Shown: one piece after another, positions 1 through 45,525 of the stretch
How positions within the stretch are numbered: the stretch's first letter is position 1
How the letters are laid out: every line of letters starts with the position of its first letter
From: a bacterium
GTDB taxonomy: Bacteria > Caldisericota > Caldisericia > Cryosericales > Cryosericaceae
Assembly: GCA_021373025.1 (NCBI GenBank)
Contig: JAJFTL010000038.1
Coordinates: 1-45,525, forward strand
Direction: 5' to 3'
DNA length: 45,525 nucleotides
Made by a program: the position numbers and the translations under genes
Notes under the pieces: generated by a model
Seen by the model: the letters and a program-made list of their open reading frames with translations, nothing else
What the model was told of the DNA's origin: nothing
Databases searched by the model: none

Positions 1-585
1 GAGTGCTGCGAGAGGCCGCTGGATGGGAGAATGACCAACGGGAGAGGCCCCAGCGATGAGAGCAATCAGCATCAGACCAGCCAGTATGGGAACAAGAGGG
101 TGAATGCTGGCCTTGTCTGGGGATCTCTGACGACTGGCGACAACTGCTATGCCAGCAAGAACCGCGAGGGCGGCCGGTACAGTCCAGGTTTCTGCCTCGC
201 CCGTCACGACGGAGGCAATGGCGAGCCACACGATGAGTGACGTTGTGTGGTGCGGAAACTCGCGCGACGTTGACAATGCACATGTTCCGGCCGTCAGTGC
301 AGCGAAGACGATGGTCAGCGCCATTGATGCAAAGGCCATCTCAGAGCGCGACGATCCTAGTGTCACAACAAGAGAAGCGGTCAATCCAGTCGTTGCCAGA
401 CCCCAAGTGAGCCAAGTGACCCATATATGGCGGGAGACGACACCCAGGGTGAGCGCCGCGAAGGGTACGACTGCCCACCAAAAGTGAACTGCAGTGCGGG
501 AAAACCACCAGGCCAGCAGACCAGACAGCGCAGCCACGGCCAGTCGTTCTGGAACGTTCTGAAAAGAGACCCGGGAGCTGGTCAT
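1..585 (-). CDS. Polytopic membrane protein, third copy of the DUF58-partner family (partial, C-terminus off the left edge)
   Basis: The minus-strand frame opens with ATG at 585, one base after the stop of the DUF58 gene, and stays open for 195 codons to the window edge. The upstream bases GGGGATGTGAG give a plausible ribosome site. The visible part is almost all hydrophobic, with about six membrane segments and no signal peptide. Its segment around residues 145-185 (charged loop, then LVPILAGLMLIALIAG) lines up by eye with the same region of the membrane proteins at 5663-7186 and 2829-4307, so I infer it is the third copy of that family. The DUF4129-like C-terminus seen in those two proteins would lie outside the window. 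Function is unknown. DUF58, MoxR and DUF4129 or transglutaminase genes commonly sit together in bacteria. Confidence 0.7.
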   Translation of the reverse strand, partial: MTSSRVSFQNVPERLAVAALSGLLAWWFSRTAVHFWWAVVPFAALTLGVVSRHIWVTWLTWGLATTGLTASLVVTLGSSRSEMAFASMALTIVFAALTAGTCALSTSREFPHHTTSLIVWLAIASVVTGEAETWTVPAALAVLAGIAVVASRQRSPDKASIHPLVPILAGLMLIALIAGASPVGHSPIQRPLAAL

Positions 586-586
586 C

Positions 587-1825
587 TCACATCCCCGACA
601 GCGAGCCCAGCGTGTCGTTGAGTCCGATGATGGACAAGTCCACGCCAGCATCGCCAAGAATCTTCTGAACAGCTTTCAGGCGTTCTATCTGCGCATAGTC
701 TTGCATGAAATAGAGAGTCTTGTGCTCGCCATAGAGCCGAAAACTCCCCTGAGGAAAAAGGACGATGGACAACCTGGAGAACTGCTCACGCATCTTGAGC
801 AGCGTCCCGATTTCTGTTTCCGCCATTTCCTGCTGGATGAGAAACAGCTGCGAGCGTAATGGAATTGCAAACCTCTTGGTTTGCAAATAGTCCAGGAAGA
901 CAGCCTTGGTCGGATCGGATTCGACGATAGAGCGTGCCCGGGCGAGGAGCGAGAGGCATTTAACAAGATGCGCTGCCCCACTCCCAAAACCGCTGCTCCA
1001 TTGGTCCTGACCCAGCACCACAAGCCCAAAGGGCAAGTGTGCGTCATTGGCATAGTTAGCGATGGATCCAGCGACTGCCGACAGGTAGTCTTCGAAGGCA
1101 TCGGTATCAAAGATCGGCGTGTGGCGCAGCGTCAGATTGAGCAGGATAACAACAGTCTTGGAAGCGCTAGGACTGAAGTCCTTGGCATACAGCGTCCCCG
1201 AATGAGCGGTTGCCTTCCAGTGGATCCGGTTCATGGAATCATTGGCATATGCATGAACTCCTGTCAGCTGGCTTGTGTCATAGTTTGGGGCGAAGCGTAC
1301 CCGCTGACCGTCCAGTGGAGAGGTCAGGGCGATGCGCAGCTTGGGCAACGAAAGCAGCCGTGGAAAGGCAGTGACGTACTCAGAGCCTCGGAACACCCGG
1401 GTCAGCGAAAAGAGTGCGAAGGGGTCCTCGACGGTCACGGTAGTATCTCCTAGTCGATACTCACCACGACGGTTGACCTCAAAGAACACTGTCAGCCCAA
1501 GGTCGGTGGGCCGCTCAAGCTTCCTGATCAGATAGGGCGGGAGATTCAGGGACAAATGGTATTGCAGTGGATTCCAGTCTCCGAAGCCACTCAGGCACAC
1601 GGTTACCATGTCTGGCTTTCCCATCATGACCAGTTGATGCTTGAGGAAAACGGAGACGCTGGCCGCGTCCAGACAGTGTTCCATCCAGAGAGGCATGAGC
1701 ACGCTATACAGGACCACCATGCACGCAGTGAAGAAGATGGCTTTGCCGCCCAGAATGAGCCACAGCAGTACCAGTACAGCCCCGAGAGTCAGACCCCGCG
1801 AAGCGGTACGCACGTACTGACTCAT
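587..1825 (-). CDS. DUF58 family protein (copy c)
   Basis: This 412-residue protein has two N-terminal membrane segments (about residues 10-45) and a cytoplasmic DUF58 domain. The family hallmark is seen as NRIHWKATAHSGTLYAKDF, preceded by LTSPLDGQRVRFAPNYDTSQ. The C-terminal half resembles a von Willebrand A-like fold, as is usual for DUF58. The start ATG overlaps the MoxR stop by four bases (ATGA), and the membrane protein starts one base after its stop, which indicates translational coupling. Members are known only as partners of MoxR ATPases in envelope-linked gene clusters; the biochemical role is not established. It is the third of three paralogs in this operon and the only one directly coupled to MoxR. 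Confidence 0.88.
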   Translation of the reverse strand: MSQYVRTASRGLTLGAVLVLLWLILGGKAIFFTACMVVLYSVLMPLWMEHCLDAASVSVFLKHQLVMMGKPDMVTVCLSGFGDWNPLQYHLSLNLPPYLIRKLERPTDLGLTVFFEVNRRGEYRLGDTTVTVEDPFALFSLTRVFRGSEYVTAFPRLLSLPKLRIALTSPLDGQRVRFAPNYDTSQLTGVHAYANDSMNRIHWKATAHSGTLYAKDFSPSASKTVVILLNLTLRHTPIFDTDAFEDYLSAVAGSIANYANDAHLPFGLVVLGQDQWSSGFGSGAAHLVKCLSLLARARSIVESDPTKAVFLDYLQTKRFAIPLRSQLFLIQQEMAETEIGTLLKMREQFSRLSIVLFPQGSFRLYGEHKTLYFMQDYAQIERLKAVQKILGDAGVDLSIIGLNDTLGSLSGM

Positions 1826-2772
1826 TGCTTGCTGTAATCGGCCAGTTTCGGGATAGGAACGTTCTTAAGGGTCGTCGTCACCACTTCGGCGGTCGTGACG
1901 CCACGAAGGCGTGCTTCGGCCTGAAGGATCAGACGATGGCCAGAGACGAATGGAAAGACCATCTTGATATCATCGGGAATGACAAAGTTGCGGTTCTGAA
2001 GATAAGCATATGCCTTGCCCAGACGCATGAGATCAATGCTGGCGCGTGGAGAAAGGCCAAGATAGACCGTATCGTCATGCCGAGTGGCATCGACAAGCGA
2101 AACAATATAGCTAATGAGTTCCGGTGCAATAAAAACATTCTCCACCTCTTTCTGCATGGCAATCAGGTCTTCACGGGAGATTATGCGGACATCGTCACCG
2201 ACGATTCGAGAGCGGGCATAGAAGCCAGTAACGATCTCTTCTTCCTTCTCCTTGCTGGGGTACCCTATGGTCAGCCGTGTCATGAAGCGATCCAGCTGGG
2301 CTTCGGGCAGTGGGAAGGTGCCTTCGTATTCGATGGGATTCATTGTTGCCATGACGACGAAGGGGCGGTCCAGCTTCACGATAGTGCCATCGATGGTGAC
2401 CTGGTATTCAGCCATGGCCTCAAGGAGGGCTGACTGTGTCTTGGGTGTGCCACGATTGATCTCGTCTGCCAGCAGGAGGTTGGTGAAGATCGGTCCCTGT
2501 TTCAGGCGAAATTCCTGTGTCTTCTGATCATAGATGGACACTCCGGAGATGTCGGATGGCAGGAGGTCAGGAGTAAACTGAATACGCTTGAAGTCCAATC
2601 CAAGAGACCTGGAGATGAGGTTCGCCAGTGTAGTTTTGCCCAGGCCAGGAACATCCTCGAGAAAGATGTGTCCCCCTGCAAGCACGGTAGAAAAAGCAAC
2701 ATCGACAACCGTATTCTTCCCAACAAAGTATTGTTCCACATAAGAGATGGCTTTGTTCAAGTTTTCATTCAT
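1822..2772 (-). CDS. MoxR family AAA+ ATPase
   Basis: This 316-residue cytosolic ATPase has the MoxR layout. Walker A is GLGKTTLA at residues 43-50 and Walker B is LLLADEI near 99-105. It is followed by NRGTPKTQSALLEAMAEYQV, which is diagnostic of the MoxR branch. The start ATG at 2772 is preceded by GAAGGAGCAGACA. MoxR proteins act as chaperone-like ATPases that are thought to mature or activate partner complexes, often ones with VWA-like domains such as DUF58. It lies after two DUF58/membrane-protein pairs and before the third, so one ATPase probably serves all three pairs (inference). Length and motifs look intact. Confidence 0.93.
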   Translation of the reverse strand: MNENLNKAISYVEQYFVGKNTVVDVAFSTVLAGGHIFLEDVPGLGKTTLANLISRSLGLDFKRIQFTPDLLPSDISGVSIYDQKTQEFRLKQGPIFTNLLLADEINRGTPKTQSALLEAMAEYQVTIDGTIVKLDRPFVVMATMNPIEYEGTFPLPEAQLDRFMTRLTIGYPSKEKEEEIVTGFYARSRIVGDDVRIISREDLIAMQKEVENVFIAPELISYIVSLVDATRHDDTVYLGLSPRASIDLMRLGKAYAYLQNRNFVIPDDIKMVFPFVSGHRLILQAEARLRGVTTAEVVTTTLKNVPIPKLADYSKQ

Positions 2773-2828
2773 TGTCTGCTCCTTCTCTGATCTTCTATGT
2801 GGCTCATTATAAGCGCCTCACGTCAAAA

Positions 2829-4307
2829 TCAATGGGCGCGGCGCTCTGGTTCTCGCACCGTGCCGGTTCCACCCTGCAAGCTGCGAACGCAGGCCTTGAG
2901 CTCCTGAAGGGCGTTCCTTGCCAAAAGCACGTCTTCGGTGGAGACACTCGACGGACTATACCTCGCTCTGACAAAAAGCTCGGCAAGCCGATTCAGTCCA
3001 CTGGAGCATGCAGGCACCTGTGCGGTGACGCGCTGTGCGAATTCAGTAGCGGTTTCTGCCTGTTTCAGGCGCACGCCGACCTTTGCGACAACCTCGACAC
3101 CCAAAGCAAATAGTGCCGTTATACTCGTTACGGGGTCTTGTAGCAATTTGTCTTGATCTAAGGGCATCAGCCGACGAATTGCTCTAATCGTTTTCTTGCG
3201 GTCCGAACGTTCCAGTAACGACAGCAGGACCTCATGGCGAAACTCGAACACCATGTCCCGAATGCTTGCCACGATAGAGATCAGCAGGAGGCTGGCACCA
3301 ATCCAGCAGGCGGCGGCGGCTATCGTCTCCAAGGTTGCCCTGATCTCATTGTCCCTCTCTGGCAAGACGTGGTCAGTTCTAAGGATGTCGACGACATCAT
3401 TGAAATTGTCTGCTCCAAGGCGCCCAGCCTCCGCAATGCCGTTCGCAATTTGTACCGTCTTGGTTCCGGTATAGACAATTGTGAAGACCAGGGCGGTTGT
3501 AACAAGAGCGATGGGAAAGGCCAGGGCTCGGAACGTTTTGCGCCAGGTGTAGTGCAGGATTGACCTGGAGATGATCATAGCAGCAGCAAGCATAGCAATC
3601 ATGACAGCCAAAGGCAGGTAGACGAAGCCAAACAGTTCCCAGAAGTGTTCCTGTAGGATGCGTCGCAGGGTGACAGGGGGCAGATTGATGGGAAGACCTC
3701 CCGATCCCGAGGGTTTGGGCGTTGAGGAAGGCGTTCCCGGGACAAGCCACACTGCCGCTCTTGGCAGAGTAGGAGCGCGCATGATGGGAGAGGCGACCGC
3801 GACTACAAAGACGACAGCAAGGATCACAAAGCCCGGGGCCAGCCTTCTGACAGCACGTTGGTCCAGTGTCGTGGCAGCGGAAAGCATTGCTGAAGCGAGT
3901 ATAATGACCAGCACGATCGCTGGAATCAGAGGGTCCGTGTTGCCGAAAATAGCATAGCAACAGGCGATGACCGCCATGCGAAGAAAGTGCACGGGTGCCT
4001 CGGCAGCAAGAACAAGGTTCCCAGCCAACCAGAAGTAGACCTCGAACAACAGCGTGAGCAGGAGAATGGCAATGAACTCCTGGAGGGTATGCCGGCCAGC
4101 AGTCAGCGCGAGATACACGATCAGAAGGCACGTCTCGAGACCATGATAGAGGCGGAAAAGCCTCTGGTTGCGGTGCTGCAACGCAAGATTCAGCACCACA
4201 AGCGCCGCGACGCCAAACCACCAGGGAACTGCAAGGCGGGCAATCCAGAATGCCAGGAAGCACGAAGCATTGGCGACAATGAGGCGGGCGAAGCGTTGTG
4301 TGTCCAT
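2829..4307 (-). CDS. Polytopic membrane protein with DUF4129-like C-terminal region (copy b)
   Basis: The protein has 492 residues. About nine or ten membrane segments fill the first 360 residues, with a proline/serine-rich loop near 195-215. The C-terminal cytosolic region (about 375-480) contains ETATEFAQRV followed by ELFVRARYS, which resembles the TP-x-E-F-A-x-R-V and Y-x-x-x-R-Y pattern of DUF4129. The start ATG at 4307 is preceded by GAGGGACACAC. It lies 20 bases after a DUF58 gene and 56 bases before MoxR. It is homologous by eye to the protein at 5663-7186. The family assignment rests on the C-terminal pattern only, and the function is unknown. Confidence 0.65.
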   Translation of the reverse strand: MDTQRFARLIVANASCFLAFWIARLAVPWWFGVAALVVLNLALQHRNQRLFRLYHGLETCLLIVYLALTAGRHTLQEFIAILLLTLLFEVYFWLAGNLVLAAEAPVHFLRMAVIACCYAIFGNTDPLIPAIVLVIILASAMLSAATTLDQRAVRRLAPGFVILAVVFVVAVASPIMRAPTLPRAAVWLVPGTPSSTPKPSGSGGLPINLPPVTLRRILQEHFWELFGFVYLPLAVMIAMLAAAMIISRSILHYTWRKTFRALAFPIALVTTALVFTIVYTGTKTVQIANGIAEAGRLGADNFNDVVDILRTDHVLPERDNEIRATLETIAAAACWIGASLLLISIVASIRDMVFEFRHEVLLSLLERSDRKKTIRAIRRLMPLDQDKLLQDPVTSITALFALGVEVVAKVGVRLKQAETATEFAQRVTAQVPACSSGLNRLAELFVRARYSPSSVSTEDVLLARNALQELKACVRSLQGGTGTVREPERRAH

Positions 4308-4327
4308 GTGTGTCCCTCGGTTCCCCG

Positions 4328-5623
4328 CTACCCCGTGAGGGGATCATTCAGCCCGATGACAACGAGATCGATTCTGTTTTCCTTCAGTGTGTGCTGGAGA
4401 GATCGCAGACGGAGTAGTTCCGACGTGTCTTTGAAGTAGTACGGCGCCCGATGTTCGCCCGGAAGGAGGAACGATCCGGCGGGGAACAGGATGATCGTGA
4501 TGCGCGAAAAGCGCTCACGCAACTTCAACAAATGTACGATCTCCGTTTCGCTCACCTCATACGTCAGGACAACTAACTGCGATTGTGGGGGAACGGCATG
4601 AGTGCTCCGAGCAAGCCAATCTGAGACACCATCCACGCCTTCACATCGTTCAGGGGTTGCTCTGGCAATTACGGCAAGGCAACGATACAAATGCATGCTG
4701 TCGTGTCCGCTGCCCGTCCATTCTGTACTAGATCCAATCGTCACGAGACCGAAGGGCAGCTTGTGGTCGTGAATATAGTGGAGAATACTTGCCGCAGCTG
4801 TGGAGAGTGTATTGTCTAGTGTCTCCAGGGTGAAGATCGTATCCCGGTGCACCGTGTAATCCACCAGCACAACAACCGTTTGAGATGCTGACGGACTAAA
4901 ATCCTTCACGACGAGCGTTCCCGTGTGTGCACTCGCCTTCCAGTGAATGCGGTTCATCGATTCGCCGTCGTATGGATGAGTTCCTATGAGTTGGCTGGTG
5001 TCAACATTGGGAGCATATCGGATGCGCTGTCCATCGAGTGGCGAGGTGAGGGCAATATGCAGAGCTGCAAGAGGAATCGAACGCGGGACGACGGTGAGAA
5101 CAAACTGCGGTCCAATGGCTCGCTCAACGTGAAACATGCGGAGCGGATCTTGGATCAGGATGCGGACAGCGCCGATCGCGTACTCTCCCTTGCGTGTCAC
5201 ATCGAAAAAGACTGCAGTGGTGTCACCGTCATCGGTTCTGCGGCGGGGAACTGCGTAGAGAGGGAACTGCGGTTCAACAGAAACGAGAAGGGGGCTGCTC
5301 GTCCCATGCCCTGATACGACAAGTGTGATGACATTTGGCTGGCGTATCACGGTGACACTATGGCGAAGAACCGTCGTTACGCCGACTTGGTGCCTTTCGA
5401 TCAGCATCAGGCTGCACATGAAAATCGTGTAGCAGAGCGCAGTAAATCCTGCGACGAAAAATAAGGCATTACGAAGCAGGAGAGCGACGGTGAGCATGAG
5501 CGTCGAAGCCACAAATCCGTTTCTCCCAGTTGTCAAGAACACAGGCAGGAACGACGGGCGATGCCCGGGTGCCGTTCCCTCACGCGGTTCCCTCTTCAGT
5601 TGGTTGCTTTCTTGTGTCTCCAC
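4328..5623 (-). CDS. DUF58 family protein (copy b)
   Basis: This 431-residue paralog has two membrane segments (about residues 28-70) and a DUF58 domain with NRIHWKASAHTGTLVVKDF and LTSPLDGQRIRYAPNVDTSQ. The start is GTG at 5623 with GAGGCACT just before it; the N-terminus is about 20 residues longer and more hydrophilic than in copy c. A DUF4129-like gene follows after 20 bases. Differences from copies a and c are spread along the length, so this is an old duplication, not a recent one. It probably forms a membrane-bound complex with its partner protein and is served by the shared MoxR (inference). Confidence 0.87.
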   Translation of the reverse strand: METQESNQLKREPREGTAPGHRPSFLPVFLTTGRNGFVASTLMLTVALLLRNALFFVAGFTALCYTIFMCSLMLIERHQVGVTTVLRHSVTVIRQPNVITLVVSGHGTSSPLLVSVEPQFPLYAVPRRRTDDGDTTAVFFDVTRKGEYAIGAVRILIQDPLRMFHVERAIGPQFVLTVVPRSIPLAALHIALTSPLDGQRIRYAPNVDTSQLIGTHPYDGESMNRIHWKASAHTGTLVVKDFSPSASQTVVVLVDYTVHRDTIFTLETLDNTLSTAAASILHYIHDHKLPFGLVTIGSSTEWTGSGHDSMHLYRCLAVIARATPERCEGVDGVSDWLARSTHAVPPQSQLVVLTYEVSETEIVHLLKLRERFSRITIILFPAGSFLLPGEHRAPYYFKDTSELLRLRSLQHTLKENRIDLVVIGLNDPLTG

Positions 5624-5662
5624 AGTGCCTCATTGCCGCACACATGCAGCAGGCGTTTGCGG

Positions 5663-7186
5663 CTATTGAGCTGAGGGAAGTGCCCCCTCAGTCTTGATTC
5701 TTGGGTGCTGGGCCTCTGCCTTGAGCAGATTCAGCAACTTCTCATACGCGCTCCTTGCCTGCCTTACCTGGTCTGTGGTTATCTCTGCCTCCGAGTAACG
5801 AGCAACATAGAACAGTTTCCCAAGTATATCAATCTGCTCAGCAATATCGGGATACCACCGTGCAACACGAGCAGATAGCTCCGTTGGTGTCTCACCGCGT
5901 ACCATGGCAAGATCCAGTGGATACAGCGCATTGGCGGCCATGTAAAAGAGCGCAATGATCGTACCGCGTGGGTCACGCAGCAGTTCGTCGTCATCGAGGC
6001 TGCGGATTCTCTTGATCGTTCGTTCAATGACGATGCGGTCACGCCTCCGCCCGATTCCTTCGAGACGGTCCCATTGTGTCGCAAAGGCCTGTCGCACAGA
6101 GGTGATGACTGAGAAGAGCACTGCCAGGATGGAAAGGTTGCGCACGACGAGTTGCAGCACGATGATGGAAGATGACGGGAAGAAGTTGACCTTGGCTCTC
6201 AGCGCAAGGAACATCTGCCACGACGTTGGTACCAGCAGGTTTCCATTAACCATCCATGGTGATGCGGGACCCAACATGAGAACACTGAGACTCTTGCTGT
6301 GAAGGCTGATGAGGGATAGAAAGACAAGACCCATGCTGATCGTGAGCACAAAAGACGGAAGCAGTTTGCGAAACGATTTGCCTGGTCCCTGTTGGAGAAC
6401 ACCGCCCACAAATATCCAGGCGAGCACGGTCGTGAAGGGGGCGATGAGAAGTGAACGACCAAGATCTGCAGACTCCTCCACGAATGAGAGACGCACCAGC
6501 CATGACCTGAGGAGTCTCGTGCCTGCTGATGGCCATGGCCGCCACCAGTTGGTGCCGTGGTGACCGAGAACAAAGTCCACGCTTGTGGAGCGTCCGAAGA
6601 GAAACGCCTGTAGATTTCTGGCAGTTGATGCACTGAGTGGGCCAGTCTCAACCGCAAGGAATGTCGACAGGATCGTGACAGCGATGAGAATAACAGCAAC
6701 AGGCACCAGCCGCAGGAGGAGCCTTGGCCGATCTTCGGCTGTTTCGGAAAGCAGTACGGCGAGCAGGATCAGTGCGGACAGCGCAGGAATTGTGACGGAG
6801 GCGCCTTCTGGGTCGAGCGCTGCCAGGAGGCCCAGCCACGTAACAGTGTAGAGGTAGACAGGTTCGCCGGGGGGCTTCACCCGGGTGAAAACGATTCCAG
6901 CATAGAAGAGCATTGGCACGACGAGGAAGAAGAACTCACGATAGCGTGCCGCATAGTCAATCGCTAGCCGCTGACTGTTTGTGGCAAAGACGCTCAGCAG
7001 GGCAACCCCGATAATCGCTTCCCATGTCAGTCTGTGCCGTTGGAGCCAGGGGGCTGCTATGACAACAGACAGAGCAGGTAGAACGATCCAGGCGGGAATT
7101 GTGACACGCCCAATCCAGAAGACAATGAGCGTCGCACCTACTGCAAAACTCACATGCAGCAACGTTTTCTCACGTTCCATCATCAC
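5663..7186 (-). CDS. Polytopic membrane protein with DUF4129-like C-terminal region (copy a)
   Basis: This 507-residue protein has roughly ten membrane segments in its first 370 residues and a cytosolic tail. The tail carries ETPTELSARV followed by KLFYVARYS, the same DUF4129-like signature as in the protein at 2829-4307. The start is taken as GTG at 7186, giving a four-base GTGA overlap with the DUF58 stop; ATG at 7183 and 7180 are alternatives. The gap to the next DUF58 gene is 39 bases. It is the first membrane partner of the operon. The function is unknown, and a role in envelope biogenesis is inferred only from the typical company of such genes. Confidence 0.65.
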   Translation of the reverse strand: MMMEREKTLLHVSFAVGATLIVFWIGRVTIPAWIVLPALSVVIAAPWLQRHRLTWEAIIGVALLSVFATNSQRLAIDYAARYREFFFLVVPMLFYAGIVFTRVKPPGEPVYLYTVTWLGLLAALDPEGASVTIPALSALILLAVLLSETAEDRPRLLLRLVPVAVILIAVTILSTFLAVETGPLSASTARNLQAFLFGRSTSVDFVLGHHGTNWWRPWPSAGTRLLRSWLVRLSFVEESADLGRSLLIAPFTTVLAWIFVGGVLQQGPGKSFRKLLPSFVLTISMGLVFLSLISLHSKSLSVLMLGPASPWMVNGNLLVPTSWQMFLALRAKVNFFPSSSIIVLQLVVRNLSILAVLFSVITSVRQAFATQWDRLEGIGRRRDRIVIERTIKRIRSLDDDELLRDPRGTIIALFYMAANALYPLDLAMVRGETPTELSARVARWYPDIAEQIDILGKLFYVARYSEAEITTDQVRQARSAYEKLLNLLKAEAQHPRIKTEGALPSAQ

Positions 7187-8430
7187 GTTGCTCCCAAGGC
7201 CGCAAGGGTGTCGTTGAGACCGATGATGGAAAGATCAACGCTGGCATCGCGAAGGATCTTCTGCATCTTCTTGAGCCGCGCAATCTGTTCAACATCAGGC
7301 ATGAAGTATGGTACTTCTCGCTCCCCGTACAAAAGAAAGCTCCCGTAGGGAAACAGGACAATTGAAATGCGCGAGAACTGAGCCTGCATGCGTAACAGGG
7401 CTCCAACTTCCTCTTCACTCAGTTCATGCTGGATGAGGAACAACTGGGAACGGGCAGGTATCCGAAGCCGCTCCTGCCGCAGGTAATCCAGGAATACGGT
7501 GCTGGCGGGCCGCTTGTCAATCTGGCCACGCGCCTGTGCCAAGAGGCGATAGCCAGCGAACAGGTGGGTTGGATCCTTCGAGAAGCCGTCGGTTGAGAGT
7601 GTTTGCCGACCCAGGACGGTGAGGCCAAACGGCAGGTTGTGCTCGTAGGCATATTGAAGGATGCTGGCGCCCACCATAGTCATATAATCCTCGAATGTCT
7701 CCATGGTAAAGCTGGGTTCGCGCCGCAACGTTAAATTGAGGAGCACAACGACGGTCTTTGAAGCCGAGGGGGAGAACTCCTTGACCATGAGTTCTCCCCC
7801 GTGGGCACTCATTTTCCAATGGATACGATTCATGGAATCATTCTGATAGGGCCGGACACCTGCCAGCTGTGAGACGTCATAGTTGGGAGCAAACTTGACA
7901 CGCTGGCCATCCAGTGGCGACGTCAACGAGATGCGCAGTTTCTCGAGCGGAAGCACAGGTGGGAACACGGTCAGCTGAACGCCGGGTGGAACGCGTTTGC
8001 TGACGTTGAACAGGCGCAGAGGGTCTGTTACCGTCAACATGCCTCCTCCTACTTCATAAACACCTCTACGGTTGACATGAAATTGCGTGGTGTACGTCTG
8101 TTCATGCGATGACGAGCCGTCAGGAATGACATATTCGGGGAGCAGCGTCTGAAACCGAATTGAGAGAGGCGACCGCCGAGGAATACCCTCAAGAACAACA
8201 GTCAGCACATTCTGAGACTTCATCTGGACGACCGAGTGCTGCACGTGTGCCATGACAGCAATACTGTCACTTGCTTTCAGTACAAGCGGAACCATGACTC
8301 CCGTATATGTCGTCAGAAATACAGCAAGATAGAAGAGTGGACGTGTGCCGAGGATGGACCACGAAAGCAGTGCAAGGAGCGACATGACAATCGAGCGTCC
8401 GGCAACACGAAACAGCCGCTTCATGCCCAT
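7183..8430 (-). CDS. DUF58 family protein (copy a), first gene of the operon
   Basis: The product has about 415 residues with two N-terminal membrane segments and the DUF58 hallmark NRIHWKMSAHGGELMVKEF. I chose ATG at 8430 because GGTGGCGAG lies just upstream. ATG at 8424 is equally possible. An in-frame GTG at 8475 lacks a convincing ribosome site. A TTGCAA-N16-TACAAT promoter at 8525-8552 lies upstream and would drive the whole seven-gene run toward position 1. The stop overlaps the start of the membrane partner, which indicates coupled translation. It is one of three paralogs in the operon. Confidence 0.86.
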   Translation of the reverse strand: MGMKRLFRVAGRSIVMSLLALLSWSILGTRPLFYLAVFLTTYTGVMVPLVLKASDSIAVMAHVQHSVVQMKSQNVLTVVLEGIPRRSPLSIRFQTLLPEYVIPDGSSSHEQTYTTQFHVNRRGVYEVGGGMLTVTDPLRLFNVSKRVPPGVQLTVFPPVLPLEKLRISLTSPLDGQRVKFAPNYDVSQLAGVRPYQNDSMNRIHWKMSAHGGELMVKEFSPSASKTVVVLLNLTLRREPSFTMETFEDYMTMVGASILQYAYEHNLPFGLTVLGRQTLSTDGFSKDPTHLFAGYRLLAQARGQIDKRPASTVFLDYLRQERLRIPARSQLFLIQHELSEEEVGALLRMQAQFSRISIVLFPYGSFLLYGEREVPYFMPDVEQIARLKKMQKILRDASVDLSIIGLNDTLAALGAT

Positions 8431-8524
8431 CTCGCCACCATGTTTTGCGCTATGAAAGGATTCTCTGACTGCCACATAGCAACTTCATCCCTTTGTCGTC
8501 GCAACCGGCCGGCCGACTATGCAC

Positions 8525-8552
8525 ATTGTAGGACGCGCGCGCTGATTTGCAA
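8525..8552 (-). promoter_or_regulatory. Promoter of the DUF58/MoxR operon
   Basis: On the minus strand TTGCAA (8552-8547), a 16-base spacer and TACAAT (8530-8525) match the SigA consensus well. Transcription would start near 8518, giving a leader of about 90 bases before the ATG at 8430. It is the only good minus-strand promoter I found upstream of the seven-gene run. Confidence 0.5.
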
Positions 8553-8611
8553 TGTTGGAGCGATGTAAGGGGTTTTATGCGCACTTCTGCATGTCGAGCT
8601 GGCGGATTCCA

Positions 8612-8649
8612 TTGGCCAGAATTGCTTTTCTGCTAGACTATAGTACTAT
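8612..8649 (+). promoter_or_regulatory. Probable promoter of the first DegV gene
   Basis: Two overlapping candidates are seen: TTGGCC (8612-8617) with TAGACT (8634-8639), and TTGCTT (8622-8627) with TACTAT (8644-8649), both with 16-base spacers. The ribosome site GGAGGTGAG at 8656-8664 follows closely, so the leader would be very short. I cannot tell which pair is used. Confidence 0.35.
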
Positions 8650-8670
8650 GCATGTGGAGGTGAGCGACAG

Positions 8671-9510
8671 ATGATACAAGTTGTAATGGATACGACGACA
8701 GGCATGACGAAAGCAGAGTTCGAGCAAGCAGGCATTACCATGATTCCGCTTTACATTCGGGATGGAGATAAGCTCTACCGTGAACAGATCGACATTTTTC
8801 CTGAGGAATTCTACCGGCGTGAACGACAAGGGGCGATCTTCGAAACTGCTCAGACGAACCCAGCCGACTTGGTCTCCATATTCAAGCCAATCCTTGAGGC
8901 AGGAGATGAAATAGTGTGCGTCCTTATCTCAAGCGCCATATCGGGTTCAGTGAATGCAGCTCACGTTGCTGCTCAGACCCTTGGGGCGGAAGACAAGATC
9001 ACCATTGTCGATTCACTGGAGTCCGGGTATGGAGAAGCATATCTCGGCTTTACGGCGAAAAAGATGGCTGAAGCCGGGGAAAACCGCACGGAGATCGTCC
9101 GGGCACTTGGTGACATTCGCAAACGGACGCGAACGTATTTCATCATGGAATCACTGAAATGGCTGTTCCACGGCGGGCGTCTGACGGGAGCACAGTATTT
9201 TGTTGGTTCCGTGATCAAGCTGAACCCGATTGTCTGGTTTGACGAAGCAGGACGGATGATATCCTATGACAAAACGCGAACCTTCAAGGTTGCTAAGGAT
9301 CATATGCGCCAACTTGTTGCAGAGGCCGGGAAACATGGCGTCGAGGCTGCAACGCTTCACTGGCCAGACAACCTGGAAGAGGCACAGGATTTTCACGCCC
9401 AAATGGAGGAAATCCTGCAAGTTCCGGTCTCGTATACGAAACTCTCATGTGTGCTGGGTGTGCACACAGGGCCTGATCTTCTTGGACCCTGTATCGTCAT
9501 GAAGGCATGA
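8671..9510 (+). CDS. DegV family protein (fatty-acid-binding, FakB-like), copy 1
   Basis: This 279-residue protein has the DegV pattern. An N-terminal VVMDTTTGM takes the place of the usual D-S-T strand, the middle has ISSAISGSVNAAH, and the lid region has FHGGRLTG. In characterised FakB proteins these elements bind a fatty-acid carboxylate and present it to the kinase FakA for acyl-phosphate formation. No FakA (DAK-type kinase) gene is in the window. The start ATG at 8671 follows GGAGGTGAG. It is most similar to the next gene, sharing EDxISIVDS- and GGRLTGA-type blocks, and the two form a tandem pair. The substrate is not deducible. Confidence 0.9.
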   Translation: MIQVVMDTTTGMTKAEFEQAGITMIPLYIRDGDKLYREQIDIFPEEFYRRERQGAIFETAQTNPADLVSIFKPILEAGDEIVCVLISSAISGSVNAAHVAAQTLGAEDKITIVDSLESGYGEAYLGFTAKKMAEAGENRTEIVRALGDIRKRTRTYFIMESLKWLFHGGRLTGAQYFVGSVIKLNPIVWFDEAGRMISYDKTRTFKVAKDHMRQLVAEAGKHGVEAATLHWPDNLEEAQDFHAQMEEILQVPVSYTKLSCVLGVHTGPDLLGPCIVMKA

Positions 9511-9640
9511 GCGAAGCTCTCGTTCAGACGGATCAGAAACGCGTGAGGCAATGTCGTTTTGCAGAGCAGTCAGTCATGTTCCAGGTCCAGTCACAGCCTG
9601 GTGATCGGTGGCCATCAAACGCGCCCCGGAAAGGAAGCAT

Positions 9641-10507
9641 ATGATCCGAGTCGTGATGGACTCGACCTGCGGCATGACCACCGAAGACTTTGAGAAGGCT
9701 GACATTATTATGGCCCCTCTCTACATTCGTCAAGGTGACACTCTATATCGCGACGGGGTGGACATCAAGCCGGCCGAGTTCTACAGGAAGGAACGCGAAG
9801 GTGTCATATTTGAGAGCGTACAAACGAATCCTGACGATCTGGTTCGCATCTTTCAACCGATTATCAACGCGGGCGATGAGGTCGTGTGCGTCATGATTTC
9901 CGGGGCGATTTCTGGCTCGGTCAATGCAGCTCACGTTGCCGTTCAGACGTTGGGGGCTGAAGATCGGATCTCCATCGTGGATTCACGCCAGAGTGGTTAT
10001 GGTCAACTCGCGATGGGCAGACTGGCCAAGAAGATGGCCGATGAGGGCAAGGATCGCACTGAGATCGTTGCAGCGCTTACTGACCTGCGCGAGCGCACCT
10101 GGGTCTACTTCATCATGGAATCGCTTCACTGGCTCTACAAGGGAGGCCGTCTTACCGGTGCCGAGGCGTTCATCGGGACAATCATCCAGCTCAAGCCCGT
10201 CGTCTGGTTTGACGACATCGGCCGCATGGTGACACACGACAAGATCCGCACCATCAAGGCTGGCAAGGAACGGCTGAAAGAGCTTGTTCTGGAAATGGCT
10301 TCCTATGGGGTGGAGTCAGCAGGACTGCATTGGGCTGACAACTGGGACGAGGCTAAAGAATTTGGAGACTGGATGGAGTCGGTGCTTCATGTTCCAGTTG
10401 AGTACAACAGAGTTTCGTGCGTCATCGGTTGTCACGTGGGACCCACGGTTCTGGGCCCTGTTGTTGTCATGAAGGAGAAGCCGAGGGCAAAGACTCACGC
10501 AGGCTGA
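9641..10507 (+). CDS. DegV family protein (FakB-like), copy 2
   Basis: The product has 288 residues from ATG 9641, chosen because GGAAAGGAAG lies just upstream; an in-frame GTG at 9608 would add 11 residues with no ribosome site. DegV elements are VVMDSTCGM, ISGAISGSVNAAH and YKGGRLTGAE. It is clearly a duplicate of the preceding gene, with nearly the same layout throughout. Its C-terminal extension KEKPRAKTHAG is short and basic. The last 41 bases overlap the end of the convergent EamA gene. It probably binds fatty acids, with ligand preference unknown. Confidence 0.9.
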   Translation: MIRVVMDSTCGMTTEDFEKADIIMAPLYIRQGDTLYRDGVDIKPAEFYRKEREGVIFESVQTNPDDLVRIFQPIINAGDEVVCVMISGAISGSVNAAHVAVQTLGAEDRISIVDSRQSGYGQLAMGRLAKKMADEGKDRTEIVAALTDLRERTWVYFIMESLHWLYKGGRLTGAEAFIGTIIQLKPVVWFDDIGRMVTHDKIRTIKAGKERLKELVLEMASYGVESAGLHWADNWDEAKEFGDWMESVLHVPVEYNRVSCVIGCHVGPTVLGPVVVMKEKPRAKTHAG

Positions 10508-11366
10508 GGAAAACCCCCAAAAGAACGATAACCCCACCTGTGAGCTGCGTCGGGGTCACTTGCTCATGGAGAATGATCCAGGAGGTCAGCACGCCAAAGA
10601 CCGGTATCAGGTTGAGAATGTTGACCGCCTGAGTCGACGCCATTCCGGCCACTCCATAATTGTACAGGGAATATCCGCCGACCGAACAGAAGACTGCCAG
10701 ATAGAATACTGCCCACACGCTCGAAGCGGGAATCGGAAGGGTCGGTCGTTCGAAGACAACGATCAGGGGAAACAGAACTAGGGTCCCGAACAACATCTGA
10801 AACATCGCAGTTCTGCTTGCAGAGCTGGTCGCTGCAAGATTCTTGACCAGGATGCTGTAGAAAGCCCAGCAGATACCCGAGAGAACAATGAGGCCGTCTC
10901 CGAGCAGGCGCCTTCCCGCGAGAACTCCGACTAGAGATCGTGGGTCGATGATCAGAACCACTCCAGCTACAGAAAAAGCGATGCCAATGAACGCCAGGCG
11001 AGAGAACTTCCTGTGGTAGACCAGACCCTCTATCAGGAGGGATAACACCGGAAAGATGCCCATCATGAGTGAGATCTCCGAGGCTGTCGACAGAGCTAGT
11101 CCTACATTCTCGAAAATGTGGTTGAGCGTGTACCCCAGTGTGCCACCTAAAGCCATCGTCCAGAACTCCTGACGGCTGAGGTGCAGACTCTCGTGGCGAA
11201 TCAGTAACCAGACAAAGAGAATGGCAGTTGCGAGAACAAAGCGTATCCATGCAAGCGACAGTGGGGGAATGGAACGCAGAGCGAGCTTGGAGACAGTGAA
11301 TGAAGTTCCCCAGACAAATGCCGAGGCTACGACGGCTGCTACGCTGCCAAGCCGATTTGTCCGCAT
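10467..11366 (-). CDS. EamA/DMT family transporter
   Basis: The product has 299 residues with ten predicted membrane helices arranged as two EamA repeats. The first half contains FVWGTSFTVSKLALRSIPPL, and the second repeat ends in the typical GVLTSWIILHEQVTPTQLTG block. DMT transporters usually export metabolites or amino acids; the substrate cannot be told from sequence. ATG at 11366 is chosen because AAGAGG lies six bases upstream; GTG at 11372 is in frame but overlaps that site. It stands alone and is convergent with the DegV gene, sharing 41 bases at the 3' ends. Confidence 0.88.
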   Translation of the reverse strand: MRTNRLGSVAAVVASAFVWGTSFTVSKLALRSIPPLSLAWIRFVLATAILFVWLLIRHESLHLSRQEFWTMALGGTLGYTLNHIFENVGLALSTASEISLMMGIFPVLSLLIEGLVYHRKFSRLAFIGIAFSVAGVVLIIDPRSLVGVLAGRRLLGDGLIVLSGICWAFYSILVKNLAATSSASRTAMFQMLFGTLVLFPLIVVFERPTLPIPASSVWAVFYLAVFCSVGGYSLYNYGVAGMASTQAVNILNLIPVFGVLTSWIILHEQVTPTQLTGGVIVLLGVFLSLRESLPSASPS

Positions 11367-11518
11367 CGGCACCTCTTGTGTGTTCCTCTGGCAGTCAGCG
11401 CCGCGCGGGGCAAGGCTTGACGAAGCTCGTCATAGATCCCTGATGTTCAACACAGCAGCGAGTCCTGGAAATGGTCCAGGAATTTCATGACCAGCAGAGT
11501 ATGAGTCACGTACCGCCA

Positions 11519-12961
11519 TTACTGGTCCTTGTCTTGAAGTTTGTAATCGCGGATCTTGTTAAAAAGCGACTTGCGGGAAATCCCAAGAATCTGGGCAGCT
11601 TTGGTTTTGTTGCCACCGGATTCACGCAAGGCCTTGCGAATCATATCTATCTCCATCTGCTGAATGGCATCCGACAGTCGAAGTCCACTGCTGCCATTCG
11701 TTAAGGTGGGCTGGAGCTGACCAGCAGGTACGGCGGATGGCTGGCATTCGGGAGCAGCAGACTCCTCAGTGCGGCGGGGAATTGGCTGAGATCCTAAATC
11801 CACTGTCTCGGGAAGGAGTACGCGTGCCTGTGAGATGATGACTGCACGAGCGATGACGTTTTCCAGTTCTCTCACGTTTCCTGGCCAGTCATAGGCTGCG
11901 AGTCGCTCCAACGTTTCGTCTGCAATGTCTGTGACATCGCGCCCATACTTGGCTGCGTACTTCCGCAGAAAGTGGCGGGCCAGCAGGACGGTATCGCCAC
12001 GCCGCTCACGCAACGGCGGAAGCCGCAATGTGATGACATTCAGCCTGTAGAACAGATCTTCGCGAAACTTGCGCTCAGCAACCAGCTTCGTCAAGTCCTG
12101 ATTTGTAGCTGCTATGACTCGGGCAGAAGATGTGAGGTGTTCATGTCCGCCGACCCTCTCGAAACCTCCATCCTGGAGAATTCGCAGGAGTTTGGCCTGG
12201 AGCGGCAACGACATGTCTCCAATCTCATCGAGGAAGAGTGTGCCGCTGGAGGCCTGTTCGAATTTGCCGATATGAGTCTCAAATGCATCGGTAAACGAGC
12301 CCCTTTCATGGCCAAACAGCTCGCTTTCAAGAAGATTTTCGGGGATCGCGGCGCAATTCACGACGACAAACGCCTTGTCCTTCCGATGACTATTGTTGTG
12401 AATAGCCTTGGCGACCAGTTCTTTGCCTGTACCAGATTCCCCGAGAATGAGTACCGTTGCATCTGAGCTGGCAACCTTACCGATCTGCTTGTATACTTCC
12501 TGCATCAGAGGGCTTTGGCCGACAAGCTCATCGCTATTGATGAAAGGAAGGTCCTCGGGCCGTGTCCGCCCTGACATGGACGACAATTCTCGCAGTTCGA
12601 GCGCGCGCTTTACCTTGATTCTGACTTCATCAATATCGAATGGCTTTGTGAGATAGTCGTAGGCACCGGACTTCATTGCGGAAATAGCCACCTCGGACGA
12701 ACCGAAAGCTGTCAGAAAGATAACGGGAAGATCCGGCTGGAATTCCTTGATTTTGAGAAAGGCATCCATGCCGCTCATCAGAGGCATTTTGACATCCATC
12801 AGCACAGTGTCTGGATTCATGGCTCTGACTTTCTCAATGGCTTCCTGGCCATTCTTGGCAACGTTAACCCTATAGCCCTCGTCCTCGAGTGACTCGCGCA
12901 GTAATTCTCGTATATTCTCTTCGTCATCCACAACCAGGATGAGCTTGTTTTGGGTTTTCAT
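11519..12961 (-). CDS. NtrC-family response regulator (sigma-54 activator type)
   Basis: This 480-residue protein has three domains. The receiver has DDEEN near residue 13, the phospho-acceptor Asp near 56 in VLMDVKMP, and Lys near 106. The AAA+ domain has Walker A GESGTGKE near 175 and Walker B TLFLDEIGDM near 242. A Fis-type helix-turn-helix closes the protein (NKTKAAQILGISRKSLFNKI). The sigma-54 contact loop reads GSFTDA where GAFTGA is usual. ATG at 12961 is preferred; an in-frame TTG at 12967 is possible, and neither has a strong ribosome site. It follows its kinase by about 35 bases. It should activate sigma-54 promoters when phosphorylated; targets are unknown and no rpoN lies in the window. 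Confidence 0.9.
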   Translation of the reverse strand: MKTQNKLILVVDDEENIRELLRESLEDEGYRVNVAKNGQEAIEKVRAMNPDTVLMDVKMPLMSGMDAFLKIKEFQPDLPVIFLTAFGSSEVAISAMKSGAYDYLTKPFDIDEVRIKVKRALELRELSSMSGRTRPEDLPFINSDELVGQSPLMQEVYKQIGKVASSDATVLILGESGTGKELVAKAIHNNSHRKDKAFVVVNCAAIPENLLESELFGHERGSFTDAFETHIGKFEQASSGTLFLDEIGDMSLPLQAKLLRILQDGGFERVGGHEHLTSSARVIAATNQDLTKLVAERKFREDLFYRLNVITLRLPPLRERRGDTVLLARHFLRKYAAKYGRDVTDIADETLERLAAYDWPGNVRELENVIARAVIISQARVLLPETVDLGSQPIPRRTEESAAPECQPSAVPAGQLQPTLTNGSSGLRLSDAIQQMEIDMIRKALRESGGNKTKAAQILGISRKSLFNKIRDYKLQDKDQ

Positions 12962-12997
12962 AGCCAACTAGACAGTCTACCGGTTTCGAGATGAGAG

Positions 12998-14395
12998 TCA
13001 AACAACAGGATTGATGATGCGTTGCATGTTTACCGTAAACGTAGTGCCGACCCCTTCGCTGCTCTCGTAGGTTATGACTCCATTGTGAAAGGAAGCGATT
13101 TTCTGGGAGATGGGAAGCCCGAGCCCTGTGCCATGTTCCTTAGTGGTGAAGAATGGAGTGAACATTTTTGGTTTATCCTCATCCCTGATCCCGACGCCGG
13201 TATCGCGTACCTCGACGATAACCCGATCGGCCTCCGTTCTGGCACTCACAGTGACCGTTCCCCCACCCTTGTCCTGCATCGATTGAACAGCATTCTGCAG
13301 GAGGTTCATGAACATCTGCTCTGTTTGGCGGGCATCCCATGTTACCGTTATGTGTGGCACCTGTAGGTCCAGGACTGCATGGCCGTCCTCGAATTGCTGG
13401 CTCATGAGGTCACCAAGCGAAGTGAAGAACTCCGTCAAATCGAAGGCAACCGGCTGAACCGTTGATGGACGTCCAAAGGTGAGCAGATCCTTTACGAGCG
13501 ACTCGAGACGGTCAGCTTCACTGCGAATGGGAATCACGTACTTTGCCTCCGGGCGTCCTTGGAGCTTCTTTTCCAAAAGACTGGCATATCCCTTGATACT
13601 CGTCAGGGGATTGCGCACCTCATGAGCGATGCCGGCTGTAAAGGTGCCAAGCGTCTTGAGTGCCTCAGTCTGTTTCGCTTCTTCGATGCTCCGCTTGAGT
13701 GAGAGAGCAAGGTTGGCGACCGCACGCGAAATCTCTCCCAGTTCCCCTCCACCCTGCGGTACGCGCGTGTCCAGGTTGGTCGCCATTCGAACAACGCTTC
13801 GACGCAAAGACAGGAGCCGGACCAGGAAAAAGGCCAGAAGAACGATTGTGGCTACAGCGCTCAAGGCAATAGAGATACACGAAGTCTTGAAAGCCTCGAA
13901 GCGAACGCGCTCCAGAGGCGCAAGGACCTGAGGCATATCCCTGTCGACGATGAGGTAGCCGAGCGTTTGTGCTCCCGCCTTCAGTGGAAGCGTGACAGTC
14001 AGCTTGGACAATGACTTCCGTGACGCGTCACCAAGATAGACCATGCTCGGCGTGAAGAGATTCACCTGGTAGCCAATGCTGACCTTGGGAAAGTTGCTTT
14101 TGAAGAGCGTGATGTAATCGCTGTAGGACTTGGACAGAAAGATGCTGAGCAGCGCATTCTGTTTTTCCCGGGACAGCGTGTTGAACTTGTAGCTGCTGTA
14201 TAGTTCACGGTACATGCGGTTCCAACGTTCAACCGCCTGGGACCCTATTGCCTGGAGTGTCTCGGTCTCTTTGTTGATCAGCTGGTCCTGAAAGTCGACA
14301 ATGAGACGATTGCTGAGGATGGCCATCGAGATTCCCACGATGAGCACAGCTGTTACAATAATCTGGAACGTCAGCGACTTAAAGACTCGGCCCAA
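12998..14395 (-). CDS. Membrane sensor histidine kinase
   Basis: This 465-residue kinase has one membrane helix at about residues 10-30, an extracytoplasmic sensor (about 31-168), a second helix (170-192) and a HAMP-like linker. A HisKA domain follows with the phospho-accepting His near 258 in AGIAHEVRNPLTSIKGY. The ATPase domain shows NLLQNAVQSM, DTGVGI and FFTTKEHGTGLGL. The start is TTG at 14395, chosen because GGGAGGGGGAC directly precedes it. The gene sits 24 bases after a PFK gene and 30 bases before the regulator, so it is the cognate partner of the NtrC-type regulator. The signal is unknown; the sensor region matches no domain I recognise. Confidence 0.9.
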   Translation of the reverse strand: MGRVFKSLTFQIIVTAVLIVGISMAILSNRLIVDFQDQLINKETETLQAIGSQAVERWNRMYRELYSSYKFNTLSREKQNALLSIFLSKSYSDYITLFKSNFPKVSIGYQVNLFTPSMVYLGDASRKSLSKLTVTLPLKAGAQTLGYLIVDRDMPQVLAPLERVRFEAFKTSCISIALSAVATIVLLAFFLVRLLSLRRSVVRMATNLDTRVPQGGGELGEISRAVANLALSLKRSIEEAKQTEALKTLGTFTAGIAHEVRNPLTSIKGYASLLEKKLQGRPEAKYVIPIRSEADRLESLVKDLLTFGRPSTVQPVAFDLTEFFTSLGDLMSQQFEDGHAVLDLQVPHITVTWDARQTEQMFMNLLQNAVQSMQDKGGGTVTVSARTEADRVIVEVRDTGVGIRDEDKPKMFTPFFTTKEHGTGLGLPISQKIASFHNGVITYESSEGVGTTFTVNMQRIINPVV

Positions 14396-14419
14396 GTCCC
14401 CCTCCCGGGTGATGCCATA

Positions 14420-15385
14420 CTAGATGGAAACCCGTTTTAGCAGCTCCACGAGCTCCGGTTTCAGAAGATTGCGTCGCGTGACGGCTTCAAGGGTTTCCTG
14501 AAGGACAATATGTCCATTGCGAGTACCCGCGATGACACCGGATCGTCCTTCGCTGAGAGCGATTACGGCAGCTTCACCAGAGGTGCTGGCCAGGATCCGG
14601 TCAAACCGTGTCGGGCTTCCTCCACGCTGAACATATCCAAGAACCGTTGCCCTGCACTCCACGGGCAGGTTGGCGTTGATGTACCGAGATAACTCCTCAG
14701 CGTGCCCTACCCCTTCTGCCATGACGATGATGTGATGTTTCTTCTGTGCCATGACGTCATCGTGCAAGCGTGTAATAAGTCTGAGAATGCTGAAGGGAAG
14801 TTCTGGGGTCAGAACAATATCCGCGCCTGTGGCAAGTGCTGCTTCCAGCGCGATGGACCCATTGTCTCGTCCCATGACTTCAACAACGAAGACGCGGTCG
14901 TGCGATTCTGCCGCATCGCGAATGCGATCGATGGCGTCAATGGCAATATTCACAGCAGTGTCGAACCCAATCGTATAGTCGAACCCGTACAAGTCGTTGT
15001 CAATAGTTGAAGCAACTCCAACAACAGGAACGCCCAACTGCCCAAGGAGATATCCGCCCGTTTGTGAGCCGTTGCCCCCGATAATCACCATGCCATCCAG
15101 CCTGTTCTGCTGAACAACAGATGCGGCCTGCCTCCGGCCTTCCTCAGTACGGAAGAGTTCACTGCGAGCACTCTTGAGAATAGTTCCACCGAGTTCCAGG
15201 ATTCCTGAGACACTGCGTGCATTGAGCTCCAAACGCGCATTGGAGACAAGCCCATCATAGCCACGTTCAAACCCAATCGCCTCTACTCCCATGGATGCAG
15301 CGGTACGTGCGACTGCCCGAATGGCTGCATTCATACCACTCGCATCGCCGCCACTTGTCAGGAGTCCTATACGCTTGATGGTCAC
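14420..15385 (-). CDS. 6-phosphofructokinase homolog with altered donor site
   Basis: The product has 321 residues, the usual length for bacterial PFK. Start GTG 15385 overlaps the upstream PFK stop by four bases (GTGA) and gives the standard N-terminus KRIGLLTSGGDASGMNAAIR. The sugar-phosphate side is intact: STIDND with the catalytic Asp near 129, VEVMGRDNG, and QRGGSPTRFDRIL. The donor site is unusual. GGNGS (103-107) has Asn where the Mg-binding Asp normally sits, and Ser126 replaces the Gly (ATP type) or Lys (PPi type) before TIDND. It could be a PFK with relaxed donor use, a weak enzyme or a regulatory paralog; these are inferences. Confidence 0.85.
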   Translation of the reverse strand: MTIKRIGLLTSGGDASGMNAAIRAVARTAASMGVEAIGFERGYDGLVSNARLELNARSVSGILELGGTILKSARSELFRTEEGRRQAASVVQQNRLDGMVIIGGNGSQTGGYLLGQLGVPVVGVASTIDNDLYGFDYTIGFDTAVNIAIDAIDRIRDAAESHDRVFVVEVMGRDNGSIALEAALATGADIVLTPELPFSILRLITRLHDDVMAQKKHHIIVMAEGVGHAEELSRYINANLPVECRATVLGYVQRGGSPTRFDRILASTSGEAAVIALSEGRSGVIAGTRNGHIVLQETLEAVTRRNLLKPELVELLKRVSI

Positions 15386-16398
15386 TTTGAGAAGACCTTC
15401 AGGAGGTCTACCCACTCCTGAGGAACGCTCTTGAGGTTGTTGACAGCGTCGGCCAGCGGAATGGAGTCAATTTCGGTGCCGCGCAACGCGGCCATCCGGC
15501 CAAATTCGCCATCATGAATCATCTCGATGGCCTTGACACCAACTCTGGACCCAAGGATCCGATCGAACAACGTCGGACTTCCACCACGCTGGATGTGTCC
15601 AATCGTAGCCGAGCGCGTCGAGATTCCTGTTCGCTCCTCAAGAATCCGGGCGATTTGCGGCCCGACGCCTCTATTTTGCAGTAACATGTGGCCGAAATCA
15701 TCCAATTCCTCGGTGGTCACCTTTGTCACTTCCACTCCTTCGCTGACCACGACAAAAGCATATTTCTTGCGTCTGTACGCTGTCAGGACCTGACTCGTCA
15801 TAGCATCCCAGTCTAGTGGCACTTCAGGAATAAGCGTATAGTCGGCTCCCGAGCCGATGCCAGTATAAAGGGCGACCCAGCCGGCATGCCTGCCCATCAC
15901 TTCAAGAACAAGAATGCGCCGATGGGACTGTGCAGTATCCTTCAACCTCCGCGAAGCATCCAAAGCAACACTAACGGCCGAGTCAAAGCCAAACGTGAAG
16001 TCTGTCCCCGATACGTCATTGTCCATCGTTTTCGGAACCCCGACAACGTTCACGCCCAGCTCTGCAAGCTTGGCAGCCACGCCGAGCGTGTCATCACCAC
16101 CGATGGCAACAATAGCATCGAGTCCCAGCATGGCAATATTGTTGATAGTCTGCTGAATGAGTTCAGGACTCTTGAGGGGATTGGTCCGAGATGTTCCAAG
16201 AATCGTGCCACCCCGGTCAATGATCTCGTCGACACGCACGAGGTCAAGCGGCTCAGTTTGGCCAAACAGCAAGCCCTTCCAACCCTCTGCAATCCCAACA
16301 CACTCATCACCAAAATCGAGTGCCCTGAATACCGCCCCGCGTATCGCCGGATTAAGGCCGGGACAATCTCCACCACCCGTAAGAATTCCTATTCTCAT
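15382..16398 (-). CDS. Phosphofructokinase, pyrophosphate-dependent signature
   Basis: This 338-residue enzyme of glycolysis phosphorylates fructose 6-phosphate. GGDDT (residues 100-104) places Asp at the position that is Gly in ATP enzymes, and VPKTMDND places Lys at the position that is Gly in ATP enzymes. Both are the established signature of PPi-dependent PFK, whose reaction is reversible. Other PFK blocks are intact: LTGGGDCPGLNPAIR, LEVMGRHAGW and HIQRGGSPTLFDRIL. The start ATG at 16398 follows TGGAGGTTGACTTACT. A TTGACT-N16-TACAAT promoter lies 50 bases upstream. It is the first gene of a four-gene run with the second PFK and the two-component pair. Confidence 0.93.
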   Translation of the reverse strand: MRIGILTGGGDCPGLNPAIRGAVFRALDFGDECVGIAEGWKGLLFGQTEPLDLVRVDEIIDRGGTILGTSRTNPLKSPELIQQTINNIAMLGLDAIVAIGGDDTLGVAAKLAELGVNVVGVPKTMDNDVSGTDFTFGFDSAVSVALDASRRLKDTAQSHRRILVLEVMGRHAGWVALYTGIGSGADYTLIPEVPLDWDAMTSQVLTAYRRKKYAFVVVSEGVEVTKVTTEELDDFGHMLLQNRGVGPQIARILEERTGISTRSATIGHIQRGGSPTLFDRILGSRVGVKAIEMIHDGEFGRMAALRGTEIDSIPLADAVNNLKSVPQEWVDLLKVFSK

Positions 16399-16448
16399 AG
16401 TAAGTCAACCTCCATTCGTCCATGGTAGAACGCATCCTGCATCGCTTC

Positions 16449-16476
16449 ATTGTAGAATGCCAGCAGGATGAGTCAA
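16449..16476 (-). promoter_or_regulatory. Promoter of the PFK/two-component operon
   Basis: On the minus strand TTGACT (16476-16471), a 16-base spacer and TACAAT (16454-16449) form a near-consensus SigA promoter. The start site would be near 16442, giving a leader of about 44 bases with TGGAGGTTG before the ATG at 16398. Confidence 0.6.
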
Positions 16477-16901
16477 GGTTGCAGCGTGGAAGACCCTGGT
16501 CTGGTCACCGTCAACTGGCAAGTTCCGTTGGACGGAGAAGAAACTGTCAGCAGTCTGAGGCTCGGAGGCTGTTGAGACGCAAGCACAACAATGCATATAC
16601 TATAGGGGCCATGTTTGACACAGGTCCATGCTGCGGGAGCACCAAGGCCTGACGGAGAGGTGAACAGTGATGCAGGATGCTTTGACGAGTTTCGGACAGG
16701 CGCTCTTGCTTGTGATGTATGGTCGCGACCGTCTGGCATGACCGAATGTAAATGCACCATAGTTGCCAGCAGTCTTGTCCGGTACAATTGTGAATCCCTT
16801 GGGGTCAGGCACCTTGGTCTTCACAATTGCAGAGTGGCGTTAAGGGTGGATCATCGTCGACGCATTGGGACCGGGAATGCCTTGTTGAAGGAGGAATACT
16901 G
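16477..16901 (+). other. Intergenic region and long leader before the glutamine amidotransferase gene
   Basis: No convincing protein gene is seen here. The stretch holds the plus-strand promoter at 16572-16601 and then about 300 bases of apparent leader. Inside the leader is a 23-codon frame, ATG 16670 to stop 16741, with GGAGAGG upstream (product MQDALTSFGQALLLVMYGRD plus three residues); it may be a leader peptide or chance. Copies of ACAATTG occur near 16785 and 16824. I recognise no riboswitch. Confidence 0.4.
16572..16601 (+). promoter_or_regulatory. Promoter upstream of the glutamine amidotransferase gene
   Basis: TTGAGA (16572-16577), an 18-base spacer and TATACT (16596-16601) form a good SigA-like promoter. 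The coding start at 16902 is about 290 bases downstream, an unusually long leader for this window. Confidence 0.5.
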
Positions 16902-17630
16902 ATGTGCAGGATGTTCGGGATGGTGGCCGCGACACCGCAATCCATAGCTCCATGGTTGATAGACGGGGAGCCATCGCTGCGCTCTCTGGCGATCGCCGAT
17001 AAATCAGGCGAGGGCAATCCTGACGGATGGGGTATCGGATGGTACGACACCGAAGACAATGCTCCTCACGTGATCAAGGAACCGGAACCAGCAAACGAAT
17101 CGCCGCTGTATGAGCAAACCGCCCACGCGGTCAGTGCTCGTGTTGCTCTTGCGCACGTGCGCCGCAGCAGTGGCACACCCCGCTCGCCTGAGAACACACA
17201 CCCCTTTGTTTCTGGGTCGTGGTTGTTCTGCCACAACGGATCCTGTTCAGGGGAGCACCTGAAGGAGCATCTCCAAGCCGAATTCAGAAAGAGCCTTGCT
17301 GGAGACACTGACAGTGAACTCTACTTCGCATTATTGCGTCAGTACCTCACTTCAGGGGGCGATCCTGTTGAAGGTATCAGGGCAGCAGTACGGACAGTGA
17401 TTGCATTGGGAGATTTCAGTGGACTGAACTTCCTTCTCAGTGACGGGCTACGCATGTACGCCTTCCACTACAGCACTGATCCTGAACGGCACAGCATGTA
17501 CCTGAAGCACAACGAGGGTAGTGAACTGGTTGCAAGCGAACCGCTTGGATCAGGTTCTTGGGAATGGTTGCCAAACGGGTGGCTTGCCATCCTGACATCA
17601 ACGGAGTGCACCACCGTTTTCCTCGTCTGA
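16902..17630 (+). CDS. Class II glutamine amidotransferase (YafJ/EgtC-like)
   Basis: The product has 242 residues. ATG 16902 follows AAGGAGGAATACTG and places Cys at position 2 (MCRMFGMVAA), the N-terminal nucleophile of class II (Ntn) amidotransferases once Met is removed. An earlier in-frame start would bury this Cys, so the start is well supported. Other family blocks are GNPDGWGIGWY, LAHVRRSSGTP with the oxyanion-side Arg, and FCHNGSCSG. Proteins of this size have only the glutaminase domain, like YafJ or EgtC, and hydrolyse glutamine or a gamma-glutamyl amide. No synthase partner is adjacent and the true substrate is unknown. Confidence 0.88.
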   Translation: MCRMFGMVAATPQSIAPWLIDGEPSLRSLAIADKSGEGNPDGWGIGWYDTEDNAPHVIKEPEPANESPLYEQTAHAVSARVALAHVRRSSGTPRSPENTHPFVSGSWLFCHNGSCSGEHLKEHLQAEFRKSLAGDTDSELYFALLRQYLTSGGDPVEGIRAAVRTVIALGDFSGLNFLLSDGLRMYAFHYSTDPERHSMYLKHNEGSELVASEPLGSGSWEWLPNGWLAILTSTECTTVFLV

Positions 17631-17688
17631 ATCAATCGTGCAGGAATCAGTCTGTACCGGGATCCTCCAGTTCCGGGACGCTGAATCT

Positions 17689-17716
17689 TTGCTTTTTGGC
17701 CGTGTTCGTCTACCAT
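17689..17716 (+). promoter_or_regulatory. Possible promoter of uppP
   Basis: TTGCTT (17689-17694), a 16-base spacer and TACCAT (17711-17716) resemble a SigA promoter. The leader of about 30 bases contains the ribosome site TGGAGGTACC before ATG 17755. Confidence 0.35.
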
Positions 17717-17754
17717 GTTGCATGTGATTGAGGTCATACGTGGAGGTACCATAG

Positions 17755-18570
17755 ATGGTACTGTGGAAAAGCGTTGTGCTGGGTATTGTACAGGGGCTGA
17801 CAGAGTTTCTGCCGGTCAGCAGTTCGGGTCACCTGGTCGTATTTTCGGGCCTTCTCAGAGCCGATGCGACCCTCGCTTTTGATGTAGCCCTGCACTTTGG
17901 CAGTCTGATTGCCCTGCTGATTTTCTTCTGGAGGGACGTCGTGGGTCTCTTTCAGGGATTTTTGGCCACGTTTCGCCGGAATCTTACGCATGATGAAGCA
18001 CACAAGCGCAATTTGTTCTGGCTTATCGTGGCGGCGATCATTCCCTCTGGTATCCTCGGAGTGATCTTGGGCTCGACCATTGAGAAGGCTTTTTCCAGTC
18101 CCTATATCGTGGCAGCCATGTTCCTTGTGACAGCACTTCTGCTGTTCCTCCAGCATTACTCTTCAACGAGCAGAACGATTCGCGAGGTTGGGTGGAAGGA
18201 CGCTTTGACCATTGGTATTGGACAGATGTTCGCACTATTGCCAGGTCTCTCGCGTAGCGGCACGACAATGTCGGTCGGAGTTTACCGGGGACTTAAACAA
18301 GAGGATGCTGCCCATTTCAGTTTTCTCATGGCGATTCCGACCATTGCCGGAGCGGCGATTTTCGAACTGAAGGACTTCCTGAAGGCGGGCATGTCCTCCA
18401 GCGCGCTGACAGATGTGGGCATCGGTATCGTTGTCAGTGTGTTGACAAGCCTGGTTGCCATTGGATTGCTGCTCAAGGTCGCGCGCAAGGGCAAGATGCA
18501 ATGGTTTGCTCTCTATTGCCTTGCTGCGGCGGTCTTTACGGTCATAGCTCACTATGTCGGGTTGATCTGA
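17755..18570 (+). CDS. uppP: Undecaprenyl-diphosphate phosphatase
   Basis: This 271-residue polytopic membrane enzyme (BacA/UppP family) dephosphorylates undecaprenyl diphosphate, recycling the lipid carrier for peptidoglycan and other wall polymers. Both family motifs are clear: GIVQGLTEFLPVSSSGHLV near the N-terminus and ALLPGLSRSGTTMSVG near residue 160. About eight membrane helices are predicted and the length is normal. The start ATG at 17755 follows GGAGGTACCATAG. It stands as a single gene about 70 bases before formate-tetrahydrofolate ligase. Family members also give basal bacitracin resistance. Confidence 0.95.
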   Translation: MVLWKSVVLGIVQGLTEFLPVSSSGHLVVFSGLLRADATLAFDVALHFGSLIALLIFFWRDVVGLFQGFLATFRRNLTHDEAHKRNLFWLIVAAIIPSGILGVILGSTIEKAFSSPYIVAAMFLVTALLLFLQHYSSTSRTIREVGWKDALTIGIGQMFALLPGLSRSGTTMSVGVYRGLKQEDAAHFSFLMAIPTIAGAAIFELKDFLKAGMSSSALTDVGIGIVVSVLTSLVAIGLLLKVARKGKMQWFALYCLAAAVFTVIAHYVGLI

Positions 18571-18639
18571 TGTTGTCCTGTGAGTGGCATGTGCATTGAA
18601 TGTATAGTAATCTGTACTTGGCAAAGAGGAGCGTGAGTC

Positions 18640-20343
18640 ATGTTCGAAAAAGCAGTTGACAAGAAAGACATTGGTGCTCTTGCCCTGTCGCTCGGGATCA
18701 AGGACGAGGAGATCGATTACTTCGGCAGGTACATGGGAAAAGTCGATTACCACGTTCTGAACCGGCTGCAAGATCGACCGGACGGAAAGTACATCGATGT
18801 GACGGCGATTACACCCACGCCCTTCGGCGAAGGCAAGACAGTCACAACCATTGGGCTTGGCATGGCATTGAACAAACTGGGATTCAAGACGGTCAATGCA
18901 CTGCGTGAGCCATCCATGGGGCCGGTCTTTGGTATCAAGGGTGGGGGCACAGGTGGTGGCAAGTCAGCGCTGTTTCCCATGGAACAAATCAACCTGCATT
19001 TCACGGGCGACATCCATGCGGTGGAGACGGCTACCAACCTCCTGGCCGCGGTGGTAGACAATCACATCTTCCAGGGAAATGAGTTGGACATTGATCCTCA
19101 AACCATCAGCTGGCGCCGGACCATGGACGTGGAAGATCGCTCAATGCGCAAGCTCACTATCCATCTGACTGAGAAGAAGGACGGGGTCAAGACAGACACA
19201 ACCTATGAAACTGGCTTCGACATTGCTGCTGCTTCTCCGATCATGGCTATCATGGGCCTGACGACAGGATTTGAGGACCTGCATCAGCGTCTCTCTGAGA
19301 TCGTGGTGGCCTTCAGCAGGAGTGGAGCTGCCATTACCGTGGCGGATTTGGGTGCGACAGGGGGTCTGGCCGCAGTGCTGAAGGATGCCATCTATCCAAA
19401 CCTCGTTCAGACGGAGGAAGGTACCCCTTCCTTTGTTCACATTGGGCCGTTTGCCAACATCGCCTTTGGCAACAACTCTGTCCTGTCGGACCGCATAGCG
19501 CTGAAACTCGGTGATTATGTGGTGACCGAAAGCGGGTTTGGCGCAGACATGGGATTCGAAAAACTTATGGATATCAAGCTGCGACAGGCTGGTATGAAAG
19601 CACCTGATTGCGTCGTCATCGTGGCTACAGTGCGCGCGCTCAAAATGCACGGTGGTGCCTTCACCGTCAAGCCAGGGAAGAAGCTTGACCCTGCTCTTGT
19701 GTCGGCTCCGAACATGGCAGCGCTTGAACTTGGTTGCGAGAACCTTCGGGTGCATGTCGAGAATGTGCGCTCATATGGCCTGCCCGTTGTTGTTGCTATC
19801 AACAGATTCCCGGACGATTCTGCCGAGGAAGTTGCGATGATTCAATCCAAAGCTCTGCAGTTTGGAGCAATCGCTGCCGTACCGCATACATTCTTTGTGG
19901 ATGGTAGTGAAGGTGGGCTGGAGCTGGCGCGGGCCGTCCAGGAAGTAGCGTCAACTTCCAGGGTTGAGGCTGTACATTACCCCTATGAACTGACTGACAC
20001 CATCGAGGAGAAGATGCGCAAGCTTGTCCAGACGATCTATCGTGCCAGCGACATCGACCTGGCACCTTTGGCGGTTGAACGCATCAAGGAGTTTACCACA
20101 GCCGGCTACGACAAATGGCCTATCTGCATGGCAAAGACACATCTTTCGATTAGCCATGACCCTGACGTCAAGGGTGCCCCCTCCGGATACATCTTCCCGA
20201 TCAGGGACATTCGTGCTGCAACTGGGGCACGTTTCCTGTATCCCCTGGGCGGAACCATGCAGACGATGCCGGCACTTCCAAAGGTTCCAGCAATCGTGAA
20301 CATCGACGTGACAGAGGATGGAGTTATCACCGGCCTTCGCTGA
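18640..20343 (+). CDS. fhs: Formate-tetrahydrofolate ligase
   Basis: This 567-residue cytosolic enzyme makes 10-formyl-tetrahydrofolate from formate, THF and ATP, feeding purine synthesis or the methyl branch of acetogenic metabolism. The nucleotide-binding motif TPTPFGEGKTVTT lies near residues 58-70. It is followed by REPSMGPVFGIKGGGTGGG and MDVEDRSMRKL, all typical of the family. The length is close to the usual 555-560. The start ATG at 18640 follows GAGGAGCGTGAGTC. A TATAGT box at 18603-18608 may be the -10 element, but I find no good -35. No folD or other THF gene is adjacent. Confidence 0.97.
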   Translation: MFEKAVDKKDIGALALSLGIKDEEIDYFGRYMGKVDYHVLNRLQDRPDGKYIDVTAITPTPFGEGKTVTTIGLGMALNKLGFKTVNALREPSMGPVFGIKGGGTGGGKSALFPMEQINLHFTGDIHAVETATNLLAAVVDNHIFQGNELDIDPQTISWRRTMDVEDRSMRKLTIHLTEKKDGVKTDTTYETGFDIAAASPIMAIMGLTTGFEDLHQRLSEIVVAFSRSGAAITVADLGATGGLAAVLKDAIYPNLVQTEEGTPSFVHIGPFANIAFGNNSVLSDRIALKLGDYVVTESGFGADMGFEKLMDIKLRQAGMKAPDCVVIVATVRALKMHGGAFTVKPGKKLDPALVSAPNMAALELGCENLRVHVENVRSYGLPVVVAINRFPDDSAEEVAMIQSKALQFGAIAAVPHTFFVDGSEGGLELARAVQEVASTSRVEAVHYPYELTDTIEEKMRKLVQTIYRASDIDLAPLAVERIKEFTTAGYDKWPICMAKTHLSISHDPDVKGAPSGYIFPIRDIRAATGARFLYPLGGTMQTMPALPKVPAIVNIDVTEDGVITGLR

Positions 20344-20401
20344 TTCCGTGCATGCAACTGGCACATGAATGAGCGCATCAGACTGTGTTCATTGTTTCAG
20401 G

Positions 20402-20430
20402 TATACTGAAGTTGTGTAACAACGTACAAC
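20402..20430 (+). promoter_or_regulatory. TATACT box with inverted repeat before rubrerythrin
   Basis: TATACT at 20402-20407 is a likely -10 element without a clear -35. Directly after it GTTGT (20411-20415) and ACAAC (20419-20423) form an inverted repeat around GTA, and a further ACAAC lies at 20426-20430. The position, overlapping the likely transcription start, suggests an operator. It does not look like a classical PerR or Fur box. Confidence 0.4.
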
Positions 20431-20448
20431 TAAATTAGGAGGCTAAAG

Positions 20449-21027
20449 TTGAAACAAACATTCCTCAATTTGGGAGCAGCTTTTGTGGGTGAGTCCATGG
20501 CGCGCAACCGGTACACCATGTACAACAAGGTGGCACGCACCGAGGGATTTGAGCAGATTGCAGCGATCTTTGCCGAGACGGCAGAGCAAGAGCGGGAACA
20601 CGCAAGCATACTGTTCCACTTTCTCCAGGACATCAAGGGTGAAAATGGCAACGAACTAAAACTACCAAATGTACAAGTTCCGCTGGCATTTGGAACGACT
20701 GCCGAGAACCTTCAAGCTGCAATCGACGGTGAACACTACGAGACGACAACCATGTATCCAGGTTTTGCAGATGTCGCCGAGCAGGAAGGCCATACAGACA
20801 TCGCAAGACGTCTCCGTGCAATTGCTGTTGCTGAGGCGCATCACGAGGAGCGGTACACCAAGCTTCTCAAGGAAGTCAAAGGACATTCTGTGTTCAAAAA
20901 GGATCACAAGATTGTCTGGGTATGCCGTGAATGCGGCTATGTGCACGAAGGGACCGAAGCACCGAACATCTGCCCAGCGTGCCATCATGCGCAGAGTTTC
21001 TATCAGGTCAAGGCTGAGGAATACTAG
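20449..21027 (+). CDS. rbr: Rubrerythrin
   Basis: This 192-residue cytosolic peroxide-reducing protein is typical of anaerobes. The ferritin-like diiron domain shows E15, E48-x-x-H51, E95-x-x-E98 and E129-x-x-H132. The C-terminal rubredoxin-like domain binds one iron through C159-x-x-C162 and C175-x-x-C178. The start is TTG at 20449, fixed by AGGAGG six bases upstream (20437-20442); no ATG fits. The 13-base hairpin at 21041-21070 closes the unit, so the gene is probably monocistronic. An inverted repeat at the likely start of transcription suggests regulation. Confidence 0.95.
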
Positions 21028-21040
21028 ATTCAGAAGAACA

Positions 21041-21070
21041 GCCATGGGTCTGCTTACGCAGACCCATGGC
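21041..21070 (+). terminator. Perfect 13-base-pair hairpin after rubrerythrin
   Basis: GCCATGGGTCTGC (21041-21053) pairs perfectly with 21058-21070 around a TTAC loop. It begins 14 bases after the rubrerythrin stop. The sequence after it is not T-rich, so it may end or stabilise the transcript and need not act as a classical intrinsic terminator. Confidence 0.6.
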
Positions 21071-21155
21071 GCTTCAAGTCAATCGACCGTGTATCTTGAC
21101 GGCTGTTTCTCGTGCGCGTCGGGTCCACGTCCAAGTGATCAGGGGCAATCTGACG

Positions 21156-21830
21156 ATGACTAACAGGAAGAAGGCAGCAGGATCCAGCAAGACCCAGGAA
21201 TTGCAGAAGAAGTATCCTAGTCACAAACCAATTCCGCCGAGTACGCGGACCGTTGTCATCACGCTGATCGTGACAGTTGTTTTGTCTCTCCTGATCGTGT
21301 TTGTCATGTTCAGGCAGACTCCCGCTGCACCGCAGTCACTGGGCAAGAGAACCGTGATGCTTGAGACGAACATGGGAACCATCACCCTTGAACTGGATGG
21401 CGACAAGGCTCCCAGAACGGTCGCGCAGTTTCTTGCAAACGTCACGAGTGGCAACTATGATGGTCTTTCATTTCATCGTGTTATAAAAGGCTTCATGATC
21501 CAGGGCGGCGACCCAAACGGCAATGGCACGGGAGGAAATGAGATTCCTTTTGAGGATACAGGCATCAGCCATGTCCGCGGTGTCATCTCCATGGCATCTT
21601 CGCAGGCCGGGGTCACCCAGTCTGATATACAATTCTTCATCATGCAGGGGGATGCGACTGCTCTGGACGGCAAATATGCTTCCTTTGGGAAAGTCATCGA
21701 TGGCATGGACGTCGTCGACAAGATAGCGGATACCCCGGTCGCGGAGAATCCGACAATGCCGGGGGAGACGTCTTCTCCACGTACCAAGATCACCATTATT
21801 CAAGCAACTGAAGTCGGAAATCAGGAGTGA
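21156..21830 (+). CDS. Membrane-anchored cyclophilin-type peptidyl-prolyl isomerase
   Basis: The product has 224 residues from ATG 21156; the longer in-frame extension upstream is not needed. A short basic N-terminus is followed by one membrane helix (about 28-50), so the catalytic domain faces outside. The cyclophilin core shows FHRVIKGFMIQGGDPNGNGTGG, SDIQFFIM and FGKVIDGMDVVDKI; the Arg and Gln of the active site are in place. It isomerises X-Pro bonds and probably helps fold exported proteins (inference). The stop is close to the next cyclophilin gene, and the two look like a duplicated pair, one exported and one cytosolic. Confidence 0.9.
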   Translation: MTNRKKAAGSSKTQELQKKYPSHKPIPPSTRTVVITLIVTVVLSLLIVFVMFRQTPAAPQSLGKRTVMLETNMGTITLELDGDKAPRTVAQFLANVTSGNYDGLSFHRVIKGFMIQGGDPNGNGTGGNEIPFEDTGISHVRGVISMASSQAGVTQSDIQFFIMQGDATALDGKYASFGKVIDGMDVVDKIADTPVAENPTMPGETSSPRTKITIIQATEVGNQE

Positions 21831-21835
21831 AAAGA

Positions 21836-22321
21836 ATGCAAATGAAAAACAGGATGGTCCGTATGGAAACATCGAAGGGCGTCATGACTCTTGAGCTGTA
21901 TACTGCTCGAGCGCCCCGGACGGTGGAGCAGTTCATGGCGACAGTCAATGCTGGCAAGTATGATGGCCTCAAGTTTCATCGTATCATAAAGGACTTTATG
22001 ATACAGGGAGGAGATCCTCTCGGTACTGGCACCGGGGGTGGCAGCGTGAAATTTGAGGGCTCAGATGTCAAGCATGTCCCCGGGGTCATCAGTATGGCTG
22101 CGCAGCAGGCACATGTTGATCAGTCTGACATGCAGTTCTTCATTATGACCGGCACAGCCGATCAGCTGGATGGGAATTACACGGCATTCGGGCATGTCAC
22201 TGAAGGCATGGACGTTCTGTCGGCAATTGCCGCAACACCGGTGGGCCCTGCTCCCTGGGGCGAGCGTTCGCGGCCACTTGAGGACGTCTATATCATCAAC
22301 GTGTCGGAGGTCGGTGGCTAG
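21836..22321 (+). CDS. Cytosolic cyclophilin-type peptidyl-prolyl isomerase
   Basis: This 161-residue single-domain cyclophilin has no signal or membrane segment. Core motifs are FHRIIKDFMIQGGDPLGTGTGG, SDMQFFIM and FGHVTEGMDVL. I chose ATG 21836 because AGGAG at 21823-21827 is eight bases upstream. A GTG at 21827 overlaps that site and the preceding stop, and ATG 21842 is also possible. The gene starts six bases after the membrane-anchored paralog and ends nine bases before a DegV gene, so the three are probably co-transcribed. Confidence 0.9.
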   Translation: MQMKNRMVRMETSKGVMTLELYTARAPRTVEQFMATVNAGKYDGLKFHRIIKDFMIQGGDPLGTGTGGGSVKFEGSDVKHVPGVISMAAQQAHVDQSDMQFFIMTGTADQLDGNYTAFGHVTEGMDVLSAIAATPVGPAPWGERSRPLEDVYIINVSEVGG

Positions 22322-22330
22322 GAGGTTGTC

Positions 22331-23182
22331 ATGGCCCTTCATATCGTGACGGATTCCACCAGCTCACTGCCGAATGGTTTCGCCGAACGGCATGACCTTC
22401 AGGTCGTTTGGCTCAAGGTTTCCGTTAATGGGGTCTTTTTTCGCGAGTTCGTTGAGATATCTCCTGAGACCTTCTATGCGAAGCAGAGGGCTGGCGCGAA
22501 GGTCGGGACAACGCAGCCCAGCCCTGAGGAATTCATTAAGATCTATTCGGAACTGCTGGCTGATCCTGAAGATGAGGTACTGAGCTTGCATCTTTCAGCC
22601 GCCTTGAGCGGGACGCTGAACAGTGCTTATATCGCGGCTGAACAGACTGACCCCGGACGCGTACATCTCTACGATGTGCGCACAACCGGGCCCGGCTTTG
22701 GCTTGATGGTCATGAGTGCTGTCAAGATGGCTGAAAGGGGAGCGAGCGTTCGTGATGTGATTCACATGCTCGATGGGATGCAGTCACGTACACACACCTA
22801 CTTCCTGGTCGGTACCATGAAGTATCTCATCGAGGGCGGACGCGTCGGAAAGGCAGCGGGAGTTGCAGCCAGTATTCTGCAGATCAAGCCGATTCTCACA
22901 GTGCGAGACGGCATCATCGACGTCTATGAGCGTCCCCGGACAATTCGGGCGGCTCATGATCGTTTGTGGGCTATTGTGGACCAGGCGGTCGTACAGGGGA
23001 TAGAGCACATAGGATTTTACTATACGGGCAACAGACCTGAGGTTGAGGCTATGCAGACCACGTTCACAAAAAGAACGGGGATTCCCTCAGTACTGGGTCA
23101 GCTAGGGCCCGACCTTGGGTGCCATACAGGGCCTGACACCGTGGGCATTGTGATTCTGGACTCGTTATCGCGAGCGAATTGA
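22331..23182 (+). CDS. DegV family protein (FakB-like), copy 3
   Basis: The product has 283 residues. Start ATG 22331 follows TAGGAGGTTGTC. DegV elements are HIVTDSTSSLP at the N-terminus, LSAALSGTLNSAY near residue 90 and YLIEGGRVGKAAG near 165. The C-terminus carries LGCHTGPDTVGIVIL, as expected for the fatty-acid-binding fold. It follows the cyclophilin pair by nine bases. It is closer to the DegV at 23569-24417 than to the pair at 8671-10507, sharing the KVGTTQPSPEEF-type loop. Binding of a fatty acid for a FakA-type kinase is the likely role; no kinase is in view. Confidence 0.92.
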   Translation: MALHIVTDSTSSLPNGFAERHDLQVVWLKVSVNGVFFREFVEISPETFYAKQRAGAKVGTTQPSPEEFIKIYSELLADPEDEVLSLHLSAALSGTLNSAYIAAEQTDPGRVHLYDVRTTGPGFGLMVMSAVKMAERGASVRDVIHMLDGMQSRTHTYFLVGTMKYLIEGGRVGKAAGVAASILQIKPILTVRDGIIDVYERPRTIRAAHDRLWAIVDQAVVQGIEHIGFYYTGNRPEVEAMQTTFTKRTGIPSVLGQLGPDLGCHTGPDTVGIVILDSLSRAN

Positions 23183-23237
23183 CCAGAGGGAAATCGAGAG
23201 TGATCCCACACAGCACAACACGCAGAAGAGGCCAGTT

Positions 23238-23490
23238 GTGAGCATCCGCATTGTGAGTGACTCTACCAGGTATCTTCGCTCGGTGAGGTCAAACTCTCTG
23301 GTGTTCCAGTCATGGTCTCTTTTGATGAGGTCTTCTATCGGGAGTTCTCCGGGATATCTGCTGGAGAGTGGTGCTGTGAGCAATATCGTGGTAGGACTGG
23401 ATGCCGTGCAGTCGTGCATTCACATGTACTTCCTTGATCTAGTTCGAGGTCGGTACGCTGGGCGTCATGATTGTGGAGAACGCGGTTTAG
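23238..23490 (+). pseudogene. Decayed DegV pseudogene
   Basis: Pieces of a DegV protein are found in order but in three different frames. SIRIVSDSTRYL starts at GTG 23238 (frame 1). VSFDEVFYREFSGIS near 23315 is in frame 3 and matches VSVNGVFFREFVEIS of the preceding gene. GLDAVQSCIHMYFL near 23394 is in frame 1 and matches LDGMQSRTHTYFL. LGVMIVENAV with a stop at 23488-23490 is in frame 2 and matches the family C-terminus. Only about 84 codons remain of roughly 283, so at least two frameshifts and large internal deletions occurred. It lies between two intact DegV genes, which suggests an array formed by duplication with one dead copy. Confidence 0.8.
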
Positions 23491-23568
23491 TGCGGTCGGG
23501 GGAAATCTCTCCTCGGGACTGTACAAGCATTGACGAAGTCCAGAAGAATACCTGGAGAAGGAGAAACC

Positions 23569-24417
23569 ATGGCAATTCACATTGTTACAGACAGTACGGC
23601 CGCTCTGCCTGAAGGGTATGCCGAGCAGCATGGCGTAACTGTCGTCCCACTCAAAGTTTCACTCGACGGCGAGTACTTTCGCGATGGTATCGATATCACG
23701 AACGATGAGTTTTACCGTCGTCTTGTCGCTGGGGCCAAGGCTGGCACCACTCAGCCATCACCCGAGGAATTTGCATCTGCCTATCGTGCCATCCTCGACA
23801 AGGACCCCGAAGGAGACATCATCTCAATTCACATCAGTTCGCGGATGTCGGGCACGCTTAACTCTGCACTCACCGGGCGTAATCAGGTAGACACAGTCCA
23901 TGTCCGATTTGTGGATACGTGGAATGCAGCGCTTGGTGTCGGCTTTCCAGTCATGCGGGCAGTGGAGCTGGCTGAAGCAGGAGCACCTCTGTGGCAGGTT
24001 ATGGCCGAGGTAGAGGCTCTGTGCCTGCGAACGCACACGTACTTCGTTCTTGAGTCGCTGAAGTACCTCGAGAGAGGAGGGCGCATCGCGAAAGCTGCTG
24101 CCATCGCTGCCAGCATCTTGAAGATCAAGCCCGTTCTGACCTATATCGAAGGCGTTGTTGACGTGGTCGACCGTCCTCGAACCAAGAAGGTCGCGCTGGA
24201 GCATCTATGGGCCATCATCGAGAAGCACGTGCAGAGTGGCGTGGAGTACGTTGGCTTTCAATACGGTGCAAACCGTGGCGAGGTCGAGGAGTTTCAGCGT
24301 GCATTCACGGCCAGGTTCAATCTGCCGAGCATACTGACGCAGCTTGGTCCCGTTGTCGGCACGTATTCAGGCCCGGACATGATCGGTGTTGTCATCACAG
24401 AGAAGAAGGCATCCTAG
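23569..24417 (+). CDS. DegV family protein (FakB-like), copy 4
   Basis: The product has 282 residues. ATG 23569 is chosen because AGAAGGAGAAACC lies just upstream; a start at 23530 would add 13 residues without a ribosome site. DegV elements are HIVTDSTAALPEGYAEQHG, ISSRMSGTLNSAL and YLERGGRIAKAAA. It is a close paralog of the gene at 22331-23182. The stop is six bases before the helical-repeat/CofE-like gene, so both are probably one transcript. It is a probable fatty-acid-binding protein with unknown ligand. Confidence 0.92.
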   Translation: MAIHIVTDSTAALPEGYAEQHGVTVVPLKVSLDGEYFRDGIDITNDEFYRRLVAGAKAGTTQPSPEEFASAYRAILDKDPEGDIISIHISSRMSGTLNSALTGRNQVDTVHVRFVDTWNAALGVGFPVMRAVELAEAGAPLWQVMAEVEALCLRTHTYFVLESLKYLERGGRIAKAAAIAASILKIKPVLTYIEGVVDVVDRPRTKKVALEHLWAIIEKHVQSGVEYVGFQYGANRGEVEEFQRAFTARFNLPSILTQLGPVVGTYSGPDMIGVVITEKKAS

Positions 24418-24423
24418 ACACAG

Positions 24424-25740
24424 ATGGCGACCGCGATGACGTATGCCGCCGCCATGGTGAGCGATTGGTTTGGTGCCAAACACGCCGCCATGTCCCTCTT
24501 TGCACGGTCTCCGCGGTCTGACTATGCTGCCTGGTGGGGAGCCGTTGGACTTATGCAACGTGGCAAGGAAGAGGAGGCGCTGGGTCTCCTGATGCGTGTG
24601 CATGCCATGCATGCCGACTGGAAGCGTACCAAACGCCTTCTGGCAACGCTGTACCTCCGTCGTGACGCTGGAAAAGCCGTTCAACTCTACAGTCCCCCAA
24701 CGGGTATCTGGGAAGAGTTGACGCTCGGCGACTTGCTATACTTCTTCCTCCATCACGAGGACGAGGGCATACGGTGGTGGCGCCAGGCATATACAAAGGT
24801 CGACTGGAGCACGGCCCGTGAGCTGGACAATCCAGCACGACTCCTGCTAAAGAGGTTGTGCCGTGTCACCGATGATCCAGAACTGCTGGAGCAATTCGTG
24901 GAGCTGGACACCGATAACGTCCGCCAGCGCGACATTGTTGACTATGCGAATATTCTTGCCTCCCGCGGCGAACTAGACAAGGCTAGGGAAATGCTCGACC
25001 GCGGTTTGTACATCTATCGTGGGGATCCGGAATTAACGGCTTGCTGGGCAAGGCTCGGATTTGGTCAGCTTCCTGCCTACAGAGTGAAGTCATCAGGGAC
25101 ACCTGCTGTCCGGCACAATGTTTACACAGGACTGCTCACAGAGGCAACTGACCTTGCCGCGATCGTTGATAAGGTCCACGAGGAGTATCCAACGGGTATC
25201 ATTACGATCGCCAGCAGTGTGATGACGATGTGCGAGGGGACACTGCTGTGGATTGACACCTTCAAGCCATCCCGCCTGGCGCGTCTGCTGGGGCCATACA
25301 CGGGGCACGGAAATGGCGTCTTCGTGCATTGGTACAGTTATCCAAACGAGGCTGCATGGAAGGTACAGGCCTATATTGAGCTTGCCGGAACCTTTCGTGT
25401 TGTGCTTGGGACAGCTGCTACACTACTGGGAAGATTGCTGCACCACAAGGGGTGGTTCTACGCTGTCGTCGGGAGTGTGGCCAAGGCGGTTGACAGTGAC
25501 AAGGTCATGCCATACGATGCCTGCCTTGTACCGGGGCCGCTTGACGTACAGCGAAGTATCGCAGTGCTTGCCGCCAAGGGCGCACGCATCAGCGTCGTCG
25601 ATGTCAACGACGTGACTGGTGCCGAGGTTGTTGCCTCGACAGAGGGCATCGATGAGGATTGGCTCAGACGGTCGCTGGAAGACAATCCTGCGGGCAACGA
25701 TGACTCTATGACGCCTATCGTCGTGGTAATGCCACAGTGA
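24424..25740 (+). CDS. Helical-repeat-like N-terminus fused to CofE-like (F420:glutamate ligase-related) domain
   Basis: This 438-residue cytosolic protein has two parts. Residues 1 to about 215 are alpha-helical with TPR-like spacing (ALGLLMRVHAMHADW; YANILASRGELDKAREMLDRG). Residues 225-438 match by memory the CofE-related family of Firmicutes and Chloroflexi: PTGIITIASSVMTMCEG, HHKGWFYAVVGSVAKAVDS, ISVVDVNDVTG and a C-terminal DNPAGNDDSMTPIVVV. The usual family pattern is NPLGQ-x-x-x-x-TPI. CofE adds glutamate to coenzyme F420, but these relatives occur in organisms without F420 and their substrate is not known. The start is uncertain, as no clear ribosome site precedes ATG 24424. It lies six bases after a DegV gene. 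Confidence 0.65.
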   Translation: MATAMTYAAAMVSDWFGAKHAAMSLFARSPRSDYAAWWGAVGLMQRGKEEEALGLLMRVHAMHADWKRTKRLLATLYLRRDAGKAVQLYSPPTGIWEELTLGDLLYFFLHHEDEGIRWWRQAYTKVDWSTARELDNPARLLLKRLCRVTDDPELLEQFVELDTDNVRQRDIVDYANILASRGELDKAREMLDRGLYIYRGDPELTACWARLGFGQLPAYRVKSSGTPAVRHNVYTGLLTEATDLAAIVDKVHEEYPTGIITIASSVMTMCEGTLLWIDTFKPSRLARLLGPYTGHGNGVFVHWYSYPNEAAWKVQAYIELAGTFRVVLGTAATLLGRLLHHKGWFYAVVGSVAKAVDSDKVMPYDACLVPGPLDVQRSIAVLAAKGARISVVDVNDVTGAEVVASTEGIDEDWLRRSLEDNPAGNDDSMTPIVVVMPQ

Positions 25741-25814
25741 GCTGAGTCCCACAGGCGTAGGAAGAAAGGCGGGGGAGTCCTGTCCTTGTCTTATGTTTTG
25801 ATCTCAACCACGGG

Positions 25815-26324
25815 TTAATTAGCAGCTGGACTGCTTGGCAGAACGCCTGCGTAGACAGCAAGCTGAGTTGCTTCGGTCGTCGCGCCACTTGTCGCAATAG
25901 GAGTCACAACGAGGACGACGAGTGATCCCTTGATGTATCCTTCGGCGACAGACGTATCACCAAAGCCGTTGTTCTGAGCGTCTCCGATAAAGCCCTGCTG
26001 TCGAAGCCAGGTATCCACCCACACTGCATCATCGGACGTCGCTGGACTGGCTACGCTGACGACACCTGGCAGAGTGAGCTTGGTTGGAGTGTTCTGACCA
26101 TTCGCAACGTACCAGTCAAAACTGTTTGGTACGGCTATCGAGAATTTGAGATTGCTGTTGGCCTTCAAATCACTCAGGAGTTGGCGCGCCGGGGCAAGGT
26201 CTATTGCTGGAGTCTGCGTACCCGTTTGTTGCTGCCCTCCATGTCCAAGCATATACCATGCGACGCCTGCGGCAACAATCAGAACAGCGAGCAGGACGAC
26301 CAGTATCCTAATAACGGTCTTCAT
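25815..26324 (-). CDS. Small membrane-anchored extracytoplasmic protein, unknown
   Basis: The product has 169 residues from ATG 26324, which follows GGAGGTCCTGCTGT. An N-terminal helix (about residues 3-25) without a lipobox Cys anchors it. A Q/T-rich linker (32-40) leads to a domain of about 130 residues rich in beta-forming and small residues, with FSIAVPNSFDWYV and VWVDTWLRQQGFIGD. I recognise no family. A TACAAT box at 26363-26368 lies upstream. It is convergent with the CofE-like gene and divergent from the next one. Confidence 0.65.
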   Translation of the reverse strand: MKTVIRILVVLLAVLIVAAGVAWYMLGHGGQQQTGTQTPAIDLAPARQLLSDLKANSNLKFSIAVPNSFDWYVANGQNTPTKLTLPGVVSVASPATSDDAVWVDTWLRQQGFIGDAQNNGFGDTSVAEGYIKGSLVVLVVTPIATSGATTEATQLAVYAGVLPSSPAAN

Positions 26325-26362
26325 ACAGCAGGACCTCCATAATCTCATCAAGTCAATGATTC

Positions 26363-26389
26363 ATTGTACCACATCCGCCATTGCTTCAA
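26363..26389 (-). promoter_or_regulatory. Possible promoter of the small anchored protein
   Basis: On the minus strand TTGAAG (26389-26384) and TACAAT (26368-26363) are 15 bases apart. Shifting the -35 by one base gives GTTGAA with 16 bases. TACAAT recurs as the -10 of the other minus-strand promoters here. Confidence 0.4.
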
Positions 26390-26451
26390 CCCCGGAAAAG
26401 AGACGTTGTCTCAGGAGTCTTAGCTTGCGCACTTCAGCACGCACAAACCGG

Positions 26452-26479
26452 TTGAAGTTTTGGCAAGCCGAACTAGCAT
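26452..26479 (+). promoter_or_regulatory. Possible promoter of the unknown 219-residue protein
   Basis: TTGAAG (26452-26457), a 16-base spacer and TAGCAT (26474-26479) lie 38 bases before ATG 26518. The same TAGCAT -10 occurs in the promoter at 37303-37331. Confidence 0.35.
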
Positions 26480-26517
26480 TACTGTTGCGGGAACTTGTCA
26501 AGGATGGAGGCTGGTTC

Positions 26518-27177
26518 ATGCAGATAGAAATGGCGTGGCGCGATGAACGAGTCAACATATTCGCTCTGAGCGGTGTCAGTATGGGGATGCGCCTGGAGCC
26601 ACAGCTGTTCGTCTGCAAGAAGCGCCCTATCGGGCATCGGGGCCCATTTGTCCTGGATCCTCGCAAGGGTCGACCCCGGTTCCACTTGTCCCAGCTGGGC
26701 GCTGCAGCTCAGGAACAGGCCAGTAGAAGCGAGTTTCATCTCTCGTATGTAGCTGAAGTGGATACCTACTTGCATATCCCCGTTGACTACGGAGTCTTCG
26801 CCGGCTTGTGCGCCGAGGGCTGGTTTGCACTGTGGAGTCCATCTGCGCCGCTCTCATACTTCGAAGATTTGCAAGATGGTTACCTTGCGATGATGCGCGT
26901 CTCACGACTTGACGCGGAGATTCCCGAGGAAGTACTTGAGCATGGGCGAGCTGGTGCAAATTTCATCTATTATCTGGATCCACCTGTGACCGTGCAGAAG
27001 CTGTATCCTGTCCTGCGTCCCGATTTCTATGAGCGCCGCAAGAGCGAGCTCATGGCCTTCCTTTCTGACCACAGCTGGCTACTAGGCGAGGAATCTTCGA
27101 CAGCGTCACGAGAGCTCGAGACCGAAAGCCTGTTCGACGCCTGGGAGGTTCCCAGGATGCCCGCTCGAAGAACATAG
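26518..27177 (+). CDS. Hypothetical protein, 219 residues
   Basis: ATG 26518 is chosen because GGAGG lies seven bases upstream; a much longer open frame exists but crosses the promoter of the opposite gene. The protein has no signal peptide or membrane helix and looks cytosolic. Visible blocks are HLSYVAEVDTYLHIPVDYGV, EGWFALWSP, YLAMMRVSRLDAEIPEEV and FIYYLDPPV. The composition is that of a folded mixed alpha/beta protein. I do not recognise a family and see no catalytic motif. It is a single gene followed by a tandem repeat and the cupin gene. Confidence 0.6.
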   Translation: MQIEMAWRDERVNIFALSGVSMGMRLEPQLFVCKKRPIGHRGPFVLDPRKGRPRFHLSQLGAAAQEQASRSEFHLSYVAEVDTYLHIPVDYGVFAGLCAEGWFALWSPSAPLSYFEDLQDGYLAMMRVSRLDAEIPEEVLEHGRAGANFIYYLDPPVTVQKLYPVLRPDFYERRKSELMAFLSDHSWLLGEESSTASRELETESLFDAWEVPRMPARRT

Positions 27178-27235
27178 GATGTGACCGCATTGTCGCTTTG
27201 CGAGTTCACTTCCTTGTACAGATAGACGAGGTGAC

Positions 27236-27281
27236 CGTTACGGTAATGATTGTCGTCTCGTTACGGTAATGATTGTCGTCT
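27236..27281 (+). repeat. Exact tandem duplication of a 23-base unit
   Basis: Bases 27236-27258 and 27259-27281 are identical and adjacent. Each unit contains TTACGGTAA, a palindrome around G, and the first copy is part of a longer palindrome ACCGTTACGGT. It lies between the unknown protein and the cupin gene, about 110 bases before the cupin promoter. Confidence 0.9.
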
Positions 27282-27390
27282 GTGCCAAAGGGGCGCTCTC
27301 CCAGGAAGTGGCATGACTCACCATCCTACTCTGACGTTCAGCACTGCCACGAACAGACCATTGTCAAGGATCCTGTGTCATTTGCATCTT

Positions 27391-27419
27391 TTGCGAGAAG
27401 GGTGTCACTCTTGCATATT
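27391..27419 (+). promoter_or_regulatory. Possible promoter of the cupin gene
   Basis: TTGCGA (27391-27396), a 17-base spacer and CATATT (27414-27419) lie just before GGGAGGTG and ATG 27448. Confidence 0.35.
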
Positions 27420-27447
27420 CTGGAATCAAATCTCAGGGAGGTGTGGT

Positions 27448-27774
27448 ATGACGACTGAAGAATTGCAAGGTAAGCATGCACGACTTGTCGATCTGATTCA
27501 GGTACAGCCGGGGGCGGTCGTCAGCAAGACGCTCATCGAGCAACCGGCCGGGACGGTTACGCTGTTTGCATTTGACAAAGGACAAAGGCTGAGCGAGCAT
27601 ACGGCACCATTTGACGCTCTGGTCACCGCACTTGAGGGGCGGGTCGATATTGTACTGAACGGCGTTCGGCATCCTCTTGGCGCCGGTGACGCCATTGTCA
27701 TGCATGCAGGAGCTATCCATGCTGTCGATGCCGTGGAAGCGTGCATCTGGATGCTCATCATGATCCGATCCTGA
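27448..27774 (+). CDS. Small cupin-domain protein
   Basis: This 108-residue single-domain cupin has ATG 27448 after CAGGGAGGTGTGGT. The two cupin motifs are partly conserved. KGQRLSEHTAPFDALVTALEGR gives motif 1 with only one His of the usual metal set (HT-x-x-F), and HPLGAGDAIVMHAGAIHAV gives motif 2 with two His. Metal binding is therefore uncertain. Such small cupins are often sugar- or metal-binding enzymes or sensors of unknown substrate. The gene is 90 bases before PEP carboxykinase and may share transcription with it. Confidence 0.85.
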   Translation: MTTEELQGKHARLVDLIQVQPGAVVSKTLIEQPAGTVTLFAFDKGQRLSEHTAPFDALVTALEGRVDIVLNGVRHPLGAGDAIVMHAGAIHAVDAVEACIWMLIMIRS

Positions 27775-27865
27775 TCAGTGGGTCAAGCTGTGAGTTATCG
27801 CACAATGGTGTAGAATAGTCTCGTATAACTATGGCCTATGGGCCAACATCGATGGAGGTGTGTGC

Positions 27866-29758
27866 ATGGACGAAAACGTCGCCAGGTTCCTTGAGGAACG
27901 GCTCGGCACAGAGCAGTACACAAAGCTCAGCAAGATCTCAAACGGAAAGCTGTACGATTTTGTTGCCCAGTTCATCAAGTTGCTCGATCCAGCGAGCGTC
28001 TTTGTTTGTGACGATTCTCCTGAGGACCTCTCGTATATCAGCGAGAAGGCGATCCGTGATGGCGAAGAGCAGCGTCTGGCGATGAACGGCCACACCCTTC
28101 ACTTCGATTCTCCCCTGGATCAGGGCCGCGACAAGGAGCACACGAACATTCTGGTCGATCCCGGCGAGGAGATGGGACCCATGATTTCCACGCGTGACCG
28201 TACTGAGGGTCTCAAGGACATCGCTGAGGTCATGGACGGGATTATGCGGGGGCGTGAGATGCTGCTGATCTTCGCCACCCTTGGGCCGAATGGCTCGGAG
28301 TTTGCCATCCCTGGCGTTCAGCTTACCGACAGCCCATACGTTGCGCATTCGGAGAAGCTGTTGTACCGGCCTGGCTATGAAGAATTCATTCGTCAGGGTG
28401 AAAACGCCCGGTTCTTCAAATTCGTCCATTCCGAGGGTGAGCTGACCGAAAACAAGACAAGCAAGAATATCGACAAGCGCCGCATCTACATCGATCTCAA
28501 GGATGACATTGTTTACAGTGCCAACACACAGTATGCCGGCAATTCACTGGGCATGAAGAAGATGGCGATGCGTCTTGCCATCCACCGGGGGTCCCAGGAA
28601 GGCTGGCTGTGCGAGCACATGCTGGTCATGGGCATCCACGGGCCTCACGGGCGTGTCACCTACTTCACCGGAGCATTTCCCTCGATGTGCGGCAAGACCT
28701 CCACTGCCATGCTGGACGGCGAGAGCATCGTCGGAGATGACATCGCTTACCTTCGCAAGATTGATGGAGTGGTACGGGCTGTCAACTGTGAACATGGCAT
28801 GTTCGGCATCATTCTGGGTGTCAACAGCAAGGACGATCCCATCCAGTGGAAAGCGCTGCATGCGCCCGGCCATCAAGTCATCTTCAGCAACGTGCTCAGA
28901 ACGGATGACGGTGACGTGTACTGGGAAGGCAAGGATGTGGCAGTACCAGCGCACGGTATCAACTTCAAGGGCGAGTGGACTCCCGACACCGTTGACAAAG
29001 ATGGCAAACCGGTACCGGCCTCTCACCCGAATGCGCGCTTTACGTTGGGGCTCGAGATGCTCGAGAACTTGGACGCAAATGTCGATAATCCTGATGGTGT
29101 CGAAGTGGGCGCCTATGTCTATGGTGGCCGCGATTCAGACACATGGGTGCCGGTAGAGGAGTCCCTCGACTGGGCGCATGGTATTGTCGGGTTTGGGGCG
29201 TCAATAGAGTCTGAGACGACCGCAGCGACCATCGGCAAGGCTGGGGTGCGTCAGCACAACCCCATGTCGAACCTGGACTTTCTCTCCATTCCGCTGGGCA
29301 AGTATCTGCAGATCAATGTTGACTTTGCAGCGGGGGCAAAACGACTGCCCAGGATTTTTGGCGTCAACTACTTCCTCAAGAGCCGGGACGGCCAGTTCCT
29401 GAATGGCAAGAACGACAAGAAGGTCTGGTATAAATGGATGGAACTTCGCTGCAATGGGGATGTCGGAGCCATCAAGACTGCAACAGGCTGGATCCCGAAG
29501 TACGAGGATCTTGTGCCGCTGTTCAAGGACATTATCGGCCGCGAGTACCCGGAAGCAGAGTACGAGGCCGAGTTCTCACTCCGCATCCCCGAGAACCTGA
29601 GCAAGATCGACCGAGTGATCGAGAGCTGGAAAACGAGCACAAACGACACGCCCCAGGTCCTGTTCACTGAGCTCGAAGCCCAGCGCGCGCGTCTGCTGGA
29701 AGCTCAGAAAACCTTTGGTGATGAAGTCAAGCCCTCACAGTGGAACACCATCGGCTAG
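27866..29758 (+). CDS. pckG: Phosphoenolpyruvate carboxykinase (GTP)
   Basis: This 630-residue cytosolic enzyme interconverts oxaloacetate and PEP with GTP/GDP. It is the GTP-type enzyme, not the shorter ATP type. Residues 222-233 (YAGNSLGMKKM) bind substrate, FPSMCGKTSTAM (271-282) is the P-loop with the reactive Cys, and GDDIAYLRK (290-298) binds metal. FGVNYFLK and the C-terminal guanine-site region are present. ATG 27866 is chosen since GGAGGTG lies at 27854-27860; a GTG at 27860 overlaps it. With the PPi-type PFK it fits energy-saving fermentation, possibly in the PEP-to-oxaloacetate direction (inference). A strong terminator follows. Confidence 0.97.
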   Translation: MDENVARFLEERLGTEQYTKLSKISNGKLYDFVAQFIKLLDPASVFVCDDSPEDLSYISEKAIRDGEEQRLAMNGHTLHFDSPLDQGRDKEHTNILVDPGEEMGPMISTRDRTEGLKDIAEVMDGIMRGREMLLIFATLGPNGSEFAIPGVQLTDSPYVAHSEKLLYRPGYEEFIRQGENARFFKFVHSEGELTENKTSKNIDKRRIYIDLKDDIVYSANTQYAGNSLGMKKMAMRLAIHRGSQEGWLCEHMLVMGIHGPHGRVTYFTGAFPSMCGKTSTAMLDGESIVGDDIAYLRKIDGVVRAVNCEHGMFGIILGVNSKDDPIQWKALHAPGHQVIFSNVLRTDDGDVYWEGKDVAVPAHGINFKGEWTPDTVDKDGKPVPASHPNARFTLGLEMLENLDANVDNPDGVEVGAYVYGGRDSDTWVPVEESLDWAHGIVGFGASIESETTAATIGKAGVRQHNPMSNLDFLSIPLGKYLQINVDFAAGAKRLPRIFGVNYFLKSRDGQFLNGKNDKKVWYKWMELRCNGDVGAIKTATGWIPKYEDLVPLFKDIIGREYPEAEYEAEFSLRIPENLSKIDRVIESWKTSTNDTPQVLFTELEAQRARLLEAQKTFGDEVKPSQWNTIG

Positions 29759-29790
29759 GAAGTCGGCATACTCTCGGCAGCTAGAGTCTC

Positions 29791-29818
29791 AGCCCCCTCT
29801 TTCGGAGGGGGCTTTCGG
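29791..29818 (+). terminator. Intrinsic terminator after pckG
   Basis: AGCCCCCTC (29791-29799) pairs with GAGGGGGCT (29805-29813) around TTTCG and is followed by TTCGGTTT. It lies 33 bases after the pckG stop. Confidence 0.85.
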
Positions 29819-29872
29819 TTTAATGCCACCATACGTCCCGCAAACGGCACTACGCTCGCAGAGGATCGAATG

Positions 29873-30895
29873 CTAATCTTCGATCGTGGCCGCTGACCGT
29901 GGTGTCTCTGGCGATTGGAACGTCATGTCCTGGCCCGCCAATAGACTTCCATCCAGTGCCAATCGCACCAAACGGGCATGATACAGCGTTCCCGGCTTGA
30001 GTTCAGAGACCAATGCATCGACGTTATAGGCCATGTTTCCAAGAAGGGGACCCTGTTTGTCAGTAGCGTGGTCGTACCTCTCAGATTCGCCGTATTCAAA
30101 GAACCAGAGGGTGGGCTCGCCATCAGGCTTGATGGTCCCGTTGAGCACCGCTGACGTTGAGGTGACAGAGGAAGCAGCTAGCGTTGTCGCGAGGTCTGCG
30201 GACCCAGTCGATTGAGTCTGGGTCTCCGGAGCCATAGCTGGGAGTGAACTTCTGGTCGTCACTGCAGGTTGCGCTACAACGGCTGTTGTTGCAGGAGTTG
30301 CAGGCTTTGGTGTGACTGTGACGATGATCGGTGACTTGACGATATGGTAGTACTTGACGTACGTCCAGCCGCTGAACAACCAGGAAATCGTCGTCCTCAG
30401 CCGATCATAGGTGTGAGCATTGAAGAGGGGCTGGCCATTCGATTGCAGGGCGGAGATGAATGTAGCATGACGCAGGCCAAGCCAGTTGCCAAAGATAGCG
30501 ACATCGCCCGGTCGTAAGGCTGCAGGTGGACGCGCACTGGAGGAAGTTTTCCAGACGGTAGCCTTGAGTGTAGTCGTCAGATAGGCATCGAGACCGGTAC
30601 ATGTCGCGATGCTGCCCCTCTTGTCTGCCGAAGGACTCACGCGAAGATTGAGTCCGCCTGCGATGAGGCACTGAGAAACATAGTTGGCACAGTCATTAGA
30701 GCCATAGCTCTGGAATTTGGGATTACGCTTGTTCCACCATTGGTTGGCATACTGGACTGCCTTAAGAGGAGTATACGTTCCTGCGCTGACACCAGGAACA
30801 GGAAGAAGAACGACGTTGAATAACACCGCAAGGACAGTTGACCAGATTGCGATAGTTTGCTTGCGGCGCACTACATGGATGTTCAAGCCAGTCAT
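29873..30895 (-). CDS. Secreted Amidase_6-type protein with Fn3-like C-terminus
   Basis: The product has 340 residues from ATG 30895, which follows AAAGGAGTTGGCAC. A long signal peptide (about 1-38, ending PGVSA) is followed by an Amidase_6-like domain (40-185). The pattern is AVQYANQWW, then SNDCANYVSQCLIAGG with the likely catalytic Cys69, and LRHATFISAL with His143 as the likely general base. These papain-like domains are found in secreted amidases and peptidases acting on wall material. A proline/threonine linker (190-240) leads to a C-terminal Fn3-like domain (about 245-335, ending ARLVRLALDGSLLAG). The exact substrate is unknown. Confidence 0.78.
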   Translation of the reverse strand: MTGLNIHVVRRKQTIAIWSTVLAVLFNVVLLPVPGVSAGTYTPLKAVQYANQWWNKRNPKFQSYGSNDCANYVSQCLIAGGLNLRVSPSADKRGSIATCTGLDAYLTTTLKATVWKTSSSARPPAALRPGDVAIFGNWLGLRHATFISALQSNGQPLFNAHTYDRLRTTISWLFSGWTYVKYYHIVKSPIIVTVTPKPATPATTAVVAQPAVTTRSSLPAMAPETQTQSTGSADLATTLAASSVTSTSAVLNGTIKPDGEPTLWFFEYGESERYDHATDKQGPLLGNMAYNVDALVSELKPGTLYHARLVRLALDGSLLAGQDMTFQSPETPRSAATIED

Positions 30896-30968
30896 GTGCC
30901 AACTCCTTTCTTCCCGAAGTTCTGGTCCAGGACGGCCAGACGTGGGTACGTTTCCCGCCGCCAAACTC

Positions 30969-30997
30969 ATTAGACACCTCCCATTGTACCCTGTCAA
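30969..30997 (-). promoter_or_regulatory. Promoter of the Amidase_6 gene
   Basis: On the minus strand TTGACA (30997-30992), a 17-base spacer and TCTAAT (30974-30969) match the SigA consensus in 11 of 12 positions. The start site would be near 30962, about 65 bases before ATG 30895. Confidence 0.65.
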
Positions 30998-31029
30998 GGG
31001 CAGAGAGACATCACGCTCCCCCTCCGCCG

Positions 31030-32307
31030 CTAACGAAGCAGATGGCGAAGCGTATCACCCAGGAGCAGGAGGTTGAAGCCGCTGACGATGACCGCCGTTG
31101 TCCAGAGAAGAATACGATCGACCATCGTGTTGGCGTACTTGCCCATAATGCGAGGGTTTGACGTGAGCAGAATCTGGAGAATGATGGTCCACGGTAGCTG
31201 AATCGACAAGGCTACTTGGCTATAGATCAGCCCCTTGAATGGGTTGGTGACCAGCAGCGCAATTAGCAGAGCTCCGAGCAGTGTGGCAAGAATGCCCAGG
31301 CGCGTGTGATTGTCCGATGCATCATACGGTTCTGCAAACATGCCAGCCACGATGCTGCCCCCAGCCATGCCGGCGGTGACTGAAGATGAGAGCCCCGCCA
31401 TGAGCAGTGCTCCCCCGAAGATCGTGGCAGCCGCCGGACCAAGCATGGGTTTTAGCATGGCCTGAGCCTGTCCAAGTTCAGTGACAGCTGTTCCGCTGAC
31501 GAAGAAGGTAGCCGCTGCCAGGATGATCATGGAGCTGTTGATAGCCCAGCCGATGACCATGGAATTCAAGGTGTCCAGGAACTCAAAACGGAGCTGCTTC
31601 TCTATCACGTCGGTGCCCATTTTGTTTAGCTGGCGACTTTGAATGATCTCGCTGTGCAGGAACAGGTTATGGGGCATGACGACAGCACCGAGGACGCTCA
31701 TAACGACTGGAATGGAGCCAAGCGGTATGGCAGGCGTGACCCAGCCAGTTGCCGCTTGTGCCCAGGGGATACGTACGAGCGACAATTCGTACAGGAAAGA
31801 AAGCCCAATGAGTGAAACAAACGCAATAATGATTTTCTCGATACGACGGTAGCCGTTGGTGAGAAGGAGCCAGATCACTGCAGCTGAAACCAGAATGGCG
31901 CCGATGCGGAGTGGCAGCTTGAACAACAGGTTAAGACCGATGGCGGCCCCCATGATCTCGGCAAGAGCTGTTGCGATCGAAGCTGCAACCGCTGAACCGA
32001 GGACAAGACGGGAGAACGAGGGGCGCATGAACTTCGTAGCCGCTTCCGAAATGCACTGTCCTGTAACAATGCCAAGGTGTGCTGCGTTGTGCTGCAGAAG
32101 AATCAGCATCAGCGTTGACAGCGTCACCATCCAGAGCAGACGGTAGCCATACACAGAACCGGCTGCAACGTTTGAAGCCCAGTTCCCCGGATCAATGAAA
32201 CCCACAGTGACAAGAAATCCAGGCCCTATGTACTTGAGCAGTTCCAGCGCCTGAAGGCGCGGATTGTGATCCGTGAATGACTTCTGGACCCGTCTGTTCA
32301 GATTCAT
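31030..32307 (-). CDS. mntH: Mn2+/Fe2+ transporter, canonical Nramp
   Basis: This 425-residue inner-membrane Nramp protein has about 11 helices and imports Mn2+ or Fe2+ with protons. The TM1 metal motif is canonical, GFIDPGNW (D39-P-G-N42), and so is the TM6 motif VMPHNLFLHSE with its metal-binding Met. ATG 32307 lies only five bases after a TATACT -10 box, so the message is probably leaderless; no ribosome site precedes it. It is a single gene, divergent from the Cas6-type gene. Contrast the second Nramp at 38602-39879, which lacks both motifs. Confidence 0.95.
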   Translation of the reverse strand: MNLNRRVQKSFTDHNPRLQALELLKYIGPGFLVTVGFIDPGNWASNVAAGSVYGYRLLWMVTLSTLMLILLQHNAAHLGIVTGQCISEAATKFMRPSFSRLVLGSAVAASIATALAEIMGAAIGLNLLFKLPLRIGAILVSAAVIWLLLTNGYRRIEKIIIAFVSLIGLSFLYELSLVRIPWAQAATGWVTPAIPLGSIPVVMSVLGAVVMPHNLFLHSEIIQSRQLNKMGTDVIEKQLRFEFLDTLNSMVIGWAINSSMIILAAATFFVSGTAVTELGQAQAMLKPMLGPAAATIFGGALLMAGLSSSVTAGMAGGSIVAGMFAEPYDASDNHTRLGILATLLGALLIALLVTNPFKGLIYSQVALSIQLPWTIILQILLTSNPRIMGKYANTMVDRILLWTTAVIVSGFNLLLLGDTLRHLLR

Positions 32308-32312
32308 GTTTC

Positions 32313-32341
32313 AGTATACGAGAGCTAGCAATGTTACGCAA
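32313..32341 (-). promoter_or_regulatory. Promoter of mntH placed for a leaderless transcript
   Basis: On the minus strand TTGCGT (32341-32336), a 17-base spacer and TATACT (32318-32313) lie directly before the mntH ATG at 32307. The usual start site falls on or within one or two bases of the A of ATG. Confidence 0.6.
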
Positions 32342-32381
32342 GCTTCAGCAGTGCTGCTCCGGATTCCTCTTGAAACCGAGA

Positions 32382-32409
32382 TTGAATTACGCCCGACAAG
32401 CGATATAAT
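32382..32409 (+). promoter_or_regulatory. Promoter of the Cas6-type gene
   Basis: TTGAAT (32382-32387), a 16-base spacer and a perfect TATAAT (32404-32409) make this one of the strongest-looking promoters in the window. It implies a leader of about 105 bases before ATG 32522. I see no known leader element. Confidence 0.65.
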
Positions 32410-32521
32410 TACATGATCTACAGCAGGACATTCGAGCGAGTACCCCCAGTTGCGGGATGCGTCATGGCCAAAGTGGCTCACCTATCCGGTTGTCTGTTCT
32501 CTGAATTGAGTGGAGGTTGGT

Positions 32522-34159
32522 ATGCGTATCAGGATCGAAGTACAAAGTGCCCTCGGCAAGTTTATTCTGCCACAGGGGTACAACCCTTATGTTCAAGGGC
32601 TTGTCAATGCGTGTATTCCCGAAGACATCAAGTGGTCGGGCATTGCGACAGGTACGGAAGAAGCACACTTCAAGCTGTTCACGTTTTCTCAGCTTTATGC
32701 AAAGTCCGTAGAGCGTATCGACATTGCGCCGCACGAGAAGGACGGCGGAGACGCTCATGTTCACTATCAACTCGTGATGTCTTCACCCGTCTGGTTTTAT
32801 CTCTCGTCACCAAGCCCGGAGTTTGTTGAGGCGCTGATACCTCGGCTGGAACAAGCGCATGACCTTCACCTTGAACGGAACCTCGTGCAGTCGGTGCATG
32901 TCAGCGTCACTCATCCCGTTGCCACACCTGCCCAGGGACTAGTTACCTGGCGCGTTCGCACCATCAGCCCCATTACTGTCTACCAGAGCGAGAGCAAGGA
33001 CAGCAACTCCGCACACTATTTTGCGCCCAAGGACCCCTTGTTCTCCAAGATCGTTCTGGACAACGCAGTACGGAAGTATTACGCCTGGACGCAGGAAAAG
33101 GCACCCAGCGATGGATTCAGCATCAGCTGTCTTGACAAGACCCCGCATCTGGCTGTGATCTCATTTAAGGACACGCCCATACTGGGTTATACAGGACGCT
33201 TTCAGTTGACAGGAGATGCCAGACTGCTCTCATTTCTCTACGAATCGGGCCTGGGAGGCAAGAACTCGCATGGATTTGGGATGTTTGACATCGCACCGGA
33301 GGGCGAAGATGACGCTCATTGGCGTCGCCGGACAGAGGAAGAAAGTCGTGAGGTGCACAGCAGACCATCCGCATCGATGACTGCAGCCGATCAGGAACGA
33401 CCCGATCGCCGCGATGGTCCCCATCATGGCGGACGGGAAGAACCCCCTTCCTATAAAGAGCATGGGAACACCACCAGCGAGCACAATCCATCACGGAGCC
33501 CAGGATCTGGAGACGACCGCGTGCACACCAGTCATTCTCAGTCTAAGAGTGAACAATCAGGCCACCCACACGGGGACCGTTCCCCTTCTGGCCATCCGCA
33601 TACTGATCGGCCATATTCAGATCGCTCACGCACGAATCACCCCAATTCGCATACATCCAGAACTGAGGAGCCAAGACTTGATGGTACACGGTCGAGTGGT
33701 CGTGGCACGGGACACGCAGGGGCCGACAATCGCGCGTTCCAATCGACCTCGCGCGCAGGTGCCCCTGACCGCAGAGCTCCTCGCAGTAAAGAAGAGCCAC
33801 ATCGCAAATTCGTAAGCCGCTATGCTCCCGACATCAAGCCGGTGAGCCACGAGAAGGCTGCCACGGGTTCTTACAGCATCTGGGATGGCAAAACGAAAGT
33901 AGACCTACCACGCTTCGTGAGACCGGATGGGACCGAGAGTACAGGCGCTCCACGACCAAACCAACACCGCCCGGGATCCCGTTCGGGAGCATCTGAACGT
34001 TCCTCAACCAGAGATGCTCGTGCCCAGACAGGCAGGCGCGGTGAAAGTCTTGGAGCACCGAGACCCGGAGGAAGTTCCGGTTCCACATACCGCCCGAGTG
34101 GCGGCCATGGCGATCCGCGCAACCACGGAGGCAACAAGAGCGGTCCCTACAACCATTAG
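32522..34159 (+). CDS. Orphan Cas6-type CRISPR endoribonuclease domain with long low-complexity tail
   Basis: The product has 545 residues; ATG 32522 follows GGAGG five bases upstream. Residues 1-260 match Cas6. Blocks are LPQGYNPYVQGLV, HFKLFTFS (49-56), SSPSPEFVEALIPRLE, ISPITVY near 148, then DPLFSKIVLDNAVRKYY, and the glycine-rich loop GLGGKNSHGFGMF (243-255) that binds crRNA repeat. The lysine before LFTFS is kept (K51), but the usual catalytic His and Tyr positions of Pyrococcus Cas6 are not obvious. Residues 261-545 are hydrophilic, rich in H, R, S, G, P and D, and probably disordered. They include repeated GHPHxDR and a less biased island (428-470). No array or other cas gene is nearby. 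The role may be crRNA processing in trans or a repurposed RNA-binding function. Confidence 0.85.
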   Translation: MRIRIEVQSALGKFILPQGYNPYVQGLVNACIPEDIKWSGIATGTEEAHFKLFTFSQLYAKSVERIDIAPHEKDGGDAHVHYQLVMSSPVWFYLSSPSPEFVEALIPRLEQAHDLHLERNLVQSVHVSVTHPVATPAQGLVTWRVRTISPITVYQSESKDSNSAHYFAPKDPLFSKIVLDNAVRKYYAWTQEKAPSDGFSISCLDKTPHLAVISFKDTPILGYTGRFQLTGDARLLSFLYESGLGGKNSHGFGMFDIAPEGEDDAHWRRRTEEESREVHSRPSASMTAADQERPDRRDGPHHGGREEPPSYKEHGNTTSEHNPSRSPGSGDDRVHTSHSQSKSEQSGHPHGDRSPSGHPHTDRPYSDRSRTNHPNSHTSRTEEPRLDGTRSSGRGTGHAGADNRAFQSTSRAGAPDRRAPRSKEEPHRKFVSRYAPDIKPVSHEKAATGSYSIWDGKTKVDLPRFVRPDGTESTGAPRPNQHRPGSRSGASERSSTRDARAQTGRRGESLGAPRPGGSSGSTYRPSGGHGDPRNHGGNKSGPYNH

Positions 34160-34186
34160 CCACAGGCACGATCGGATTCGCTGGTA

Positions 34187-34204
34187 GGGCGCTGCTTAGC
34201 GCCT
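34187..34204 (+). terminator. Probable terminator after the Cas6-type gene
   Basis: GGCGCT (34188-34193) pairs with AGCGCC (34198-34203) around GCTT, with one more G-T pair outside. The following TTGCCCTTGC is only weakly T-rich, so termination may be inefficient. Confidence 0.4.
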
Positions 34205-34233
34205 TGCCCTTGCATGCCGTACCCCGCCATTTC

Positions 34234-34261
34234 TTGTTCGTAGTACGAATGAGGATATACT
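34234..34261 (+). promoter_or_regulatory. Promoter of the MATE gene pair
   Basis: TTGTTC (34234-34239), a 16-base spacer and TATACT (34256-34261) precede the pair. The leader of about 45 bases contains a small hairpin, AGCAGGA pairing with TCCTGCT, just before the ribosome site GGAGG and the GTG start at 34314. Confidence 0.5.
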
Positions 34262-34313
34262 GTTGACATGTTGAAGCAGGAATGGAGTTGTCTCCTGCTA
34301 TACGGAGGAAACA

Positions 34314-35774
34314 GTGGCAAGAACCGCATCAAGAAAAGAGATACTGCAAGGTCCCATCGTCAGGACGATGTTCCGGCTAGCGTGGCCACTCATGATATCG
34401 AGCTTGCTCCACTACCTCTACAATATGGCGGATACGTTCTGGGTTGGCCATCTGCCGGTCGCGGAGAATGCCTCGTCGGTGGCTGGACTCCAGATTGCCG
34501 GTCCCGTTATCTTCTTCCTCATGGCCTTTGCCTTTGGATTCAATTCGGGAGGACTTGCGCTTGTGTCCCAGTACATGGGTGCTCATCGGAAAGAGGAAGC
34601 GAACACCGCTGCAGTAAAGACACTCTCCCTATCGATTGTTTTCGGGCTGCTCATCATGACAGCCGGTGTTATTTTGTCGCCTGCCCTGTTGAGGCTGCTC
34701 ACGTCTGACGTGGCAGTGGCTCGTGCCGGAACGGTCTACACGCGCATCATCTTCATCGGTATGCCCTTTGAGTTTGTGGCAGTGGCGTACGCTCAGGTCA
34801 TGGCAGCGTACGGTGATACGGTTACCCCCATGATGATAAATCTGGTGACTGTCCTGGCCAATGTCGTCCTGGACCCGTTCATGATCTTCGGCTGGGGACC
34901 GTTCGCCCGCATGACGATTGCTGGTGCTGCGTGGGCCACAGTCGCCTGTCAGGCTGTCGCCGCTGGAATCTCGCTGATCATCCTGTTCAGGGGAAGACAC
35001 GGTCTTCATGTCAACTGGCGAGACCTTTTGCCTGATTGGAGCTGGTACGCGCGCATCCTCAGGATTGGGCTTCCTGCCTCAATCGGTGCCTCGGGGACGT
35101 CCTTCGGGTTTCTGGTTCTCACGGGCATCATCGGCCGTGTCTCGAATGCAACAGTAGCACTCTCGGCCTATGGCATTGGCGATCGCTTCATCAACATCAG
35201 CTTCATCGCCATCGACGGTCTGTCTCTGGCCATTTCGACGATGGTCGGGCATGCTCTGGGTGCCGATCTCAGAAGACGCGCCAACCAGGTCGTCTGGACG
35301 GGCACGGCCATGATGTTCGGTATTCTCGTTGGTGAAGGGGCTCTTCTGTGGGTGCTCACACCATGGCTATTCAGAGCATTCATCCCGACACAGCCGGCGA
35401 TCATCAAGGAAGGTATCCTGTTCATGTCTCTGTTCCTGCCGTCCATTCCTTTCTTCGGTATCGTCAGTGGTGTTCAGGCGGCATTCCAGGGAGCCGGGCA
35501 CAACACGCCCTCCATGATCATGCAACTGGTGCGCCTGTGGGGTCTCCGTGTACCCCTCTCGTGGTTTTTCGGGTTTGCCCTTCACATGGGTTCGCGTGGT
35601 ATCTGGATTGGTATGCTGGTGAGCAACGTTCTTGCGGCGTTGCTTGCCCTGGTGTTCATGGCCACGATCGATTGGCACCACAAGGTTATCGGAAATACTT
35701 CCCTGAGTGAATATGGCGTCAGTGAGTCTGCAGAGACAGCTGTTGTGCCTGCTGAGCCCCAGGTGCAGGAGTAG
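34314..35774 (+). CDS. MATE family multidrug/Na+ (or H+) antiporter, copy 1
   Basis: This 486-residue membrane exporter has 12 predicted helices in two six-helix halves. The family start pattern is seen as EILQGPIVRTMFRLAWPLMIS, followed by YNMADTFWVGHL. The second half repeats as ILRIGLPASIGASG. The start is GTG at 34314 with GGAGGAAACA upstream; no ATG fits the family N-terminus. MATE proteins expel cationic drugs or metabolites using Na+ or H+ gradients; substrate and ion cannot be read from sequence. The second copy starts three bases after its stop, so they are one operon. Confidence 0.93.
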   Translation: MARTASRKEILQGPIVRTMFRLAWPLMISSLLHYLYNMADTFWVGHLPVAENASSVAGLQIAGPVIFFLMAFAFGFNSGGLALVSQYMGAHRKEEANTAAVKTLSLSIVFGLLIMTAGVILSPALLRLLTSDVAVARAGTVYTRIIFIGMPFEFVAVAYAQVMAAYGDTVTPMMINLVTVLANVVLDPFMIFGWGPFARMTIAGAAWATVACQAVAAGISLIILFRGRHGLHVNWRDLLPDWSWYARILRIGLPASIGASGTSFGFLVLTGIIGRVSNATVALSAYGIGDRFINISFIAIDGLSLAISTMVGHALGADLRRRANQVVWTGTAMMFGILVGEGALLWVLTPWLFRAFIPTQPAIIKEGILFMSLFLPSIPFFGIVSGVQAAFQGAGHNTPSMIMQLVRLWGLRVPLSWFFGFALHMGSRGIWIGMLVSNVLAALLALVFMATIDWHHKVIGNTSLSEYGVSESAETAVVPAEPQVQE

Positions 35775-35777
35775 AAG

Positions 35778-37247
35778 ATGAGCGGCTGGTCCCGAATGCC
35801 CACCCACGAGGAAATCCTCCGCGGCCCGGTAGTCACGACGATGTTCCGACTTTCATGGCCGGTGATGGTCAGTTCGCTGCTCAATATGGTGTACAACATG
35901 ACCGACACATTCTGGGTGGGGCACCTGCCTGCCAATGAAAACGCAGCGGCGGTTGCGGGACTCCAGGTTGCTGGGCCCGTGATGTGGTTTCTTATTGCGT
36001 TTGCATTTGGGTTTGGATCCTCGGGCCTCGCTCTCGTCTCGCAGTTCATGGGAGCGCACAATGAGGTCGATGCAGAGAAGGCAGCCGGTCAGACCATGGC
36101 TCTTGCCATCCTGCTGGGACTTGCTGTAGCGATCATCGGCGTCGTGCTGTCACCGGTTTTGCTTCCCATTCTGACGCCGGATCGCACCATCTCCGCAAAT
36201 GCCATCAGTTATACGCGCATCATCTTTTTCGGGATGCCCGCCATCTTTGTGTCGGCACTATATGCGCAGATCATGAATGCCTATGGAGATACGGTGACGC
36301 CGATGCTCATCAATGCAGTCACCGTCGGTCTGAATCTCATACTGGACCCGCTGATGATCTTCGGTTGGGGCCCGTTCGCTCGCATGAGTGTGGCCGGTGC
36401 TGCTCTCGCGACTGTCTTATGTCAGGTTCTGTCTGCCGGTATCTCGCTTTGGATCCTCGTAACCGGCAGGCGGAAGCTGAGAGTGACGCAGCGTGATCTG
36501 CGCCCTGAGGCTGCCTGGGTCAAACGTATTCTCCGCATTGGGCTTCCTGCCTCAATTGGGGCATCTGGTACGTCCTTCGGGTTCATTGTCCTGACCGGAA
36601 TAGTCGGGCGTGTTCCCAACGCCACCGTAGCACTCTCGGCATATGGCATCGGGGACAGGATGTTCAGCATCACCTCGCTCATCAACGACGGAGCAGGTGT
36701 AGGCATTGCCACCATGGTAGGCCAGGCACTGGGTGCCGGCCTGCGGGACCGAGCGGCAGCTGTCGTCCGGCAAGGAACGACTGCAATTGTCGGTCTCATG
36801 ACAGCTGCAAGCGTCTTTCTCTGGCTGATCACGCCTCTCGTATTCAGGGCATTCATTCCAAGTCACCCGGAGATCATCGCCGAAGGAATCAGTTTCATGT
36901 CGATCTTTTTGTGGGCCAACCCATTCTTCGGGCTGATGATGGGTGTCCAGTCGGCCTTTCAGGGATCGGGACACAATGTGCCCAACATGGTTCTTGATCT
37001 GGTTAGGCTATGGGGGCTGCGTGTGCCGCTGGCATGGTTCTTTGCCATCTCCTTAAAACTCGGCTCACGTGGTGTCTGGATCGGTATGACGGTCAGCAAC
37101 ATTGTGGCAGGCCTGCTTTCATTGGTACTTCTGTTTGCCGTAGACTGGCGCAAGAGCGTGGTGGGCCATCTGCCTCTGCCCGAGCCTCTGCTGATGGGAG
37201 AGGAGGCTGTGTCCTTTGTTGAGAACGTGGAGGCCGACAATCACTGA
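35778..37247 (+). CDS. MATE family multidrug/Na+ (or H+) antiporter, copy 2
   Basis: This 489-residue, 12-helix MATE protein is a paralog of the gene just before it. Shared blocks are YNMTDTFWVGHLP, SGLALVSQFMGAH, LRIGLPASIGASGTSFGF and VALSAYGIGDR. ATG 35778 follows GGAGTAGAAG within the end of the first copy. Both copies are full length with no decay, so both are under selection. They may have different substrates, or they may work together as a pair, which would be unusual for MATE proteins. An apparent promoter for the next operon lies 55 bases after the stop. Confidence 0.93.
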   Translation: MSGWSRMPTHEEILRGPVVTTMFRLSWPVMVSSLLNMVYNMTDTFWVGHLPANENAAAVAGLQVAGPVMWFLIAFAFGFGSSGLALVSQFMGAHNEVDAEKAAGQTMALAILLGLAVAIIGVVLSPVLLPILTPDRTISANAISYTRIIFFGMPAIFVSALYAQIMNAYGDTVTPMLINAVTVGLNLILDPLMIFGWGPFARMSVAGAALATVLCQVLSAGISLWILVTGRRKLRVTQRDLRPEAAWVKRILRIGLPASIGASGTSFGFIVLTGIVGRVPNATVALSAYGIGDRMFSITSLINDGAGVGIATMVGQALGAGLRDRAAAVVRQGTTAIVGLMTAASVFLWLITPLVFRAFIPSHPEIIAEGISFMSIFLWANPFFGLMMGVQSAFQGSGHNVPNMVLDLVRLWGLRVPLAWFFAISLKLGSRGVWIGMTVSNIVAGLLSLVLLFAVDWRKSVVGHLPLPEPLLMGEEAVSFVENVEADNH

Positions 37248-37302
37248 TGCGTCGCCCTGAAGAGGGTCTATCGGCTGACTGGCTGACGGTCTGCGCCGGC
37301 AC

Positions 37303-37331
37303 TTGACATGACAGGCCAACGTGCCTAGCAT
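37303..37331 (+). promoter_or_regulatory. Promoter of the PRC-MgtE_N-CBS / Nramp operon
   Basis: TTGACA (37303-37308), a 17-base spacer and TAGCAT (37326-37331) precede ATG 37370 by about 38 bases. The 14 bases at 37330-37343 are identical to 20403-20416 upstream of rubrerythrin, at a similar place relative to the start of transcription. Confidence 0.55.
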
Positions 37332-37369
37332 ACTGAAGTTGTGGAAATCTCGTGCGCTGGGGGGCGCTC

Positions 37370-38593
37370 ATGTTTTACCTCAGCAATATTCTTGGCATGC
37401 GCGTTCTGGACCGGAAACAAGCTGTTGTCGGATCGATAGCAGACCTTGAAGTAGCGATTGGTGAGAAGTTTCCAGCGGTCGTGGCCGTCCTGGTGATGAC
37501 GCCCCGAGGGCTCACACGCGTGCCTTGGCAGGACGTCCTGGGCCTGGGTGTTACGGAGTGTACCCTGAAGCTCGCGGACAGCGAACTCCAACCCAATTCC
37601 AAGCTGGAGAGCACCTCTATGCTGTTGCTGAATCATGTTCTCGACAAGCAGATTGTTGACATCCACGGTGCCAAAGTGGTGCGCGTGAACGACATTGAAC
37701 TCGCCGAGAGTCATGGTCAACTACGCCTAATAGCAGCAGATGCCGGTCTTCGGAGTTTCATGCGGAGGGCCGGCTTTGGCTGGCTGGTCCGCATTGCTGA
37801 GAGGCTGCGCCATCGCAAAGTGTCTGAGAATTCGATTCCATGGAGCTTCGTTGAGCCCCTGGGCAGGGATGTGCACAGTGTTCAGGTGAAAGCCACCTGG
37901 CAGGAGCTTTCCAAGCTCCATCCGTCAGACCTTGCGGACATCGTGGATGACCTTGACTTCAACGAAAGAGACGCCTTGTTCAAAGCCCTGAACGATGCAA
38001 AGGCTGCTGATACACTGGCTGAGCTGGAGGACGACAGGCTCAAAGTCATGATTCTTGAGCGTCTAGGAGTCGCACGTGCAGCAGATATCCTCGAGGAAAT
38101 GGACCCAGACGATGCCGCCGATATCCTGCAGGACACCCGAGCCGAGACCCAGGAGGCCATGCTCCAGGAAATGGAGCCAGAGGAACGCGCCGATGTCAAG
38201 GAGCTGCTCGCGTATGACGAAGACACGGCTGGCGGACTGATGACGAACGACTACCTGGAAATCCGTCAGGAAATGTCGGCCGAGCAGGTGATCGAGCTGC
38301 TGCGTCGAGAGGCGCCTGACACCGAGACTATCTACTACCTGTATGTTACCGACGACGACGGGCATCTCACAGGGATTCTGTCTCTGCGGGCGCTGATTGT
38401 GGCACAGCCTGGGACCATCGTTGCTGACCTCATGCAGAAGCGCACTGTCTCCGTATTTGTCGATGATCCGAAGGACAAGGTGGCCGAGATTATTGACAAA
38501 TACAGCTATCTTGCTTTGCCGGTCGTCGATCACGAGGGGATTCTGCGAGGTATTGTCACGGTCGATGACGTGCTCGACCAGGCGTTGGACTAG
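37370..38593 (+). CDS. Cytosolic PRC-barrel / MgtE N-domain / CBS-pair protein
   Basis: The product has 407 residues from ATG 37370, which follows GGGGGGCGCTC; GTG 37352 is a weaker alternative. Two PRC-barrel-like segments (about 1-70 and 85-125) are followed by an MgtE N-terminal superhelical domain (175-285). Its typical LHPSDLADIVDDL, EEMDPDDAADIL and LLAYDEDTAGGLMT lead into a CBS pair (290-407). In MgtE these two domains sense Mg2+ and gate the channel, but here no membrane channel follows in the same chain. The next gene, eight bases on, is an Nramp-type transporter. I infer a detached Mg2+ or Mn2+ sensor subunit regulating that transporter. Confidence 0.85.
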   Translation: MFYLSNILGMRVLDRKQAVVGSIADLEVAIGEKFPAVVAVLVMTPRGLTRVPWQDVLGLGVTECTLKLADSELQPNSKLESTSMLLLNHVLDKQIVDIHGAKVVRVNDIELAESHGQLRLIAADAGLRSFMRRAGFGWLVRIAERLRHRKVSENSIPWSFVEPLGRDVHSVQVKATWQELSKLHPSDLADIVDDLDFNERDALFKALNDAKAADTLAELEDDRLKVMILERLGVARAADILEEMDPDDAADILQDTRAETQEAMLQEMEPEERADVKELLAYDEDTAGGLMTNDYLEIRQEMSAEQVIELLRREAPDTETIYYLYVTDDDGHLTGILSLRALIVAQPGTIVADLMQKRTVSVFVDDPKDKVAEIIDKYSYLALPVVDHEGILRGIVTVDDVLDQALD

Positions 38594-38601
38594 CAAAACA
38601 C

Positions 38602-39879
38602 ATGGCACGGATTTCAGACTGCATCAGGAGTAGATTCCGGCGCTTTGCAGTAACGCTGCCTGTCATCTTCGCTGTCCTCGGACCGGGCATCATCACGGGC
38701 AACGTTGACAACGATGCGGGCGGGATCACAACCTACAGCGTCATTGGCGCACGTTTTGGCTACTCGATGTTGTGGATGCTCGTGCTTATCACGTTTACAC
38801 TGGGCATGATCCAGGAGATGTGTGCCCGGATGGGCGTTGTGACCGGGAAGGGGCTGGCCGACCTTATCCGGGAGCGTTTTGGCGTACGGGTGACACTGGT
38901 TGTCATGGTCCTTCTTGTCTTCACCAACCTCGCAAATACGATGGGCGAGTTTGCTGGTGTTGCCGGAGCGAGTTCAATCTTCGGTTTAAGCAAGTTCATC
39001 ACTATCCCAGCGGTCGCATCCGCCGTCTGGCTCCTGGTCGTCAAGGGATCCTATCGTTCCGTCGAGAAAGTACTCCTGGTCTTCTGTGTAGTATACCTGA
39101 CCTATGTGATCAGTGCATTCATGGCTCATCCTGACTGGAGTCTCGTTGCCAGGGCCACAGTCGTGCCGAGTTTCCAGATGAATCCGGAGTTCATTTCACT
39201 GTTCATCGCCACCATAGGAACCACGATAGCGCCCTGGATGCAATTCTATCAGCAGTCCTCTGTGGCCGAGAAGGCAATCGACCTGGAGAACTATCGGTAT
39301 GAGGCCCTTGACACGTATATCGGCAGCTTTCTGACCAATTTTGTCTCCTTCTTTATTGTGGTGGCGTGCGCCAGCACGCTCTTTGGCGCGGGCGTTCGAG
39401 TGAATACGGCGGCGGAAGCCGCTGGAGCACTGGCGCCTCTGGCTGGGAAGTATGCATCGGTGCTCTTCGCCGTCGGATTGCTCAACGCTTCTATCATGGC
39501 TGCCGGCGTCCTGCCTCTTTCGACCGCATATTCAGTTTCTGAGGCCTTTGGCTGGGAGTCTGGGGTGGGAAAGTCATTTCACGAGGCACCGCACTTCTAC
39601 AGCCTCTATACTGCACTTATTGTGCTTGGAGCTGGCATTGTTCTGTTGATACCAGAGAGTCGCCTGGTCAGCCTTATGCTGTTCTCGCAGGCTGCCAATG
39701 GTATCCTGCTCCCACTTATCCTTGTACTGATGCTGAAACTGGTCAACGACCGGTCGCTAATGGGGAACTACGTCAATAGCAGGGGGAAGAACATCGCCGT
39801 GTGGGCACAGGCCATCGTTATGATTGCACTGGCGGTGACTCTGACTATCCAGACAGTTTTGCAGATGGTGCACCAATAG
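38602..39879 (+). CDS. Non-canonical Nramp-family divalent metal transporter
   Basis: This 425-residue membrane protein has about 11 helices and the Nramp fold pattern. TM1 has VLGPGIITGNVDNDAGG (D36-N-D-A-G-G) where canonical members have DPGN. TM6 has TTIAPWMQFYQQS where canonical members have MPHNLFLHS, so the metal-binding Met is absent at its usual place. Such changes are known from Nramp relatives with altered specificity, including described Mg2+ transporters. ATG 38602 is eight bases after the sensor-like gene and lacks a strong ribosome site, so it probably relies on coupled translation. The ion is most likely Mg2+ or Mn2+ (inference). Confidence 0.88.
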   Translation: MARISDCIRSRFRRFAVTLPVIFAVLGPGIITGNVDNDAGGITTYSVIGARFGYSMLWMLVLITFTLGMIQEMCARMGVVTGKGLADLIRERFGVRVTLVVMVLLVFTNLANTMGEFAGVAGASSIFGLSKFITIPAVASAVWLLVVKGSYRSVEKVLLVFCVVYLTYVISAFMAHPDWSLVARATVVPSFQMNPEFISLFIATIGTTIAPWMQFYQQSSVAEKAIDLENYRYEALDTYIGSFLTNFVSFFIVVACASTLFGAGVRVNTAAEAAGALAPLAGKYASVLFAVGLLNASIMAAGVLPLSTAYSVSEAFGWESGVGKSFHEAPHFYSLYTALIVLGAGIVLLIPESRLVSLMLFSQAANGILLPLILVLMLKLVNDRSLMGNYVNSRGKNIAVWAQAIVMIALAVTLTIQTVLQMVHQ

Positions 39880-39951
39880 GTTCATGATTCCAGTGTCGAG
39901 AGAGTAAAATGTATGTACTGTATCGTTCGGTAAGCGAAGGACAGATCCAAC

Positions 39952-41274
39952 ATGAACATGCGAAAACGACTTCCAGCATTTGAATCGAAGGACTATCGAC
40001 TGTGGTTCGCCGGACAGAGTGTCTCTCTCATCGGGACATGGCTGCAGAATACGGGTCAGTCATGGCTTGTGCTGAAACTGACAGCTTCGCCCTTGAAGCT
40101 AGGGATACTGACGAGTATCCAGTTTCTGCCTTCGCTTTTTCTTTCACTGTTCATCGGCCCGATCATTGATCGTTTCCCCAAGCGCTCGATCCTGCTGTTT
40201 ACCCAGACCATGTTTGCCCTGTCCGCTGCTGTACTGGCTGTCGTGGCTTTTGGAGGTCACGCGCAGTACTGGCAGGTGCTCGTCATTGCTGCTTTCACAG
40301 GGTTGATTACGGCTGTCGACTCGCCGACAAGGCAGGCTTTTGTCAGCGAGCAGGTGCACGACAAGTCCGCTGTCGCCAATGCACTGGCGCTGAACAGCAC
40401 GATGTTCAATATGGCTCGCGTTATCGGCCCCGGCATCGCGGGCGTCCTGATTGCTATCGTCGGCATTCCGTGGACGTTCGCATTGAACTCGGTGAGTTTT
40501 ATTGCTGTCATTATCAGTCTCCTTGTCATGCAAGCAGGAAGGCATCCGGCAAAGAGCGAGATGGAAGACTACCTTGAAGATGTACGTGAAGGAATTCAGT
40601 ACATCAGGCGGAACCAGGTCATCACCAGTCTCCTTGTGATTGTCGGCGTGATCAGCCTGTTCTTGCTCAACTTCAACATCCTCATTCCCAGTTTTGCCCA
40701 GTTGACCTTGGGATTGAAGGCCGACGGATATGGAGGGCTGATGTCAGCCATGGGAGTGGGTGCTCTGGCCGCTGGCGTGCTGATGTCTCTCGGGGGATCG
40801 CGTCTGGAACCTACCCCGGCATATATCTATGGGTCGGGGTTCATTCTGTCCCTTGCGATGGTTCTTGTCGGCATGCAGCATAATTTCTATGTGACCGGGA
40901 TACTGCTCGTCTTCTGCGGATTTGGTATGGCGGCATTGTCGACAATGTGCAACACTGCACTGCAGATGCAATCGCCCGATCACATGCGCGGTCGGGTCAT
41001 GGCTGCCTACAATCTGGTGTTTGTCGGTTCAACGCCGATTGGAGCGCTGTATGCAGGCAAGATTTCGGATGCACTGGGGGCAAACATGGGATTTCTCGTG
41101 AGTGGACTGATCGGACTCGTGTTCCTCGCGACCATGCTGTTCCTGGTGACACCGCGTGCCTTCAAAGGGGTGCGGACATTCGCCGTACCGCACTCCCCGG
41201 TGCGGGGTGATGGTCAGGTCGCAGGTGACTGCGTCGTCGAGGTCGATGCTTCGACGAGGGTATCCAGCGACTGA
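39952..41274 (+). CDS. MFS exporter (EntS/MFS_3-like)
   Basis: This 440-residue, 12-helix transporter has the N-terminal pattern FESKDYRLWFAGQSVSLIGTW, then the A-motif-like GPIIDRFPKR after helix 2. It also has DSPTRQAFVSEQV and ARVIGPGIAGVLI, which are typical of the EntS-like branch that exports siderophores, drugs or metabolites. ATG 39952 follows GAAGGACAGATCCAAC. A TAAAAT box at 39905-39910 may be its -10. The final 61 bases overlap the 3' end of the convergent hybrid kinase gene, and its C-terminal tail after about residue 405 is hydrophilic. The substrate is unknown. Confidence 0.9.
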   Translation: MNMRKRLPAFESKDYRLWFAGQSVSLIGTWLQNTGQSWLVLKLTASPLKLGILTSIQFLPSLFLSLFIGPIIDRFPKRSILLFTQTMFALSAAVLAVVAFGGHAQYWQVLVIAAFTGLITAVDSPTRQAFVSEQVHDKSAVANALALNSTMFNMARVIGPGIAGVLIAIVGIPWTFALNSVSFIAVIISLLVMQAGRHPAKSEMEDYLEDVREGIQYIRRNQVITSLLVIVGVISLFLLNFNILIPSFAQLTLGLKADGYGGLMSAMGVGALAAGVLMSLGGSRLEPTPAYIYGSGFILSLAMVLVGMQHNFYVTGILLVFCGFGMAALSTMCNTALQMQSPDHMRGRVMAAYNLVFVGSTPIGALYAGKISDALGANMGFLVSGLIGLVFLATMLFLVTPRAFKGVRTFAVPHSPVRGDGQVAGDCVVEVDASTRVSSD

Positions 41275-44171
41275 CGTACGCGGGAAGCCAGCTCCTGCAG
41301 TGTGTATGGCTTCGGAATAAACGCCACGAAGCCCATACTCTCGAAGGGAGTATCGGTGGCATCGTATCCAGACATCAGGATAGCCGCCACTGACGGGTTG
41401 ATTGTATGGAGCTGCTCCAAGAGCTCTTTGCCGTTCATATGGGGCATCATCATGTCAACAAGGACCAAGTCAATCGAATGCCATGACTCCTTGTAGATGG
41501 CAATTGCGTTCAGGGGATTTCCAGTGTCGATAACATGATATCCCAGACCAGAAAGCACTTTGACAGCTACGCTTCGCACCACATCTTCGTCATCGACGAT
41601 AAGAACGGTTTCTTCACCAGAAGACCGCGGGAGTGACCCTGAGACAGATGTCTGGGGGACTCTTTTCATTGCTTCAGCGCGGGAAGTGGCAGGAAGATAT
41701 ACTGTGAAGCTTGTTCCCTTGCTCGGCTCTGATGCCACAGCAATGGTTCCCTTGTGGTCATGGACAACACGCCAGACGATAGACAGGCCGAGCCCTGTGC
41801 CCTCCGGCTTGGTTGTGAAGAACGGTTCGAACAGATGGTCCATAGCTTCGGGTGTCAAGCCGCATCCAGTGTCTGTCACGGTGATCTGTACGTAGCTACC
41901 ATCAGGCAGAACGGGAATGGCATGGCTTGCGTAGAAGGATTCATCGATGCTCACGTTACAAGCATTGACGGTCAGTGTTCCACCCCTGGGCTTCACAGCG
42001 TCGCGCGCATTGATGATGATATTGAGGAAGACCTCTTCGAGCTGCGTTCGATCGCCGAGGACATAGTCCAGATCCGGAGCAATGTTCTGCACCACAACAG
42101 TATGTTGGTCAAAACCCGGCATGGCAAGCGCAAGTGCATCCCTCAGGACGCCAGCGACGTCAACATCTGTCGTGGTTGAACCCCCTTTGCGCGAGAAGGA
42201 GAGCAGGCGTTGTGTCAGCCTAGCCGCGCGTCTCGCCGCAAACTCAATAGTGTTCAGTCCTTCATAGAGTTCAGTTCCTTCTGGTGCGTCAACCCTCAGC
42301 AGAGAAGCATATCCGATGATGCCGCCTATGATATTGTTGAAGTCATGGGCGATTCCTCCCGCGAGCCTGCCGACCGCTTCCATCTTCTGGGATTGCAGCA
42401 ACTCTCGTTCGAGCTGTTGAGATCGTTCCTCCATGAGTCGACGTTCTGTAACGTCGTGGAAAATACCTTGGAGCACGGCTGGCCCCGCAGAGGGGAGGGA
42501 CTGCAGGGAGGCTTCGCAGATGACCTGATGGCCATCCTTCCCGACAAGCACCCAGTCGAATCGTTGGACATTGCCGGCAAGGGCACGGTCTTCCATATCC
42601 TGCATGGCCTGAGCAGAAGACCGGCCGTCTGGCTGCAAGGCAGGACTGATACTGGCGATCGTTCTTCCTATCAATTCTTCTAATGTCATGCCGAGCGTGC
42701 GTGTGGCAGCATGGTTGATCTGAACGATGAGGTGGTTGCTGATGATAAAGGTTGGATCCGGAGCTTCGTCGAACAGCGAATGGTATTGTTCGTATGCTGC
42801 TCGGATGGTCTGCTGAGCCTTGAGTTGTTCTCGCAGGTCGCGTGCAATGATCAGTACCTGCTTTTTTGGGGTTTGCAGGGTGGACGTCGTGAGTTCGACG
42901 GGAATCAGGGTCCCGTCAGACGTAACGAATTGCCACCCTGGTGAAGCAGTCCTCACGTCTTCCAGACAACGAAGGGTCTTCGGCGTGGTGTCTTTTCCGG
43001 AAATCATGAAGGATTCCACCGCAACACCGATCAAATCGGACTCTTGCCGGCCAAGCAGCGTGCAGAGGGCTCCATTGACAGCCTCAACTTCCAGGCTTCC
43101 GCCTGCGTCGCTGACAAGCAATGCTGGTTCTGGGACAGCCGCGAACAGCTGCTGATAGTGGGCAGCCCGCTCACGGGCCTCACGGGCTGCACGCTCACGG
43201 GAAACGAGCAGGTAGGCAGCCACCAGCAGAATCGCGGCGGCAGCCACCATGGGCACTACCGTTCTCAGCCAGTTCCTGCTGGTGTAGAAGGAAATGGTGG
43301 AGCCAAACCATTTTGTCTCAAGCTGTGCCAGCATGCCATTGCTCCGCAACTCTGCCAGAGTCGCATTGAACTGTGGCAGCAGCGGAAGTATCTTTCGCGC
43401 CGCAACATACGCTACCGGCTGGCGACCAGCAAGAAATGGCTTCAAGAAACTGCCCTTTTGGAGGACAAGAGTTCCCAGATAGTGTTCATTGACCAAGTAC
43501 TGCGCATTGATGTAGTCGTGCACCGCAGCATCGGCGCGACCACTGGCGACTGCCGCGATTACTTCGTCGGCCGACACATAGCGCTGGACATCGATCTGGC
43601 CGTATCGAGTGTCCAGACCTACGACGAAATCGTCGGATGCTGTCCCTGCCTTGACGGCGACGCGATGACTACCGAGGTCGCGCGGCGAATGAAGCGTGCT
43701 ATCGGCAGGCGTGATAAGGACCAAGCCGGAGTCCATGTAAGCATCCGTAAAAGCAAAGTGGGAGGCGCGGTCACTTGTCTTGAAGATCGATCCGATCCCC
43801 AGGTCGATAGACTCGTTGCGTATGCCCGCCAGTTCGTCCGAAAACGTCATCGTTTCATAGTGGACATTCCAGCCGTTGAGCGAGGCAATAAGGTTAACGA
43901 GATCGACATCAAATCCAACCAGCTGACCGTCTTGCACAAAAGCAAATGGTTTGTAGATGTTCGCAGCGACAATGATTTCCGGGCCTGGGGACGGAGCCGG
44001 CGCAGCACGAACCGGGGCTGTCGGCAGGATGGTAAACAGCCCCATCAGCAGAGCGACGCAAAGGAGGGCTCGTGCCCCAGCTTCCAACTTTCTTGAATGC
44101 CATGGAGCGTGAAACAGAGGGCAAGCTGTGCCTTGTACGATCTCTCTCCCTTCAGTACCGTTTCTCAACAT
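41214..44171 (-). CDS. Hybrid histidine kinase with periplasmic solute-binding sensor
   Basis: This 985-residue protein has a BvgS-like plan. A signal or membrane segment (about 33-55) is followed by a type 3 solute-binding domain (64-290, EIIVAANIYKPFAFVQDGQL) and a membrane helix (303-323). Two PAS domains follow (338-450 and 460-575), then HisKA with His609 in GGIAHDFNNIIGG, and an ATPase domain with DTGCGL and FFTTKPEGTGLGLS. The C-terminal receiver (about 862-985) has the acceptor Asp in LVLVDMMMP. The start ATG 44171 lies eight bases after TATACT, so the message may be leaderless. The sensor probably binds an amino acid or similar small solute. No output regulator is adjacent. Confidence 0.92.
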   Translation of the reverse strand: MLRNGTEGREIVQGTACPLFHAPWHSRKLEAGARALLCVALLMGLFTILPTAPVRAAPAPSPGPEIIVAANIYKPFAFVQDGQLVGFDVDLVNLIASLNGWNVHYETMTFSDELAGIRNESIDLGIGSIFKTSDRASHFAFTDAYMDSGLVLITPADSTLHSPRDLGSHRVAVKAGTASDDFVVGLDTRYGQIDVQRYVSADEVIAAVASGRADAAVHDYINAQYLVNEHYLGTLVLQKGSFLKPFLAGRQPVAYVAARKILPLLPQFNATLAELRSNGMLAQLETKWFGSTISFYTSRNWLRTVVPMVAAAAILLVAAYLLVSRERAAREARERAAHYQQLFAAVPEPALLVSDAGGSLEVEAVNGALCTLLGRQESDLIGVAVESFMISGKDTTPKTLRCLEDVRTASPGWQFVTSDGTLIPVELTTSTLQTPKKQVLIIARDLREQLKAQQTIRAAYEQYHSLFDEAPDPTFIISNHLIVQINHAATRTLGMTLEELIGRTIASISPALQPDGRSSAQAMQDMEDRALAGNVQRFDWVLVGKDGHQVICEASLQSLPSAGPAVLQGIFHDVTERRLMEERSQQLERELLQSQKMEAVGRLAGGIAHDFNNIIGGIIGYASLLRVDAPEGTELYEGLNTIEFAARRAARLTQRLLSFSRKGGSTTTDVDVAGVLRDALALAMPGFDQHTVVVQNIAPDLDYVLGDRTQLEEVFLNIIINARDAVKPRGGTLTVNACNVSIDESFYASHAIPVLPDGSYVQITVTDTGCGLTPEAMDHLFEPFFTTKPEGTGLGLSIVWRVVHDHKGTIAVASEPSKGTSFTVYLPATSRAEAMKRVPQTSVSGSLPRSSGEETVLIVDDEDVVRSVAVKVLSGLGYHVIDTGNPLNAIAIYKESWHSIDLVLVDMMMPHMNGKELLEQLHTINPSVAAILMSGYDATDTPFESMGFVAFIPKPYTLQELASRVRQSLDTLVEASTSTTQSPAT

Positions 44172-44310
44172 GTAGTCATAGTATAGCGTTCACTGCCGAA
44201 GTAAAGTGTGCAGTAAAGGCGTCTCTCATGCTGTCCCAGTGTACCCACTGGAACATGTCATGGGCGTTGACCGTCTAACAAGTGTATACTGACAGGGGAG
44301 GTGTCGTGAA
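44172..44310. promoter_or_regulatory. Divergent intergenic region with two TATACT boxes
   Basis: On the minus strand TATACT lies at 44185-44180, just before the hybrid kinase ATG. On the plus strand TATACT lies at 44285-44290, before GGGGAGGTG and ATG 44311. Neither has a good -35 at 16-18 bases; TTGACC at 44267 is only 12 bases from the plus-strand box. Confidence 0.4.
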
Positions 44311-45525
44311 ATGTTCGATCGGATCCGTGGTATGGCTCGAAAAGCGTTCTGTGTGATGGTTGCGTGTACCCTTCTGTGGGTCCCTGGACCCAACGTGTGG
44401 GCCCGCACGACGACCGTTGTTGTTACCACGGGCAGCGCTCGCGCAACCGTAGATGGACGCACTGTGACGATGCTGGTTCCTCCTGTCATTGATCAGTTGT
44501 CACAGCACATACTTGTTCCTGTTGGTTTTATCGCGAAGCACACCGGTTTCTCCGTCGTTTCGAAGGCCCCGGCTGTCACCCTGCAATTATCCGGTGGCGA
44601 ACATACTTCATTGGTCACGGCGGGAAAGTTGGATGTTCTTGTTGATGAGCGAACGATTCAGTTGTCCGTTACGCCAAGAGCATTACTTGGCGAGATACTC
44701 GTTGCAGCTTCAGACATACCGCTTCTCTTGCCGGTTTCATACTCCAGAGGGTCGCGTGAGCGCGAATCCGTCTTCACCAGGCTGACGGATGATCCTGTTG
44801 TGGATGGACCCGTCGATACCGGAGCGGTCACACTTCAGATGTACCGCCAGCAGGTCTTCACACAGACGGCCGATTTCTATGTTGTCCGCATAGACTTATC
44901 GGGGAAAGGAATACGCGTCATGAGTGGTCAGTCGGCAGGCGGCGCGGGAACGGCTCGATACCCGTCCGCGTATGTGGACAGTCTGAAGCCTCTCGCCCTT
45001 ATGAATGCAACGCCGTTCAACATGACGAGTTATGTCATGAGCGGTTCGGTTCAGGATCAGGGGACGCCCGTCTCATACTCAGGAACGTATATTTCGACCA
45101 TCGGGATCGATCGCGACAACACACCTTTCTATGTTGAAGGTACGGCTCGTGCGGTTGTGCGCCTGAATTCTGGCAAAGACCTTGCTGTGGCTCGCATCAA
45201 CCAGGCGGCTGCTGCATCCAGCTCGCCGTCGCTTTCTTTGTACTCAAACTACTATGTGGGCGGCCTGTCGATCCAGTCTTCCGAGGCGCTGGCTGTAGTT
45301 GAGGACGGGAAGATCACCCGCATAGTCTCGAGAAGCTACTTCACGCCACGTACACTGTTGGCAGGGCAGGTGGCCTTGTATGCCAGACATCCGACGACAG
45401 TGAGTCTGCTCAGAAACGCTGTGGGAGCGGAAGTTCGCTCATTCGTGGGAGATCGTGACTGCACTGGCGCGACATTTATCCAGTGTGGACCGGTTGTCGT
45501 GCGCGCAGGGAAACCCTACATCGAT
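44311..45525 (+). CDS. Secreted stalk-domain plus phosphodiester-glycosidase-like protein (partial, runs off the right edge)
   Basis: The frame is open for 405 codons from ATG 44311, which follows GGGGAGGTGTCGTGAA, to the window end. Residues 1-32 are a signal peptide ending NVWA. A domain resembling the copper-amine-oxidase N-terminal (stalk) repeat follows: VDGRTVTMLVPPVIDQLSQ and ILVPVGFIAKHTGFSV. From about residue 190 the pattern fits the NAGPA/phosphodiester glycosidase domain, with LALMNATPFNMTSYVMSG, ISTIGIDRDNTPFYVEG and a late CGPVVVRAGKPYID. Such proteins are exported and are thought to act on wall or exopolysaccharide phosphodiesters. The C-terminus is missing, so completeness cannot be judged. 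Confidence 0.72.
   Translation, partial: MFDRIRGMARKAFCVMVACTLLWVPGPNVWARTTTVVVTTGSARATVDGRTVTMLVPPVIDQLSQHILVPVGFIAKHTGFSVVSKAPAVTLQLSGGEHTSLVTAGKLDVLVDERTIQLSVTPRALLGEILVAASDIPLLLPVSYSRGSRERESVFTRLTDDPVVDGPVDTGAVTLQMYRQQVFTQTADFYVVRIDLSGKGIRVMSGQSAGGAGTARYPSAYVDSLKPLALMNATPFNMTSYVMSGSVQDQGTPVSYSGTYISTIGIDRDNTPFYVEGTARAVVRLNSGKDLAVARINQAAAASSSPSLSLYSNYYVGGLSIQSSEALAVVEDGKITRIVSRSYFTPRTLLAGQVALYARHPTTVSLLRNAVGAEVRSFVGDRDCTGATFIQCGPVVVRAGKPYID

Follow-up and report, generated by a model that had tools for sequence, protein, structure and literature searches.

A Cas6 protein with a long disordered tail is a core gene of Candidatus Cryosericum, a genus largely without detectable CRISPR-Cas

The locus and its predicted transcript

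The stretch of DNA analysed here (hereafter 'the window', 45,525 nucleotides) belongs to a Candidatus Cryosericum bacterium whose genome measures 1.6 Mb and is 97.9% complete. Nine relatives match the window from end to end at 73-79% identity, and all of them are Cryosericum or Caldiserica bacteria. The forward strand carries a cas6-like open reading frame (ORF) of 545 codons, which extends from an ATG codon at 32522 to a stop codon at 34157-34159. These boundaries (32522-34159) agree with those in a preliminary description that had been made from the sequence alone. The program-made ORF begins at a GTG codon four codons further 5ʹ; however, the ATG codon is preferred because the amino acid sequence MRIRIEV at this start and the ribosome-binding site GTGGAGGT are invariant or nearly invariant in the alignment of relatives.

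The neighbouring genes follow a fixed order, in which genes for PEPCK and Nramp proteins (divergently oriented) are succeeded by those for Cas6, MatE, MatE, MgtE, Nramp and MFS proteins. This order is identical in every contig long enough for checking, including that of the divergent lineage G027. The two tandem MatE transporter genes (34314-37247) have a 214-nt stretch in common at 73% identity, and the pair is kept across the genus. Elsewhere in the window, a frame at 41214-44171 encodes a hybrid sensor kinase of 985 residues, in which a solute-binding domain (SBP_bac_3) is combined with PAS domains and a receiver. This frame and the end of the convergent MFS gene have 61 bases in common. 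At 27236-27281, the 23-bp sequence CGTTACGGTAATGATTGTCGTCT is perfectly duplicated in tandem.

A candidate promoter for the cas6-like gene (32382-32409, forward strand), recognized by its match to the consensus, consists of TTGAAT (32382-32387), a 16-nt spacer and TATAAT (32404-32409). A TATAAT-like −10 element is found at the equivalent place in ten other aligned upstream regions. The ORF is preceded by a conserved untranslated leader of about 110 nt (32412-32521, forward strand), which was delineated by alignment and carries a hairpin (about 32443-32460) and the element GGCCAAAGTGGC. A covariance model finds this leader once per genome in 13 of the 15 Cryosericum genomes surveyed, always ahead of the tailed Cas6 gene. 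The inner hairpin is kept with altered letters in G027 and in a further genome, G029; the outer helix is, by eye, poorly kept in G029, and our claim is therefore limited to the inner hairpin. The overall fold of the leader is weak, as two-sided changes are seen at three pairs, all of them within one lineage, and single sequences fold no better than shuffled ones (z-scores of −0.03 to 2.0). The leader was dropped as a candidate for a well-folded, riboswitch-like RNA on the strength of these z-scores and the few two-sided pair changes. A search of Rfam produced no match within the window.

The hairpin GGTAGGGCGCTgcttAGCGCCTTGCC (34183-34208, forward strand), read from the sequence 3ʹ of the stop codon, is a likely terminator, and GC-rich hairpins with different sequences occupy the equivalent place in close relatives and in genome G035. 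The gene is thus probably expressed as a single-gene transcript. Further downstream, the MatE promoter contains a perfect palindrome, TTCGTAGTACGAA (34237-34249), which is the sole copy in the window and resides within a stretch that is invariant among all aligned relatives, G027 included. Its sequence looks like the operator of a regulator.

The head is a Cas6 protein by descent and fold

The N-terminal head (residues 1-257; 32522-33292, forward strand) scores above the cut-off with two protein family profiles, reaching 95.7 bits for TIGR01877 cas6 (cut-off 58.65) and 94.9 bits for Pfam Cas_Cas6_C (PF01881; E 8e-27, cut-off 23). The PADLOC Cas6b profile aligns across the entire head with an E value of 1e-46, and solved Cas6 proteins are matched at the sequence level by phmmer. 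An AlphaFold model of the head has pLDDT values mostly between 75 and 94, and the best PDB matches that Foldseek returns for this model are all Cas6 proteins (5yi6 with E 4e-15, 3qjj, 3ufc and 3i4h), with TM-scores to the target of 0.70-0.76 for the nine best. The head adopts the tandem ferredoxin-like fold typical of Cas6, with the glycine-rich loop GLGGKNSHGFGMF near its C-terminal end. The preliminary description had assigned the N-terminal part to Cas6 on the basis of this loop and of the block HFKLFTFS, which we place at residues about 243-255 and 49-56, respectively. Three profile libraries and the structural comparison agree with that assignment far beyond chance, and both ancestry and fold identify the protein as a Cas6.

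Two of these structural matches, 3qjj (PH0350) and 3ufc, are Cas6-related Pyrococcus proteins described as RNA-binding, non-catalytic Cas6 paralogs without the catalytic histidine.

Two of three catalytic residues are replaced

The active site was evaluated in an alignment of 11 tailed proteins and 11 ordinary Cas6 proteins, in which PfCas6 numbering was transferred via the phmmer alignment (chain offset 5). At the position of PfCas6 Tyr31, all 11 tailed proteins carry Asn29, whereas all 11 ordinary Cas6 proteins of the class carry tyrosine. The position of His46 is occupied by Ile41 in the tailed proteins (aspartate in G027), and by histidine (9 of 11) or tyrosine (2 of 11) in ordinary Cas6 proteins. 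Lys51, which corresponds to Lys52, does not vary among the 22 sequences. The Tyr-His-Lys triad of the PfCas6 type is therefore reduced to the lysine alone in every tailed protein. The neighbouring His49 is invariant among the tailed proteins, and judging from this conservation it could be a new catalytic residue. A replacement of the catalytic histidine by tyrosine (LYLEGF for LHxEGF) is seen in ordinary Cas6 proteins from one genus of the same class (L033 and L035, in genomes G012 and G009).

Mutational data from PfuCas6 indicate what such replacements can mean, since the Y31A and H46A variants have no detectable activity and the K52A variant is 40-fold less active (PMC3652601). However, the triad is not common to all active Cas6 proteins, and SsoCas6, which has neither the tyrosine nor the histidine, still cleaves through basic residues (PMC3652601). 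The tailed Cas6 has thus lost the canonical mechanism, which need not mean that it no longer cleaves at all.

A disordered tail carries a sharply conserved island

Beyond the head, the protein continues for 288 residues, which we divide into a first disordered part (residues 258-423; 33293-33790) that is basic and rich in Ser, Arg, Gly, Pro and His, an island of conserved sequence (residues 424-480; 33791-33961), EEPHRKFVSRYAPDIKPVSHEKAATGSYSIWDGKTKVDLPRFVRPDGTESTGAPRPN, and a last disordered part (residues 481-545 and the stop codon; 33962-34159), all on the forward strand. The composition of the tail is 14% Ser, 13.5% Arg, 12% Gly, 10% Pro and 7% His, and pLDDT values in the AlphaFold model are below 50 over residues 277-545, isolated residues excepted. 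Its earlier portrayal as a low-complexity segment thus holds for composition, but not for uniformity, because residues 424-480 are sharply conserved. A frameshift or an assembly error, which the preliminary description had named as a possible source of the tail, is ruled out, as ten other genomes have an open frame throughout the tail and purifying selection acts on it in frame. An eleventh other tailed copy is interrupted solely by a run of 26 N.

Outside the island, the tail varies between species in both length and sequence. Ahead of the island it contains repeats of the SDRPxTDRP type, and the number of these repeats differs between species, as would be expected for a linker. The island behaves differently. 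Among nine close relatives, whose dS of about 0.44 is not saturated, the head has a dN/dS of 0.068, the tail on both sides of the island one of 0.174 and the island itself one of 0.022. The island is therefore under tighter constraint than the Cas6 head. The ranges are 0.04-0.08 (head), 0.02-0.04 (island) and, among closer relatives, about 0.15-0.17 (rest of the tail). In comparison with G027, where dS is partly saturated, the island retains a value near 0.04 and the remaining tail can barely be aligned. Invariant residues occupy 44 of the 58 alignment columns of the island even when G027 is included. Synonymous sites in the island vary as freely as elsewhere, which indicates that the constraint acts on the protein.

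The island is present in 14 of the 15 Cryosericum genomes, each time in the tailed Cas6; in G035 it reads PDIKPVSKERASTGSYSIWDGKPKAEMPRFVRPDGTESTG and the remaining tail differs. Among the 54 genomes of the phylum that were searched, no second copy was found elsewhere and the only matches were at chance level. The possibility that the island is a fragment of a known domain was rejected, as it has no match in Pfam, PHROG or the PDB, where the best alignment (RBM10, E 0.24) is not significant. Because the AlphaFold model gives the island no confident fold, the simplest reading of that model is a docking segment that would fold upon binding. Its conservation points to specific docking in addition to general low-complexity behaviour.

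The tailed Cas6 is a genus-wide core gene

Our survey covered 54 genomes of the phylum, 15 of them from Cryosericum; all relatives with the tailed protein are from this one genus, and many of the genomes are drafts or metagenome assemblies. The tailed Cas6 is confined to Cryosericum, where 12 of the 15 genomes have the head. Contig ends truncate the locus in the remaining three, such that G025 and G035 retain the tail with its island at a contig edge and G029 retains the leader and the first codons only; some part of the locus is thus present in all 15 genomes. The search for homologs with the same tail that had been suggested earlier therefore leads to a single genus-wide family with a common gene order. 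Between the window and close relatives, head identity is 88-91%, which compares with 88-91% for PEPCK and 85-91% for the Nramp neighbour. The tailed Cas6 is a core gene of the genus that evolves as slowly as its core neighbours.

In a tree that covers the phylum, the tailed proteins form one clade (support 100/99) with a stem of 1.64 and slow change afterwards. The sister of this clade is the ordinary type I-B Cas6 of the Cryosericum genome G036, which is the nearest relative in the data at 39% identity, although this placement involves long branches. A long stem followed by strict constraint resembles a change of function, with the reservation that long branches meet at this point. In the rest of the class, ordinary Cas6 proteins have about 247-322 residues, and many of the genomes that encode them also have Cas1. 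With respect to a phage origin, the tailed Cas6 has no relative in viral contigs and no match in a viral structure library.

CRISPR-Cas systems were detected in few Cryosericum genomes

Detectable CRISPR-Cas systems occur in two of the 15 genomes, with type I-B and type III in G036 and a type I-G-like system in G026. Cas1 and RAMP proteins were not found in 14 of the 15 genomes, DevR/Cas7 was not found in any of the 15, and Cas3 exceeds the cut-off in G026 and G036 only. Arrays were sought by two patterns, ATTGAAAC and TGAAA, and a search of this kind, which covers arrays with these repeat ends, recovered arrays in the same two genomes only. The genome of the window has no match to Cas1, RAMP or DevR proteins, a Cas3 match only below the cut-off and no TGAAA-type array, so that neither a linked nor a co-resident array with cas genes was found for its tailed Cas6. 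Many relatives are represented by draft or metagenome-assembled genomes, and cas genes or arrays may therefore have been missed in the less complete ones.

The two systems that were found differ in architecture. The G036 loci on contigs C44 (L056), C19 (L060) and C40 (L061) include a type I-B locus, whose long array has >40 repeats, as well as further arrays. The I-B locus has its own Cas6 of 263 residues, which keeps LHDKGW and IYTS and hence has the tyrosine and histidine intact. The further arrays of G036, with the repeat GTCTGCAGGTGTAGGTGACCCTTCGGGGTATTGAAAC, are close to RAMP genes and to an 866-residue frame that includes a Cas1 domain and is perhaps a reverse transcriptase-Cas1 fusion. 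In G026, which is Candidatus Cryosericum septentrionale, a locus on contig C45 (L073, 7900-16142) resembles type I-G (I-U) by eye, in that an array with TTCAATTGGGCCGCGGTCTTTCAACCGCGGAAAC-type repeats is followed by Csb2-like, Csb1-like, Csx17-like and Cas3 frames. Cas1 was not found in the G026 genome. The Csb2 protein of type I-G systems is a fusion of Cas5 and Cas6.

A domesticated Cas6 as the favoured explanation

Judged by its genomic context, the tailed Cas6 is not a CRISPR-associated endoribonuclease, and its active site, as aligned, is not the classical one. The occurrence of a core gene in a genus mostly without cas genes or arrays, together with the replacement of two of three catalytic residues, suggests that the tailed Cas6 now handles ordinary cellular RNA. 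This supports the earlier proposal that a Cas6 has been recruited for another RNA task. We favour, with a probability of about 0.6, the explanation that a type I-B Cas6 was domesticated as an RNA-binding protein whose tail serves as a linker and docking motif. Early in the history of Cryosericum, a relative of type I-B Cas6 proteins would have left its CRISPR context and turned into a core, single-gene cellular function. The head, which keeps the fold, the glycine-rich loop and Lys51, would still bind RNA, acting mainly as a sequence- or hairpin-specific RNA-binding or chaperone module with slow or no cleavage, rather than as a canonical pre-crRNA nuclease. The tail, basic and of low complexity, would serve as a flexible linker and contribute weak RNA affinity, and the island is predicted to dock one conserved partner protein, such that a particular RNA or RNA class would be delivered to this partner. 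The hairpin-bearing leader may be among the RNA targets of the protein, which would permit autoregulation. A bolder and distinctly tentative extension is that the tailed Cas6 might be the RNA-binding hub of a ribonucleoprotein system that is specific to this lineage and separate from CRISPR. It might recognize its leader along with further hairpin RNAs of the cell while the island recruits a conserved partner, and so might constitute a post-transcriptional regulator built from a CRISPR part.

Known systems provide partial parallels to this domesticated Cas6. Like the type I-B/III Cas6 proteins (TIGR01877, PF01881), it has the fold, the glycine-rich loop, the FKLFTFS block and the catalytic lysine, but it differs from them in having no linked CRISPR locus, in the replacement of tyrosine and histidine, and in its 288-residue tail with an island. 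The Pyrococcus proteins 3qjj and 3ufc (PH0350/PF0393 type) share the Cas6 fold, and the tailed Cas6 resembles them in being without the catalytic histidine. However, these proteins have no long tail and are not core genes of a genus largely without CRISPR; their hosts are rich in CRISPR-Cas. A precedent for a Cas6 paralog that acts on non-CRISPR RNA is SsoCas6-3 (Sso1422), which cuts ncRNA60 (PMC4041471), although this enzyme is also active on CRISPR repeats and its host genome has several CRISPR systems.

The same precedent bears on a possible but less probable explanation, in which the protein has remained an endoribonuclease. Its active site would have been rebuilt from Lys51, perhaps together with His49 and further basic residues, and its substrates would be one or a few hairpin RNAs of the cell, with its own leader perhaps among them. 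The invariance of Lys51 throughout the alignment and of His49 among the tailed proteins, the activity of SsoCas6 without tyrosine and histidine (PMC3652601) and the cleavage of a non-CRISPR RNA by SsoCas6-3 (PMC4041471) are all consistent with such an enzyme. Two of the three PfCas6 catalytic residues are nevertheless replaced in all 11 sequences. The presence of 3qjj and 3ufc, which are described as non-catalytic, among the best structural matches likewise counts against such an enzyme.

Less can be said for a scaffold of an RNA-decay or RNA-storage assembly, comparable to the disordered half of RNase E, and we regard this as improbable. RNase E/G was not found in any of the 15 genomes and RNase Y exceeds the cut-off in 12, which leaves room for a scaffold of this kind without demonstrating one, but RNase Y alone suffices for many bacteria. 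The likeness to the C-terminal region of RNase E and to bacterial ribonucleoprotein bodies is one of analogy only, and consists of an enzyme-like or RNA-binding-type head joined to a long disordered tail with short docking-type segments. As described in two reports, an RNase E tail of this sort builds RNA-decay condensates (PMC10412687, PMC12691583). RNase E is, however, unrelated to the tailed protein in sequence and fold, as the head of the latter is that of Cas6 and not the RNase E catalytic domain.

We give equally little credence to a role as a helper crRNA processor that stands by for CRISPR systems gained and lost within the genus and whose tail concentrates pre-crRNA. Cas6 can act in trans for several effectors (PMC4041471), and CRISPR-Cas does occur in two of the 15 genomes. 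However, the pattern search found no arrays in 13 of the 15 genomes, and the degenerate active site and a purifying selection as strong as that on core metabolism also count against this role. Moreover, one of the two systems supplies its own Cas6, with tyrosine and histidine intact, and the other is, by eye, of the I-G-like type in which Csb2 already incorporates a Cas6. The suggestion made in the preliminary description, that the protein concentrates crRNA precursors made elsewhere, is disfavoured by this Cas6 of the G036 I-B locus and by the failure to find an array in the genome of the window.

That the protein is a remnant of CRISPR in decay, with a tail of no significance, is scarcely credible despite the variable length and sequence of the tail outside the island. 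The selection test refutes this reading, with dN/dS values of 0.04-0.08 in the head and 0.02-0.04 in the island, and of <0.2 over most of the tail when closer relatives are compared. In addition, every uninterrupted copy is open, and the gene's own promoter, leader and terminator are conserved.

To our knowledge, the repurposing of single cas genes for housekeeping has often been proposed and rarely shown. A review of CRISPR evolution lists the exaptation of whole minimal systems (PMC6452270). In the open-licence papers searched, we found no description of a lone Cas6 that has become fixed in a genus, nor of any Cas6 bearing a tail of this kind. In Cryosericum, a Cas6 is fixed throughout a genus that is largely without CRISPR, its active site is changed, it has what appears to be a new conserved docking-type segment, and it is constrained like core enzymes. 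The domestication of this protein would illustrate a path from an immune RNA-recognition module to a cellular RNA-binding protein.
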